From an uncultured Butyricicoccus sp. (GTDB lineage Bacteria; Bacillota; Clostridia; Oscillospirales; Butyricicoccaceae), in NCBI GenBank assembly GCA_944381965.1, contig CALWMO010000003.1:1-46969 (forward strand): 46,969 bases of DNA. Reading direction: 5' to 3'. The notes under the pieces are model-generated. The model saw nothing but the letters and a program-made list of their open reading frames with translations. It was not told where the DNA came from and did no database searches. The position numbers were made by a program, and so were the translations under genes. The first letter of the stretch is position 1. The number at the start of each line of letters is the position of its first letter. Below, piece after piece: positions 1 through 46,969 of the stretch.

Positions 1-175
1 CGGTATCACTGCCTGGTTTCATGCCGTTAGGTATGGTTTGAGCAAGACCAACTTCGGACATATCAGCTAAAAAGTCAATAGTTGGTGTTTTAGCATAAGC
101 TAGAGGGGTTTTACCGCCCAACTTTTCGATTGGCTCATCAGCCATACCATCACCAAGAATAATTACATATTTCAT
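1..175 (-). CDS. apgM: Cofactor-independent phosphoglycerate mutase, archaeal (ApgM) type, N-terminal part only
   Basis: Only the first 58 codons lie in the window; the gene runs off the left edge. The product starts MKYVIILGDGMADEPIEKLG and continues with a GGKTPL block and a PNGMKPGSD stretch, the usual N-terminus of the ApgM branch of the alkaline-phosphatase superfamily. The Asp of GDGMAD is the expected metal ligand. The enzyme would interconvert 3- and 2-phosphoglycerate in glycolysis in the cytosol. The start is supported by AAAGGAG at 183-190, five bases upstream. The same N-terminus occurs in proteins annotated as homoserine kinase-like mutases, so the exact substrate is less certain than the family. 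Confidence 0.8.
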   Translation of the reverse strand, partial: MKYVIILGDGMADEPIEKLGGKTPLAYAKTPTIDFLADMSEVGLAQTIPNGMKPGSDT

Positions 176-236
176 GGCAAACTCTCCTTTATATAGATAA
201 AATAATAAAATGCTAAAATGTTTCTGAATACAAATT

Positions 237-265
237 ATTATGAAACAAAAATGAATATTTGTCTA
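237..265 (-). promoter_or_regulatory. Predicted promoter of the phosphoglycerate mutase gene
   Basis: On the minus strand TAGACA (265-260) is followed after 17 bases by CATAAT (242-237), about 60 bases upstream of the mutase start. Confidence 0.45.
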
Positions 266-343
266 GTTATTTTAAAAAACTTTTGCAAAATGACCGCTTA
301 TTGTAGACATAAAAAGCTAATGTGCATGTGCTGAGGAAATAAA

Positions 344-370
344 AAAGCTACCGCAAAAGCGATAGCTTTA
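344..370 (-). terminator. Rho-independent terminator of the NSS transporter gene
   Basis: An inverted repeat (AAAGCTA..CGC / GCG..TAGCTTT) with an AAAA loop lies directly behind the stop codon at 377 and runs into a T-rich tract on the minus strand. Confidence 0.75.
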
Positions 371-376
371 AATTTT

Positions 377-1774
377 TTAGATTGTAAAGATTTTAAATAC
401 CTTGGTTGCAAGTTCACTTCCCAGAATTAAAACCAAAAGCACAGGAGCAATCCATTTAACCATTATCTCATGTAATTTTTTACGATGGAATACACCAGCA
501 CCAGATTCAACTTCATCAGAAATAACCTTAGTGCCAACAACATGACCAATAAGAATACATGTTAAGAATGCTACTATTGGCATCATTACAGAGTTAGAGA
601 TAAAGTCGAAGAAGTCGAGGAACTGCATACCAATGATTGTGATACCAGCCCAAGGGCCATAGCCAAGACAAGATGGTATACCGATAATTAAAACAACAAC
701 TGTAACACAGATTGTCGCAGTCTTACGGTTTAGGCTTGTTTTATCAATTACAACAGAAACAATGGTTTCCATAAGAGAAATGGAAGAAGTTAATGCTGCA
801 AACAGTACAAGTAAGAAAAATACAGTACCGATAACAGAGCCGAAAGCCATTTTCTCAAATACCTGAGGCAGAGTAATAAACATCAGTCCAGGGCCAGCAT
901 TGATTTTGCTAGGGTCGCCACCATTAAATGCGATTACAGGAGGAATAATCATAAGACCTGCAACAAAAGCAAATAATGTATCGAAAATTTCGATTTGAGC
1001 TACTGAATGCTCAAGTAAATTTTCTTTTTGCATATAAGAGCCATAAGTAATCATAATACCCATAGCAAGTGACATGGAATAGAAAAGCTGACCGAGAGCA
1101 CCAAGTACAGTTGATGCAGAAAACTGAGAAAAGTCAGGCATTAGATAATATTTTAAACCTTCCATAGCACCATCAATAGTAAGGGAATAGCCTGCAATAA
1201 AGATAGCAAGTATAGCTAGTACAGGCATCATAAAGCGGCTTGCTTTTTCAATACCCTTTTCAACACCAAAAGCAACAACAGCAGTTGTTAAAATAACAAA
1301 TATTAAAAACCAAGGTGTAGGGCCACTAAAATCAAGCATTGTAGCTGGAATAGAGCCAGCATCAAAGCCAATAAAGCCACTGAAGAAGTCGCCGCCATCA
1401 GCAGCATTAAGACCATTACCAGTTAAAAAGGTAACAAGATAATGCATAACCCAACCACCGATTACACAGTAATAAGGTGTAATGATAACAGGTACTAAAG
1501 CTGCAATCCAGCCTAGAAAACCAAAACGCTTATCAAGAGCTTTATAAGCACCTATGCAAGATAGACGGGTTTTTCTACCAATAGCGATTTCGGTTATCAT
1601 AAGAGCAAAACCGAAGGTAACGGCAAGAATGATATAAACCAAAAGGAAAATACCGCCGCCATATTTTGCAGCAAGATATGGGAAACGCCATAAGTTACCT
1701 AAACCTACGGCAGAGCCAGCAGCAGCGAGTACAAAACCGATACGGCTTGAAAAGCTGCTTCGTTCTTTGTTCAT
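377..1774 (-). CDS. Sodium-dependent transporter, NSS/SNF family
   Basis: This 465-residue integral membrane protein would import an amino acid or related substrate with Na+. Near the N-terminus it carries GSAVGLGNLWRFPYLAAKYG, the transmembrane-1 signature of the neurotransmitter:sodium symporter family (LeuT, MhsT, Tyt1) that builds the Na+ and substrate sites. About eleven or twelve hydrophobic segments follow, and the length is normal for bacterial members. The substrate cannot be read from sequence. AAAGGGG precedes the ATG. The gene is monocistronic, with its own promoter (1861-1889) and terminator. Confidence 0.92.
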   Translation of the reverse strand: MNKERSSFSSRIGFVLAAAGSAVGLGNLWRFPYLAAKYGGGIFLLVYIILAVTFGFALMITEIAIGRKTRLSCIGAYKALDKRFGFLGWIAALVPVIITPYYCVIGGWVMHYLVTFLTGNGLNAADGGDFFSGFIGFDAGSIPATMLDFSGPTPWFLIFVILTTAVVAFGVEKGIEKASRFMMPVLAILAIFIAGYSLTIDGAMEGLKYYLMPDFSQFSASTVLGALGQLFYSMSLAMGIMITYGSYMQKENLLEHSVAQIEIFDTLFAFVAGLMIIPPVIAFNGGDPSKINAGPGLMFITLPQVFEKMAFGSVIGTVFFLLVLFAALTSSISLMETIVSVVIDKTSLNRKTATICVTVVVLIIGIPSCLGYGPWAGITIIGMQFLDFFDFISNSVMMPIVAFLTCILIGHVVGTKVISDEVESGAGVFHRKKLHEIMVKWIAPVLLVLILGSELATKVFKIFTI

Positions 1775-1860
1775 ATATATACCCCTTTTTCTGCGGGCTT
1801 TATAGCCTGCGTATTTGCTGAAACATTGAGCTAAAATGCAAAATGTAAACAGATAGCCTT

Positions 1861-1889
1861 ATTATGCCATATAATAAATTTTAGTGCAA
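1861..1889 (-). promoter_or_regulatory. Predicted promoter of the NSS transporter gene
   Basis: TTGCAC (1889-1884), a 17-base spacer and CATAAT (1866-1861) on the minus strand. The leader to the start codon is about 85 bases. Confidence 0.5.
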
Positions 1890-2039
1890 TAACATAAAAG
1901 CAATTTCTTTTTTTATCACAAAAAAGACTTAAAAAATTTTATGTCAAATAGTGAAAATATACACTGTTTTTCGTGGACATTTTGGTTTTATGTACACAAT
2001 TCCATTAAACTATATAATGACATATGCTTGTTAACATTA

Positions 2040-2066
2040 AAAAAAGCAAATGCATTAAGCATTTGC
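2040..2066 (-). terminator. Terminator of the glycosyltransferase gene
   Basis: GCAAATGC (2046-2053) and GCATTTGC (2059-2066) form a perfect 8-bp stem. On the minus strand it follows the stop codon at 2070 and ends in a run of T. Confidence 0.75.
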
Positions 2067-2069
2067 CAT

Positions 2070-3323
2070 TTATTTGAGTTCACTTACGCTTACATTTCTT
2101 GTGTGAGAAATTGATTTCCATTCTTTGGTTCTAAAGAACAGGCATACTGCATTTATAGGCATCCAGCTTGCAATAAAAAACCAATAGCTTAAAATACCAA
2201 TTTTCATTGAACAAACCTGTTTTCGCTCAAGAACCATAACAATTATTGAAGTTATACAGCTTAATAAGAAAGAAAGCACAACAGAAAGTGCAATGCTTGA
2301 GAGAATAGGAGTGCCAACAGAAATATGGTAGTGCATGGATAATGTGCGAACTACATGACCTAAAAGCATAGTTAAAACCCATGCAAGCTGTAAAATAGGT
2401 GCAAGCAGAAAGACGAGCTGGTCTAATCTCATTCTAAGACCTCTAAAACCGCTTTTAAACATACTTTTTATAAGAGGTATGGAATAATAGTGTAAACACT
2501 GATAAATACCAGTAGACCAACGACTTCTCTGACGCCATGATTGAGCAAAGGTGAGAGGTTGTTCATCATAAGTTAGAGCTTCAGGCACCCATGAAACAGG
2601 GATATTTGATAAAATGCATTTTGTAGTAAATTCAATATCTTCTGTCATGGTTTTAGTTTTCCAACCGCCCATAGATTTTAAAAGGGATAAATCAGCCATA
2701 AAACCACTGCCGTTTATAATAGCAGAAAGCCCTACACGTGAACGAGTATGACTGTAAAATCTGTTTACCATCCAGTAATAAATAGAATAACTTGATGATA
2801 TATATGTATCCTTAGGGTTTTTACTATCTCTAAAGCCTTGTGCAGCCTTTGCTCCTTCACACCATGCGTTGTTCATAGCACTTAGAAAACCAGAATCAAC
2901 AACATTGTCAGCATCAAAAACGCAAATAGCATCGTGGTTGTTTTCTCTTAAAAGATGATTTACTATCTGGTCTAATACTTCACCTTTTGTTGAAACAGGT
3001 TTTGTGCAATGCAAAATATTTGCACCCGCAGATTTTGCTACTTGCTCTGTATTGTCTGTGCAGTTATTAGGTATAACATATATATCGAAAAGCTCTTTTG
3101 GATAATCCTGAGCTAAAAGGCTTTCTACAAGGTTTGCTATAACAGCTTGTTCATTTCGAGCGGCAACAAGCACAGCAAATCTGCATTTTGGCGAATGAAC
3201 ATGATATGGATTTTGCTTGCGAAAGGCGAATGGCACAAAAAATATGTAATACACCATATATATGAAAAAAACAGAGCTTAAAATCCAAAGTAATTTTTCT
3301 AAAAACGGAATATAATGAAGCAT
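2070..3323 (-). CDS. Membrane glycosyltransferase, GT2 family (BcsA/hyaluronan-synthase-like fold)
   Basis: 417 residues. An N-terminal transmembrane segment (about residues 8-32) precedes a GT-A domain with VLVAARNE, the nucleotide-sugar loop, then FDAD (the DxD metal site, near residue 140), TED (catalytic base region, near 228) and QRSRW (the QxxRW acceptor signature, near 263). Three further hydrophobic segments follow. This is the layout of processive or single-step GT2 enzymes that build polysaccharides or glycolipids at the membrane. No partner genes flank it, so the product is unknown. GGAGG at 3337-3341 precedes the ATG, with a 6-bp hairpin (3346-3351/3361-3366) just upstream. The promoter overlaps a 21-bp palindrome. 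Confidence 0.88.
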   Translation of the reverse strand: MLHYIPFLEKLLWILSSVFFIYMVYYIFFVPFAFRKQNPYHVHSPKCRFAVLVAARNEQAVIANLVESLLAQDYPKELFDIYVIPNNCTDNTEQVAKSAGANILHCTKPVSTKGEVLDQIVNHLLRENNHDAICVFDADNVVDSGFLSAMNNAWCEGAKAAQGFRDSKNPKDTYISSSYSIYYWMVNRFYSHTRSRVGLSAIINGSGFMADLSLLKSMGGWKTKTMTEDIEFTTKCILSNIPVSWVPEALTYDEQPLTFAQSWRQRSRWSTGIYQCLHYYSIPLIKSMFKSGFRGLRMRLDQLVFLLAPILQLAWVLTMLLGHVVRTLSMHYHISVGTPILSSIALSVVLSFLLSCITSIIVMVLERKQVCSMKIGILSYWFFIASWMPINAVCLFFRTKEWKSISHTRNVSVSELK

Positions 3324-3398
3324 GATTATTTATATACCTCCAAAAACGGATATTATAAAAATCCGTATGAGTGCACAGAGTTTAAATAACAACTGTAC

Positions 3399-3442
3399 TA
3401 TACTGTATAATACAGTATAAGACCCTAATGGTGCAGTGTCAA
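3399..3442 (-). promoter_or_regulatory. Promoter with overlapping 21-bp perfect palindrome (probable operator) for the glycosyltransferase gene
   Basis: On the minus strand a consensus -35 TTGACA (3442-3437) is followed after exactly 17 bases by the -10 TATACT (3419-3414). The -10 lies inside a perfect palindrome, TATACTGTAT-A-ATACAGTATA (3399-3419, 10-bp arms, one-base centre). A partial copy, ACTGTAC, lies next to it at 3392-3398. Placement over the -10 and start point is typical of a repressor operator. The binding protein is unknown. The core resembles the proteobacterial LexA box but is shorter and in the wrong lineage. Apart from promoters and operators, the remainder of 3324-3813 shows no convincing gene. 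Confidence 0.65.
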
Positions 3443-3672
3443 CAAACAATTGTGTAATAAAAAAAGAAAATAATAAAAAACAATCAAAAAATAGTATTAT
3501 TTGCATGTTTAACGTGAAGAACATACATAAGTCTGTGTATTTGCTGGATAGACAGGCGTATGTAACGCAAGGGATAAAAAATAAAACTGCAAGTTTAAAG
3601 TACTTAAAAGGGAAAAGGTGTTAAAGTTGCAAGATTGCAAATTAAATCTTGCAAAAAATTTTTGTTAATGCA

Positions 3673-3701
3673 TTGACGAAGTGGATAAAACGTAGTATAG
3701 T
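3673..3701 (+). promoter_or_regulatory. Predicted promoter of the DUF4914 gene
   Basis: TTGACG (3673-3678), 17-base spacer, TATAGT (3696-3701). It gives a leader of roughly 105 bases before the start codon at 3814. Confidence 0.55.
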
Positions 3702-3725
3702 ATAATTAGAAAGAAATTGAACTAT

Positions 3726-3780
3726 AATCTAAAGTTTAGATTTAAGTTATATTTGGCGACATATTGGGTGCAGAGCACCC
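3726..3780 (+). promoter_or_regulatory. Structured leader or operator upstream of the DUF4914 gene
   Basis: Two elements lie between the promoter and the ribosome site. The first is a perfect palindrome, AATCTAAA-G-TTTAGATT (3726-3742). The second is a compact hairpin, GGGTGC-AGA-GCACCC (3766-3780), followed by TTTCTT, which resembles a weak terminator or attenuator. The first could be a repressor site just downstream of the start point. It matches no riboswitch class that I recognise. Confidence 0.45.
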
Positions 3781-3813
3781 TTTCTTATAGCCGTAAGGAG
3801 GAATTGATTTTAC

Positions 3814-5685
3814 ATGAACCGTTTGCTTAAAAAGTTCACCTTTTCACCTGAAATTGTGGACGTAATCGAAAACTGTAAGGGTATTTTTATACCAACAACA
3901 AAGCAAGAACTGTACGAGATGGTATTTGGTACAGGTCGCTCTGGTAAATATGATGTTGTATACGACGTTCCTGAAAAGGGTGAGGTTGTTGAGGCAACCG
4001 TTGTTCGTGCAAAAAATGGTGTAGTTGTCAATTATGTTGAGGACTATATGCGTCGTCGTGACCCTGACTGTATGCGTATCGGTGATGATAAGCCTACAGA
4101 TAAGCCACGTTTTTCTGATGTTTATGGTTTCCCATTTGCTGATATGAAAAAGCAGACACTAGATTGGTTAAAAGGTCAAGAGCTCATTTTCATGCCATTT
4201 AATTCCGGCGGTAATGTTTATGGCTATGGTTCTATGCTTATCTGCCCAAGAAATGCTGCATTCTTTGCTTTTGCACTAGCTCATCTTCAGGGCTTTGTTT
4301 CCGCTGAGGAAACAGAAGGCTATGAGCCTCGTGCAATCGTTTATGTTGCACCACCATTTAGACATACTCACTTTAATGGCAAGCAGGTTGTTGTTCATAA
4401 CCGTCTTGATAATTGCCATGAAGTATTTTCTTATAACCTTTATCCAGGACCATCTGCTAAAAAGGGCGTATATTCTGTTCTTCTCGATATAGGCGAGCAG
4501 GAAGACTGGGTAACTGCTCACGCATCTGCTGCACGTTTAACAACTCAGTATGATAACGAGCTTGTTATCATGCATGAGGGTGCATCTGGCGGCGGTAAGA
4601 GCGAAATGCTGCAAGACGTAGCTCGTACAGAAGATGGTCGTGTACTGCTTTCTGAAAACACTGTTACAGGTGAAAAGACTCTGCTAAACCTTGGCAGAAC
4701 TGCTATGATTGAGCCAGTATGTGATGATATGGCTACTTGCTATCCAAAACTACAAACAGGTAGCGGTAAGCTCGCTCTTGTTGATGGTGAGGACGGTTGG
4801 TTCTTGCGTATGGACGGCGTTACACACTATGGCTGTGACCCAGTATATGAACGCATCTGCACAGAGCCAGATGAACCACTTTGCTTCTTTAACATTCAGG
4901 GTGTAGTTGGTGCGACTAGCCTTATCTGGGAACATACTCTGGATTCTAATGGCAAGCCATGCCCTAACCCTCGTGCTATTGTACCTCGTGCGAAAGTTCC
5001 ACATATCGTAACCGAGCCTGTTGAGGTTGATATCCGTTCTTTTGGTACTCGTATGCCACCTTCAACTCGTGAAAACCCTAACTATGGTATTATGGGTATG
5101 CTTCACTTCATTCCACCAGCACTTGCTTGGATGTGGCGTTTAGTTGCTCCTCGTGGATTTAAAAACCCATCTATTGTAGGTGGCGGTGACCTAAAGAGTG
5201 AGGGTGTAGGTTCTTACTGGCCATTTGCTACTGGTATGCGTGTAAAGCAAGCTAATTTGCTTCTAAAACAAATTATTGATAATCCTAACACCCGTTATGT
5301 GCTTATCCCTAACCAGCATATCGGTGTATACAAAGTAGGCTTTGCTGCTGAATGGTTAAGTCGTGAATGGCTCAGCCGTCATAACGGTCATGTAAAGACC
5401 GAAAAACTAACTCCAGCACGTTGCCCACTGCTTGGTTATGCTATGACCGAGATGACCATTGAAGGTCAGTCTATCCGCTCTAAGTATCTGAGAACCGAGC
5501 TTCAAGACCGTATGGGTGAGGACGGTTATGATGCAGGTGCAAAGATTCTAACCGACTTCTTTGCTAAGGAGCTAGATAAGTTCTATACAGATGACCTTGA
5601 CCCACTAGGTAAGCAAATTATTGATTGTTTCCGTAACGGTGGTACTCTTGAGGACTATTGCAAGTTAACCCCAATGCACTTTTAA
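3814..5685 (+). CDS. DUF4914 family protein, PEPCK-like P-loop kinase fold of unknown function
   Basis: This 623-residue cytosolic protein resembles, from memory, the DUF4914 family found in Clostridia and Bacteroidetes. Residues 255-265 read EGASGGGKSEM, a kinase-1a/Walker A loop of the kind seen in phosphoenolpyruvate carboxykinases, with K262 and S263 as the phosphate-binding pair. Acidic DD at 304-305 and VDGEDGW near 323 may be metal and nucleotide contacts. It lacks the classic ATP-PEPCK GLSGTGKTT form, so calling it PckA would overreach. Rich use of CGT, GGT and GCT codons, like gap at 23.7 kb, suggests high expression. AAGGAGG at 3795-3801 sets the start. It is monocistronic, between a strong promoter and a strong terminator. 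Confidence 0.75.
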   Translation: MNRLLKKFTFSPEIVDVIENCKGIFIPTTKQELYEMVFGTGRSGKYDVVYDVPEKGEVVEATVVRAKNGVVVNYVEDYMRRRDPDCMRIGDDKPTDKPRFSDVYGFPFADMKKQTLDWLKGQELIFMPFNSGGNVYGYGSMLICPRNAAFFAFALAHLQGFVSAEETEGYEPRAIVYVAPPFRHTHFNGKQVVVHNRLDNCHEVFSYNLYPGPSAKKGVYSVLLDIGEQEDWVTAHASAARLTTQYDNELVIMHEGASGGGKSEMLQDVARTEDGRVLLSENTVTGEKTLLNLGRTAMIEPVCDDMATCYPKLQTGSGKLALVDGEDGWFLRMDGVTHYGCDPVYERICTEPDEPLCFFNIQGVVGATSLIWEHTLDSNGKPCPNPRAIVPRAKVPHIVTEPVEVDIRSFGTRMPPSTRENPNYGIMGMLHFIPPALAWMWRLVAPRGFKNPSIVGGGDLKSEGVGSYWPFATGMRVKQANLLLKQIIDNPNTRYVLIPNQHIGVYKVGFAAEWLSREWLSRHNGHVKTEKLTPARCPLLGYAMTEMTIEGQSIRSKYLRTELQDRMGEDGYDAGAKILTDFFAKELDKFYTDDLDPLGKQIIDCFRNGGTLEDYCKLTPMHF

Positions 5686-5697
5686 TAAAATATTTTA

Positions 5698-5730
5698 AAA
5701 TGTCTGCTTTTTTAGCAGACATTTTTTTTG
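5698..5730 (+). terminator. Terminator of the DUF4914 gene
   Basis: ATGTCTGCT (5700-5708) pairs with AGCAGACAT (5714-5722) and is followed by eight T. Confidence 0.88.
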
Positions 5731-5816
5731 CAAAGCAAACATAACAGGTAAATGATATTTGGAATATGTATTTATTAATGATGGGGATAGTTCTCCACTA
5801 AATAATGAAATTGATT

Positions 5817-5843
5817 TTGACATTGATTTTACATAAATATGAT
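5817..5843 (+). promoter_or_regulatory. Possible promoter of the SLH-PHP gene
   Basis: A perfect TTGACA at 5817-5822 is followed by TATGAT (5838-5843) with a short 15-base spacer; GATAGT at 5841-5846 is the 18-base alternative. Confidence 0.35.
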
Positions 5844-5903
5844 AGTTGAATTTTATAATCATAGATATAATTTTATAGTAAAAAATTATAGGGAGATAAA
5901 ACA

Positions 5904-8042
5904 ATGAATACTTATGTAAAAAAATGTTTTGCTTTTGCGTTGATGGGGTCAATACTCTCAAGCGGAATACCGTCAGCTTCGGCTGCCGAACAAGATGGTA
6001 AATGGATGACTGGAGAATACCATAATCATGTTGGTCAGTCGAGTGATGCCGCTGTTGATTATATGACGGTTGAAAATCATTTAAATGTTGCTTTTCGTGA
6101 AGATATGGACAATCTTTTACAGATGAAAGGTGCAAGAGTTGACAATATTAATTATGGACAGGCTTTTGATTATTTAATGATTGCCGACCACCTCAGAAAC
6201 TCGCCAAGAGACCCTGAGTTTAATGAGAAGTTAACAGCAAGATGGCAAGCAATTGAAGACCAACAAAATAAAATCAAAGAACTACAAGCACAGGGGAAAT
6301 ATAAAGATAAAATCATTTATTCGGGTTTTGAATGGGATATGATGGCTCTTGACCATGCAAGCGTGGCTTTAATCGACAGTGAAAGCAATCAAGTGCCGAT
6401 AGATGGAATTCATGAATTTGAATGGCTTTACAGTTATGATTCATCTGATGATATGTTTACGGATAATGAGCTTGAGAAATATGGAGCTCGTCAGAATGAT
6501 AAAAATGATGTAAATGATACTTATGCAGGTGTAAGATGGGTTAAGGAAAATTATCCAGATAGTTTTATTTTGCCAAATCACCCTACAAGACATGATAACG
6601 GTGATGACGTTGTTGACATCGGCGAAGTTACAATAGAGCATTTAAGAAAAATGAATGATATTGCTCCAGATGTTGTTTTTGGTTTTGAAGGTATGCCAGG
6701 AAACCAAATGTCAACCGCATGTGAACTGCGTGAAGAAGACGTGCGTGGCGGTGCAGATGAAATGATTTCTGTTACAGGCGGTGTTTGGGACGCATTACTA
6801 TCTGAAGGTCGTAGATTTTTCAATTTTACAAACTCTGATTTTCATTTTAAATTCAGAACCGACGAAAATTCTGCAAGCGGTTACTGGGCAAGTGAATTTT
6901 CAAGAAATAATACTTGGGTAGAAAAAGGCGATGACGGAGTATATACTTTTGCAGACGTTGTAGAAGGTATGCGTTCAGGTAATAGCTATGCTGTAAACGG
7001 TGAGCTAATATCCGACCTTGATTTTACGGTTTACAATTCTGATGATAATGCAACTATGGGTGAAGAACTAGAAGCAGATAAAAATGAAAAGGTAACAGTT
7101 AAGATTCGCTTTAAAATCCCAGAGTACAATAATTATAAGACATTATTCGGTACATACACTGGTTTAGGTGCTGATAATACTCCAGATATTGACCATATAG
7201 ATTTAATTATGGGTCATATAACAGGTAAGGTTGATGAGTCACAATATAATAGCACAGATAACACAGATGCAAAAATCATTAAAACATTTACTAAAGAGGA
7301 GATAGATTCTGCTCTTGGTTCAGATGGTTATTATACATTAACTTATACAACCGAAGCAGATGCTGATATGTATTTCCGTATTCGTGGTCTATCTTTTGCT
7401 GATGTTGATGAAAATGGTGACCCAGTTACACATGAAAGAGAAGTAACTGAAGAACTTCCAGCACGTTTTGACTATCTAAACGATTATAACTATACACATC
7501 TTTCATTCTATGCTAATCCAATTTGGGTAGATGTAGAAGGCGATGATTGGAAAAACCCATTTACTGATGTTACAGAAAATAGCTGGTTTTACGAAGCTGT
7601 AAAATATGTAAATACAAATAATATTATAAACGGTGTAAACGATAATAAGTTTGCTCCAAATGAAACAACATCACGTGCAATGATTGCTACAATTTTAGCT
7701 AGATTAGATGGCGTAGATACTTCGACAGGTGCAAACTGGTATGAAGCAGGCGTTAACTGGGCTAAGGAAAACGGTATTTCCGACGGCACAAACTTAAACG
7801 CATCTGTAAGCCGTGAACAGCTTGCAACCATGCTTTATAGATATGCTGGCAGCCCACAAGTAACAGGTGATTTAGATAAATTCACAGATTCACAAAACGT
7901 TAGTGATTGGGCAAAAAATGCATTAGTTTGGGCAACTCAGAATGGTATTATTACAGGTACGGATAATAATACTATAAATCCAAACGATTATGCAAGTAGA
8001 GCACAAGTTGCAACAATATTGATGCGTCTAAAAAACATTTAA
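5904..8042 (+). CDS. Secreted PHP-domain (CehA/McbA-type) metallohydrolase with C-terminal SLH cell-wall anchors
   Basis: 712 residues. A signal peptide (basic MNTYVKK, hydrophobic core, likely cut after ASA near residue 27) leads into a PHP-type metal site: H40-x-H42, D95-H96, E143, H151, H226 and D312-x-H314 are all in place for a trinuclear phosphoesterase-like centre. A beta-rich stretch follows (about 370-550). Three S-layer-homology repeats then fill about 550-712, each with the pattern FxDV/W..A..W....GI..G. SLH repeats bind pyruvylated secondary wall polymer, so the enzyme should be displayed on the cell surface. The substrate is unknown; phosphate ester or amide hydrolysis is the likely chemistry. 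GGGAG lies upstream of the ATG. Confidence 0.85.
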   Translation: MNTYVKKCFAFALMGSILSSGIPSASAAEQDGKWMTGEYHNHVGQSSDAAVDYMTVENHLNVAFREDMDNLLQMKGARVDNINYGQAFDYLMIADHLRNSPRDPEFNEKLTARWQAIEDQQNKIKELQAQGKYKDKIIYSGFEWDMMALDHASVALIDSESNQVPIDGIHEFEWLYSYDSSDDMFTDNELEKYGARQNDKNDVNDTYAGVRWVKENYPDSFILPNHPTRHDNGDDVVDIGEVTIEHLRKMNDIAPDVVFGFEGMPGNQMSTACELREEDVRGGADEMISVTGGVWDALLSEGRRFFNFTNSDFHFKFRTDENSASGYWASEFSRNNTWVEKGDDGVYTFADVVEGMRSGNSYAVNGELISDLDFTVYNSDDNATMGEELEADKNEKVTVKIRFKIPEYNNYKTLFGTYTGLGADNTPDIDHIDLIMGHITGKVDESQYNSTDNTDAKIIKTFTKEEIDSALGSDGYYTLTYTTEADADMYFRIRGLSFADVDENGDPVTHEREVTEELPARFDYLNDYNYTHLSFYANPIWVDVEGDDWKNPFTDVTENSWFYEAVKYVNTNNIINGVNDNKFAPNETTSRAMIATILARLDGVDTSTGANWYEAGVNWAKENGISDGTNLNASVSREQLATMLYRYAGSPQVTGDLDKFTDSQNVSDWAKNALVWATQNGIITGTDNNTINPNDYASRAQVATILMRLKNI

Positions 8043-8156
8043 ATAGTTGTAAATGAATTTAAAAAATGATAAAATAAAGATAAATACACAATTTTAATAT
8101 AATGCTAAATGAAATTATCAATTTATTAAATCAATTGATAACAAATGGAGGATTAA

Positions 8157-8768
8157 TTGAATACAGTTATCTTTATGATTAATGCAATTTTACAGGTGGT
8201 AGTTTTTTCATTGATTCCACTAATTTGGTGGGCTATTACTTGCAGAAAAAAGTGTTCTTTTTTTGGATGGATAGGTCTAAAGAAAGTTAAAACAGATAGT
8301 AGAAAGAGAATTATAATATTATTTATTGCAACAGTAATTTTACTAGCAATTCCAACAATATTTATTGTTCCTAATTTTGCACCTCAATCAGAAATGGCAA
8401 CGGCTCAATTTGCAGGAAAAGGATTCAGTGTATTATTACCAGCGGCTATATATTCATTTATACAAACAGGATTGTCAGAGGAAATATTTTTTAGAGGTTT
8501 TATAGGCAAAAGGTTAGTAAATAGATTTGGATTAAATATTGGTAATTTAATTCAAGGTATTCTATTTGGACTTTTACATGGAGTAATGTTTGTTTCTATA
8601 GCAGGCCTATTTGGAAGTGTAATTATCATTTTTATAACTGGAACAGCAGGATATGTGATGGGATATATTAATGAAAATTTATCTGAAGGTTCAATAGTAC
8701 CAAGTTGGTTGCTTCATGGATGTGCCAATTTATGTGCATCTTTGATAGCTATGTTTAATATAACTTGA
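8157..8768 (+). CDS. CPBP family intramembrane metalloprotease (Abi domain)
   Basis: 203 residues with about six transmembrane helices. The family's three motifs are visible in order: SEEIFFRGF (EExxxR, near residue 108), FGLLHG (FxxxH) and LHGCAN (HxxxN). These Glu and His residues form the active site of CAAX-prenyl-protease/bacteriocin-processing (CPBP) enzymes. In bacteria such proteins process small peptides or give self-immunity to bacteriocins. No peptide or ABC exporter is adjacent. The start is TTG at 8157 with GGAGG five bases upstream. AT-richness is somewhat greater than in its neighbours. It ends before a bidirectional terminator. Bases 8769-8879 hold no recognisable gene. Confidence 0.88.
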   Translation: MNTVIFMINAILQVVVFSLIPLIWWAITCRKKCSFFGWIGLKKVKTDSRKRIIILFIATVILLAIPTIFIVPNFAPQSEMATAQFAGKGFSVLLPAAIYSFIQTGLSEEIFFRGFIGKRLVNRFGLNIGNLIQGILFGLLHGVMFVSIAGLFGSVIIIFITGTAGYVMGYINENLSEGSIVPSWLLHGCANLCASLIAMFNIT

Positions 8769-8879
8769 CGAACAATCTTAAAATCGTGGCTAACCAAAAG
8801 TAGGGGTGTATGCTCCATACTTTTCAGCTACTAAAATAAGTTATAAAATCAAAATTAGTTTAAAACATAGCCATAAAAA

Positions 8880-8907
8880 AACGAGCTGATTTTTATATCA
8901 GCTCGTT
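8880..8907. terminator. Bidirectional terminator between the CPBP and xdh genes
   Basis: ACGAGCTGAT (8881-8890) pairs with ATCAGCTCGT (8897-8906). There is a T tract on the plus strand and an A run on the left that serves the minus strand. Confidence 0.8.
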
Positions 8908-8915
8908 TAATTTTT

Positions 8916-11198
8916 TTATTTATTCTTTAAACCAATAACAATTTTTTCAGCGGTTATAGGAAGCTCTCTAATTCTAACACCGCAAGCGGTAGCAACAGCA
9001 GATGCAATAGCAGGTGATGGAGTGTTAATAACAACTTCACCGATAGATTTTGCACCAAATGGGCCAGATGGCTCATAACTGCTTTCAAATTCAACTCTAA
9101 CCTTGTTTATATCAAGACGAGATGGAATTTTATACTGCATAAATGAGTTAGAATAGTTTACGCCTCTATCATCATAGATAACATCTTCATAGAGTGCCAT
9201 GCCAATGCCTTGAACAAGTCCGCCTTCGGTCTGTACTCTTGCAAGATTAGGGTTGATTGGTGTACCACAGTCAACCGCTGCACAGTAGTCAATCAGCTCT
9301 ACCTTACCAGTCTCGGGGTCAAGCTCGATTTCAGCCGCACCCGCCATAAATGGAGGTGGTGAAGTAGGAGAAGAATGGCTGACAGTTGCAGCAAGCTCTC
9401 TATTGCTAAAGCACTGACCTTTATAACCAACTTGTTTTCTGGTTACAAACTTTTCAGGGTCTGCAACAACATAAACCTTTTGACCGTCAAAGTCAACATC
9501 ATCTACATTAACATTCAGCATTTCCGCACCTGTTAACAAGATTTTATCTCTGAGCTCCACGCAAGCCTTAACACAAGCCATACCTGTTACATAGGTTGTA
9601 GCTGATGCATAAGAACCAGAGTCATAAGGTGAAACGTCTGTGTCTGATGCATAAACCGCAATATTTTCCATATCACAGTCAAGACAATCTGCTGCCATCT
9701 GAGCGAGAATGGTATCACAACCAGTACCCATATCAGTACAGCCGATAAGCATATTATAATCGCCATCATCACCCATACGAATGGTTACAGAACCAACGTC
9801 AACATTGGAAATACCAGAACCTTGCATAGCCATTGCAATGCCAACCGCACGGATTTTACCGTTTGGCAGAGTGATAGGCTTAGCCTTTTTGTCCCAGTCA
9901 ATCATATTTTTAACACGCTCAACACAGCGGTCTAAAGCACATGAAGTAGCGGTTTCGCCATAGTATGCAGGCATAACCTGACCTTCACGCACAAGATTTA
10001 TTTCACGCATTTTAACAGGGTCGATATTTAAAATTTCCGCAAGTTCATTTACAGTGGATTCTACAGCAAAAATACCTTGTGTTGCACCATAACCACGGTA
10101 AGCACCCGCAGAAAGGGTGTTTGTATATACAACGTCCCAAGTGAATTTAAAAGCCTCTTGTTTGCCATACATAGGAATAGGCTTATGAGCGGATAGACCA
10201 ACAGTAGTTGGGCCATGTTCACCAAAAGCACCTGTGTTAGACAGTGTATATAGGTCAATAACCTTGATTATACCGTCCTTTGTAGCACCCATACGCACAG
10301 TAAGCTCCATGCTGTGACGTGGAGAAGATGCAATCATAGACTCATAACGTGAGTAAACAATTTTTGCAGGTCTGCCAGTTTTTAGTGTTACAATAGCAGG
10401 GTAAACTTCGGTGACAACTGTCTGTTTTGCACCAAAACCACCGCCAAGACGAGGCTTTATTACACGGATTTGGGTTTTTGGAATATCAAGAGCATGTGAT
10501 AGAATACGGCGAACATGGAAAGGAACTTGTGTGGAAGAAATAACATTTAATCTGCCATAGGTATCAAGCTGAGTGTAAGTTCTGAATGTTTCCATCATAG
10601 CTTGCTGATTTTGCTTTGTGCGGTAAGTGCGTTCGATTACAACATCACACTTTGCAAATGTGCCTTCAACATCACCATGGCTATCACTGCCAGATGCACA
10701 GAGATTTCGCATATTGTCTGCACCAACAGGGCAGAGGGATTTCCAGCTTTCCTCTGGGTGAACGAGAATTTTATTGTCCTTAGCCTTACGCATGTCTAAA
10801 ACAGGCTCAAGCACTTTATATTCAACCTTGATAAGTTTTAAAGCCTTATCGACTGCTTGTTCGGTTTCGCCGGCAACAATAGCCACGGCATCGCCTACAA
10901 AACGAACTCTACGGTCTAAAATAAGTCTATCATATGGAGATGGCTCTGGATAGGTTTGACCTGCCATGGTAAAACGGCACTGTGGCACATCTTCATGGGT
11001 TAGTACACACACAATACCTGGAACTTTCATTGCAATATTGGTGTTAATATTGGTGATAAGTGCATGAGCGTGAGGAGAACGTAAAACTTTAACGATAAGG
11101 CAATCAGCTGGGGCTAAATCATCAGTATAAACAGGTTTACCAGTGGTTAATGCCTTAGCATCAGATTTTATAACACCTGTACCTACATATTTATTCAT
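8916..11198 (-). CDS. xdhA: Xanthine dehydrogenase-type molybdenum-binding subunit
   Basis: This is the large catalytic subunit (760 residues) of a three-part molybdenum hydroxylase. Visible motifs are GKPVYTDD at the N-terminus, RLGGGFGAK (molybdopterin site), AYRGYGATQ and, near the C-terminus, GPFGAKSIGE, whose Glu is the catalytic base of the family. It would hydroxylate xanthine, hypoxanthine or another N-heterocycle in the cytosol. Close relatives are Se-dependent in some Clostridia, which sequence alone does not show. I place the start at ATG 11198: AAGGAGG is seven bases upstream, and ATGA overlaps the stop of the Fe-S subunit. A TTG two codons upstream would sit against the ribosome site. 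Confidence 0.9.
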   Translation of the reverse strand: MNKYVGTGVIKSDAKALTTGKPVYTDDLAPADCLIVKVLRSPHAHALITNINTNIAMKVPGIVCVLTHEDVPQCRFTMAGQTYPEPSPYDRLILDRRVRFVGDAVAIVAGETEQAVDKALKLIKVEYKVLEPVLDMRKAKDNKILVHPEESWKSLCPVGADNMRNLCASGSDSHGDVEGTFAKCDVVIERTYRTKQNQQAMMETFRTYTQLDTYGRLNVISSTQVPFHVRRILSHALDIPKTQIRVIKPRLGGGFGAKQTVVTEVYPAIVTLKTGRPAKIVYSRYESMIASSPRHSMELTVRMGATKDGIIKVIDLYTLSNTGAFGEHGPTTVGLSAHKPIPMYGKQEAFKFTWDVVYTNTLSAGAYRGYGATQGIFAVESTVNELAEILNIDPVKMREINLVREGQVMPAYYGETATSCALDRCVERVKNMIDWDKKAKPITLPNGKIRAVGIAMAMQGSGISNVDVGSVTIRMGDDGDYNMLIGCTDMGTGCDTILAQMAADCLDCDMENIAVYASDTDVSPYDSGSYASATTYVTGMACVKACVELRDKILLTGAEMLNVNVDDVDFDGQKVYVVADPEKFVTRKQVGYKGQCFSNRELAATVSHSSPTSPPPFMAGAAEIELDPETGKVELIDYCAAVDCGTPINPNLARVQTEGGLVQGIGMALYEDVIYDDRGVNYSNSFMQYKIPSRLDINKVRVEFESSYEPSGPFGAKSIGEVVINTPSPAIASAVATACGVRIRELPITAEKIVIGLKNK

Positions 11199-11665
11199 TG
11201 ACAATCCTCCTTGCTCGCAAGATATGCTTTAATAGCTCTAAGCTGACCTACATAACCTGTGCATCTGCAAAGATTACCAGATAAATATTCTCTAATTTCA
11301 TCTTCTGATGGGTTTGTAAGCTCATTTTTCATTGCGATAATATTCATAATAAGTCCAGGGGAACAGAAACCGCATTGTTCTGCTCCTTCCTTGGCTAAAA
11401 ACAAACCGATTTCCTCAGCCTCTTGTTGTTTACCTTCAAGTGTTATAATATCGTGACCATCTGCACGAACTGCAAGCATAGTACAAGAAAGTATAGGTTT
11501 TTCGTCCATAAGCACTGTGCAAAGACCACAGTTAGAGGTTTCACAGCCACGCTTTACAGACTTACAACCTTTTTCACGCACATATTCTAAAAGAGGCTGG
11601 TCAGGACTTACAGCATCTTCAATTTTTTTGCCATTTAGAGTAAAAGAAATTAAAATCTTTGCCAT
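11195..11665 (-). CDS. xdhC: Xanthine dehydrogenase-type [2Fe-2S] subunit
   Basis: 156 residues, the normal size of the small iron-sulfur subunit. The N-terminal plant-ferredoxin-like half carries GCETSNCGLCTV plus a later Cys in ILSC. The C-terminal helical half has QCGFCSPG and NLCRCTGY. These eight cysteines bind two [2Fe-2S] clusters that pass electrons from the molybdenum centre to FAD. It lies between the FAD and Mo subunits and overlaps the latter by four bases, indicating translational coupling. Confidence 0.92.
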   Translation of the reverse strand: MAKILISFTLNGKKIEDAVSPDQPLLEYVREKGCKSVKRGCETSNCGLCTVLMDEKPILSCTMLAVRADGHDIITLEGKQQEAEEIGLFLAKEGAEQCGFCSPGLIMNIIAMKNELTNPSEDEIREYLSGNLCRCTGYVGQLRAIKAYLASKEDCQ

Positions 11666-11672
11666 AAATAAA

Positions 11673-12479
11673 TTAAACCTCCTGATTTAAAGCTAGCAAT
11701 GCACGACGAACAAGCACTCTAGTAAGGTGACGTCTAAAATCTGCACTGCCACGCATATTGCTTGAAAAGTTAAGGTTATCCGCAACATAATCTGCAAATT
11801 TATTTGCACTTTCTTCTGTAATGCCATCGTTTAATATGCCATTGGTGTCTAAAACAAGACTAGCTCTTTGTGGTCTTGCACCAATAGTAATTCTAAAGCC
11901 GTTATCTTTGAAATCTTCAGGTAATTTGCTTACACAGCAAGCGATAACAGGAAAATCGGTAGCTGTTGCACGATGGGTTATATAATGAGTTTTCTGATTA
12001 TTTTTTGGCAGAATAACATGTGTTAAAATATCTCGGTCATGAGGCATATTTACAAAATCAGATAGTTTAACTTTGCCTGTATGATAAAGTTTAACTTCAG
12101 CACCTAAAGCGAGCATAAGTGTCAGCGGGTCTGAAAAACCGAATCTGCCCCAAATAGAACCGCCAATAGTTACGCAGTTTCTAAATTGAACGCCGACAAT
12201 ATGGCGTAAGCTCTCTTTGATAGCACTGCCAAAATAGCTGTTTATAGTCTCATTTGTTTCTATTTGACGCAACGACACCATACAGCCAAGGATAAATTCG
12301 GTGTCAGTTTCTTCGATTTTATCAAGACCAAGACCAGAAAGGTCAATAGCTGTTTTAATAGAACGATTGCCCATTTTAAGCCAACCACAACCACCTAAAA
12401 TAGTGGAGGTTTTCTTTTGATTTAGCGAATAAGCCTGTTCAAGAGTTTCAGCTTTTACATAGTTATCTATTGTGAACAT
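11673..12479 (-). CDS. xdhB: Xanthine dehydrogenase-type FAD-binding subunit
   Basis: 268 residues in the CO dehydrogenase flavoprotein/XDH medium-subunit family. ILGGCGWLKMG near residue 30 and NCVTIGGSIWGRFGFSD near 105 are the two FAD pyrophosphate-binding signatures. It is first in the operon, ahead of the Fe-S and Mo subunits, and should deliver electrons to NAD+ or ferredoxin. The ATG at 12479 is preferred: AAAGGAG is seven bases upstream, whereas an in-frame ATG two codons earlier nearly touches that site. No Mo-cofactor maturation genes are in the window. Confidence 0.88.
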   Translation of the reverse strand: MFTIDNYVKAETLEQAYSLNQKKTSTILGGCGWLKMGNRSIKTAIDLSGLGLDKIEETDTEFILGCMVSLRQIETNETINSYFGSAIKESLRHIVGVQFRNCVTIGGSIWGRFGFSDPLTLMLALGAEVKLYHTGKVKLSDFVNMPHDRDILTHVILPKNNQKTHYITHRATATDFPVIACCVSKLPEDFKDNGFRITIGARPQRASLVLDTNGILNDGITEESANKFADYVADNLNFSSNMRGSADFRRHLTRVLVRRALLALNQEV

Positions 12480-12638
12480 TCGCATTCTCCTTTTTTTACA
12501 AACATAACAAAAGCCGCCATAAAAAGTGTGGCAGCAAACAGGTTAGATATCGAAAACCAAACGCTGCGTTTTAAATTTGATTTTGAACATACAGCGAAAA
12601 AAACAAAAGATTTTCGGGTATAAATGTAGTATATAATT

Positions 12639-12667
12639 ATTATATCAAGCAGATAAAAAAAATACAA
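12639..12667 (-). promoter_or_regulatory. Predicted promoter of the xdh operon
   Basis: Perfect -10 TATAAT (12644-12639) with the extended TGA in front, 17 bases from a weak -35, TTGTAT (12667-12662). The leader to xdhB is about 155 bases without an obvious riboswitch. Confidence 0.5.
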
Positions 12668-12724
12668 TTTTTATTGACAATTTTCTATGCGAAAATTTAA
12701 CCAAAATTATACGAAAATAATACT

Positions 12725-12852
12725 AAAATAAAATGCGAAAGCCACAGCTAAAAAGCTGTGGCTTTCGCCAAAAAGAGAGAACACGAGGTGGGATTTAATC
12801 CATCCCGATGATAAAAGCAAAAATATTGTTAAATGTTTAACATTTCTAACTG
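12725..12852 (-). ncRNA. Candidate small RNA, or separate leader RNA, upstream of xdh
   Basis: No protein gene fits here, yet the minus strand holds a full transcription unit. A promoter at 12887-12859 is followed by a hairpin (GTTAG..AAC arms, 12828-12850), a second hairpin around GGGAT..ATCCC (about 12783-12810), and a perfect 15-bp stem, GCGAAAGCCACAGCT-AAAA-AGCTGTGGCTTTCGC (12735-12768), running into ATTTTATTTT. The product would be about 125 nt. Because xdh has its own promoter downstream, this looks like an independent RNA. An attenuated xdh leader is the alternative. Confidence 0.5.
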
Positions 12853-12858
12853 AGTAAT

Positions 12859-12887
12859 AGTATAACCTTTTTTGTAATAAATTTCAA
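12859..12887 (-). promoter_or_regulatory. Promoter of the candidate small RNA
   Basis: TTGAAA (12887-12882), a 17-base spacer and TATACT (12864-12859) on the minus strand. Confidence 0.55.
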
Positions 12888-12969
12888 TATATTTTTAATA
12901 AAAAAATTTTCACTTTTTAGGATAAGTATATTATAATATTTTTGATATGTCTAAAGGAGGATATTAAAA

Positions 12970-13773
12970 GTGGTAGAAAAAAAGCTAATTCCATGTGATT
13001 TAGGGCAAATTGCCGACTCAGGTCAATGTTTTAGAATGACAAAAGAAGATGATAATACATATAAAATTATAGCAACAGATAGATGTACCTATGCTTATAT
13101 GCAGGGAGATAATCTTGTTTTAGAATGCAGTGAGCAGGAATTTGAAGAGTTTTGGCGAGATTATTTTGATTTCGATACAGACTATCAAAAGATATGCGAT
13201 TCAGTTGATGAAAATGATGAGTTTTTAAAGGCATCTGTTGAATATGGTAGTGGAATGAGAATTTTAAAACAAGAGCTTTGGGAAATGCTAATAACCTTTA
13301 TGATTTCACAAAACAATAACATTCCAAGGATACAAAAGTCAGTAGAGGCTATTTGTGAGAAATTCGGAAGAGAAAAGACAGATAACAGAGGAAATAAATA
13401 TTTTACATTCCCGACTAAAGTTGAGCTTGCAAAGGCGAGCATTGAACAGCTAAGAGCGTGTGGTCTTGGCTATCGTGACAGATATTTATATGAGATTGCA
13501 CATAGCGACTTTGATGTGTATTCACTCAAAAATATGCCAATAGATGAAGCTGAAAAGGCACTTTGTAAGATAACAGGTGTGGGCAAAAAAGTAGCAAATT
13601 GTATTAAGTTATTTGGATTTCATGATTTGGCATCTTTCCCTATTGATACTTGGATTAAAAAAATTTGTGATAAATATTATAATGGAAGTTTTCCTGTTGA
13701 AAAATATGAAGGTTATGCTGGGGTAATTCAGCAGTATATATTTTTTTATGGCAGAACCGGAATTAAACTTTGA
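12970..13773 (+). CDS. 8-oxoguanine DNA glycosylase/AP lyase, OGG family
   Basis: 267 residues. The N-terminal OGG domain (1-105) includes DSGQCFRM, which reads like the DxGQxFRW block of bacterial Ogg proteins. The helix-hairpin-helix GPD region follows: LRACGLGYRDRYL (162-174), then ITGVGKKVANCI with K207 as the Schiff-base lysine and PIDTWIKK with D226 as the catalytic aspartate. It would excise oxidised guanine from DNA. The start is GTG at 12970 with AAAGGAGG nine bases upstream. It lies divergent to the candidate small RNA. Confidence 0.87.
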   Translation: MVEKKLIPCDLGQIADSGQCFRMTKEDDNTYKIIATDRCTYAYMQGDNLVLECSEQEFEEFWRDYFDFDTDYQKICDSVDENDEFLKASVEYGSGMRILKQELWEMLITFMISQNNNIPRIQKSVEAICEKFGREKTDNRGNKYFTFPTKVELAKASIEQLRACGLGYRDRYLYEIAHSDFDVYSLKNMPIDEAEKALCKITGVGKKVANCIKLFGFHDLASFPIDTWIKKICDKYYNGSFPVEKYEGYAGVIQQYIFFYGRTGIKL

Positions 13774-13852
13774 TATTTTAACCTATATTCATATTATCCC
13801 GTTTATGATATAATTAATCGTAAAGAAAATTTACATAATAGGAAGGGAACAG

Positions 13853-14305
13853 ATGGAGTTAAAAATTAAAGAGATAATGCACAGATTATCATATCTATTG
13901 GAAATTTTGGTTGGTTTTTTAATGCTTGCAGCTTTGTTTGCAGCTCTTGGTGGACTTGTTTATATTATAAATCCATCGAGTCTTTTTACAGACCCAACTA
14001 TTTTTTCTCAATATTTATCAATAGCATCTACTATAGTTATTGGTGTGGAATTTGTAAAAATGCTTTGCACACATACTATAGATTCAGTAATTGATATTAT
14101 GCTGCTTGCAATAGCTCGTCAAATGATAACCGAACATACATCACCACTAGAAAATTTATTTGCTGTAATTTCTATTGCAGTTCTTTACTTGGCTAGAAAA
14201 TTCTTATACATAAAAAGACTTGACAAAATAGAGCATGTAAAAATATTAGATTTTATTAAGTCTAAAAAACAAAAGAAAGGAGAAACCGATGGCACTACCA
14301 AATGA
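13853..14305 (+). CDS. PsiE-like small membrane protein
   Basis: 150 residues with about four hydrophobic helices and a basic C-terminal tail (KSKKQKKGE). The block AIARQMITEH followed by a hydrophobic helix and YLARKFLY resembles the phosphate-starvation-inducible PsiE family, whose function is unknown. TGATATAAT (extended -10) lies at about 13804-13812, and AGGAAGGGA precedes the ATG. Its 3' end overlaps the next small gene by 17 bases, so the two are probably translated together. The family call is from pattern only. Confidence 0.55.
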   Translation: MELKIKEIMHRLSYLLEILVGFLMLAALFAALGGLVYIINPSSLFTDPTIFSQYLSIASTIVIGVEFVKMLCTHTIDSVIDIMLLAIARQMITEHTSPLENLFAVISIAVLYLARKFLYIKRLDKIEHVKILDFIKSKKQKKGETDGTTK

Positions 14306-14465
14306 CCCAATAATGCTTTTAAGCGTGGTAAACACCATGCTTCGTGACAGATATAACTCACTTGACGCACTATGTGACGGTGAAAATCTTGCTAGAAGTG
14401 CAATTGAACATCGTTTAGCGACTGTGGGTTATGAGTATATGTCGGAAATAAATCAATTTCGTTAA
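14289..14465 (+). CDS. DUF4250 family small protein
   Basis: 58 residues, starting MALPNDPIMLLSVVNTMLRD and ending GYEYMSEINQFR. Both ends match my recollection of the DUF4250 family, small cytosolic proteins of unknown function in Clostridia. AAAGGAG at 14276-14282 is six bases from the ATG and lies inside the end of the preceding gene. The reading frame is intact and followed directly by a terminator. Confidence 0.82.
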   Translation: MALPNDPIMLLSVVNTMLRDRYNSLDALCDGENLARSAIEHRLATVGYEYMSEINQFR

Positions 14466-14470
14466 ATTTA

Positions 14471-14500
14471 ACCGTCGCTTTAATGCGGCGGTTTTAATTT
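14471..14500 (+). terminator. Terminator after the DUF4250 gene
   Basis: ACCGTCGC (14471-14478) pairs with GCGGCGGT (14485-14492, one G-U), followed by TTTAATTTT. Confidence 0.8.
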
Positions 14501-14521
14501 TGATAAAAAGGAGAAATAAAA

Positions 14522-15301
14522 ATGGAAATGATGGAAAATCTTCAGAAAATCGCAAGACAATGCGGCGAAATTATGCTTTCTGCTGAGGATATTGAGCGAA
14601 ACATAACCGAAAAAGAGGGTCAAAAGAACTTTGTAACAAAATATGATGTTTTAGTTCAAAAAACACTGCAAAAAGAGTTGTTAGAACTTTATCCAGAGGC
14701 TCATTTTTATGGTGAAGAAGATGGTCAGCAAGACGATGTAAACAGCGGTATTGCATTTATAGTTGACCCAATCGACGGCACAACAAATTTTATTAAGGGT
14801 TATAGAGTAAGTGCGGTTAGCATTGGTGTTGCAAAAGATGGAGAAATAATTTGCGGTGTGGTTTATGACCCTTATACAGACACAATGTATCATGCAGAAA
14901 AGGGTAAAGGTGCATATGTAAACGGCAAACGTGTATATGTTTCTGATTGTTCTCTTGAAAACAGTATGGTTTGTGTAGGCACTGCTCCTTATTATGCTGA
15001 ATATACAGACAGAACTTTTGCTCTTGCGAGAGCTTTATTTGATAATGCACTTGATTTACGCCGTTCAGGTTCAGCGGCACTGGATTTATGTGCGGTTGGC
15101 TGTGGCAGAGCTGATTTAATGACCGAGTGGGTTGTGTGTCCATGGGATTTTGCAGCTGCTAAATGTATAATTGAAGAAGCAGGCGGCGTTATGACTCAGA
15201 TTGACGGTTCACCTATGAAACTAGATGGCAAATGTTCAATTTTAGCAGGTGGAAAAAGAGCACATGCAGAGTTTTTTGAAAAAGGACTGCATAAAATTTA
15301 A
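14522..15301 (+). CDS. Inositol monophosphatase family protein (SuhB-like)
   Basis: 259 residues. The Li+-sensitive phosphatase signature is complete: YGEED (E65, E66) then VDPIDGTTNF with D82 and D85 as metal ligands, and WDFAAAKCIIEEAGG near 208 as the third metal site. Members hydrolyse inositol-1-phosphate, fructose-1,6-bisphosphate, PAP or NADP-type substrates, and the choice cannot be made here. AAAGGAG lies upstream of the ATG. The stop codon shares one base with the start of the following transporter gene, a coupled arrangement. Confidence 0.88.
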   Translation: MEMMENLQKIARQCGEIMLSAEDIERNITEKEGQKNFVTKYDVLVQKTLQKELLELYPEAHFYGEEDGQQDDVNSGIAFIVDPIDGTTNFIKGYRVSAVSIGVAKDGEIICGVVYDPYTDTMYHAEKGKGAYVNGKRVYVSDCSLENSMVCVGTAPYYAEYTDRTFALARALFDNALDLRRSGSAALDLCAVGCGRADLMTEWVVCPWDFAAAKCIIEEAGGVMTQIDGSPMKLDGKCSILAGGKRAHAEFFEKGLHKI

Positions 15302-16197
15302 TGAATAAATCGTTTATACAGAAAAATACATTAATCCCAGCACTTATTTGCACTATTTTATGGGGAAGTGCCATACCTGTTGTAAAAACAGGTTATGAGC
15401 TTTTAAGTATAACAGATACTTTTGCAAAATTTACATTTGCGGGTTATCGCTTTGCACTAGCGGGAATTTTGGTTCTTTTACTTATGAAGGTGCAAAATAA
15501 ACCTATAAAACCAGAAAAAAGTGCATGGAGTGCAATTTTAATGATATGTGCAGTACAAACAGTGCTGCAATATGTGTTTTATTATTTGGGTGTGGGAAAT
15601 ACATCAGGTGTTAGAGGTTCGGTTTTAAGTGCAACATCAACTTTTTTTTCGGTTATAATTGCACATTTTGTATTTGTAACAGATAAACTCACTTTTAAAA
15701 AGACAATAGGCTGTATAATTGGATTTTTAGGTGTGATAGCGGTGCTTTCTGGTAGTGGTTTCGGTTATGAGAAAGTCAAAATAACAGGTGAAGGTTTTAT
15801 GCTTATGAGTGCAGTTGGACAGGGAATAGGTGCAGTAGTAAGCCGAAAAGTGGCAAAAGGTAAAGATGCTATGCTTCTTACCGGTTGGCAGCTTTTTATA
15901 GGCGGTGTATTTTTATCTGTCGTCGGTCTTTTAGGTAAAGGAGAGATAAATATTACCCCTAAAGGCTTTATTTTGCTTTTATATCTAGCTATTTTATCGG
16001 CTGTTGCATTCTCTCTTTGGACTGTTATGCTTAAATATCACCCAGTTGCAAAAGTCACCGTCTATATGTTTTTAGTGCCAGTGTTTGGCTCTATTTTAAG
16101 TGCAGTTATTTTAAATGAAAATGTATTTACAATTAAAAACTTAATAGCACTTATATTTGTATGCCTTGGTATACTGCTTGTAAATAAACAAAAATAA
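15301..16197 (+). CDS. EamA/DMT-family transporter
   Basis: 298 residues with ten predicted transmembrane helices in two repeats of five, the drug/metabolite transporter layout. The N-terminal ILWGSAIPVVK block and a C-terminal LVPVFGSILSAVILNE block are typical of the two EamA halves. It probably exports a metabolite or amino acid. Its start overlaps the preceding phosphatase gene by one base with no separate strong ribosome site, so translation is likely coupled. Confidence 0.87.
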   Translation: MNKSFIQKNTLIPALICTILWGSAIPVVKTGYELLSITDTFAKFTFAGYRFALAGILVLLLMKVQNKPIKPEKSAWSAILMICAVQTVLQYVFYYLGVGNTSGVRGSVLSATSTFFSVIIAHFVFVTDKLTFKKTIGCIIGFLGVIAVLSGSGFGYEKVKITGEGFMLMSAVGQGIGAVVSRKVAKGKDAMLLTGWQLFIGGVFLSVVGLLGKGEINITPKGFILLLYLAILSAVAFSLWTVMLKYHPVAKVTVYMFLVPVFGSILSAVILNENVFTIKNLIALIFVCLGILLVNKQK

Positions 16198-16222
16198 ACC
16201 CGCAATTTGCGGGTTTATTTTT
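16196..16222. terminator. Bidirectional terminator
   Basis: AAACCCGC (16196-16203) pairs with GCGGGTTT (16209-16216) and has T-rich flanks on both strands. It separates the EamA gene from the convergent gene at 16223. Confidence 0.85.
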
Positions 16223-16774
16223 TTATGCAGTGTATTCTAGGTTTCTGCCACTTGCTGAAACAGCTTCGGATAATTTGTTTAAAAAATCACTCTCTTTGAG
16301 CTGATTGGTATGAACAACAATGGTCATTTTATCTGATGATTCTGGTATATCAATTCTCAGCGGTGCATCAGTGTGTGTATTTAACATTCTATTAAACATG
16401 GTTTCTTCTGGAGTGGTATTCGAGAAAAGTGCAAAATGAAAACATGCTATATTTGATAAATAAGCATTTTTAAGGGCAGGAGTTGGGGTTTCAAAACAAG
16501 GCTCAATACACACAAAAGAACAACCGTCACTGCGTCTTAAAAGTCTGCCATCGTGCCAGATTTCAGAAAGAGTAGACAAGGTTTGTGGAGATGCACCATC
16601 TGCCATAACACCTACACATTTGCCAGACAATAATTTATTTGTAACATCAAATAAAAGCTGTGCAGGAGAAGGTTCTAAAAGTTCATCGTTTGGCTGCATA
16701 ACAAATCTTACTAGCGGGTAAATTATATCGGTTTTTTCAAGAGTCCAAATTCCCGTACTTGAAAAACTTTGCAC
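16223..16774 (-). CDS. Hypothetical protein
   Basis: I do not recognise this 183-residue protein. It has no signal peptide or membrane helix. Features include a GVMADGASPQT loop, a WHDGRLL segment, and a conserved-looking hydrophobic core with regular strand/helix alternation, suggesting a small alpha/beta cytosolic protein. Five cysteines are scattered without a metal-site spacing. GTG at 16774 is the best start: AAAGGTGG at 16782-16789 is seven bases upstream, and the in-frame TTG further upstream overlaps that site. It is monocistronic and convergent with the EamA gene. Confidence 0.65.
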   Translation of the reverse strand: MQSFSSTGIWTLEKTDIIYPLVRFVMQPNDELLEPSPAQLLFDVTNKLLSGKCVGVMADGASPQTLSTLSEIWHDGRLLRRSDGCSFVCIEPCFETPTPALKNAYLSNIACFHFALFSNTTPEETMFNRMLNTHTDAPLRIDIPESSDKMTIVVHTNQLKESDFLNKLSEAVSASGRNLEYTA

Positions 16775-16878
16775 AAAAAAACCACCTTTCAAAATAGATT
16801 AGTCATACACTTAAAGTGTATGCGTTTTTGTTTTAAAGCGTTACTGTTAGTATTGACGGGAATTTATGGAATATACAA

Positions 16879-16912
16879 AAAATCCGTCTTTTTATAAAAA
16901 GACGGATTTTTA
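16879..16912. terminator. Terminator of the rnf operon
   Basis: AATCCGTCTTTTT and AAAAAGACGGATT (16881-16909) form a near-perfect palindrome with T runs on both strands, five bases from the rnfB stop. Confidence 0.85.
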
Positions 16913-16917
16913 ATGTT

Positions 16918-17814
16918 TTATTCAGCTGTGTTTTGCTCTGCTTTAGCAGCCTCAGCAGCCTGTTTAGCCTTTTCAGCTTGAGCTTTCATCATAGCCTCAA
17001 ACTTTTCCTTTTCTTCAGGGGTAGGAATTGGCTCAATACAGCTTCTTGGGCAGACCTTAGCACACATCTTACAGTTTTTACACTTGTCATAATCAATTTT
17101 AGCAACGCCATTTTCAACATGGATTGCATCAAACTTACAAGTCTTTTCACACTTCTTACAGCCAATACAAGATACTTCACAAATCTTCATTGCAACAGCA
17201 CCCTTGTCTTGGTTTGTACAGTTAACATGAACCTTTTTAGACTTTGGAAGTAAGTCTATGAGTTTCTTAGGACAAGCACTTACACATTTGCCACAAGCAA
17301 CACACTTTTCAGTGTCAACTAGAGCCTTGCCATCAACAATGTGGATAGCATCAAATGCACAAGCGGAAACACAAGAGCCTAAGCCCATACAGCCGAAAGC
17401 ACATTCCTTAGGGCCACCAGCTACACGCATAGCCGCATTACAGTCCTGAAGACCTTCATACTTAGCCTTATCAATAGCCTTACAGCCACCAGAACAATGT
17501 ACATGAGCTACCTTAGGCTCTTCAGCAGTAACCTCAGCACCCATAACAGCAGCAATTTTCTCTGCACAAGCAGCACCGCCAACAGGACAACCGTTTACAG
17601 GAGCTTTGCCTTCAACGATTGCAGATGCTAGACCGTCACAACCTGGGTAGCCACAGCCACCACAGTTTGCACCAGGCAGACATTCACGAACAAGTGGCAC
17701 TCGTTCGTCAACTTCAACAGCAAAAACTTTTGCTGCCACGCCCAGAAGTATTGCAAATAGCAAACCCATTATACTAAGAGATGCTACTGCAAAGATAATA
17801 TTTGTAAAATCCAT
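16918..17814 (-). CDS. rnfB: Rnf complex subunit B, polyferredoxin
   Basis: 298 residues. An N-terminal membrane helix (about 5-28) is followed by the CGGCGYPGC cluster motif (near 51-60) and later 4Fe-4S motifs: CMGLGSCVSAC, CVACGKCVSACP, CIGCKKCEKTC and CKNCKMCAKVCP. The C-terminal tail is an Ala/Glu/Lys-rich helix. RnfB takes electrons from reduced ferredoxin into the complex. It is the last gene of the operon. Additional clusters compared with proteobacterial RnfB are usual in Clostridia. Confidence 0.94.
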   Translation of the reverse strand: MDFTNIIFAVASLSIMGLLFAILLGVAAKVFAVEVDERVPLVRECLPGANCGGCGYPGCDGLASAIVEGKAPVNGCPVGGAACAEKIAAVMGAEVTAEEPKVAHVHCSGGCKAIDKAKYEGLQDCNAAMRVAGGPKECAFGCMGLGSCVSACAFDAIHIVDGKALVDTEKCVACGKCVSACPKKLIDLLPKSKKVHVNCTNQDKGAVAMKICEVSCIGCKKCEKTCKFDAIHVENGVAKIDYDKCKNCKMCAKVCPRSCIEPIPTPEEKEKFEAMMKAQAEKAKQAAEAAKAEQNTAE

Positions 17815-17834
17815 TTCTCACGCTCTCCTTTTGC

Positions 17835-18467
17835 TTACCAGATTTTCAGACCAGAGAAGCCCATAAATGCCATTGCAAGCAGAGATGCAGACACCAGTGC
17901 GATTGGGAAACCTTCAAAGCACTTAGGACATTTTGCGGTAACTTCCAGACGCTCACGGATAGATGCAAAAATAACGATTGCAACTAAATAACCAACACCT
18001 GCAAATACACCGTAAACAATAGAGCCAAGCAGTGAATACTGATTGTCGATGTTGGTGATAGCTGCACCAAGTACAGCACAGTTAGTGGTAATCAGTGGCA
18101 GGAAGATACCAAGTGCTTGATAAAGAGATGGCATTGCCTTTTTCATAAACATTTCTACAAACTGTACAAGTGTAGCAATAACCAAAATAAATGCGATTGT
18201 ACGCATATATTCAAGCTCTAGTGGAACAAGCACAAAATAGTTTACAGCCCAAGAAACAATAGATGCAAGAGCCATAACGAAAATAACAGCCATACCCATG
18301 CCGACTGCGGTATCGGTCTTTTTGGATACGCCGAAGAATGAACAACAGCCTAAAAACTGTACAAGGATATAGTTATTTACAAGCACAGCTGAAATAGCAA
18401 GGAAGATTATATCAGTCAGTGCCATGCCATCAGGCAAACCTGCCTGCACAGCAGCAAAGTAATTCAT
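17835..18467 (-). CDS. rnfA: Rnf complex subunit A, membrane subunit
   Basis: 210 residues with six transmembrane helices. It carries NYILVQFLGCCSFFGVSKK and TNCAVLGAAI, each with the conserved Cys that ligates the intramembrane iron-sulfur cluster shared with RnfE. It abuts rnfE (stop and start adjacent), with AAAGGGGG overlapping the rnfE end as its ribosome site. Confidence 0.95.
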   Translation of the reverse strand: MNYFAAVQAGLPDGMALTDIIFLAISAVLVNNYILVQFLGCCSFFGVSKKTDTAVGMGMAVIFVMALASIVSWAVNYFVLVPLELEYMRTIAFILVIATLVQFVEMFMKKAMPSLYQALGIFLPLITTNCAVLGAAITNIDNQYSLLGSIVYGVFAGVGYLVAIVIFASIRERLEVTAKCPKCFEGFPIALVSASLLAMAFMGFSGLKIW

Positions 18468-19094
18468 TTACTTATCCCCCTTCTTATTCATAAAGTACTG
18501 GATTGCAGCAAGTAGAAATCCCATCATAAGGAAACCGCCCGCTGGCAGAATCATCATTGAAATTGGGTTTTCATAAAGAAATGGCAGTTTAATACCAAGC
18601 TTATCTGCACCTACATAACCAGAAAGAATTGTGCCTGCACCAAGCAGCTCTCTGAAAAATCCCATAAGCACAAGAGCAAAGGTAAAACCGATACCCATGC
18701 AAATGCCGTCAAGAGCGGAAGGTAGAACCTTATTTTTAGATGCATAAGCTTCTGCACGACCTAAAATGATACAGTTAACAACAATAAGAGGCAGGAACAG
18801 ACCAAGAGATGCAGCCAGTGAAGGGATAAATGCCTGAAGGCTTAAATCAATAATGGTAACGAAACCTGCAATAATTGTTATAAATGCTGCAATACGAACC
18901 TTTTCAGGGATAAACTTACGTAGCAGAGAAATAACAATGTTTGAACAAATAAGTACAACAGTAGCCGCTAAACCCATACCGATAGCATTAGATAGGGAAG
19001 TTGTGGTAGCTAATGCTGGACACAGACCGATAGTCTGCATAAATACAGGATTGTCCAGAAGGACAGCTGAATTTAATCTATCTTTGAATTTCAT
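18468..19094 (-). CDS. rnfE: Rnf complex subunit E, membrane subunit
   Basis: 208 residues, paralogous to RnfA with inverted topology. NPVFMQTIGLCPALATTTS near the N-terminus and VVNCIILGRAEAYA hold the paired cysteines expected at the RnfA/E interface. It is preceded by GGAGGACA and lies 11 bases behind rnfG. Confidence 0.94.
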   Translation of the reverse strand: MKFKDRLNSAVLLDNPVFMQTIGLCPALATTTSLSNAIGMGLAATVVLICSNIVISLLRKFIPEKVRIAAFITIIAGFVTIIDLSLQAFIPSLAASLGLFLPLIVVNCIILGRAEAYASKNKVLPSALDGICMGIGFTFALVLMGFFRELLGAGTILSGYVGADKLGIKLPFLYENPISMMILPAGGFLMMGFLLAAIQYFMNKKGDK

Positions 19095-19105
19095 AATTGT
19101 CCTCC

Positions 19106-19684
19106 TTAGCCTTCAAGACTTAAAACATAATTTGCAGCGGTGTTTACAGCAAGTGTTACTGCACGAGAAGTAATAGTAGCACCTGTGATAGATACTATAT
19201 CGCCGCTATCTTTAGTAACAGCCAGAGAGCCATCAGCAGGCTTGCCCGCAAACTGCTCAATCCAAGTAGGGTCAGCTTGTGCCTTAGCACCAAGTCCTGG
19301 GGTTTCTGCGTGGCTTGTAACCTGTGCACCAGCGATTGTGCCGTCAAGATTTACACCAACAACAACAGTTAGTGTGCCACCAAAACCAGAAGGTAAAACC
19401 TCCATACAATAGCCAACAGTTTCACCATCAACAACAGCCTTATAAATATTCTGTATTGCTGGTGTGTTTTTATCTGGGGCTGGAACTTCGGATACCTCTG
19501 CAAGCTCAAATTCAGCACCAGGAATTAACTGTTCCATAGCACTTGCACGAGTTGCCTCTTTATTCTTTTCAATCTGTGGAGCTGTAACCTGATTTACAAA
19601 ACCAAGCAGCAGTGCAGTTATGAATGTGATTAAAAACAGTACCAGAGCAAGCATGCCCATGGATTCTTTTTTAGATTCTGTCAT
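19106..19684 (-). CDS. rnfG: Rnf complex subunit G, covalent-FMN subunit
   Basis: 192 residues with one N-terminal membrane anchor (about 10-32) and an extracytoplasmic FMN-binding domain. SITGATITSRAV near the C-terminus is the flavinylation motif (S/TGAT), whose Thr carries FMN through a phosphoester. HAETPGLGAKA is the second family hallmark. It starts two bases after rnfD. A flavin transferase (ApbE) would be needed and is not in the window. Confidence 0.94.
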   Translation of the reverse strand: MTESKKESMGMLALVLFLITFITALLLGFVNQVTAPQIEKNKEATRASAMEQLIPGAEFELAEVSEVPAPDKNTPAIQNIYKAVVDGETVGYCMEVLPSGFGGTLTVVVGVNLDGTIAGAQVTSHAETPGLGAKAQADPTWIEQFAGKPADGSLAVTKDSGDIVSITGATITSRAVTLAVNTAANYVLSLEG

Positions 19685-19686
19685 GA

Positions 19687-20682
19687 TTACTTGCCCTCCT
19701 TAGCGTCAGAATAACCGAACTTTCTTGGCAGACACTTCTGGTCAATCATCCATACAAGAGCATTCATAATCAGAATGGAGTAGGAAACGCCTTCTGGCAA
19801 ACCACCAAAATAACGGATAAATACAGTAAGTACGCCACAGCCTATACCAAATATAATCTGTCCCTTTGGAGTAACAGGGCTTGTAACATAGTCAGTAGCC
19901 ATAAAGAATGCACCAAGCATTAAGCCACCAGAAAGAACTTGGCTAAACATCCATTGAAGTCTGTCAACATCACCCATTGGGAACAGGAATGTTAAAACAG
20001 CAACAGTTAAAATATAAGCAGCTGGAATATTTATAGTGATAACCTTGCGGATTAACAGATAAATACCGCCAACTAAAAGAGCAAGTGCACAGGTTTCACC
20101 AATAACACCACCATGCTGACCAAAGAATAAATCCATTAGGCTTTCAGTTGGCAGAGTTTTTGCCTTTAGAGATGCAAGTGGTGTAGCAGTTGAAATAGCA
20201 TCTGTAACTTCAACGTTGCCGAATAAAGGCAGTTTCTGATGTGGCTGAACCCAAGTGGTCATAAGTGCAGGCCAAGAAGCCATCATAAATGCACGAGCAC
20301 CTAAAGCTGGGTTCATAAAGTTTTTACCAATGCCACCAAACAGCATTTTTACAACAATAATTGCAAATGCACCACCAATAACAGGCATCCAGATAGGAGC
20401 TGCAACAGGTACATTAAATGCAATTAAAATACCAGTAACTACCGCAGATAAATCGCCCACAGTAGATTTTTTATGGTTTACTTTACAGTAGAGCCACTCA
20501 AAAACAACACAGGAAATAATAGTTGCCACTGTTATAGTCAGTGCACGGAAACCGAAAGTAAAAATAGCAACGGCAAGTGCAGGAATAAGAGCTAAAACAA
20601 CATCAAGCATTAAGCTTTTTGTGTTGTCCTCAGCTTTTATATGTGGCGAGGAGGTGACAACTACTTTACTTAAATCATACAT
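19687..20682 (-). CDS. rnfD: Rnf complex subunit D, membrane flavoprotein
   Basis: 331 residues with about nine or ten transmembrane helices in the NqrB/RnfD family. DAISTATPLASLK (near 161-173) is the expected covalent FMN threonine site. NPALGARAFMMASWP is another conserved block. It forms the ion-conducting membrane core with RnfA and RnfE. It follows rnfC by 15 bases. Confidence 0.94.
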   Translation of the reverse strand: MYDLSKVVVTSSPHIKAEDNTKSLMLDVVLALIPALAVAIFTFGFRALTITVATIISCVVFEWLYCKVNHKKSTVGDLSAVVTGILIAFNVPVAAPIWMPVIGGAFAIIVVKMLFGGIGKNFMNPALGARAFMMASWPALMTTWVQPHQKLPLFGNVEVTDAISTATPLASLKAKTLPTESLMDLFFGQHGGVIGETCALALLVGGIYLLIRKVITINIPAAYILTVAVLTFLFPMGDVDRLQWMFSQVLSGGLMLGAFFMATDYVTSPVTPKGQIIFGIGCGVLTVFIRYFGGLPEGVSYSILIMNALVWMIDQKCLPRKFGYSDAKEGK

Positions 20683-20697
20683 TCGTTTTTACCCCCA

Positions 20698-22089
20698 TTA
20701 TTTGCTTTCTTCCGAATTTTTTTCTGCTTCAGCCTTGGCTGCTTCAGCGTCAGCCTTTGCCTTAGCTGCTGCACGCTCTGCCATAACTTGAGCTTTTGTC
20801 AGGCGGAAACGCTGTACAAGCTGAATTCTAGCAGGGCACACATATGAACATGAACCACACTCGATACAGTCCATAGCACCTAGAGAAACACAAGTGTTAT
20901 AATCGCCAGCATTGCCATATGCATTCATCATCATAGGCATAAGATGCATTGGACAAGCATTTATACACTTACCGCAGCGGATACAGCTTGGATTTTCCTC
21001 ACGCTTATCCTCATCACCGCAGAAAGCTAAGAATGCATTTGTTCCCTTAAATACAGGGATTTCAAGAGAGAACTGTGAAACACCCATCATAGGGCCGCCC
21101 ATAATCAGCTTGTTTGGAGCTTCTTTAAAGCCGCCACAAGCATCAATAAGACGTTCAACTTGAGTACCGATTCTAACTTCAAGGTTTTTAGGTTCAACGA
21201 TAGCAGAACCAGAAACGGTAACAATACGGCGTACAACAGGCATACCAGTTGTAAATCTACGATAAATCGCACCAGTAGTATCTACATTGAATACTGCACA
21301 ACCTGCATCAGCTGGAAGTTTACCGCTTGGAACTTCTCTACCAGTACAAGCGTTAATAAGCTGTTTTTCTGCACCCTGTGGGTATTTACACTTTAAAGGA
21401 TACAGCTTTAAACGGCTGTCATCAGCGATAAGCTCATTTATTTTAGCAAATGTATCGCTCTTATTTTCCTCAATAGCAATGATAGCATTAGGAACTTCCA
21501 TGATATCAGCAAGCATTTTAAGTCCGCCGATAACTTCTTCTGGACGTTCTAAAAGCAATCTGTGGTCAGATGTGATATATGGTTCACATTCAGCAGCGTT
21601 TACTATAATAGTGTCGCACTTGCCAATACCTGACTGGATTTTTACATGAGTTGGGAATGTAGCACCACCATGACCCACCATACCAGCAGAACGAATAGTT
21701 TCAATTCGTTCCTCATTGGTCATGCCAGCAAAGTCATAAGGGTGGACAGACTCATGTAAACGGTCTTCTTTGTCATTTTCAATGACTATACTCATGATTT
21801 TGCTTCCGTTTGGGTGCAGTCTTGGTTCAACTGCAATTACCTTACCAGAAACAGTTGCATGAACTGGTGCAGAAACAAAACCGCCAGCTTCAGCAATAGG
21901 CTGACCTAGGTCAACTATATCGCCGGTTTTAACTATAGGCTTTGCAGGAGCACCGATGTGCATAGAAACAGGCAGAATCACCACATCAGGTGTCGGCAGT
22001 ATTTCTATGGCTTTAGTGTTTGTTGCGGATTTATAACCTGGGTCAGAATGCGGACCTGGGTGAATACCGCCACGAAACGAGTACACCAT
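20698..22089 (-). CDS. rnfC: Rnf complex subunit C, NADH-binding Fe-S subunit
   Basis: 463 residues from the preferred start. Domains in order: an N-terminal barrel (FRGGIHPGPH), the GMVGHGGATFPTHVK NADH/FMN fold, an SLBB segment, then CIRCGKCINACP and CIECGSCSYVCP for two 4Fe-4S clusters, and a basic/Ala tail. It exchanges electrons with NAD+. It heads rnfCDGEAB, the clostridial order. ATG at 22089 is chosen because GGAGAGGTG precedes it and homologues begin near the FRGGIHPG block. An in-frame extension to 22194 would translate across the promoter leader and is rejected. Confidence 0.93.
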   Translation of the reverse strand: MVYSFRGGIHPGPHSDPGYKSATNTKAIEILPTPDVVILPVSMHIGAPAKPIVKTGDIVDLGQPIAEAGGFVSAPVHATVSGKVIAVEPRLHPNGSKIMSIVIENDKEDRLHESVHPYDFAGMTNEERIETIRSAGMVGHGGATFPTHVKIQSGIGKCDTIIVNAAECEPYITSDHRLLLERPEEVIGGLKMLADIMEVPNAIIAIEENKSDTFAKINELIADDSRLKLYPLKCKYPQGAEKQLINACTGREVPSGKLPADAGCAVFNVDTTGAIYRRFTTGMPVVRRIVTVSGSAIVEPKNLEVRIGTQVERLIDACGGFKEAPNKLIMGGPMMGVSQFSLEIPVFKGTNAFLAFCGDEDKREENPSCIRCGKCINACPMHLMPMMMNAYGNAGDYNTCVSLGAMDCIECGSCSYVCPARIQLVQRFRLTKAQVMAERAAAKAKADAEAAKAEAEKNSEESK

Positions 22090-22196
22090 GAATTTCACCT
22101 CTCCATTTAAATTATGTGTACAGAAAATAATAAATACTACAATAAAATAACTAGTAGTAGAGTAAATATGGTAAAACGCAATTTTACTCAACATAA

Positions 22197-22226
22197 ATTA
22201 TACTTATTTTCATATGTAATAATCAA
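22197..22226 (-). promoter_or_regulatory. Predicted promoter of the rnf operon
   Basis: TTGATT (22226-22221), an 18-base spacer and a perfect TATAAT (22202-22197) on the minus strand. The untranslated leader to rnfC is about 100 bases. Confidence 0.6.
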
Positions 22227-22317
22227 CATATTTATTGTGTAAAAATAAAAACAAAAGAGAAAATATAGAAGTTTTAACAACGAAAGTGCAAAAGTTAACC
22301 AAAATATACCCATAAAT

Positions 22318-22349
22318 AAATGGTGAAATTTTTCACAATTTCACCATTT
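22318..22349 (-). terminator. Terminator of the histidine kinase gene
   Basis: AAATGGTGAAATT (22318-22330) and AATTTCACCATTT (22337-22349) pair perfectly over 13 bp. The loop is TTTCAC, with an A/T-rich tail. Confidence 0.75.
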
Positions 22350-22366
22350 GTTGAGCATATTTAGTT

Positions 22367-23428
22367 TTAAATAACAGAAAGCTCGGTTTCGATTATATTA
22401 ATACCATCAATTTCAAGCATTTGCTCCATTCTTAAATTCGGTATTATATTATCAGGAAAAATAATTTGCATTGTACTGCCATTACCCTCATTTGCAAAAG
22501 CCTTAAATACTCCGCTATGCACATTTGCAATACGCTTAACAACCGAAAGACCAAATCCAGAGGCAATTCCATAACTTTTATCATATCTTAAGCTATCCAT
22601 ATCCTGATGAAAACAATACTCAGAGCCTATATTATCTATACATTCTTCAGCTATACCTACCCCGTTATCATAAACATCTATATAAATCATATCTTCTTTT
22701 TTATACAATGAAAGCTTTATCTCGGTTACATTTTGTGCTAACATAGCATTTGAAAGTAAATTTAAAACAGCATGACTCATAAGTTTTTTGTCAAAAACCG
22801 CCACAAGCTCTTTGGGACTTTCAATAATAAAATCTATACTAAATGAAATCATTTTACATTTATCTAAAATATCAACACATATTGCTACTAAATCGTTTAA
22901 AGTAGGGTTCATAGATATATTTAAATCAGGATTGTTTTCAAGCATTTGTAAATGTGTTATTTCCCTTTGAATGCGGAAAGAATTTTTTTCAATGCTATTT
23001 AACAAGTTTAAATCCAATGTTTTGCGGGTTTTCATAAGATTTAACGCCATAAAATTGTGTGAAAGTGCGGTAGATAGTTCATATTTTGTGTGTGCAGGCA
23101 AACCCTGAAACAGGTTTTCAGTAGGCATAAAATATAACAAAGCTCCTTGCTTACATGCTCTTATATCTAATCTATATATATTCGAGTCAATGGCTTCTAT
23201 TGTTTGTATAGACTCACCAGTTTTAAGTGTAGTTTTGACTGAGTTCGAAGCAGATGCACTCAAAATTTCAAAAATAGAACGTAAATTGGGTTGTTTAAGC
23301 ACTTTTTGTGCTGCTGGTGTTTGGGTTATTATATCTCCCCGTGCAGAAATAAGCACAAAAATGGCACTTTCTGCACACATCATATCTAACATTAGCTCTG
23401 AAAGCTGGAAATTTGTGAAATCTGACAT
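22367..23428 (-). CDS. Cytosolic sensor histidine kinase without a linked response regulator
   Basis: 353 residues with no transmembrane helix. An N-terminal PAS-like region (about 5-105) is followed by a dimerisation helix with LSHNFMALNL, where H124 is the probable phospho-acceptor. The ATP-binding domain has NLLSNAM (N box, N227), DNGVGI (G1, 254-259) and SGFGLSVVKRI (G2, 290-300). It should autophosphorylate in response to an intracellular signal. There is no receiver gene next to it. It sits between the rnf and gap promoters, divergent from gap. The ATG at 23428 has AAAGGTGC upstream; an earlier in-frame GTG lies within that site. Confidence 0.82.
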   Translation of the reverse strand: MSDFTNFQLSELMLDMMCAESAIFVLISARGDIITQTPAAQKVLKQPNLRSIFEILSASASNSVKTTLKTGESIQTIEAIDSNIYRLDIRACKQGALLYFMPTENLFQGLPAHTKYELSTALSHNFMALNLMKTRKTLDLNLLNSIEKNSFRIQREITHLQMLENNPDLNISMNPTLNDLVAICVDILDKCKMISFSIDFIIESPKELVAVFDKKLMSHAVLNLLSNAMLAQNVTEIKLSLYKKEDMIYIDVYDNGVGIAEECIDNIGSEYCFHQDMDSLRYDKSYGIASGFGLSVVKRIANVHSGVFKAFANEGNGSTMQIIFPDNIIPNLRMEQMLEIDGINIIETELSVI

Positions 23429-23598
23429 ATAAAGCACCTTTTTAATTTATTTTTATCTGACATAATTATCAAAAGAGTTGTACATAATTGACCAAAAATG
23501 TGCCAAGATATTATTATTATAACATCATCGCTGTATAGTTTGCAAAGAATATTGTGGAAAAAAAGAAAGAAATTTGACACACTTTTCACAAATTGCTC

Positions 23599-23628
23599 TT
23601 GCAGAAATGGTACACTATGGTTTATAAT
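23599..23628 (+). promoter_or_regulatory. Predicted promoter of gap
   Basis: TTGCAG (23599-23604), an 18-base spacer and TATAAT (23623-23628). An upstream TTGACA at 23574-23579 has no well-spaced -10. Confidence 0.45.
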
Positions 23629-23638
23629 ATATCCATAA

Positions 23639-24703
<1,065 letters not shown>

Positions 24704-24719
24704 TTCCTTTTGTTGATAT

Positions 24720-24752
24720 AATAATCCCGTGTTTTGACGGGATTATTTTTTT
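24720..24752 (+). terminator. Terminator of gap
   Basis: AATAATCCCGT (24720-24730) and ACGGGATTATT (24737-24747), then a T tract. Confidence 0.88.
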
Positions 24753-24761
24753 GCAAATTTA

Positions 24762-24788
24762 AAGGCAGACGCTTTAAACGTCTGCCTT
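24762..24788 (-). terminator. Terminator of the MurJ-DUF5693 operon
   Basis: AAGGCAGACG (24762-24771) and CGTCTGCCTT (24779-24788) make a 10-bp stem just after the stop at 24794. The T tail is moderate (TTTAAATTT). Confidence 0.65.
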
Positions 24789-24793
24789 AGTTT

Positions 24794-26503
24794 TTAATTT
24801 AGTTTTGGCAATATAAACTTTGTAAATAACTTTTCTAATATATTTAGTACAATTATAGCAATCACACCGATTATAAAACCTATGCCAAAACCTAAAAATG
24901 TTCTTATAATGGACACAGGAAGCACAGTGTATATATGACAGAAAGTATTTATAATAGATACGGTTGTTATAACTGAAATCATGCCAAATGGTAATGCAAG
25001 GAATGATAATTTTCTCTTTTGTGACCACAGAAACACTGCAATAGATGGCCATGCACATGCAAACTCTTTTGTTCTTGGACGAGTATACAATGTGTTTTCA
25101 AGAAAATCTCTTATAAATTCCTCAATTTTAGGTGTGCTTTGAACATCACCAGAACGTATAAGCATTATTATAACTACACCACCAATGATGATAACCGTTG
25201 TTATAATTGGTAAGAATTTAAGAAGTTTGTTTGTCTGTTTTGGTTTAGGCATTTTTATAGCAACCAAACCAAACAGAGCTATTGTAAATGCAAGAGGTAT
25301 AAACTGTGATAGCTTAACACCTTTATAAATATAAAACTCAAGCAGATAGCCTTCTGTTGACAGGAAAGAGCCTACAAGTAAACCGCCTGCAATACTGCCG
25401 ATTAAAAAGGCTATGCTATAAACAATATATCTTAAATAATCCGATTTATTGCTTTCGGTAAAGTATAGATTTCTAAGGTATACACCAGCTATACAAGGAA
25501 TTAAAACTGCTGTATAGATAGATGCAAGTGTTTGATAAGTGTTTATAGGAATTATATAACAAGCTATAATACAAAATGCACTGCCCACAATTAAGAGAAC
25601 GTTAAATATTTTATTAATGTCCTTTTTAATGACTATTGTAAAGAAAATTAAATTAATTACGACATCATTTTTAATAAGCATTGCAAAGAAAAGTACAGTA
25701 AGAGCAACAGTTGTAAGTCCTGCAAGACCGATTGCTATATTAGGCACATTATTAGGTACTCTGACAGAAAAACCATCGCCAAACACTAAACCACGCTCAG
25801 CAAGTCTAACAGCAAGCTTGTCAAAGATACCGCTATAATCATATGGGTCAAGTGCGGTATTTTTGAAAGTTTTATCTGTCATGCCCTCAAGCCATATAAA
25901 ACGTGCACTTCTATCGGTTACAGCTCTAAAAATAAGTGCTTCAACCTCATCACCGCCAATTTGCTCATTCCACATATATCTATAACCTTTATATAGATAT
26001 AGCACTTTAACAGGCTTTATGCCTCTATCTAAAAACTCTTGGGCTCTGATATTTTCCAATGTGTCAGGTAAATTTAAACCTGTGCGTGTATTGTTCTCTA
26101 TAAGTCCAAGAGGTATATCACGGTTTATATTATCAATAGTTAAATCGCCTTTAACATCAGGTATTACTAAATCTGGCTCAGTTATATTTTGCGGAAATTC
26201 TTTTCCAGAGTCTAGCCAAACTGATTTTAAACCGTATTTTTGTAAATATGGCTCGGCATCTAATGCGGTATCATCTGACACTATTAAGTATTCCATTCCC
26301 GAATCGGTAAGAGGTTTTAACCAGTCATCAACTGTCAAACCGCCTTTTTCTGAAAGTGTGCATATATCTGCAAACTCCATTGCACCTGCTATATGATTGT
26401 CTTTGTTTTCCATTGATGAACGCTGAAAAACTATAAAACCAGCGGATAATATGCCTATTATAAGCACTATATAAAAAATAGGGTTTCGACGCAAATTCTT
26501 CAT
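24794..26503 (-). CDS. DUF5693-like polytopic membrane protein
   Basis: 569 residues. One N-terminal membrane helix is followed by an extracytoplasmic domain of about 220 residues, rich in short blocks such as PLGLIENNTRTGL and IKPVKVLYLYKGY, and then about eight transmembrane helices. This matches my recollection of the DUF5693 family, often found near csaB and cell-wall polymer genes in Clostridia. The function is unknown. It shares the TAATG junction with the upstream MurJ-like flippase (one-base overlap), pointing to a joint role in exporting or sensing an envelope precursor. The family call is moderate confidence. Confidence 0.6.
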   Translation of the reverse strand: MKNLRRNPIFYIVLIIGILSAGFIVFQRSSMENKDNHIAGAMEFADICTLSEKGGLTVDDWLKPLTDSGMEYLIVSDDTALDAEPYLQKYGLKSVWLDSGKEFPQNITEPDLVIPDVKGDLTIDNINRDIPLGLIENNTRTGLNLPDTLENIRAQEFLDRGIKPVKVLYLYKGYRYMWNEQIGGDEVEALIFRAVTDRSARFIWLEGMTDKTFKNTALDPYDYSGIFDKLAVRLAERGLVFGDGFSVRVPNNVPNIAIGLAGLTTVALTVLFFAMLIKNDVVINLIFFTIVIKKDINKIFNVLLIVGSAFCIIACYIIPINTYQTLASIYTAVLIPCIAGVYLRNLYFTESNKSDYLRYIVYSIAFLIGSIAGGLLVGSFLSTEGYLLEFYIYKGVKLSQFIPLAFTIALFGLVAIKMPKPKQTNKLLKFLPIITTVIIIGGVVIIMLIRSGDVQSTPKIEEFIRDFLENTLYTRPRTKEFACAWPSIAVFLWSQKRKLSFLALPFGMISVITTVSIINTFCHIYTVLPVSIIRTFLGFGIGFIIGVIAIIVLNILEKLFTKFILPKLN

Positions 26504-28041
26504 TATTTTCTCCTATCTTTAAAAATTTTGTTTTTAAATGTCGTTAAAAGTTCCAAATCACCAAAAAGTAATAAATAGACTATAAAGCCTATAATACCGC
26601 AAAAACCGCATTTGACTATAAGCATAATTTTTGATTCATTGCCATTTAAAACTATTGTGTTAATAAACCATAAACCAACACCCATAACACAGGACAAAAT
26701 AATTGATTTTAATATGCGTATAAGCTTAATCGGAGAACCATGACCTTTAAAAAAGATAACAGAAAGAATAATTCCGCCTATTGTCATAGCAAAAGATGTT
26801 GCAAGTGCTAACACAAGACTATTTTTATAAAAGTTTAACAGTATAGTACCGATTACAAAATTTAAAATAACTACAATAGCATTTGTTACAAGTGGTGTAA
26901 TCGTTTTTTGCATTGCATAATATGCCTTACTAAGCAAATCAAGCAGTGCAAAACCAACCATACCGAGTGAATATATACCAAAAACAGTACCAGTGGATAT
27001 GGAGGCTGTGTGTGTAAATTCACTGCCTTCAAATAAAACCTCTATAATCTGTACACCGTATACGCAGAAAAGAACAGAAATCGGTAAAAGTAAGACAACG
27101 GTATTTTCTATAACTTTTCCGATATATGAACGGTATTCACTAGCAGACATTCGACTGCTTTCTAGATTAAACTGTGGGAATAATACCGCACCGATAGAAT
27201 ACATAAGCGTTGTTATAAGCGGAGTAAACAGCTTGTCTGCATAATAAAATGATGTAGGTGCAGTTTTTCCTATGCTAAACGCCATACTGTAATCGAGTAG
27301 ATAACAGAATAAAAATACCGATGTGGTAAAGATAGTTACAATAGCTGTGCGGAAAAATAGTCCGAAATGTGCACCTGTGCCATAAATACCAAATCTAAAA
27401 CGAAAACGATATTTTTCTTTTATAATATATGGCACAACCATAGCAAATTGTAAAAGCCATGCCGCAGATGTTAAAATTACAAAGCTATCCATTGTAAGTT
27501 TATCGCCGAAAAATAACAGCACAAAACATAAAAATGCATTGTAAAGCAGGCTTAAACTACCTTGGAGGGAATAATGCCCCATTGACTGGAAAAGTGCGAC
27601 AAGCAAATATGAAATCACGATAACGGGAAGTGTAGGCACCATATAAAGCACAAAACGCTCAAACATAACAGGTGAGCCTTCCACATTGTCAAATGATGCA
27701 AGCAGTCCGGTGTAATTAAAAATAAGCAAAAGACCACATACAACGATAGATGCTAAAAAACAAAGCGATATTAAATAATCTGCCGCTTTAAAACATTCAT
27801 CTTTGCCTTGTATGAGCTTTTTCGAGAAAATCGGCACAGCTGCTAGACAAAGAGCATATGCAACAGTGGTAAAAATATAAATAGTCGAATTATTTGCCGC
27901 TGTAAACATTGTTACATCAAAGGTTTCTGCACCAAAAGCACGAGCTTGCAAGGCATCTCGTAAAATGCCTAAGCCTTTAGCTATAAATGTAACAAGTGTT
28001 ACAAGACCGATTGCACGAGCAAGTTTTGCGGAGTTTTTCAT
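26503..28041 (-). CDS. MurJ-like lipid-linked flippase (MOP superfamily)
   Basis: 512 residues with about fourteen transmembrane helices. The N-terminus (AKGLGILRDALQARAFGAETFD) closely follows the MurJ/MviN pattern KxxGxxRD..A..FG. It would flip lipid II or another undecaprenyl-linked precursor across the membrane. AAGGAGAA precedes the ATG and a TTGTGT-17-TATACT promoter lies at 28153-28125. It is coupled to the DUF5693-like gene, so it may serve a wall polymer other than peptidoglycan. A dedicated essential MurJ could be elsewhere in the genome. Confidence 0.85.
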   Translation of the reverse strand: MKNSAKLARAIGLVTLVTFIAKGLGILRDALQARAFGAETFDVTMFTAANNSTIYIFTTVAYALCLAAVPIFSKKLIQGKDECFKAADYLISLCFLASIVVCGLLLIFNYTGLLASFDNVEGSPVMFERFVLYMVPTLPVIVISYLLVALFQSMGHYSLQGSLSLLYNAFLCFVLLFFGDKLTMDSFVILTSAAWLLQFAMVVPYIIKEKYRFRFRFGIYGTGAHFGLFFRTAIVTIFTTSVFLFCYLLDYSMAFSIGKTAPTSFYYADKLFTPLITTLMYSIGAVLFPQFNLESSRMSASEYRSYIGKVIENTVVLLLPISVLFCVYGVQIIEVLFEGSEFTHTASISTGTVFGIYSLGMVGFALLDLLSKAYYAMQKTITPLVTNAIVVILNFVIGTILLNFYKNSLVLALATSFAMTIGGIILSVIFFKGHGSPIKLIRILKSIILSCVMGVGLWFINTIVLNGNESKIMLIVKCGFCGIIGFIVYLLLFGDLELLTTFKNKIFKDRRK

Positions 28042-28124
28042 AAAATTTTGTTCTCCTTAGACAAAATAAAAAACAGCGTATTAAACTGTTTTAATCTCGG
28101 GTTAAAAATAAAGATACTTAGTTA

Positions 28125-28153
28125 AGTATAACACATACTCTTTAAACACACAA
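28125..28153 (-). promoter_or_regulatory. Predicted promoter of the MurJ-DUF5693 operon
   Basis: TTGTGT (28153-28148), a 17-base spacer and TATACT (28130-28125) on the minus strand. Confidence 0.5.
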
Positions 28154-28179
28154 CATTGCTATTTTTAATATCATATTAA

Positions 28180-28210
28180 AAAAACCGTTTCTATTATTTT
28201 AGAAACGGCT
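28180..28210 (-). terminator. Terminator of the ferritin-like gene
   Basis: CCGTTTCT (28185-28192) pairs with AGAAACGG (28201-28208), then a run of seven T on the minus strand. Confidence 0.8.
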
Positions 28211-28217
28211 TTGTTTT

Positions 28218-28727
28218 TTAACTATTAAGTGCGGTATTAAATAAATTTATATGATGCTCGGTATCTCTCATAATTCGCTCAATAAGCTGTTTTGGCTCTT
28301 TATCTAAAATATTTGAATTTAATATGGTTTTATATTGTCTTAAAACTTGCCTTTCACAAAGAACTGATTTCTCAAGCATTCTATCAGCATTTTTTTCATA
28401 ATAAATATTGCCCGATGACCAAGAAATGCCTCGCCCTCCAATATATGAAATAAATCTAGGTTCACCACCATAACGGCATATAAGACGTCCTAAATGTCTT
28501 ATATGCTGCATTTGGTCATTAGCTGCGGCATCAAATAGCTCAGATAAAAACATATTATTTTGTTCCCTTAAAACCATACCACAGTATAGATACTGATTAA
28601 GCAGTGTAAGCTCGCTATCTCTGCCACCATAAGCAGAAAATAATGCTCTGACAAGCTGAGGATTTGATGCTTGCTTGTTAACTTTTGGCCAGCCTTCTGT
28701 CAACATTTTATACACAGAGTTATTCAC
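28218..28727 (-). CDS. Ferritin-like four-helix protein with degenerate metal motifs
   Basis: 169 residues, all helical. It resembles clostridial ferritin-like/Mn-catalase-like proteins with the block SELTLLNQYLY. E39 and E125 (CERQVLRQY) occupy ligand positions. The two ExxH motifs, however, read Q72-M-Q-H75 and T156-E-H-H159, so both bridging glutamates are replaced. A normal di-iron or di-manganese site is therefore doubtful, and the protein may be structural, for instance in a spore or envelope layer, or bind metal differently. The start is GTG at 28727 with GGAGGT upstream. It is divergent from nrdD. Confidence 0.65.
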   Translation of the reverse strand: MNNSVYKMLTEGWPKVNKQASNPQLVRALFSAYGGRDSELTLLNQYLYCGMVLREQNNMFLSELFDAAANDQMQHIRHLGRLICRYGGEPRFISYIGGRGISWSSGNIYYEKNADRMLEKSVLCERQVLRQYKTILNSNILDKEPKQLIERIMRDTEHHINLFNTALNS

Positions 28728-28827
28728 AAATTTTACCTCCGATTTTAAAAATTAAGATTATACATGATGAAATTTTAGAAATAATTTTTTTAATTTCGTT
28801 TATTGTGCCAAAACGTTTTCCCCCTTC

Positions 28828-28856
28828 TTGACAAGCTAGTATAAAGAGTCTACAAT
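28828..28856 (+). promoter_or_regulatory. Predicted promoter of the nrdD operon
   Basis: Perfect TTGACA (28828-28833), a 17-base spacer and TACAAT (28851-28856). The leader is about 130 bases. Confidence 0.7.
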
Positions 28857-28878
28857 ACTAAGTACCGTCTGATATGTG

Positions 28879-28894
28879 GTACTATATATTGTGC
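28879..28894 (+). promoter_or_regulatory. Candidate NrdR box
   Basis: GTACTATATATTGTGC matches the recalled NrdR consensus ACACWATATATWGTGT at 13 of 16 positions and lies about 16 bases downstream of the predicted start point. NrdR represses ribonucleotide reductase genes. A clear second box at the usual helical spacing was not found. Confidence 0.65.
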
Positions 28895-28926
28895 TACGAA
28901 CAGATGTTTGATACGAAATTTTGTGA

Positions 28927-28969
28927 ATATTGCGTTTTTTTGAACTTTTTTGGCTTTTAAACGCAATAT
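28927..28969 (+). promoter_or_regulatory. Long-stem hairpin in the nrdD leader
   Basis: ATATTGCGTTT (28927-28937) and AAACGCAATAT (28959-28969) are perfect 11-bp arms around a 21-base T-rich loop. The stem ends 11 bases before the AAAGGA ribosome site. It has no following T tract, so it is not a standard terminator. Confidence 0.55.
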
Positions 28970-28993
28970 GCTTGGAAAGGACAGACTGGGTAA

Positions 28994-31312
28994 ATGGGTA
29001 AGCAAATCGTCAAGCGTGACGGCAGAAAAGTAGACTTTGAACGCAAAAAAATTGCAGATGCAATATTTAGAGCGGCTCAAGCTACTGGTGGTCAAGATTA
29101 CGAAACTGCACAAAATCTTGCAGCTGAAGTTGAAAAAATGTTAGAGGACGAATTGCTTTGTTGTCCAACAGTTGAACAGGTTCAGGATATAGTTGAAAAG
29201 GTGCTGGTTGAAACTGGTCACGCTCGAACAGCTAAAAAATATATCCTTTATCGTGATGAGCGTACAAGAGTGCGTGAAATGAATACCAGACTTATGAAGG
29301 TATATGAGGATTTAACTTTTCAGTCCTCTTTTGAAAATGATGTTAAACGTGAAAATGCCAATATTGATGGCGATACCGCTATGGGTACTATGCTTAAATA
29401 TGGCTCTGAAGGTGCTAAACAGTTCTATGATATGTTTATCTTAGACCCAGAGCAGGCTAAAGCTCATAGAGAAGGTGATATTCACATACATGATATGGAC
29501 TTTTTAACTCTTACAACCACTTGTTGTCAGATTGACTTAATAAAACTATTTGAAGATGGTTTTTGCACAGGTCATGGCTTTTTAAGAGAGCCTAATGATA
29601 TACGCTCTTATTCTGCTCTTGCTTGCATAGCTATACAGTCAAACCAAAATGACCAGCATGGCGGTCAAAGTGTTCCAAACTTTGATTATTCAATGTCTAA
29701 AGGTGTTAAGAAGACATTTCGTAGATGCTTTACTGAGAATTTAGTCAAGGCAATAGAGATATATTTAGAACAAGATGACGGGGAAATGCTTGGTAAAGGC
29801 ATAATCAGCAAATGCGAAATACAAACCGGTGTTTGGGCATGTATGGCAGGTGATAACGGATTTGATGAAGCAGTTAAATCCGAGCTTTTAAACCATACCG
29901 ATGAAAAAACTGCAAATAAAATAATGCATTTTGTAAGAAAATATGCTCTCAAGGAAGTTAAGAGAAACACTTATCAAGCAATGGAGGCACTTGTTCATAA
30001 TTTAAACACTATGCATTCCAGAGCTGGTGCTCAAATTCCGTTTTCATCTCTTAACTATGGCACTGACACCTCACCAGAGGGCAGACTTGTTATGGAATGT
30101 CTTTTAATGGCTACATATGACGGTCTTGGAAATGGTGAAACTTCTATCTTCCCAATACATATTTTTAAAGTCAAAGAAGGCGTTAACTTTAACCCTGAAG
30201 ACCCTAACTACGATTTGTTTAAACTCGCTATGAAGGTTTCTGCAAAACGTATGTTTCCTAATTTCTCTTTTATTGATGCGCCATTTAATCTAAAATACTA
30301 TAAACCTAATCACCCAGAAACCGAATGTGCTTATATGGGTTGTCGCACTCGTGTTTTAGGCAATGTCTATGACCCATCAAGAGAAATTGTAAATGGTCGT
30401 GGTAATTTAAGCTTTACATCTATAAATCTGCCTAGAATTGCAATTTTAAGCAATGGCGATGTAGATTTATTCTTTAAACAATTAGATGAGAAAATTGACC
30501 TTGTTATTAAACAGTTACTCGATAGATTTAAAATCCAAAGCCAGAAGAAAGTACGCAACTATCCATTTTTAATGGGTCAAGGTGTATGGATTGACTCTGA
30601 TAAGCTAAACCCAGATGATGAGGTTGGCGAAGTTTTAAAACATGGTACTTTAACTTGTGGTTTTATAGGACTTGCTGAATGTCTTAAAGCTCTTATAGGT
30701 GTACACCATGGCGAAAGCAAAGATGCTCAAAAACTGGGTCTTAAAATTATAAAACACATGCGTGAGCGTATGGACGAGGCAGCAGAGCAGTATAAATTAA
30801 ATTTCTCTTTAATCGCCACTCCAGCCGAAGGTCTTTCTGGCAGATTTGTTAAAATCGACCGCAAGCGTTATGGTGTAATCGAAGGTGTTACAGATAGAGA
30901 TTATTATACAAACTCTTTCCATGTGCCTGTTTATTACCCTATAAGTGCATTTGAGAAAATAAGAATAGAAGCTCCTTACCACGAACTGACTAACGGCGGT
31001 CATATAAGTTATATAGAACTTGATGGCGACCCTACAAATAACTTAGAAGCATTTGAGCAGATTGTGCGTTATATGAAAGAATGTGGTATAGGTTATGGTG
31101 CTATAAATCACCCGATAGACCGTGACCCTGTTTGTGGTTACACAGGTATTATAGGTGATGTTTGCCCACGCTGTGGCAGACGTGAGGGTGAAGGTGTACC
31201 TCTTGAAAAACTTAAAAAATTAGGACTTTATAAAAACTATAACAGCACAACTATTGGTTATCATGGCGACCAGAATGAGGAGGCAGACCGTATGCCTAAT
31301 CCTATTGGATAA
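28994..31312 (+). CDS. nrdD: Anaerobic ribonucleoside-triphosphate reductase, catalytic part lacking its glycyl-radical domain
   Basis: 772 residues. An N-terminal ATP-cone (about 1-95, KQIVKRDGRKVDFERKKI) is followed by the ten-stranded barrel with TTTCCQIDLIKLF and the Cys-rich tail DPVCGYTGIIGDVCPRCGR (C714, C724, C727). The enzyme reduces ribonucleoside triphosphates to deoxy forms without oxygen. A normal NrdD continues into a C-terminal RxxGY radical loop. Here the frame ends at residue 772 without it, and that segment is encoded by the next gene. ATG follows GGAAAGGACAG. The first gene of nrdD-radical domain-nrdG. Confidence 0.93.
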   Translation: MGKQIVKRDGRKVDFERKKIADAIFRAAQATGGQDYETAQNLAAEVEKMLEDELLCCPTVEQVQDIVEKVLVETGHARTAKKYILYRDERTRVREMNTRLMKVYEDLTFQSSFENDVKRENANIDGDTAMGTMLKYGSEGAKQFYDMFILDPEQAKAHREGDIHIHDMDFLTLTTTCCQIDLIKLFEDGFCTGHGFLREPNDIRSYSALACIAIQSNQNDQHGGQSVPNFDYSMSKGVKKTFRRCFTENLVKAIEIYLEQDDGEMLGKGIISKCEIQTGVWACMAGDNGFDEAVKSELLNHTDEKTANKIMHFVRKYALKEVKRNTYQAMEALVHNLNTMHSRAGAQIPFSSLNYGTDTSPEGRLVMECLLMATYDGLGNGETSIFPIHIFKVKEGVNFNPEDPNYDLFKLAMKVSAKRMFPNFSFIDAPFNLKYYKPNHPETECAYMGCRTRVLGNVYDPSREIVNGRGNLSFTSINLPRIAILSNGDVDLFFKQLDEKIDLVIKQLLDRFKIQSQKKVRNYPFLMGQGVWIDSDKLNPDDEVGEVLKHGTLTCGFIGLAECLKALIGVHHGESKDAQKLGLKIIKHMRERMDEAAEQYKLNFSLIATPAEGLSGRFVKIDRKRYGVIEGVTDRDYYTNSFHVPVYYPISAFEKIRIEAPYHELTNGGHISYIELDGDPTNNLEAFEQIVRYMKECGIGYGAINHPIDRDPVCGYTGIIGDVCPRCGRREGEGVPLEKLKKLGLYKNYNSTTIGYHGDQNEEADRMPNPIG

Positions 31313-31356
31313 TATCCTATCGATAACCGTTTTTTATAAGAAAGGATATGATAAAA

Positions 31357-31557
31357 ATGGCAAAAAAGTATCAAGTAACTGAGGTAAATGGTGTTGAGGT
31401 TGTTGGTGAAGGCGTAGGATTTGAAAGAATTCGTCGTATAACTGGTTATCTTGTAGGTACTTTGGATAGATTTAATAATGGCAAACGTGCAGAAGAACAC
31501 GACAGAGTAAAACATGATAGCTGTGACTGCTCTCTAACAGATAGCCGTTCAGCATGA
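31357..31557 (+). CDS. Stand-alone glycyl-radical domain of NrdD
   Basis: 66 residues. The stretch FERIRRITGYLVGTLDRFNN followed by GKRAEEHDRVKH is the C-terminal glycyl-radical segment of class III reductases, with the radical glycine in RITGY. It lies 44 bases behind the nrdD stop, has its own ribosome site (AAAGGA at 31341-31346, ten bases before ATG 31357) and ends in ATGA overlap with nrdG. An upstream in-frame ATG at 31348 is too near that site. The intact start, ribosome site and frame argue against a sequencing frameshift. It should dock on NrdD and be activated by NrdG, as a split glycyl-radical enzyme. Confidence 0.85.
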   Translation: MAKKYQVTEVNGVEVVGEGVGFERIRRITGYLVGTLDRFNNGKRAEEHDRVKHDSCDCSLTDSRSA

Positions 31558-32063
31558 AAAAAACTCTTAACATTGCAGGTATAGTCAAGGAGTCAATAGT
31601 TGATGGCCCATCTATAAGATTTACTATTTTCGTTCAAGGCTGTCCGCATAACTGCCTTGGCTGTCACAACCCACAAACACACGACTTCAAAGGCGGAAAT
31701 GAAATCTTTATAGATGAAATTATAAATACACTAAAAGACATGCCTTATATCTCAGGTGTAACTTTTTCGGGTGGTGAGCCTTTTTGTCAAGCAGAGGGGT
31801 TATATAATCTTGCTGTAGAGCTTAAACAAATGGGCAAACATTTGATGTGTTATACTGGATATACTTTTGAAGAACTCATAAACAAAAATGATGAATATAC
31901 AAATTTACTGCTTTCCAAACTAGATTTATTAGTTGATGGCAGATTTGAACAAGATAAGAAAAGTCTTGACCTTAAATTTAGAGGCAGCAGTAATCAGCGT
32001 ATATTAGATGTGAAAAAATCGCTTATGGAGGCTCAGCCTGTTTGGGCAGAACAATATAAGTAA
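31554..32063 (+). CDS. nrdG: Anaerobic ribonucleotide reductase activating enzyme (radical SAM)
   Basis: 169 residues. C30-PHN-C34-LG-C37 is the CxxxCxxC site for the [4Fe-4S] cluster that cleaves S-adenosylmethionine, and SGGEPF is the SAM-binding strand. It generates the glycyl radical, here on the small separate domain encoded just upstream, with which it overlaps by four bases. Length is normal for the family. The operon terminates at 32075-32118. Confidence 0.95.
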   Translation: MKKTLNIAGIVKESIVDGPSIRFTIFVQGCPHNCLGCHNPQTHDFKGGNEIFIDEIINTLKDMPYISGVTFSGGEPFCQAEGLYNLAVELKQMGKHLMCYTGYTFEELINKNDEYTNLLLSKLDLLVDGRFEQDKKSLDLKFRGSSNQRILDVKKSLMEAQPVWAEQYK

Positions 32064-32074
32064 TCATAAAAAAT

Positions 32075-32118
32075 AAATCCCCTTTCTGTAAATAGTATGT
32101 GAAAGGGGATTTTGTTAT
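32075..32118 (+). terminator. Terminator of the nrdD-nrdG operon
   Basis: AAATCCCCTTTC (32075-32086) and GAAAGGGGATTT (32101-32112) form a perfect 12-bp stem, with a short TTTGTT tail. Confidence 0.75.
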
Positions 32119-32181
32119 GTCAAAATTATGATATAATATGGCATGATAGTTTTTGAATTATATTTTAAGGAATGATTTATT

Positions 32182-32931
32182 TTGCCTGCTGTAACTCTTG
32201 AGCATGTGACACATGAGAAAAAACGTTATTTATTTATAGATACAATCCGTGGTTTTGCGGTTATAAATATGATTTTATATCATTTATGTTGGAATATTGA
32301 TAACTTAACAGGCATAAAACTAAATTGGTATCATACAGGATTAGCTTTATTTTGGCAGTTTTTAATATGTGGTACATTTCTTTTACTTTCAGGCTTTTGC
32401 ATAAGATTTTCTTCACATATTTTAAAACATACCATTATTCTTGCTATTTGTGCAATGTCAATAACATTTGTTACTTATATAACTGGAGATAAAACATTAA
32501 TTGTTTTTGGTATACTTCACTGTATGACGCTATGTTTTATAATTTTTATGCTAATTAAAAATTTCTTAAATAAAATATCAGCTAAAATAGGTCTTTGTAT
32601 ATGTATTTTATTATTTATTATTACATATAATATTCCTAATGGATATTTAGGATTTTTTGGATTTGGTTTATATCTTCCTGAAGGCTGGTATGTATCGTAC
32701 TGGTTATCTCTTTTAGGTCTATTATCAAAAGATTTTCGTTCTGCTGATTATTTCCCGATTTTTCCGTATTTATTTTTATTCCTAGCGGGATATTATATAT
32801 CTAAACTTAAGTTTAATATTAAAAAAGATATAAATATAAAGTTTTTAAGCTTTATCGGTCAGCATAGCCTTATTATTTATTTGATTCATCAGCCGATTTT
32901 ATATGTCTTAATGTTACCGATTATAAAATAA
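32182..32931 (+). CDS. DUF1624/HGSNAT-like membrane acyltransferase
   Basis: 249 residues with about seven or eight transmembrane helices. IDTIRGFAVINMILYHLCWN near residue 20 carries the R-G and H of the DUF1624 (heparan-alpha-glucosaminide N-acetyltransferase-like) family, and the end has GQHSLIIYLIHQPI, typical of membrane acyltransferases. It may transfer acetyl groups to an envelope sugar; the substrate is unknown. The start is TTG at 32182 with AAGGAA nine bases upstream. It is monocistronic between terminators. Confidence 0.78.
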   Translation: MPAVTLEHVTHEKKRYLFIDTIRGFAVINMILYHLCWNIDNLTGIKLNWYHTGLALFWQFLICGTFLLLSGFCIRFSSHILKHTIILAICAMSITFVTYITGDKTLIVFGILHCMTLCFIIFMLIKNFLNKISAKIGLCICILLFIITYNIPNGYLGFFGFGLYLPEGWYVSYWLSLLGLLSKDFRSADYFPIFPYLFLFLAGYYISKLKFNIKKDINIKFLSFIGQHSLIIYLIHQPILYVLMLPIIK

Positions 32932-32957
32932 AAAATCCACCTTTTAAGGTGGATTTT
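32931..32957. terminator. Bidirectional terminator
   Basis: AAAAATCCACCTT and AAGGTGGATTTTT around a TT centre. It serves the acyltransferase gene and the convergent pyrE. Confidence 0.82.
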
Positions 32958-32964
32958 TAAAATT

Positions 32965-33633
32965 TTAGTCTTCAAACACACAATATTGAGCCATATATGC
33001 TTCCATCTGAGGAAGAATATCAGCATAAGTGCCTTGCTCCTTGAGATATTCATAAATATCACGCACTGTGATTAGAGAATGAACCTTAATGCCAAACTCT
33101 TCGCCTACTTCCATAACAGCAGTCTTACCAGCAGTTTGACCTACTTCACAGCGGTTTACAGAGATAAACATATCGGTTACCTTCACATCTGCACAGCCAG
33201 TAAGTACAGGCATTGTTTCACGAATAGCTGTACCAGCTGTGATAACATCTTCAATGATAATAACTCTATCGCCGTTTTGTGGCTTATAGCCTACAATGCT
33301 GCCGCCTTCGCCGTGGTCCTTAACTTCTTTACGATTGAAGAAAAACGGCTTGTCAATTCCAAAGTTACGAGCTAATGCACCAGAAGTTGAGGTTGCAAGC
33401 GGTATACCCTTATATGCAGGGCCAAACATTGCATCAAAGTTATCACCAATGGTTTGCTTAATAGCTGCCGCATAAAATTCGCCCAAACGTGAGTTTTGCA
33501 GACCAGTTTTATAATTGCCTGTATTTACAAAGTATGGAGTTTGTCTGCCAGACTTTGTTACAAAGCTACCAAAACGAAGCACATCAGCACTCATCATAAA
33601 TTCAATAAATTCTTTTTTTTGAGCAGAAAGCAT
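32965..33633 (-). CDS. pyrE: Orotate phosphoribosyltransferase
   Basis: 222 residues. IIIEDVITAGTAIRE is the PRPP-binding loop. FGPAYKGIPLA and FFNRKEVKDHGEGG are the other OPRT signatures. It converts orotate and PRPP to OMP in pyrimidine synthesis. ATG 33633 has AAAGGA nine bases upstream, and that site overlaps the end of the upstream Rrf2 regulator gene; the TTG three codons earlier is inside the spacer. No other pyr genes are adjacent, so it shares its transcript with an Fe-S regulator. Confidence 0.94.
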   Translation of the reverse strand: MLSAQKKEFIEFMMSADVLRFGSFVTKSGRQTPYFVNTGNYKTGLQNSRLGEFYAAAIKQTIGDNFDAMFGPAYKGIPLATSTSGALARNFGIDKPFFFNRKEVKDHGEGGSIVGYKPQNGDRVIIIEDVITAGTAIRETMPVLTGCADVKVTDMFISVNRCEVGQTAGKTAVMEVGEEFGIKVHSLITVRDIYEYLKEQGTYADILPQMEAYMAQYCVFED

Positions 33634-33638
33634 TATAT

Positions 33639-34085
33639 TCAATCCTTTACAATAAAATTATTATTTTTAATAACATCGCTATGTTGATTTACTAAATCTT
33701 CTAAGGTTATATTGTCAACATAATTATTTATAGCATCTGCAAAACCATTCCAAAATTGAAGGGTAGAACAGGTATCATTTCTAGGGCAAACTGGTGCGTT
33801 TTCTTCAAGACATGCGACAGGTGCAAGTCCGCCTTCTGTAACACGCAGAATTTCACCAGCAGTATAATCCTGTGCAGGTTTTGAAAGACGATAACCGCCT
33901 TGTGCACCTCGGACAGAGCGTAAAAGCCCTGAACGGCTAAGCTGATTTACAATTTGTTCGAGATATTTTATGGATATGCCTTGACGAGCAGAAATTTCCT
34001 TTAGCGGAATGAAACTCCCGTGGTCATGTTCCGCAAGGTCAATCATAAGTCTGAGTGCATATCGTCCTTTTGTGGAAACTTTCAT
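33639..34085 (-). CDS. Rrf2/IscR-type Fe-S transcription regulator
   Basis: 148 residues. Winged helix at the N-terminus (MKVSTKGRYALRLMIDLAEH, with the RGAQGGYRL wing near 59-67). Three cysteines, C92-x7-C100-x5-C106, match the cluster-binding pattern of IscR-type proteins (usually C-x5-7-C-x5-C), and E43 is present in the LEQI helix. It probably senses Fe-S status or redox stress. GGGAGG is seven bases before ATG 34085; an earlier in-frame ATG lies in that site. It is co-transcribed with pyrE, five bases downstream. There is no isc/suf gene nearby. Confidence 0.87.
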   Translation of the reverse strand: MKVSTKGRYALRLMIDLAEHDHGSFIPLKEISARQGISIKYLEQIVNQLSRSGLLRSVRGAQGGYRLSKPAQDYTAGEILRVTEGGLAPVACLEENAPVCPRNDTCSTLQFWNGFADAINNYVDNITLEDLVNQHSDVIKNNNFIVKD

Positions 34086-34112
34086 GCATAATCCTCCCAT
34101 AAATACACGTTA

Positions 34113-34141
34113 ATCATACCATAAAAGTAATATAAACACAA
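34113..34141 (-). promoter_or_regulatory. Predicted promoter of the rrf2-pyrE operon
   Basis: TTGTGT (34141-34136), a 17-base spacer and TATGAT (34118-34113) on the minus strand. The region is shared with the divergent tcdA gene. Confidence 0.5.
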
Positions 34142-34231
34142 GGTTTTAAAACATATAAAAACAGTTAGCTTTACAATATATTTGCGATATGTTACACTAA
34201 AAACAACATTTTGTAATCATAGGAGGGAATA

Positions 34232-34954
34232 ATGCTTACAGAATTTTCAAGAACTGAACTGCTTTTAGGTAGTAAGGCTATGGAAAAGCTAGAAAATGCT
34301 AAGGTGGCAGTTTTTGGTGTTGGAGGAGTTGGTGCAGCTTGCTGTGAGGCTCTTGCCAGAGCTGGAATAAAAAATCTCACACTAATAGATGGTGATACTG
34401 TTTCTATAACGAATAGAAACCGTCAGATTATTGCACTAAATTCAACTACTGGCATGCCAAAAGCTCAAGCTATGGCAGATAGAATTAAGGATATAAACCC
34501 AAATTGTAATGTAACCGCTTTACAGCTGTTTCTAACAGAACAAAGTGATTTTGATTTTACGAGGTTTGATTATATCGTCGATGCAATAGATACTGTATCT
34601 GCCAAGCTTTTTATGATAGAAAAATGTTATAAACAAGATGTTAATATCATTTCAAGTATGGGTACAGGAAATAAACTTGACCCTACTCAGTTTGAAGTAA
34701 CAGATATTTATAAAACTTCGGTTTGTCCGCTCGCCAGAGTTATGAGAAAAGAACTTAAAAATCGAGGAGTTAAAAAGCTAAAAGTTGTATATTCAAAAGA
34801 AGAACCTCAAAAAATACCTAAAGAGCGTTATCAAAACTGCTTAGAAGATAAAAAAGGTACTGCTGGAAGACCTGTACCCGCTAGTATATCTTTTGTTCCT
34901 CCGGTTGCAGGTATGATTATTGCTGGTGAGGTTATAAAAGATTTAATTAAATAA
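34232..34954 (+). CDS. tcdA: tRNA threonylcarbamoyladenosine dehydratase (ThiF/E1-like)
   Basis: 240 residues. The E1-like ATP site is VFGVGGVGAACCEALARAGI (about 28-47) followed by LIDGDTVSITNRNRQ. SSMGTGNKLDP and NCLEDKKGTAGRPVPAS are family blocks of TcdA (YgdL/CsdL), which cyclises t6A37 of ANN-decoding tRNAs to ct6A. AGGAGGG precedes the ATG. It leads an apparent four-gene operon with vanZ-like, tyrA and xre genes. Confidence 0.9.
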   Translation: MLTEFSRTELLLGSKAMEKLENAKVAVFGVGGVGAACCEALARAGIKNLTLIDGDTVSITNRNRQIIALNSTTGMPKAQAMADRIKDINPNCNVTALQLFLTEQSDFDFTRFDYIVDAIDTVSAKLFMIEKCYKQDVNIISSMGTGNKLDPTQFEVTDIYKTSVCPLARVMRKELKNRGVKKLKVVYSKEEPQKIPKERYQNCLEDKKGTAGRPVPASISFVPPVAGMIIAGEVIKDLIK

Positions 34955-34972
34955 TGATTGTGAGCTGATTTT

Positions 34973-35593
34973 TTGAAAAATCCTGTTATTTGGTTTTTTC
35001 GTATTCTTTGTGTAGCTTTTCTTGGTATAAATATATACCTTGAACATAGTGGTAATTTTATAATTGAACCACATATAAAACTTATTTTAGCCGCTGTGTT
35101 TATAGTTTTACTGACATTTGCAATAAATCCTTTTGTAGGTTCAGAAAATAAAAAAATTTGGCTTTGGATAATATTTTTATATTATATTTGGGTGCTCGCA
35201 AACCTACTGTTTTTTGATTTAGCCTTTGGTAGAGATGCAGCACTTGGTGGTATAAATTTAAAACCTTTCTACACAATACGAAATTATTTAACCGCTTATG
35301 AACTCGGAAATATAACAAAAGAACTTGTTATTATAAATTTAATCGGAAATCTCGCAGCTTTTGCACCTATGGCAATCTTTTTGCCTGCTCTTTTTAAAGC
35401 AGAGCATAATTTCTTATTATTCTTTTTAACTATTTTTCTTATGGTTGCTACTGTTGAAGGTGTACAGTATTTCACTAAGACAGGTAGTTGTGATGTAGAT
35501 GATTTAATATTAAATGTACTTGGTGCTATGGTCATATGGATTATTTTATTGCCATGGCGTATTATTATCAAATATAGGGGGCGTTGGCAATGA
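34973..35593 (+). CDS. VanZ-like membrane protein
   Basis: 206 residues with about five or six hydrophobic helices. NLKPFYTIRNYL, a GNLAAFAPMAIFLP helix and the DVDDLILNVLGAM ending follow the VanZ family, named for low-level teicoplanin resistance but widespread with unknown function. Start TTG at 34973 has only a weak GTGAG upstream. The end overlaps tyrA by four bases (ATGA). Confidence 0.82.
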   Translation: MKNPVIWFFRILCVAFLGINIYLEHSGNFIIEPHIKLILAAVFIVLLTFAINPFVGSENKKIWLWIIFLYYIWVLANLLFFDLAFGRDAALGGINLKPFYTIRNYLTAYELGNITKELVIINLIGNLAAFAPMAIFLPALFKAEHNFLLFFLTIFLMVATVEGVQYFTKTGSCDVDDLILNVLGAMVIWIILLPWRIIIKYRGRWQ

Positions 35594-36426
35594 AAAAAAA
35601 GATAGTAATCGTTGGTTTAGGTCTTATGGGTGGCTCTATGGCTATGGCTATTCATAAATACACAGATAATGAGGTTTATGGATATAATCGCACTCGCTCG
35701 GTAGCTGAAAGAGCATTAGCTGATGGTACATTAGATGGTATTGCCGATGATAATATAATAGCTGAAGCTGATATTATCATTATTAGCCTTTATCCTCAGG
35801 CAACTGTTGATTTTCTTTTAGAAAAAATGCCTAAGATGAAAAAAGGTGCTATCATAGTAGATTTAGTAGGTGTAAAAAAATATTTAGATGAAAAACTTAC
35901 AGAGCCAGCTAAAAACGCTGGTGTGCATTTTATCGGTGGCCACCCAATGGCTGGTAAAGAATTTTCAGGCTATGCTTTTGCTGATGCTGACCTTTTTAAA
36001 GGGGCAAGTATGATTTTAGTTCCTAACGAATCCAGTCCACTCTGGGCAGTTGATGAAATGGACGGTCTTTTTAATAAATTAGGCTTTGGTCAAGTTGTTC
36101 GCTGCTCTCCTGAGCAACATGATGCAATGATTGCTTTTACTTCTCAGCTCGCTCATGTTGTTTCAAGTGCTTATATTAAAAGCCCTGAGGCTCTTCGCCA
36201 TAACGGCTATTCAGCGGGAAGTTACAAGGATTTAACCAGAGTTGCTAAATTAAATGAACATATGTGGACTGAACTATTTTTAAAGAATAAAGAGCCACTA
36301 GTCAAGGAAATTGACGAAATTATATTACATTTAACAGAGTATCGTGACGCTATTTCAAATGGTGAAGAAGAACGTCTTTGCACTTTACTTCGTGAGGGTA
36401 GAGAACGTAAAGAAAGTATAGGTTAA
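35590..36426 (+). CDS. tyrA: Prephenate dehydrogenase
   Basis: 278 residues. An N-terminal Rossmann fold (IVIVGLGLMGGSMAMAI) binds NAD(P)+. FIGGHPMAGKEFSGY contains the conserved HPM-G block with the active-site His, and the C-terminal helical dimer domain includes TSQLAHVVSSAY. It makes 4-hydroxyphenylpyruvate for tyrosine. ATG 35590 is nine bases from AGGGGG; the TTG at 35584 is too close. No ACT domain is visible, so feedback control by tyrosine through that domain is not expected. Confidence 0.92.
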   Translation: MKKKIVIVGLGLMGGSMAMAIHKYTDNEVYGYNRTRSVAERALADGTLDGIADDNIIAEADIIIISLYPQATVDFLLEKMPKMKKGAIIVDLVGVKKYLDEKLTEPAKNAGVHFIGGHPMAGKEFSGYAFADADLFKGASMILVPNESSPLWAVDEMDGLFNKLGFGQVVRCSPEQHDAMIAFTSQLAHVVSSAYIKSPEALRHNGYSAGSYKDLTRVAKLNEHMWTELFLKNKEPLVKEIDEIILHLTEYRDAISNGEEERLCTLLREGRERKESIG

Positions 36427-36427
36427 T

Positions 36428-36796
36428 ATGACTATATTAGGTGAGCGTATTCGCACTCTTAGACGAAGGTCAGAAATGACACAAGGCGAACTTGCTAAAA
36501 AACTTGAAATTTCTCAAAGTGCAGTCGGTATGTATGAACAGGGTAGACGTGAACCACCTTATAATTTGCTTATAAAGATATCAAAGCTATTTGATGTAAA
36601 ACTCGATTGGCTTTTATCTGACGGAACAGAACAGGAATCAAGAGAACTTGATGATATGTTTGAGGACTTTTTTAAAGCTATGCGTCAAAAACGTGGTTTA
36701 CAATTTCATGGTCAGCCGCTTTCAGTAGACGAAATAGAAAGTATAATAAAAGGTATAAAACTCGGTGCAGAGCTTGCGATAAAACAGAATATATAA
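36428..36796 (+). CDS. XRE-family transcription regulator
   Basis: 122 residues. The Cro/C1 helix-turn-helix spans about 6-60 (GERIRTLRRRSEMTQGELAK, then ISQSAVGMYEQGRREPPYNL). The C-terminal half is acidic then basic, with no recognised sensor. It starts one base after the tyrA stop, so it is translated with it. Targets are unknown. This could be a domesticated phage-type regulator; no phage genes are nearby, though the PBECR4-like locus is its convergent neighbour. Confidence 0.87.
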   Translation: MTILGERIRTLRRRSEMTQGELAKKLEISQSAVGMYEQGRREPPYNLLIKISKLFDVKLDWLLSDGTEQESRELDDMFEDFFKAMRQKRGLQFHGQPLSVDEIESIIKGIKLGAELAIKQNI

Positions 36797-36800
36797 AAAA

Positions 36801-36828
36801 ACAGCTGAGAAAAAACTCAGCTGTTTTT
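36801..36828. terminator. Bidirectional terminator
   Basis: ACAGCTGAG (36801-36809) and CTCAGCTGT (36816-36824) with A and T flanks. It separates the tcdA-xre operon from the convergent toxin-like gene. Confidence 0.85.
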
Positions 36829-37432
36829 ATTTTGGCTTAGCTAAATAATTTAACTCAAGAGGATATACTATACTTGACCAATCTATATTTTTTGCTTTAT
36901 ATACAATATCTTTATATTCTTTATCAATCTGACTTTTTCTGTATGTAACTAAAATTCTCATTGGAGATATAACTTCATTGCGAATATCTGTGTTTAATAC
37001 TGTATTAGGTATATATCTTCCACTAGAATTCTGCTTAAATCCCATACATCCTTTAACATTGCCTGCAAGTTTTTCAGTATATAACTTAGGACGATTATTA
37101 TTAAAGTCGCCGATACAATTAGCACTTAAATTTATTTCCATCAAACTAGGTAGAATTTGTAGTTTAAGCTCGGTAGTGCCATCATCAGACGATTTAAAAT
37201 CTTTTGTACTTAGTCTTTTATTCACACATCTTTTAAAAAAATCTGATGCTGAAAGTTTAGTTTTACAACCAGTTAGATGTAAAAAATTGCTTTTATCAAA
37301 AGTTACTTCTAAATATGAGATTTTTGAATGTTTGTCCGCATATATAAATAAAAGGGAATAGTTTAAAAGATTTGTTTTATATTTTTCAGCACAAATAAAT
37401 AGGATAGATAGTATTTCTTTATTCGTTTTCAC
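36827..37432 (-). CDS. PBECR4-like putative RNase toxin
   Basis: 201 residues, no membrane helix. It resembles, from memory, the PBECR4 family (phage Barnase-EndoU-ColicinE5/D-RelE-like nuclease 4): FLHLTGCK with H52, SDFFKRC, DGTTELKLQILPSLM (84-98), IGDFNNN, LYTEKLAGN (117-125), GCMGF, YIPNTVL and RILVTYRKS. Polar candidates for an RNase site are H52, Y118, K121, Y164, R165 and K166. The start is GTG 37432, six bases after GGGAG; an upstream in-frame TTG lies before that site. Directly upstream are an intrinsic terminator, a three-repeat RNA and a promoter, the order of a type III toxin-antitoxin operon. Not similar to ToxN as I recall it. Confidence 0.6.
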   Translation of the reverse strand: MKTNKEILSILFICAEKYKTNLLNYSLLFIYADKHSKISYLEVTFDKSNFLHLTGCKTKLSASDFFKRCVNKRLSTKDFKSSDDGTTELKLQILPSLMEINLSANCIGDFNNNRPKLYTEKLAGNVKGCMGFKQNSSGRYIPNTVLNTDIRNEVISPMRILVTYRKSQIDKEYKDIVYKAKNIDWSSIVYPLELNYLAKPK

Positions 37433-37446
37433 ATTATTCTCCCACA

Positions 37447-37496
37447 AATAAAATTTAAAAGAGGATTAGAACACCGCAGCATTACTAATCCCCTTT
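37447..37496 (-). terminator. Intrinsic terminator between repeat RNA and toxin-like gene
   Basis: AAAGGGGATTAG (37496-37485) pairs with CTAATCCTCTTT (37469-37458) over 12 bp with one G-U, followed by TTTTAAATTTTATTT. In type III systems such a terminator sets the antitoxin-to-toxin ratio, with read-through supplying the toxin mRNA. Confidence 0.8.
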
Positions 37497-37653
37497 AATG
37501 ATTGATTTTATCGTTGTCCGCCAACACACAGACACACAAGTTCTGTATCATTTCAGGTTTTATCGTTGCCTGCCAACATTCAGGTCTATAACCCTGCATC
37601 GATTTCGGATTTTAGGTGTCAATCACACCAGTAGAATGACGTCTACTATCCTT
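37450..37653 (-). ncRNA. Candidate RNA antitoxin upstream of the PBECR4-like gene
   Basis: There is no reading frame of note. The predicted transcript starts near 37653, contains three structured repeats (37646-37504) and ends at the intrinsic terminator. Each unit, read on the minus strand, has hairpin 1, hairpin 2, then a single-stranded TAAAA-rich linker. Compensatory base changes between units preserve both stems, which favours a functional RNA over decayed coding sequence. Confidence 0.6.
37504..37646 (-). repeat. Three tandem ~51-nt RNA repeats, each with two hairpins
   Basis: Hairpin 1 stems: GTAGA/TCTAC (37646-37631), CAGG/CCTG (37596-37581) and CAGA/TCTG (37545-37529). Hairpin 2: GGTGT/ACACC (37629-37615), GTTG/CAAC (37577-37565) and GTTG/CAAC (37525-37513). 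Linkers: TAAAATCC (37614-37607), GATAAAACC (37564-37556) and GATAAAATC (37512-37504). The hairpin 2 centres are 51 and 52 bases apart. Confidence 0.75.
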
Positions 37654-37659
37654 ATAAAT

Positions 37660-37688
37660 ATTATATACAAAATAATAAAAAATATCAA
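37660..37688 (-). promoter_or_regulatory. Promoter of the repeat RNA/toxin operon
   Basis: TTGATA (37688-37683), a 17-base spacer and a perfect TATAAT (37665-37660) on the minus strand, immediately downstream of the tRNA-Gln terminator. Confidence 0.65.
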
Positions 37689-37694
37689 CACAAA

Positions 37695-37726
37695 AATAAA
37701 AAAACCTGATACATTGTATCAGGTTT
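37695..37726 (-). terminator. Terminator of the tRNA-Gln gene
   Basis: AAACCTGATAC and GTATCAGGTTT (37702-37726) pair over 11 bp and lead into a T run on the minus strand. Confidence 0.87.
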
Positions 37727-37728
37727 AA

Positions 37729-37802
37729 TGGCAGCCGAAGAAGGATTCGAACCCTCACAAACAGAGTCAGAGTCTGTCGTGCTACCTTTACACAATTCGG
37801 CT
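37729..37802 (-). tRNA. tRNA-Gln (anticodon CTG)
   Basis: Minus-strand cloverleaf: acceptor AGCCGAA/TTCGGCT, G73 discriminator, encoded CCA, a T-loop with GGTTCGAAT, and anticodon stem ACAGA/TCTGT around CTCTGAC, giving CTG. G73 is typical for glutamine tRNAs. It has its own promoter and terminator. Confidence 0.93.
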
Positions 37803-37832
37803 AAATATTCTATTGTCTAACTGACGAAGACT

Positions 37833-37861
37833 ATTATATCTAAATACAAAATAAAAGTCAA
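37833..37861 (-). promoter_or_regulatory. Promoter of tRNA-Gln
   Basis: TTGACT (37861-37856), a 17-base spacer and TATAAT (37838-37833) on the minus strand. Confidence 0.7.
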
Positions 37862-38016
37862 GCATTTTTTTAAAAAAATTTAAAAAAATCTAACAGTTTT
37901 TTTTTGCGGTCTTTTGCTAAAATTCTGTACATAAGTATATGGAAATAATATTAAACACAAGATATAATAAAATACGAATAAAAAGTTGTAATTGTTAGTC
38001 GTTAATAGGAGGACAC

Positions 38017-39834
38017 ATGATTAGAAACGATTTAAGAAATATTGCTATTATTGCTCACGTTGACCATGGTAAAACAACCCTGGTTGACCAGATGCTAAAA
38101 CAAGCGGGTACATTTAGAGAAAACCAAGTTGTTGAAGAACGTGTTATGGACTCAAATGATATCGAGCGTGAACGTGGTATCACTATTCTTGCTAAAAACA
38201 CATCACTTCATTACAAAGATACAAAAATTAATATTGTCGATACCCCAGGGCATGCCGATTTCTCTGGTGAGGTAGAGCGTATATTAAAAATGGTTGATGG
38301 TGTTATTCTGCTTGTTGATGCGGCAGAAGGCCCTATGCCTCAGACACGTTTTGTATTGCAAAAGGCTCTGGAGTTTGGTCATAAAATCATTATTGTTGTA
38401 AATAAAATTGATAGGCCAGATGCAAGACTTGATGAAGTTGGTGACGAAGTGCTAGAGCTGCTTTTAACACTAGATGCAACTGATGAACAGCTCGACAGCC
38501 CTATTATTTACTGCTCTGGTCGTGATGGCACAGCATCTATGTCACCAGATGTTCAGGGTGAAGACCTTATTCCACTGTTTGAAAATATTCTTTCTCATAT
38601 CTCTGGCCCTGACGTTGATATGGAGGGCGAAACTCAAATGCTTGTTTCTTCTATCGATTACAATGAATATGTGGGCAGAATTGGTATCGGTAGAATTGAG
38701 CGTGGTACATTAAAAGTAGGTCAGCAAGTTACCGTTTATGACTACCACCAGAGTATTAAGCCTTACAATTCTAAGATTGTTTCTTTATATGCAATCGAGG
38801 GCTTAGTTCGTACACCTGTTGATGAAATGAAAGCAGGCGATATTGTTTGTTTCTCTGGTATTGAAAATATCACTATCGGTGAAACTCTATGTGCTGTGGG
38901 TACAAATGAGCCTTTGCCATTTGTTAAAATCTCTGAGCCTACCGTTGAAATGTACTTTTCTGTAAATGATTCTCCATTTGCAGGTAAGGAAGGCAAGTTT
39001 GTAACCTCTCGTCATTTGCGTGACCGTTTATTTAAGGAATTACTGCGTGACGTTTCTTTAAGAGTTTCAGAAACCGATACAACCGACTCCTTTAGAGTTG
39101 CTGGTCGTGGTGAAATGCATCTTTCAATCTTAACCGAAAATCTACGCCGTGAGGGTTATGAGTTCCAAGTAGGTGCACCTAAGGCTATGATGAAGGAAAT
39201 TGATGGCGTTAAGTGTGAGCCTATCGAGCGTATGATTGCTGACGTTCCACAGGAATCCCTTGGTTCTGTTATGGAGAAAATGGGTTCTCGTAAGGGTGAG
39301 CTTGTAACTATGAGCCCTAAGGGTGATGACCGCATGAGAGTAGAATTTTTAATCCCAGCTCGTGGTCTGTTTGGTTATCGTAGCGAATTTTTAACCGATA
39401 CAAAGGGCGAGGGTGTTATGAACACTGTATTCCATGAGTATCAGCCATATAAGGGTGAAATTCAAAAGCGTTCTATTGGTGCTTTAATCGCATTTGAAAC
39501 AGGCGAAGCCGTAACCTATGGTTTATATAATGCTCAGGAGCGTGGTACATTGTTTATAGGTGCGGGCACTCAAGTTTATGAGGGTATGATTGTAGGCAGC
39601 ACTCCAACAGGTGAGGATATCGCTGTAAACGTTTGTAAAAAGAAACAGCTTACAAACACTCGTGCATCTGGTTCTGATGATGCACTTCGATTAATTCCAC
39701 CTCGTCAGATGTCTATTGAATCTGCACTCGAATTTATAGGCGATGATGAAATGCTTGAAGTTACACCAAAAAGTCTGCGTATTCGTAAAAAGATTTTATC
39801 TAATCAAATGCGTATGAAGAAAACAAAGGGTTAA
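38017..39834 (+). CDS. typA: Ribosome-associated translational GTPase TypA/BipA
   Basis: 605 residues. GTPase motifs: AHVDHGKTT (G1), RGITI (G2), DTPGHADF (G3) and NKID (G4). EF-G-like domains III and V and the BipA-specific C-terminal domain follow ([19 protein letters not shown] falls in the conserved region). It binds the 70S ribosome and acts in 50S assembly and stress adaptation. AGGAGG precedes the ATG. A ridA gene follows 31 bases later. Confidence 0.96.
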
Positions 39835-39865
39835 TAAATATTTATATACAAAGGAGTAACAAAAA

Positions 39866-40246
39866 ATGAAGAATGTAATTTCTACTAATTTAGCACCAGC
39901 GGCTATTGGCCCATATTCTCAGGCAATCGAGGTAAATGGCACTATTTATACATCTGGTCAAATTCCACTTGACCCAGCTACTGGTGAAATCGTTGGTACA
40001 ACTATCGAGGAGCAAGCAGAACAGGTAATGCAAAACTTAAAAGCTGTTTTAGCTTATGCTGGTGTTGGTATGGACTGTGTTGTTAAAACAACTTGTTTCT
40101 TATCTGACCTTGCTGATTTTGCTGCATTTAATGAGGTTTATGGAAAGTATTTCCCAGAAAATCCTCCAGCTCGTTCTTGCTTCCAAGTAGCAGCTCTGCC
40201 AAAGAACGCTAAGGTAGAAGTTGAAATGATTGCTGTTAAACCATAA
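39866..40246 (+). CDS. ridA: RidA family enamine/imine deaminase
   Basis: 126 residues, full length. GPYSQAI near residue 15, YTSGQIPLDP and, near the C-terminus, NPPARSCFQVAALPKNAKVE carry the conserved Ser, Arg and Glu of RidA proteins. It hydrolyses reactive 2-aminoacrylate-type intermediates formed by PLP enzymes. AAAGGAG precedes the ATG. It is probably co-transcribed with typA. Confidence 0.94.
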   Translation: MKNVISTNLAPAAIGPYSQAIEVNGTIYTSGQIPLDPATGEIVGTTIEEQAEQVMQNLKAVLAYAGVGMDCVVKTTCFLSDLADFAAFNEVYGKYFPENPPARSCFQVAALPKNAKVEVEMIAVKP

Positions 40247-40259
40247 ATTAAGTAATAAA

Positions 40260-40295
40260 TAAAGCGTGTTGCCATTGAGTGACACGCTTTTATTA
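40260..40295 (+). terminator. Terminator of typA-ridA
   Basis: AAAGCGTGT (40261-40269) and ACACGCTTT (40282-40290), then TATT. Confidence 0.7.
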
Positions 40296-40397
40296 TGGTT
40301 GTCTTGTGCTTACTCTGTGTTTGTGTTAAAATAAATAGTATATAGAAATGCCTATAGCTTTATAGTTTAGGGCTAACTAATGGGAGGGTGTTTTTTC

Positions 40398-40757
40398 TTG
40401 AAAATTCAGGAATCAGCAGAAAATTATCTGGAAGCTATACTCATGATTACAAATGAAAAAGGCTCTTGCCGCTCAATAGATGTTGCACAATTTTTGGAAT
40501 TTTCTAAGCCTAGTGTAAGTCGTGCTATGGGACTTCTAAGGGAAAATGGATATGTTATAATGGACGAAAATGGTCTTTTAAGTCTTACCGAGGCGGGTAA
40601 GGAAATCGCTGACCGTATATTAGAACGTCACGAACTTTTAACAAAATGGCTTATTCGTTTGGGTGTTTCAGAAGAAACCGCACAAGCTGACGCTTGTAGA
40701 ATTGAACACGTTATAAGCGTAGAGACTTTTGAAAAAATAAAAGCTCATATTAAATGA
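40398..40757 (+). CDS. DtxR/MntR-type metal-dependent regulator, short form
   Basis: 119 residues. It begins KIQESAENYLEAIL, the classic first helix of MntR/IdeR, followed by a winged helix with FSKPSVSRAMGLLRENGYV. The end has ILERHELLTKWLIRLGV and ACRIEHVIS, the dimerisation/metal site with E, H and C-E-H ligands. There is no SH3-like domain, so it resembles MntR more than DtxR. It likely senses Mn or Fe. Start TTG at 40398 is ten bases from GGGAGG; the in-frame ATG at 40380 precedes the ribosome site. No metal transporter is adjacent. Confidence 0.85.
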   Translation: MKIQESAENYLEAILMITNEKGSCRSIDVAQFLEFSKPSVSRAMGLLRENGYVIMDENGLLSLTEAGKEIADRILERHELLTKWLIRLGVSEETAQADACRIEHVISVETFEKIKAHIK

Positions 40758-40797
40758 GCTTATTTTGCGGAATACATATGTGTTCCGCTCTTTTTAT
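40742..40797 (+). terminator. Two tandem hairpins ending the DtxR-type gene
   Basis: AAGCTCAT/ATGAGCTT (40742-40762) overlaps the stop codon. GCGGAA/TTCCGC (40768-40789) follows with an inner ACAT/ATGT and ends in TCTTTTT, so the second is the likely terminator. Confidence 0.75.
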
Positions 40798-40888
40798 ACA
40801 CAAAATACGTTTTTTCGCTTTTTAAATGATTATAATAGATGTATAATAATAAAAGATATTTAGTCCATTTGAAAGGAGAACTTACAAA

Positions 40889-41824
40889 ATGGCAGAATTT
40901 ATATCTCATCATTTATTTGGTCAGGAAATACTTTCTCTTATGCCTAAAGCTGCTCAAAATGCAGCTACAACGTATAAAGCAGCATTCAACTGGGGACTGC
41001 AAGGGCCAGACCCGTTTTTTTATCATGCACTAGCTTTTGGTAGTCCATTTAAAAAATATGCTAATTTAATGCATTCATATAAAACAGATGAACTGTTTTA
41101 TGCTTTTTCTCGTGCAGTAAATAGACTTTGTGACGAGCGTCAAATAATAGCTCAAGCATATTTTTATGGTTTTTTATGTCATTATGCACTTGATAGCAAT
41201 ATTCATCCTTATGTTTATTGCCGTCAGCTTCAGTGGAAAGAAAAAATGCCTAATGTAAATGACAGCTCTATCCATTGTAGAATTGAAAATGATATAGACC
41301 ATGAGCTTTATATGGCAAAATTTAAAAAACCTCTTACCGATTTTGATGTCGATAAACAATATAAATTAAGTGAAGAAGAAATTGCAATTATTTCTGTTAT
41401 ACTTCATTATGTTTTAAAATCAGTATATGATGTTAATATTCCAAATGCAAAAATCAGAACGAGTTTTGAAGAAATGCGTAGAGTTATAAAAGTGCTTTAC
41501 AGTAAAAATCAAACTATATGCCAAGGTCTAAAAAAACTCGAATGTATAGTTGGAAAAGGACTTTTTACATGTCATTTTAAAACAGAAAAACCAAATTGGG
41601 ACTGCTTAAACCTTAAACATAGTCCATGGTTTAATGCTTGGCAGCCTAATACATTGAGAGCTGAATCAGTGCCTGAAATATTTGATATTGCAGGTAAAGA
41701 GGCGGCAAATCTGGCAGTACAGTATTCATCAGAGCTTGACGCTGGTTGGATGCTTTTACATCATTTTGACGTTCCTTTTGATAATGGTAACCCTAAAAAC
41801 CGAGCTTTTAAACAGCTTAATTAA
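40889..41824 (+). CDS. Zinc-dependent phospholipase C-like protein
   Basis: 311 residues without a signal peptide, so probably cytosolic. The N-terminal SHHLFGQEIL and GLQGPDPFFYH, then FLCHYALDSNIHPYVY and IENDIDHELY, give the His/Asp pattern of the Zn-dependent phospholipase C/S1-P1 nuclease fold. Clostridial proteins of this group are mostly uncharacterised. Lack of export makes a true toxin-like phospholipase unlikely. GAAAGGAG precedes the ATG. It lies 26 bases upstream of the alcohol dehydrogenase gene. Confidence 0.82.
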   Translation: MAEFISHHLFGQEILSLMPKAAQNAATTYKAAFNWGLQGPDPFFYHALAFGSPFKKYANLMHSYKTDELFYAFSRAVNRLCDERQIIAQAYFYGFLCHYALDSNIHPYVYCRQLQWKEKMPNVNDSSIHCRIENDIDHELYMAKFKKPLTDFDVDKQYKLSEEEIAIISVILHYVLKSVYDVNIPNAKIRTSFEEMRRVIKVLYSKNQTICQGLKKLECIVGKGLFTCHFKTEKPNWDCLNLKHSPWFNAWQPNTLRAESVPEIFDIAGKEAANLAVQYSSELDAGWMLLHHFDVPFDNGNPKNRAFKQLN

Positions 41825-41850
41825 TATACAAACTTATGGAGGGAAAAACA

Positions 41851-43038
41851 ATGAATAATTTTACTTTCTGCACACCAACAAAGGTTATTTTCGGTAAAGA
41901 TATCGAAAAGCAAATAGGTGAGACTATAAAAGGATATGGTGCTTCTCGTGTGCTTATTCATTATGGCGGTGGTTCTGTTAAAAAAACAGGTCTATTTGAT
42001 AAAGTTGTAAATTCACTTGAAAGTGCAGGATTGACATATGTAGAACTTGGCGGTGTTGAGCCAAACCCTAAGCTCTCATTTATACATAAGGGTATTGAAC
42101 TTTGTAAAAAGGAAAATATCGACTTTATTTTAGCTGTTGGTGGTGGCAGTGTTGCAGACTCATCTAAGGCTATTGGTGTAGGTCTCGCAACTGGTAATGA
42201 CCCTTGGCAGTATGCTTCTACTGGCACATGCCCAGAACCAAATGAGGTTTTCCCAGTTGGTGTTGTGCTAACTCTTGCAGCAGCAGGCAGTGAAATGTCT
42301 AACTCTGACGTTATAACAAATGATACTATCACTCCTTGGGTAAAACAGGGCATTACTTCTGAAACTGTTCGTCCACTGGTTGCATTTATGAACCCAGAAA
42401 ACACATTTACTGTGTCTAAATTCCAAACTGGCTGCGGTATTGTTGATATTATGATGCACACTATGGAGCGTTATTTCCTAGGTGTAGGCGATTGCGATTT
42501 AACCGAAAGATTAGCTGAGGGTCTTTTAATTGCTGTGCGTGATGCAGGCAGAGTTGCCATTGCAAACCCAGAAGATTATGAGGCTAGAGCTACTTTAATG
42601 TGGGCATCTTCACTAAGTCATAATGATTTAACTGGTTGTGGCAAGCCACGTTACTTCCCAGTTCATAAGCTTGAACACCCTATATCTGCTCTGCATGATA
42701 ATATTTCTCATGGTGCGGGTCTGTCTGTATTATTCCCAGCTTGGGCTGAATTTGTTATGAAATATGACACAATGAAGTTTGCTCAGCTTGCTAATAGACT
42801 TTGGGGAGTAGAAATGAACTTTGACCACCCAGAAAAAACCGCTAAGGACGGTATCAAGGCTATGAGAGCATACTTCAAGGAGATTGGTATGCCTATAACC
42901 ATGAGTGAGCTTGGCTTAAAACCAGAAGATTATGAAGATATTATAAATCTCACAACTAAAAACGGAACAGCTAAAATTAAGAGCTATATTGACCTTGGTA
43001 AAGAGGAAATCAGAGAGATTTATAAACTTGCAGAATAA
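41851..43038 (+). CDS. Iron-containing alcohol dehydrogenase (butanol dehydrogenase-like)
   Basis: 395 residues. The NAD(P) site is VGGGSVADSSKAI (96-108). Metal ligands D199 and H203 lie in GIVDIMMHTME, and further His residues in KLEHPISALHDNISHGAG. It is most like NADPH-dependent BdhA/YqhD-type reductases that turn aldehydes into alcohols in fermentation. The ATG at 41851 is chosen since GGAGGG lies just upstream; an in-frame ATG at 41836 precedes the ribosome site. Confidence 0.92.
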   Translation: MNNFTFCTPTKVIFGKDIEKQIGETIKGYGASRVLIHYGGGSVKKTGLFDKVVNSLESAGLTYVELGGVEPNPKLSFIHKGIELCKKENIDFILAVGGGSVADSSKAIGVGLATGNDPWQYASTGTCPEPNEVFPVGVVLTLAAAGSEMSNSDVITNDTITPWVKQGITSETVRPLVAFMNPENTFTVSKFQTGCGIVDIMMHTMERYFLGVGDCDLTERLAEGLLIAVRDAGRVAIANPEDYEARATLMWASSLSHNDLTGCGKPRYFPVHKLEHPISALHDNISHGAGLSVLFPAWAEFVMKYDTMKFAQLANRLWGVEMNFDHPEKTAKDGIKAMRAYFKEIGMPITMSELGLKPEDYEDIINLTTKNGTAKIKSYIDLGKEEIREIYKLAE

Positions 43039-43045
43039 AAGCAGT

Positions 43046-43083
43046 AAAGCGTATCACAATAAAAGTGATACGCTTTTTGTGTT
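43046..43083 (+). terminator. Terminator of the alcohol dehydrogenase gene
   Basis: AAAGCGTATCAC (43046-43057) and GTGATACGCTTT (43065-43076), then TTGTGTTTT. It also lies directly behind the convergent spoIIQ-like gene. Confidence 0.85.
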
Positions 43084-43881
43084 TTAAGCCTCTGGGTCAA
43101 CTGGAACGCCGTCAGCATCTAAAAGCTCAAAGTGTAAATGTGCACTTTGACTTGCTTCCGCTGGAACAAGTTCGGCAATAGTTCCAATAACATCACCGGC
43201 ACTTACTTTGCTGCCTGTTTTAACCTTTACATCTTCATTAAGTCCACGATAAATAGCTGTTCTATTATCAGAGAGCTTTATTGTAACAGAGCAGCCCCAC
43301 AAAGAATCATTGCTTACATCGGTTACTTCACCATTTTGCACTGCATAAACATGGTCACCTGCATTGCCGGCATAGTCTGTGCCAGCATGCACACGCCAAT
43401 CACCAAATGTTTCCTGATAAATTAGTTTAGTACCTGAAAAAGCTTGACTTACTTCGCCGTCAGTAGGTCTAACCCATACAGGTGTAGTAGATGCAGTTTG
43501 CTCAGTTTCTTCTGGTTCTTCTGATACAGTAGATGTGGTTGTTTCATCTGTTTCATTGATAGTAGGCTCGGTTACTTCGCTAGATGTTTCTAAAGATGTG
43601 TCTAAAGTGCCATCTAATGAGCTATCTTCTAATGAAGTTTGTAAGCTTTCATCATCATCTAGTAAGTTATCAATCGGGTCTTGCAGTACATCTTCCTTAG
43701 GTTCCCATGTGGTTTGTGGTAAGTCTGGAACATATTCTACAGAATCCATTGATGCTTCATTAGAAATTGGTGCAAAGAATAATACATAACCTGAAATTGC
43801 GATTGCGATTGCACAAACAGTCAGGATTATGTAAAATCCTCTGTTTTGTGCTGCTGTTTGACGTCTTGTGTTTTTTTGCAT
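43084..43881 (-). CDS. spoIIQ: SpoIIQ-like M23 (LytM) family peptidase
   Basis: 265 residues. A single N-terminal membrane helix (about 17-37) is followed by a long acidic Ser/Thr/Glu linker (45-133) and a LytM domain (135-265). Zn ligands H165-x3-D169 and H248-L-H250 are present, unlike the Bacillus SpoIIQ site, but the catalytic His of the usual YxHL motif is Gly213 in YRGLN. In sporulation the protein bridges mother cell and forespore with SpoIIIAH. It lies behind spoIID, as in other Clostridia, which supports the SpoIIQ call over a generic M23 enzyme. Confidence 0.78.
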   Translation of the reverse strand: MQKNTRRQTAAQNRGFYIILTVCAIAIAISGYVLFFAPISNEASMDSVEYVPDLPQTTWEPKEDVLQDPIDNLLDDDESLQTSLEDSSLDGTLDTSLETSSEVTEPTINETDETTTSTVSEEPEETEQTASTTPVWVRPTDGEVSQAFSGTKLIYQETFGDWRVHAGTDYAGNAGDHVYAVQNGEVTDVSNDSLWGCSVTIKLSDNRTAIYRGLNEDVKVKTGSKVSAGDVIGTIAELVPAEASQSAHLHFELLDADGVPVDPEA

Positions 43882-43934
43882 ATTTGTCCACCTCCAATTT
43901 TATTATGGACGGTGAACTTCACCATTATACAAAA

Positions 43935-44930
43935 TTATTCGCTTATTTCAGTAAGTGATTTAATCTGTGTGCCCTGATAATAGTGAGTTAAAATTTCATC
44001 ATAAGTTTTGCCTTGTTCTGCCAAATATTTTGCTCCATATTGGCTAAGTCCTACGCCATGACCATAACCAATAGTATTAAATGAAATACTATCTTCAGAT
44101 GTAGTTACTGTGAAATTAGTTGAATTTAAACCAAGAGTTTCTCTTAAATCTGTGCCAGTAACCTGAACTGAACCAAGTTTTACTGTTTTTATACCGCCAG
44201 CTGCCGAGCGTTCACTTGCTGCAAACCATGTTTCAGGTTTGCCTGTTAAATCTGCTGATGGAATAGCTTTTTTTATTATATCTCTAAATTCATCGAGTGA
44301 AAAGCTTACAGTTTCTTTGTATTTAGAACATGCATCTCCGCCTTTACTTTCAACATTTGTGAGATATGGTATATCACTGCCCCAAACATCTTTTGCACTT
44401 TCGGTCATTTCTCCAGATGCCGCACTAAATACGGCTATAATCGGTTTATTTTCATATGTAACAATCAAATCTTTAGTATCATTGACCGCTTGCATAATTA
44501 TATTTTCATAATTTTCTGCATTATCACCCCAACTTGCAACTTTTTCAGTGAGAGGCTTATATGCTGCACAATGATGAAAATCATCACATACATCTGCATC
44601 TGGGTGAGTGTCTGACCTACCAGCTTTCATCTTATATACTGCATAAGTTCTTGCTGCTACTGCTTGAGCTTTTATGGCTTCAATAGGGAAGTCAGGCGAA
44701 ATTTCAGAGGCAACTACTCCAGCTATATAATCTTCAAGTCCAATTTCTTCAGCATCACCATTTACTGAAACGGTTATAGTTTGCTCATCTTCCATTTGTG
44801 CATTTGCATGAACAGATAGCATATCTTGCATAAAGTTATTATCAGTACTATTATTTATATACTGTATTGAAATAGGCAATAAGTATATTAAAATAGTCAA
44901 AACTATGCCAAGTGATATGATTTTACGCAT
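43935..44930 (-). CDS. spoIID: Stage II sporulation protein D (peptidoglycan lytic transglycosylase)
   Basis: 331 residues. An N-terminal membrane anchor precedes the SpoIID/LytB domain: IAGVVASEISPDFPIEAIKA holds the catalytic Glu, AQAVAARTYAVY is the adjacent helix, and GYGHGVGLSQYGAKYLAEQG is the C-terminal signature. A Cys pair in the DVCDDFHHC region fits the Zn/disulfide site of clostridial SpoIID. It degrades septal peptidoglycan during engulfment. GGAGGG precedes the ATG. It is upstream of spoIIQ with a 53-base gap. Confidence 0.92.
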   Translation of the reverse strand: MRKIISLGIVLTILIYLLPISIQYINNSTDNNFMQDMLSVHANAQMEDEQTITVSVNGDAEEIGLEDYIAGVVASEISPDFPIEAIKAQAVAARTYAVYKMKAGRSDTHPDADVCDDFHHCAAYKPLTEKVASWGDNAENYENIIMQAVNDTKDLIVTYENKPIIAVFSAASGEMTESAKDVWGSDIPYLTNVESKGGDACSKYKETVSFSLDEFRDIIKKAIPSADLTGKPETWFAASERSAAGGIKTVKLGSVQVTGTDLRETLGLNSTNFTVTTSEDSISFNTIGYGHGVGLSQYGAKYLAEQGKTYDEILTHYYQGTQIKSLTEISE

Positions 44931-44981
44931 TTTAACCCTCCGTTATTTTAGTATTGTCTTTATTTTGTATATGTTGTTAGA

Positions 44982-45010
44982 TTGACTTTATTACATGAAT
45001 ACGGTAAAAT
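44982..45010 (+). promoter_or_regulatory. Predicted promoter of the citrate synthase gene
   Basis: TTGACT (44982-44987), a 17-base spacer and TAAAAT (45005-45010), in the region divergent with spoIID. Confidence 0.5.
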
Positions 45011-45051
45011 AGTTTCATTATAAACTAATAAAAAGGGGAGTGTGAGTATCA

Positions 45052-46416
45052 ATGAACTGTATGCAAGATATAAACTGTTCTGTTATTTCTAATTTATGCG
45101 AAAACCTTGCACCTTATAACCATATTCGTTCAGAACTATTTTCACGATATGGTGTTAAAAAAGGTTTGCGTAATGCTGATGGTACAGGTGTAGTTGCAGG
45201 TATTACCAGACTTAGTAATGTTCATGGTTATATCATAAATGAAGGTGAACGTGAGCCAATAGAAGGCAAGCTCACCTATAGAGGCATAGACCTTTATGAC
45301 CTTATAAATGGCTTTGAAGCTGAAAACCGTTTCGGTTATGGCGAAGTTTCTTATTTATTATTATCTGGTAAGCTTCCAAGCAAAGATGAACTCAAAGAAT
45401 TTAAATATGCTATGGGTGAAGCTAGAGCGTTACCTGAAAATTTTACTGAAGATATAATCATGCGTGCTCCAAGTAAAGACCTTATGAATAAGCTTGCAAG
45501 TGCTACTCTGGCTCTTTATTCTTATGATAATAATCCAGATGACACTTCTCTCCAAAATATAATGCGTCAAGCTATGGGACTTATTTCACGTTTTCCTGTT
45601 ATTATTTCTCATGCTTATCAGGCTAAACGTAGATATTTTGATGGAACATCTATGTATTTACATATTCCAGATGCTCATTCTTCTACTGCAGAAACAATTT
45701 TACATCTTATTAGACCAGATGGAAAATTTACCGATGCAGAGGCTAAACTGCTTGATAGATGTCTTATTATTCATGCAGAGCATGGCGGCGGTAATAACTC
45801 AGCTTTTTCCACTCGTGTTACATCTTCTTCTGGCACAGATACATATTCTGCAATAGCTGCTGCTGTTGGTGCTCTTAAAGGCCCTAAGCATGGTGGTGCA
45901 AATCTTAAAGTTTGCCAAATGTTTGATGATATTAAACGTCATATCAAAGATTGGGCAGATGAAGATGAAGTTTATAATTATTTAATTAAAATTTTAAACC
46001 GTGAAGCTAATGACAATAGCGGTCTTATTTATGGTATGGGTCATGCAATTTACACACTCAGTGACCCTCGTGCTGTGGCATTAAAGGCTGCAGCTAGACC
46101 CCTTGCCGAACAAAAAGGCTATAAAAAGGAAATGGGACTCATAGAGCTTGTTGAAAAACTTACTCCTAAGGCATTTGCTGAGGTTAAGGGTAGTGATGTA
46201 AAAGTTATGTGTGCAAATGTTGATATGTATTCAGGTTTTGTATATGAAATGCTTGGTATACCTAGAGAAATGTTTACTCCGCTTTTTGCTACTGCAAGAA
46301 TTTCAGGATGGTTAGGTCACAGAATAGAGGAGGTTATGACAGGCGGTAAAATTATTCGTCCTGCATATAAGTCAATTAGCAAAAAAACTCAATATACTCC
46401 AATAGAAAAAAGATAA
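45052..46416 (+). CDS. gltA: Citrate synthase
   Basis: 454 residues. Catalytic residues fit the family: H244 in HAEHGGGNNS, H280 in GPKHGGAN, and an Asp in the late NVDMYSGF block (near 407). GMGHAIY and RISGWLGHRIEE are also standard. The N-terminal 50 residues exceed the short bacterial form, as in other clostridial and Bacteroides-type proteins. It condenses acetyl-CoA and oxaloacetate, here probably to feed glutamate synthesis, since no aconitase or isocitrate dehydrogenase lies beside it. GGGGAG lies upstream of the ATG. Confidence 0.94.
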   Translation: MNCMQDINCSVISNLCENLAPYNHIRSELFSRYGVKKGLRNADGTGVVAGITRLSNVHGYIINEGEREPIEGKLTYRGIDLYDLINGFEAENRFGYGEVSYLLLSGKLPSKDELKEFKYAMGEARALPENFTEDIIMRAPSKDLMNKLASATLALYSYDNNPDDTSLQNIMRQAMGLISRFPVIISHAYQAKRRYFDGTSMYLHIPDAHSSTAETILHLIRPDGKFTDAEAKLLDRCLIIHAEHGGGNNSAFSTRVTSSSGTDTYSAIAAAVGALKGPKHGGANLKVCQMFDDIKRHIKDWADEDEVYNYLIKILNREANDNSGLIYGMGHAIYTLSDPRAVALKAAARPLAEQKGYKKEMGLIELVEKLTPKAFAEVKGSDVKVMCANVDMYSGFVYEMLGIPREMFTPLFATARISGWLGHRIEEVMTGGKIIRPAYKSISKKTQYTPIEKR

Positions 46417-46418
46417 AA

Positions 46419-46442
46419 CAGGGCATTTTGCCCTGCTTTTTT
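46419..46442 (+). terminator. Terminator of gltA
   Basis: CAGGGC (46419-46424) and GCCCTG (46430-46435), then CTTTTTT. Confidence 0.85.
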
Positions 46443-46471
46443 ATAAAATTATAGAAGTATAAGTCGAATTA

Positions 46472-46480
46472 TGATATAAT
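46472..46480 (+). promoter_or_regulatory. Extended -10 promoter of the small membrane peptide gene
   Basis: TGATATAAT, an extended -10 with a perfect TATAAT at 46475-46480. No good -35 is visible. The predicted start is near 46486. Confidence 0.55.
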
Positions 46481-46483
46481 TTA

Positions 46484-46623
46484 CTAGTTGTCAAACCCAA
46501 TCTGGCGACAGAAAGGGGGTGTTAGCGTTGGATAATGTTGTAGCCCTCATTATTTCTGTTATGGCAAATGTAATGAGTTACTATATTTGCAAATGGTTAG
46601 ACAGAAATCGAGATGACAACTAG
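46484..46623 (+). repeat. 10-bp inverted repeat enclosing the small peptide gene
   Basis: CTAGTTGTCA (46484-46493) and TGACAACTAG (46614-46623) are perfect complements. In the transcript the 5' end could pair with the segment at the stop codon, a long-range clamp of the kind that silences type I toxin mRNAs. Confidence 0.6.
46528..46623 (+). CDS. 31-residue membrane peptide, probable type I (Fst-like) toxin
   Basis: The peptide starts MDNVVALIISVMANVMSYYI and ends CKWLDRNRDDN: one hydrophobic helix, then a Trp and a charged tail, the layout of Fst/Ldr-type toxins and of the short ...YICKWLD peptides common in Clostridia. Start TTG 46528 is eight bases from AGGGGG; the upstream GTG is inside that site. 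A convergent antisense RNA (46729-46645) shares the terminator and carries sequence complementary to the start region. No similarity search was possible; a harmless small membrane protein is the alternative. Confidence 0.62.
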   Translation: MDNVVALIISVMANVMSYYICKWLDRNRDDN

Positions 46624-46644
46624 CCTAAACAGTTTGCTTGTCTG

Positions 46645-46729
46645 TTCAAAACAAGAAGAACCCCCCAGAGTAGCGGCTCTGGGGGGTTCGTTTTTGTGTT
46701 AGCTTGGAAGTTGTAACCCTTTTCTAGCT
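46645..46729 (-). ncRNA. Candidate antisense RNA antitoxin
   Basis: On the minus strand TTGATT (46764-46759), a 17-base spacer and extended-10 TATAAT (46741-46736) predict a start near 46729. The RNA runs through the complement of copy 2 and ends at the shared 13-bp terminator stem, with a TTCTTGTTTT tail. Predicted length is about 80 nt. Confidence 0.6.
46658..46695. terminator. Shared bidirectional terminator
   Basis: GAACCCCCCAGAG (46658-46670) and CTCTGGGGGGTTC (46677-46689) form a perfect 13-bp, GC-rich stem with a TAGCGG loop. A T-rich tract lies on both outgoing strands. Confidence 0.88.
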
Positions 46730-46735
46730 GTCACA

Positions 46736-46764
46736 ATTATATCATATGATAACAGCTAAATCAA
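46736..46764 (-). promoter_or_regulatory. Promoter of the antisense RNA
   Basis: TTGATT-17-TATAAT with TGA directly before the -10. The -10 context (ATGATATAATT) is identical to that of the toxin promoter. Confidence 0.65.
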
Positions 46765-46780
46765 GTATAACCAAAAATAC

Positions 46781-46810
46781 AAAAAAGACACCTACCGAGG
46801 TAGATGTCTT
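46781..46810 (-). terminator. Terminator of the tRNA-Lys/tRNA-Val transcript
   Basis: AAGACACCTACC (46785-46796) and GGTAGATGTCTT (46799-46810) pair apart from one G-U or C-A position, and lead into a T run on the minus strand. Confidence 0.8.
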
Positions 46811-46812
46811 TG

Positions 46813-46888
46813 TGGTGGAAGTTAACGGGCTCGAACCGCTGACCCTCTGCTTGTAAGGCAGATGCTCTCCCAGCTGAGCTAAACTTCC
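46813..46888 (-). tRNA. tRNA-Val (anticodon TAC)
   Basis: Minus-strand cloverleaf: acceptor GGAAGTT/AACTTCC, A73, encoded CCA, and anticodon stem TCTGC/GCAGA around CTTACAA, giving TAC. GGTTCGAGC is in the T arm. Confidence 0.94.
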
Positions 46889-46893
46889 TTTGA

Positions 46894-46969
46894 TGGTGGC
46901 CCATCGGAGGCTCGAACTCCGGACCCTCTGCTTAAAAGGCAGATGCTCTGCCTGCTGAGCTAATGGACC
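46894..46969 (-). tRNA. tRNA-Lys (anticodon TTT)
   Basis: Minus-strand cloverleaf ending at the window edge: acceptor GGTCCAT/ATGGGCC, A73, CCA, and anticodon stem TCTGC/GCAGA around CTTTTAA, giving TTT. It lies five bases upstream of tRNA-Val in the same transcript. Confidence 0.93.

Follow-up and report, generated by a model that had tools for sequence, protein, structure and literature searches.

What reaction does a DUF4914 protein carry out? The question is posed by a gene at positions 3814–5685 (forward strand) of the window, by which we mean the whole 46,969-nucleotide stretch of DNA analysed here. The gene opens with an ATG, preceded by the strong ribosome site AAGGAGG at 3795–3801, and encodes a predicted PEP carboxykinase (PEPCK)-fold enzyme of 623 residues that matches the Pfam family DUF4914 across residues 12–619 (E=3.3e-302). 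It is a real, sound gene under strong purifying selection, with a dN/dS of 0.010–0.044 against its four nearest relatives. The nearest public contig belongs to a Butyricicoccus and carries a 100% identical DUF4914 protein; the window's genome itself is a MAG of 69.5% completeness. An earlier note on this DNA had described the product as a highly expressed protein of no known function with a PEPCK-like P-loop, and had taken its codon bias to point to an abundant central enzyme or kinase. We found no paper on DUF4914 in the open-licence PMC literature, a search that does not cover subscription papers and preprints.

Sequence comparison with individual proteins and family models gave few leads. 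The protein scores 12.6 bits against PF01293 (ATP-PEPCK), below the Pfam cut-off of 26.5, PF00821 (GTP-PEPCK) produced no Pfam match at E up to 10, and neither the NCBIfam models nor the Pfam HPr kinase/phosphorylase model matched it. Searching PDB sequences with the family profile (hmmsearch) returned no match, and phmmer returned weak, unrelated matches only. An AlphaFold2 model built from 31 sequences reached a pLDDT of 89.9 and a pTM of 0.89, and all 50 of the best Foldseek matches listed from the PDB were PEPCKs (top E=5.3e-22). By VIA, the Thermus ATP-PEPCK chain 2pc9_D aligned with Z=30.0 and an rmsd of 3.0 over 488 residues, spanning model positions 5–610, and GTP-PEPCK chains reached a Z of about 26. 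Judging from this model, DUF4914 almost certainly has the complete two-lobed PEPCK fold across residues 5–610. Because the structural match runs over the full length, the likeness goes beyond a shared P-loop and the whole enzyme is present. The structural comparison that the earlier note had proposed thus came out on the side of PEPCK; HPr kinase, its other candidate, was not among the 50 structural matches listed, which by itself does not exclude it.

The model also singles out a segment near the active site. A pLDDT below 50 occurs only at residues 452–457 and 465–467, both of which lie inside the almost invariant stretch 447–474 (PRG..NPS..EGVGSYWPFATG; positions 5152–5235, forward strand), where the alignment to ATP-PEPCK sets the ERG...F region of that family. 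From its likeness to PEPCK structures, we infer that this stretch of lowest model confidence and near-invariant sequence is a mobile active-site lid.

The longest alignments to the DUF4914 model among the matches listed came from two PPi-PEPCK chains (PDB 6k31 and 8e1u), which covered 578 and 570 residues at 17–18% identity with Z of 28.2–28.4. PPi-PEPCKs have been described as evolutionarily unrelated to ATP- and GTP-PEPCKs in PMC8100219, and the match of these chains to a PEPCK-fold model at Z of about 28 contrasts with that statement. It could be argued that DUF4914 is itself a PEPCK that uses PPi or phosphate and so resembles the PPi type in function, given that these two chains align over more residues than any other chain listed and that Thermotoga, of which T. 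maritima carries DUF4914, has a PPi-dependent phosphofructokinase (PMC3561251). We regard this reading as improbable, since DUF4914 has an invariant Lys and Ser in its P-loop and an invariant Asp pair, as in the nucleotide-using types. ATP-type chains also gave slightly higher Z values, although this difference of less than 2 is not decisive. The comparison with the PPi type is by structure only, and the likeness in fold over 570–578 residues stands beside a marked difference in length, 1109–1115 residues against the 623 of DUF4914.

We then placed DUF4914 relative to the nucleotide-dependent families by profile–profile alignment. The DUF4914 alignment comprised 93 rows from Bacillota and Actinomycetota, the most distant of them 49% identical to the window protein; four of 96 loci had been dropped (one broken gene, three fragments), and one row (L021) repeats the window. 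The ATP profile was made from 13 ATP-PEPCKs, excluding the divergent L116 and L117 and L035, a near copy of L033, and the GTP profile from 12 GTP-PEPCKs, excluding L123 and L127, whose longest frame did not correspond to the right gene. With hhalign, DUF4914 matched ATP-PEPCK with a probability of 97.3 (E=1.7e-11, 483 columns) and GTP-PEPCK with 49.0 (E=1.7e-4); using the 93 rows, these values became 97.9 (5.4e-13) and 57.8 (1e-4). As a yardstick, the ATP and GTP profiles matched each other with 97.7 and 1.6e-12 (98.1 and 1.3e-13 in another run), and six reversed-profile controls gave E values of 0.08 or more. The distance from DUF4914 to ATP-PEPCK is therefore about that between GTP- and ATP-PEPCK, and at the level of sequence DUF4914 forms a separate branch that belongs to neither family. 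In a midpoint-rooted tree of 34 rows, the four Actinomycetota rows fall within Bacillota, a placement that suggests transfer.

The alignments carry over to the active site. PEPCK enzymology assigns the contacts for substrate, metal and nucleotide to a small set of residues, and the ATP and GTP alignments, made separately, agree on R82, Y210, H236, S258, K262, S263, E326 and R387. None of these positions, nor K216/K217, D304/D305 or R413, varies in any of the 93 rows. R82 (4057–4059; all coordinates here on the forward strand) falls on the substrate-site Arg of ATP-PEPCK (TGRS) and GTP-PEPCK (VARVE) in both alignments. The stretch Y210-PGPSA-K216-K217 (4441–4464) lies on the PEPCK Tyr and Lys pair (YxGExKKS in the ATP type), the two lysines coinciding exactly with those of the ATP type and being off by one in the GTP alignment. 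H236 (4519–4521) is set on the metal-ligand His of both families, and the P-loop GASGGGKS (residues 256–263; 4579–4602) on GLSGTGKT of ATP-PEPCK. The kinase-2 acidic pair D304-D305 (4723–4728) matches the GDD of GTP-PEPCK; the first hhalign run against ATP-PEPCK, the one of 483 columns, left this pair unaligned, and the 93-row ATP alignment puts D304 on the second Asp of GDDE, one position off. E326 (4789–4791) meets the invariant Glu after kinase 2, and R387 of NPR (4972–4974) the invariant NxR Arg, in both families. R413 of FGVRMPP (5050–5052) corresponds to the substrate-site Arg (GGRR) in the GTP alignment only and has no ATP-type partner. Finally, as regards the aromatic guanine pocket of GTP-PEPCK, F510 (93/93 rows) aligns with the Tyr/Phe of the GTP-type PGFGEN motif and Y506 with a Trp preceding it; the F510 match hints weakly that the purine may not be adenine.

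DUF4914 thus has the metal and nucleotide set of the PEPCK superfamily (Lys, His, P-loop Lys and Ser/Thr, Asp), as well as matches at the positions contacting oxaloacetate or PEP: R82, Y210 and S258 in both alignments, and R413 in that with GTP-PEPCK. The canonical PEPCK motifs that the earlier note found missing are indeed absent as literal strings, but the catalytic residues are present, aligned and invariant. Likewise, the PEPCK-like P-loop it had reported turned out to belong to a full-length PEPCK fold with an ATP-PEPCK profile match and an invariant active site. The signs of high expression are weaker than it had claimed. Its refuting scenario, a canonical pckA gene in the same genome and a loss of nucleotide-binding residues, is not what we observe: the P-loop is invariant, and the window's genome, 69.5% complete, yielded no PEPCK. 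An inactive or regulatory PEPCK-fold relic, for which nothing direct speaks apart from the family being uncharacterised, is very hard to credit, as the catalytic set is invariant across two phyla, dN/dS is 0.01–0.04 and codon usage is among the window's most gap-like.

A more serious alternative is that DUF4914 is a PEPCK-fold kinase that kept the metal and nucleotide sites and phosphorylates another small acid or a protein, as HPr kinase does with HPr. HPr kinase is a P-loop kinase that shares part of the PEPCK fold. Such a role would fit the distance of DUF4914 from any characterised PEPCK and unusual invariant runs such as MRRRDPD, YNLYPGPSAKKG and EGVGSYWPFATG. We nevertheless consider it unlikely: the positions aligned with the oxaloacetate/PEP contacts (R82, Y210, S258, R413) are invariant too, and what has been kept is the whole two-lobed enzyme, beyond the kinase lobe, the match to PEPCK running over its whole length. 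We therefore keep to a PEPCK-type enzyme as the preferred reading.

With ATP-PEPCK (PF01293; EC 4.1.1.49) DUF4914 shares the fold and the Arg, Tyr, KK, His, P-loop and Glu positions, whereas it is about 100 residues longer, carries an extra segment between the P-loop and kinase 2, has in the Arg of FGVRMPP a residue without counterpart, and scores below the family cut-off. With GTP-PEPCK (PF00821; EC 4.1.1.32) it has in common the fold, a similar length, the kinase-2 DD, the Arg of GGRR and C-terminal stretches that align with PGFGEN and TPIGY; in contrast, its P-loop is of the SGGGKS kind, as opposed to PSACGKT, and the profile match is weak (probability 49–58, with no Pfam match). Separately from DUF4914, we noticed a divergent PEPCK-like family of about 550–630 residues with the P-loop GLSG[AS]GKST, at L116:178–1974 (+), L117:376–2025 (+), G306:C3, G307:C2, G308:C34 and G309:C15. 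Its members pass PF01293 (E of about 1e-16 to 1e-22) and remain far below every NCBIfam PEPCK cut-off; they are possibly another uncharacterised PEPCK branch.

If DUF4914 were a PEPCK, its distribution might be expected to bear on that of the known enzymes. We surveyed 299 genomes of the phylum and 14 control genomes. In the phylum sample, DUF4914 occurred in 31 genomes, ATP-PEPCK over the cut-off in 126 and GTP-PEPCK in 33. A simple replacement of PEPCK by DUF4914 was rejected, as any PEPCK was found in 11/31 genomes with and 142/268 without DUF4914 (p=0.087, not significant); for the ATP type alone the figures were 7/31 and 119/268 (p=0.021). Adding 16 named isolates, hand-picked from 66 loci, to the 31 sample genomes gave 47 DUF4914 genomes. 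Among these isolates, none had a canonical ATP-PEPCK, one had a GTP-PEPCK and four (G306–G309) had the divergent PEPCK-like protein, in spite of which the latter were counted as PEPCK-lacking. As to whether DUF4914 genomes lack pckA, the check proposed in the earlier note, none turned up in the window's own genome, and 12 of 47 have a canonical PEPCK alongside DUF4914, a coexistence that speaks for the kinase alternative.

The exclusion pattern sharpened only once carboxylases were added to the PEPCK count. More than half of the DUF4914 genomes (27/47, made up of 17 of the 31 sample genomes and 10 of the 16 isolates) were without a recognisable ATP- or GTP-PEPCK, PEP carboxylase, one-piece pyruvate carboxylase or large PycB-type protein; four of the 17 sample genomes in this group are less than 90% complete (G000, G238, G262, G286). 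The same gap in oxaloacetate enzymes is seen in gut isolates that produce butyrate, among them Agathobaculum butyriciproducens (G300). Among PEPCK-lacking sample genomes, a carboxylase was present in 3/20 with DUF4914 as compared to 54/80 without (p=3e-5), the 80 being the first of 126 such genomes. Dropping four weak large frames changed the contrast to 3/20 against 50/80 (p=1e-4). Genomes are not independent, and relatedness was handled only by counting genera, which gave 3/10 with against 45/68 without DUF4914 (p=0.039). This correlation between DUF4914 and an anaplerotic gap weighs against the kinase alternative. Of note, 26–30 of the 80 genomes without DUF4914 and without PEPCK also lack all carboxylases sought, and some anaerobes therefore manage without these enzymes, perhaps by aspartate import, malic enzyme or an archaeal-type PEP carboxylase.

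Counting carboxylases required the PYC/OADA domain matches to be sorted, and these fell into three frame sizes. Frames of about 1150 residues are one-piece pyruvate carboxylases. The class of 580–720 residues was accompanied by an adjoining biotin-carboxylase-like gene of 446–457 residues in 9/9 inspected loci (L130–L137, L145); in the one pair that was typed, the best model was pyruvate carboxylase subunit B and the partner was TIGR00514. These nine loci, in Clostridia without canonical PEPCK, combine a PycB-type protein with a biotin domain (about 625–650 residues) and a biotin carboxylase of about 450 residues. The third class spans 440–520 residues. Its member in the window's own genome (L139) adjoins a biotin carrier and OadB and therefore counts as a decarboxylase and not as an enzyme that supplies oxaloacetate. 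L141 and L142 hold an OadA-like gene without an adjoining OadB. Two DUF4914 genes are broken by internal stops (G060:C1:1076688–1078554 and G251:C14:19334–19952). Both genomes have an alternative oxaloacetate-forming enzyme: G060, which is among the three DUF4914 genomes with a carboxylase, has a PycB–AccC pair, and G251 has a GTP-PEPCK.

Outside the phylum sample, Thermotoga maritima was the sole DUF4914 carrier among the 14 control genomes. It had no match over cut-off to PF01293, PF00821 or PF00311, and its genome matches PYC_OADA and OAD_beta, the decarboxylase families. For T. maritima MSB8, PMC3561251 lists neither pepck nor oaadc; it concludes that Thermotoga is without proteins for the oxaloacetate bypass and reports that Thermotoga species encode a PPi-dependent phosphofructokinase besides the ATP type. 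Our reading predicts a genuine annotation gap in T. maritima, one that is filled by DUF4914.

How the gene is controlled was addressed from its upstream DNA. The promoter proposed earlier is borne out: a sigma-70-like TTGACG-17-TATAGT at 3673–3701 (forward strand) is conserved in 11 Butyricicoccus leaders, with ATTGACG invariant in 11/11. An inverted repeat, TGCAAG-N14-CTTGCA (3628–3653, forward strand), is also conserved, occurring exactly in 25/65 regions upstream of DUF4914 and with at most one mismatch in 37/65, as compared to 0.06% in shuffles. In 1.24 Mb of examined DNA there are 27 exact matches, including two copies of the window's, and every one precedes DUF4914; the repeat is a probable operator. 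Its end lies some 20 bp before the −35 box on the upstream side, where activator sites are typically found, and we infer that an activator would bind there. The other two elements claimed as signs of careful control exist, but only at strain level. The 17-bp palindrome AATCTAAAGTTTAGATT (3726–3742, forward strand) was found within three mismatches in 5/65 upstream regions, all from the nearest strains, and the sequence of the leader hairpin GGGTGC-AGA-GCACCC (3766–3780, forward strand) is not kept past these strains either. The leader folds moderately better than shuffles (z=−2.3). With no Rfam family match in the leader and neither element conserved, a riboswitch or other leader RNA was rejected.

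The codon bias of DUF4914, said to rival that of gap, is raised and lies well below it. Its gap-like codon score of −0.09 ranks third of the window's 39 ORFs (median −0.66), gap itself scoring 0.63, and its effective codon number is 39.4 compared to 30.9. Near gap (23675–24703), six genes at 16918–22194 (reverse strand) presumably encode an Rnf ion-pumping complex, and several of them are among the ORFs of the window whose codon usage is most gap-like. Three further genes at 8916–12485 (reverse strand) resemble molybdenum hydroxylase subunits, for example those of xanthine dehydrogenase. Downstream of DUF4914, a palindromic stem-loop followed by a T run (5697–5725, forward strand; listed on the minus strand, the stem being palindromic) is a probable terminator, and a single-gene transcript would therefore be expected. 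Open frames of about 600–1000 residues run antisense to the gene in 24/67 loci (for example L045, L046, L049 and L069) and most likely arise as a side effect of codon bias.

Gene neighbours did not disclose the function. After ORF clustering of 67 DUF4914 regions, no function-indicating neighbour family was common to several genera, and inference from neighbours was rejected as these regions gave local synteny only, for example in Lacrimispora, where the adjacent genes are, by our assumption from sequence, pur genes. The lack of a partner gene conserved across genera in the 67 regions is a further point against the kinase alternative.

Taken together, the predicted fold, the profile alignments with their invariant residues and the phyletic pattern make it likely that DUF4914 is a fourth PEPCK lineage, beside the ATP, GTP and PPi types, with a probable PEPCK-type reaction. 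This would most likely be PEP + CO2 + NDP <-> oxaloacetate + NTP at a PEPCK active site, where H236, a Lys of K216/K217 and D304/D305 would coordinate the catalytic metal, K262/S263 would bind the phosphates of the nucleotide together with their metal, and R82, Y210 and R413 would contact oxaloacetate or PEP, with the flexible 447–474 segment closing over the site. Dependence on a nucleotide is probable because the P-loop Lys/Ser and the Asp pair are invariant. In Butyricicoccus and relatives, the direction would probably be towards oxaloacetate, as many such genomes have no other visible route to it. The reaction, its direction, the preference for a nucleotide over PPi, the choice of nucleotide and the jobs of the residues are drawn by analogy from PEPCK enzymology.

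A wider and more tentative proposal is that many gut Clostridia, and Thermotoga as well, might rely mainly on DUF4914 to form oxaloacetate, as part of a Na+ pump bypass and switched by an activator. Where the genome also encodes an oxaloacetate decarboxylase that pumps Na+, as the window's does (L139), the two enzymes could together bypass pyruvate kinase and conserve energy: PEP to oxaloacetate would yield one NTP, and oxaloacetate to pyruvate would pump Na+. In Butyricicoccaceae, an activator at TGCAAG-N14-CTTGCA would turn on DUF4914. Among PEPCK-lacking genomes, OAD_beta was found in 19/35 with DUF4914 and in 15/45 without (the first 45 of 126). This coupling to the Na+ pump is not significant (p=0.07) and was kept only within the bypass proposal.

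PEPCK connects the breakdown of sugars with oxaloacetate, and the PEP–pyruvate–oxaloacetate node sets energy yield and carbon flow. DUF4914 may fill the PEPCK role in gut and hot-spring bacteria that seemingly have no PEPCK, and if it is a PEPCK, a step that fixes CO2 and yields NTP is added to genomes now modelled as having none. Moreover, a familiar fold built around a new active-site frame would help to show how PEPCKs select their phosphate donor.
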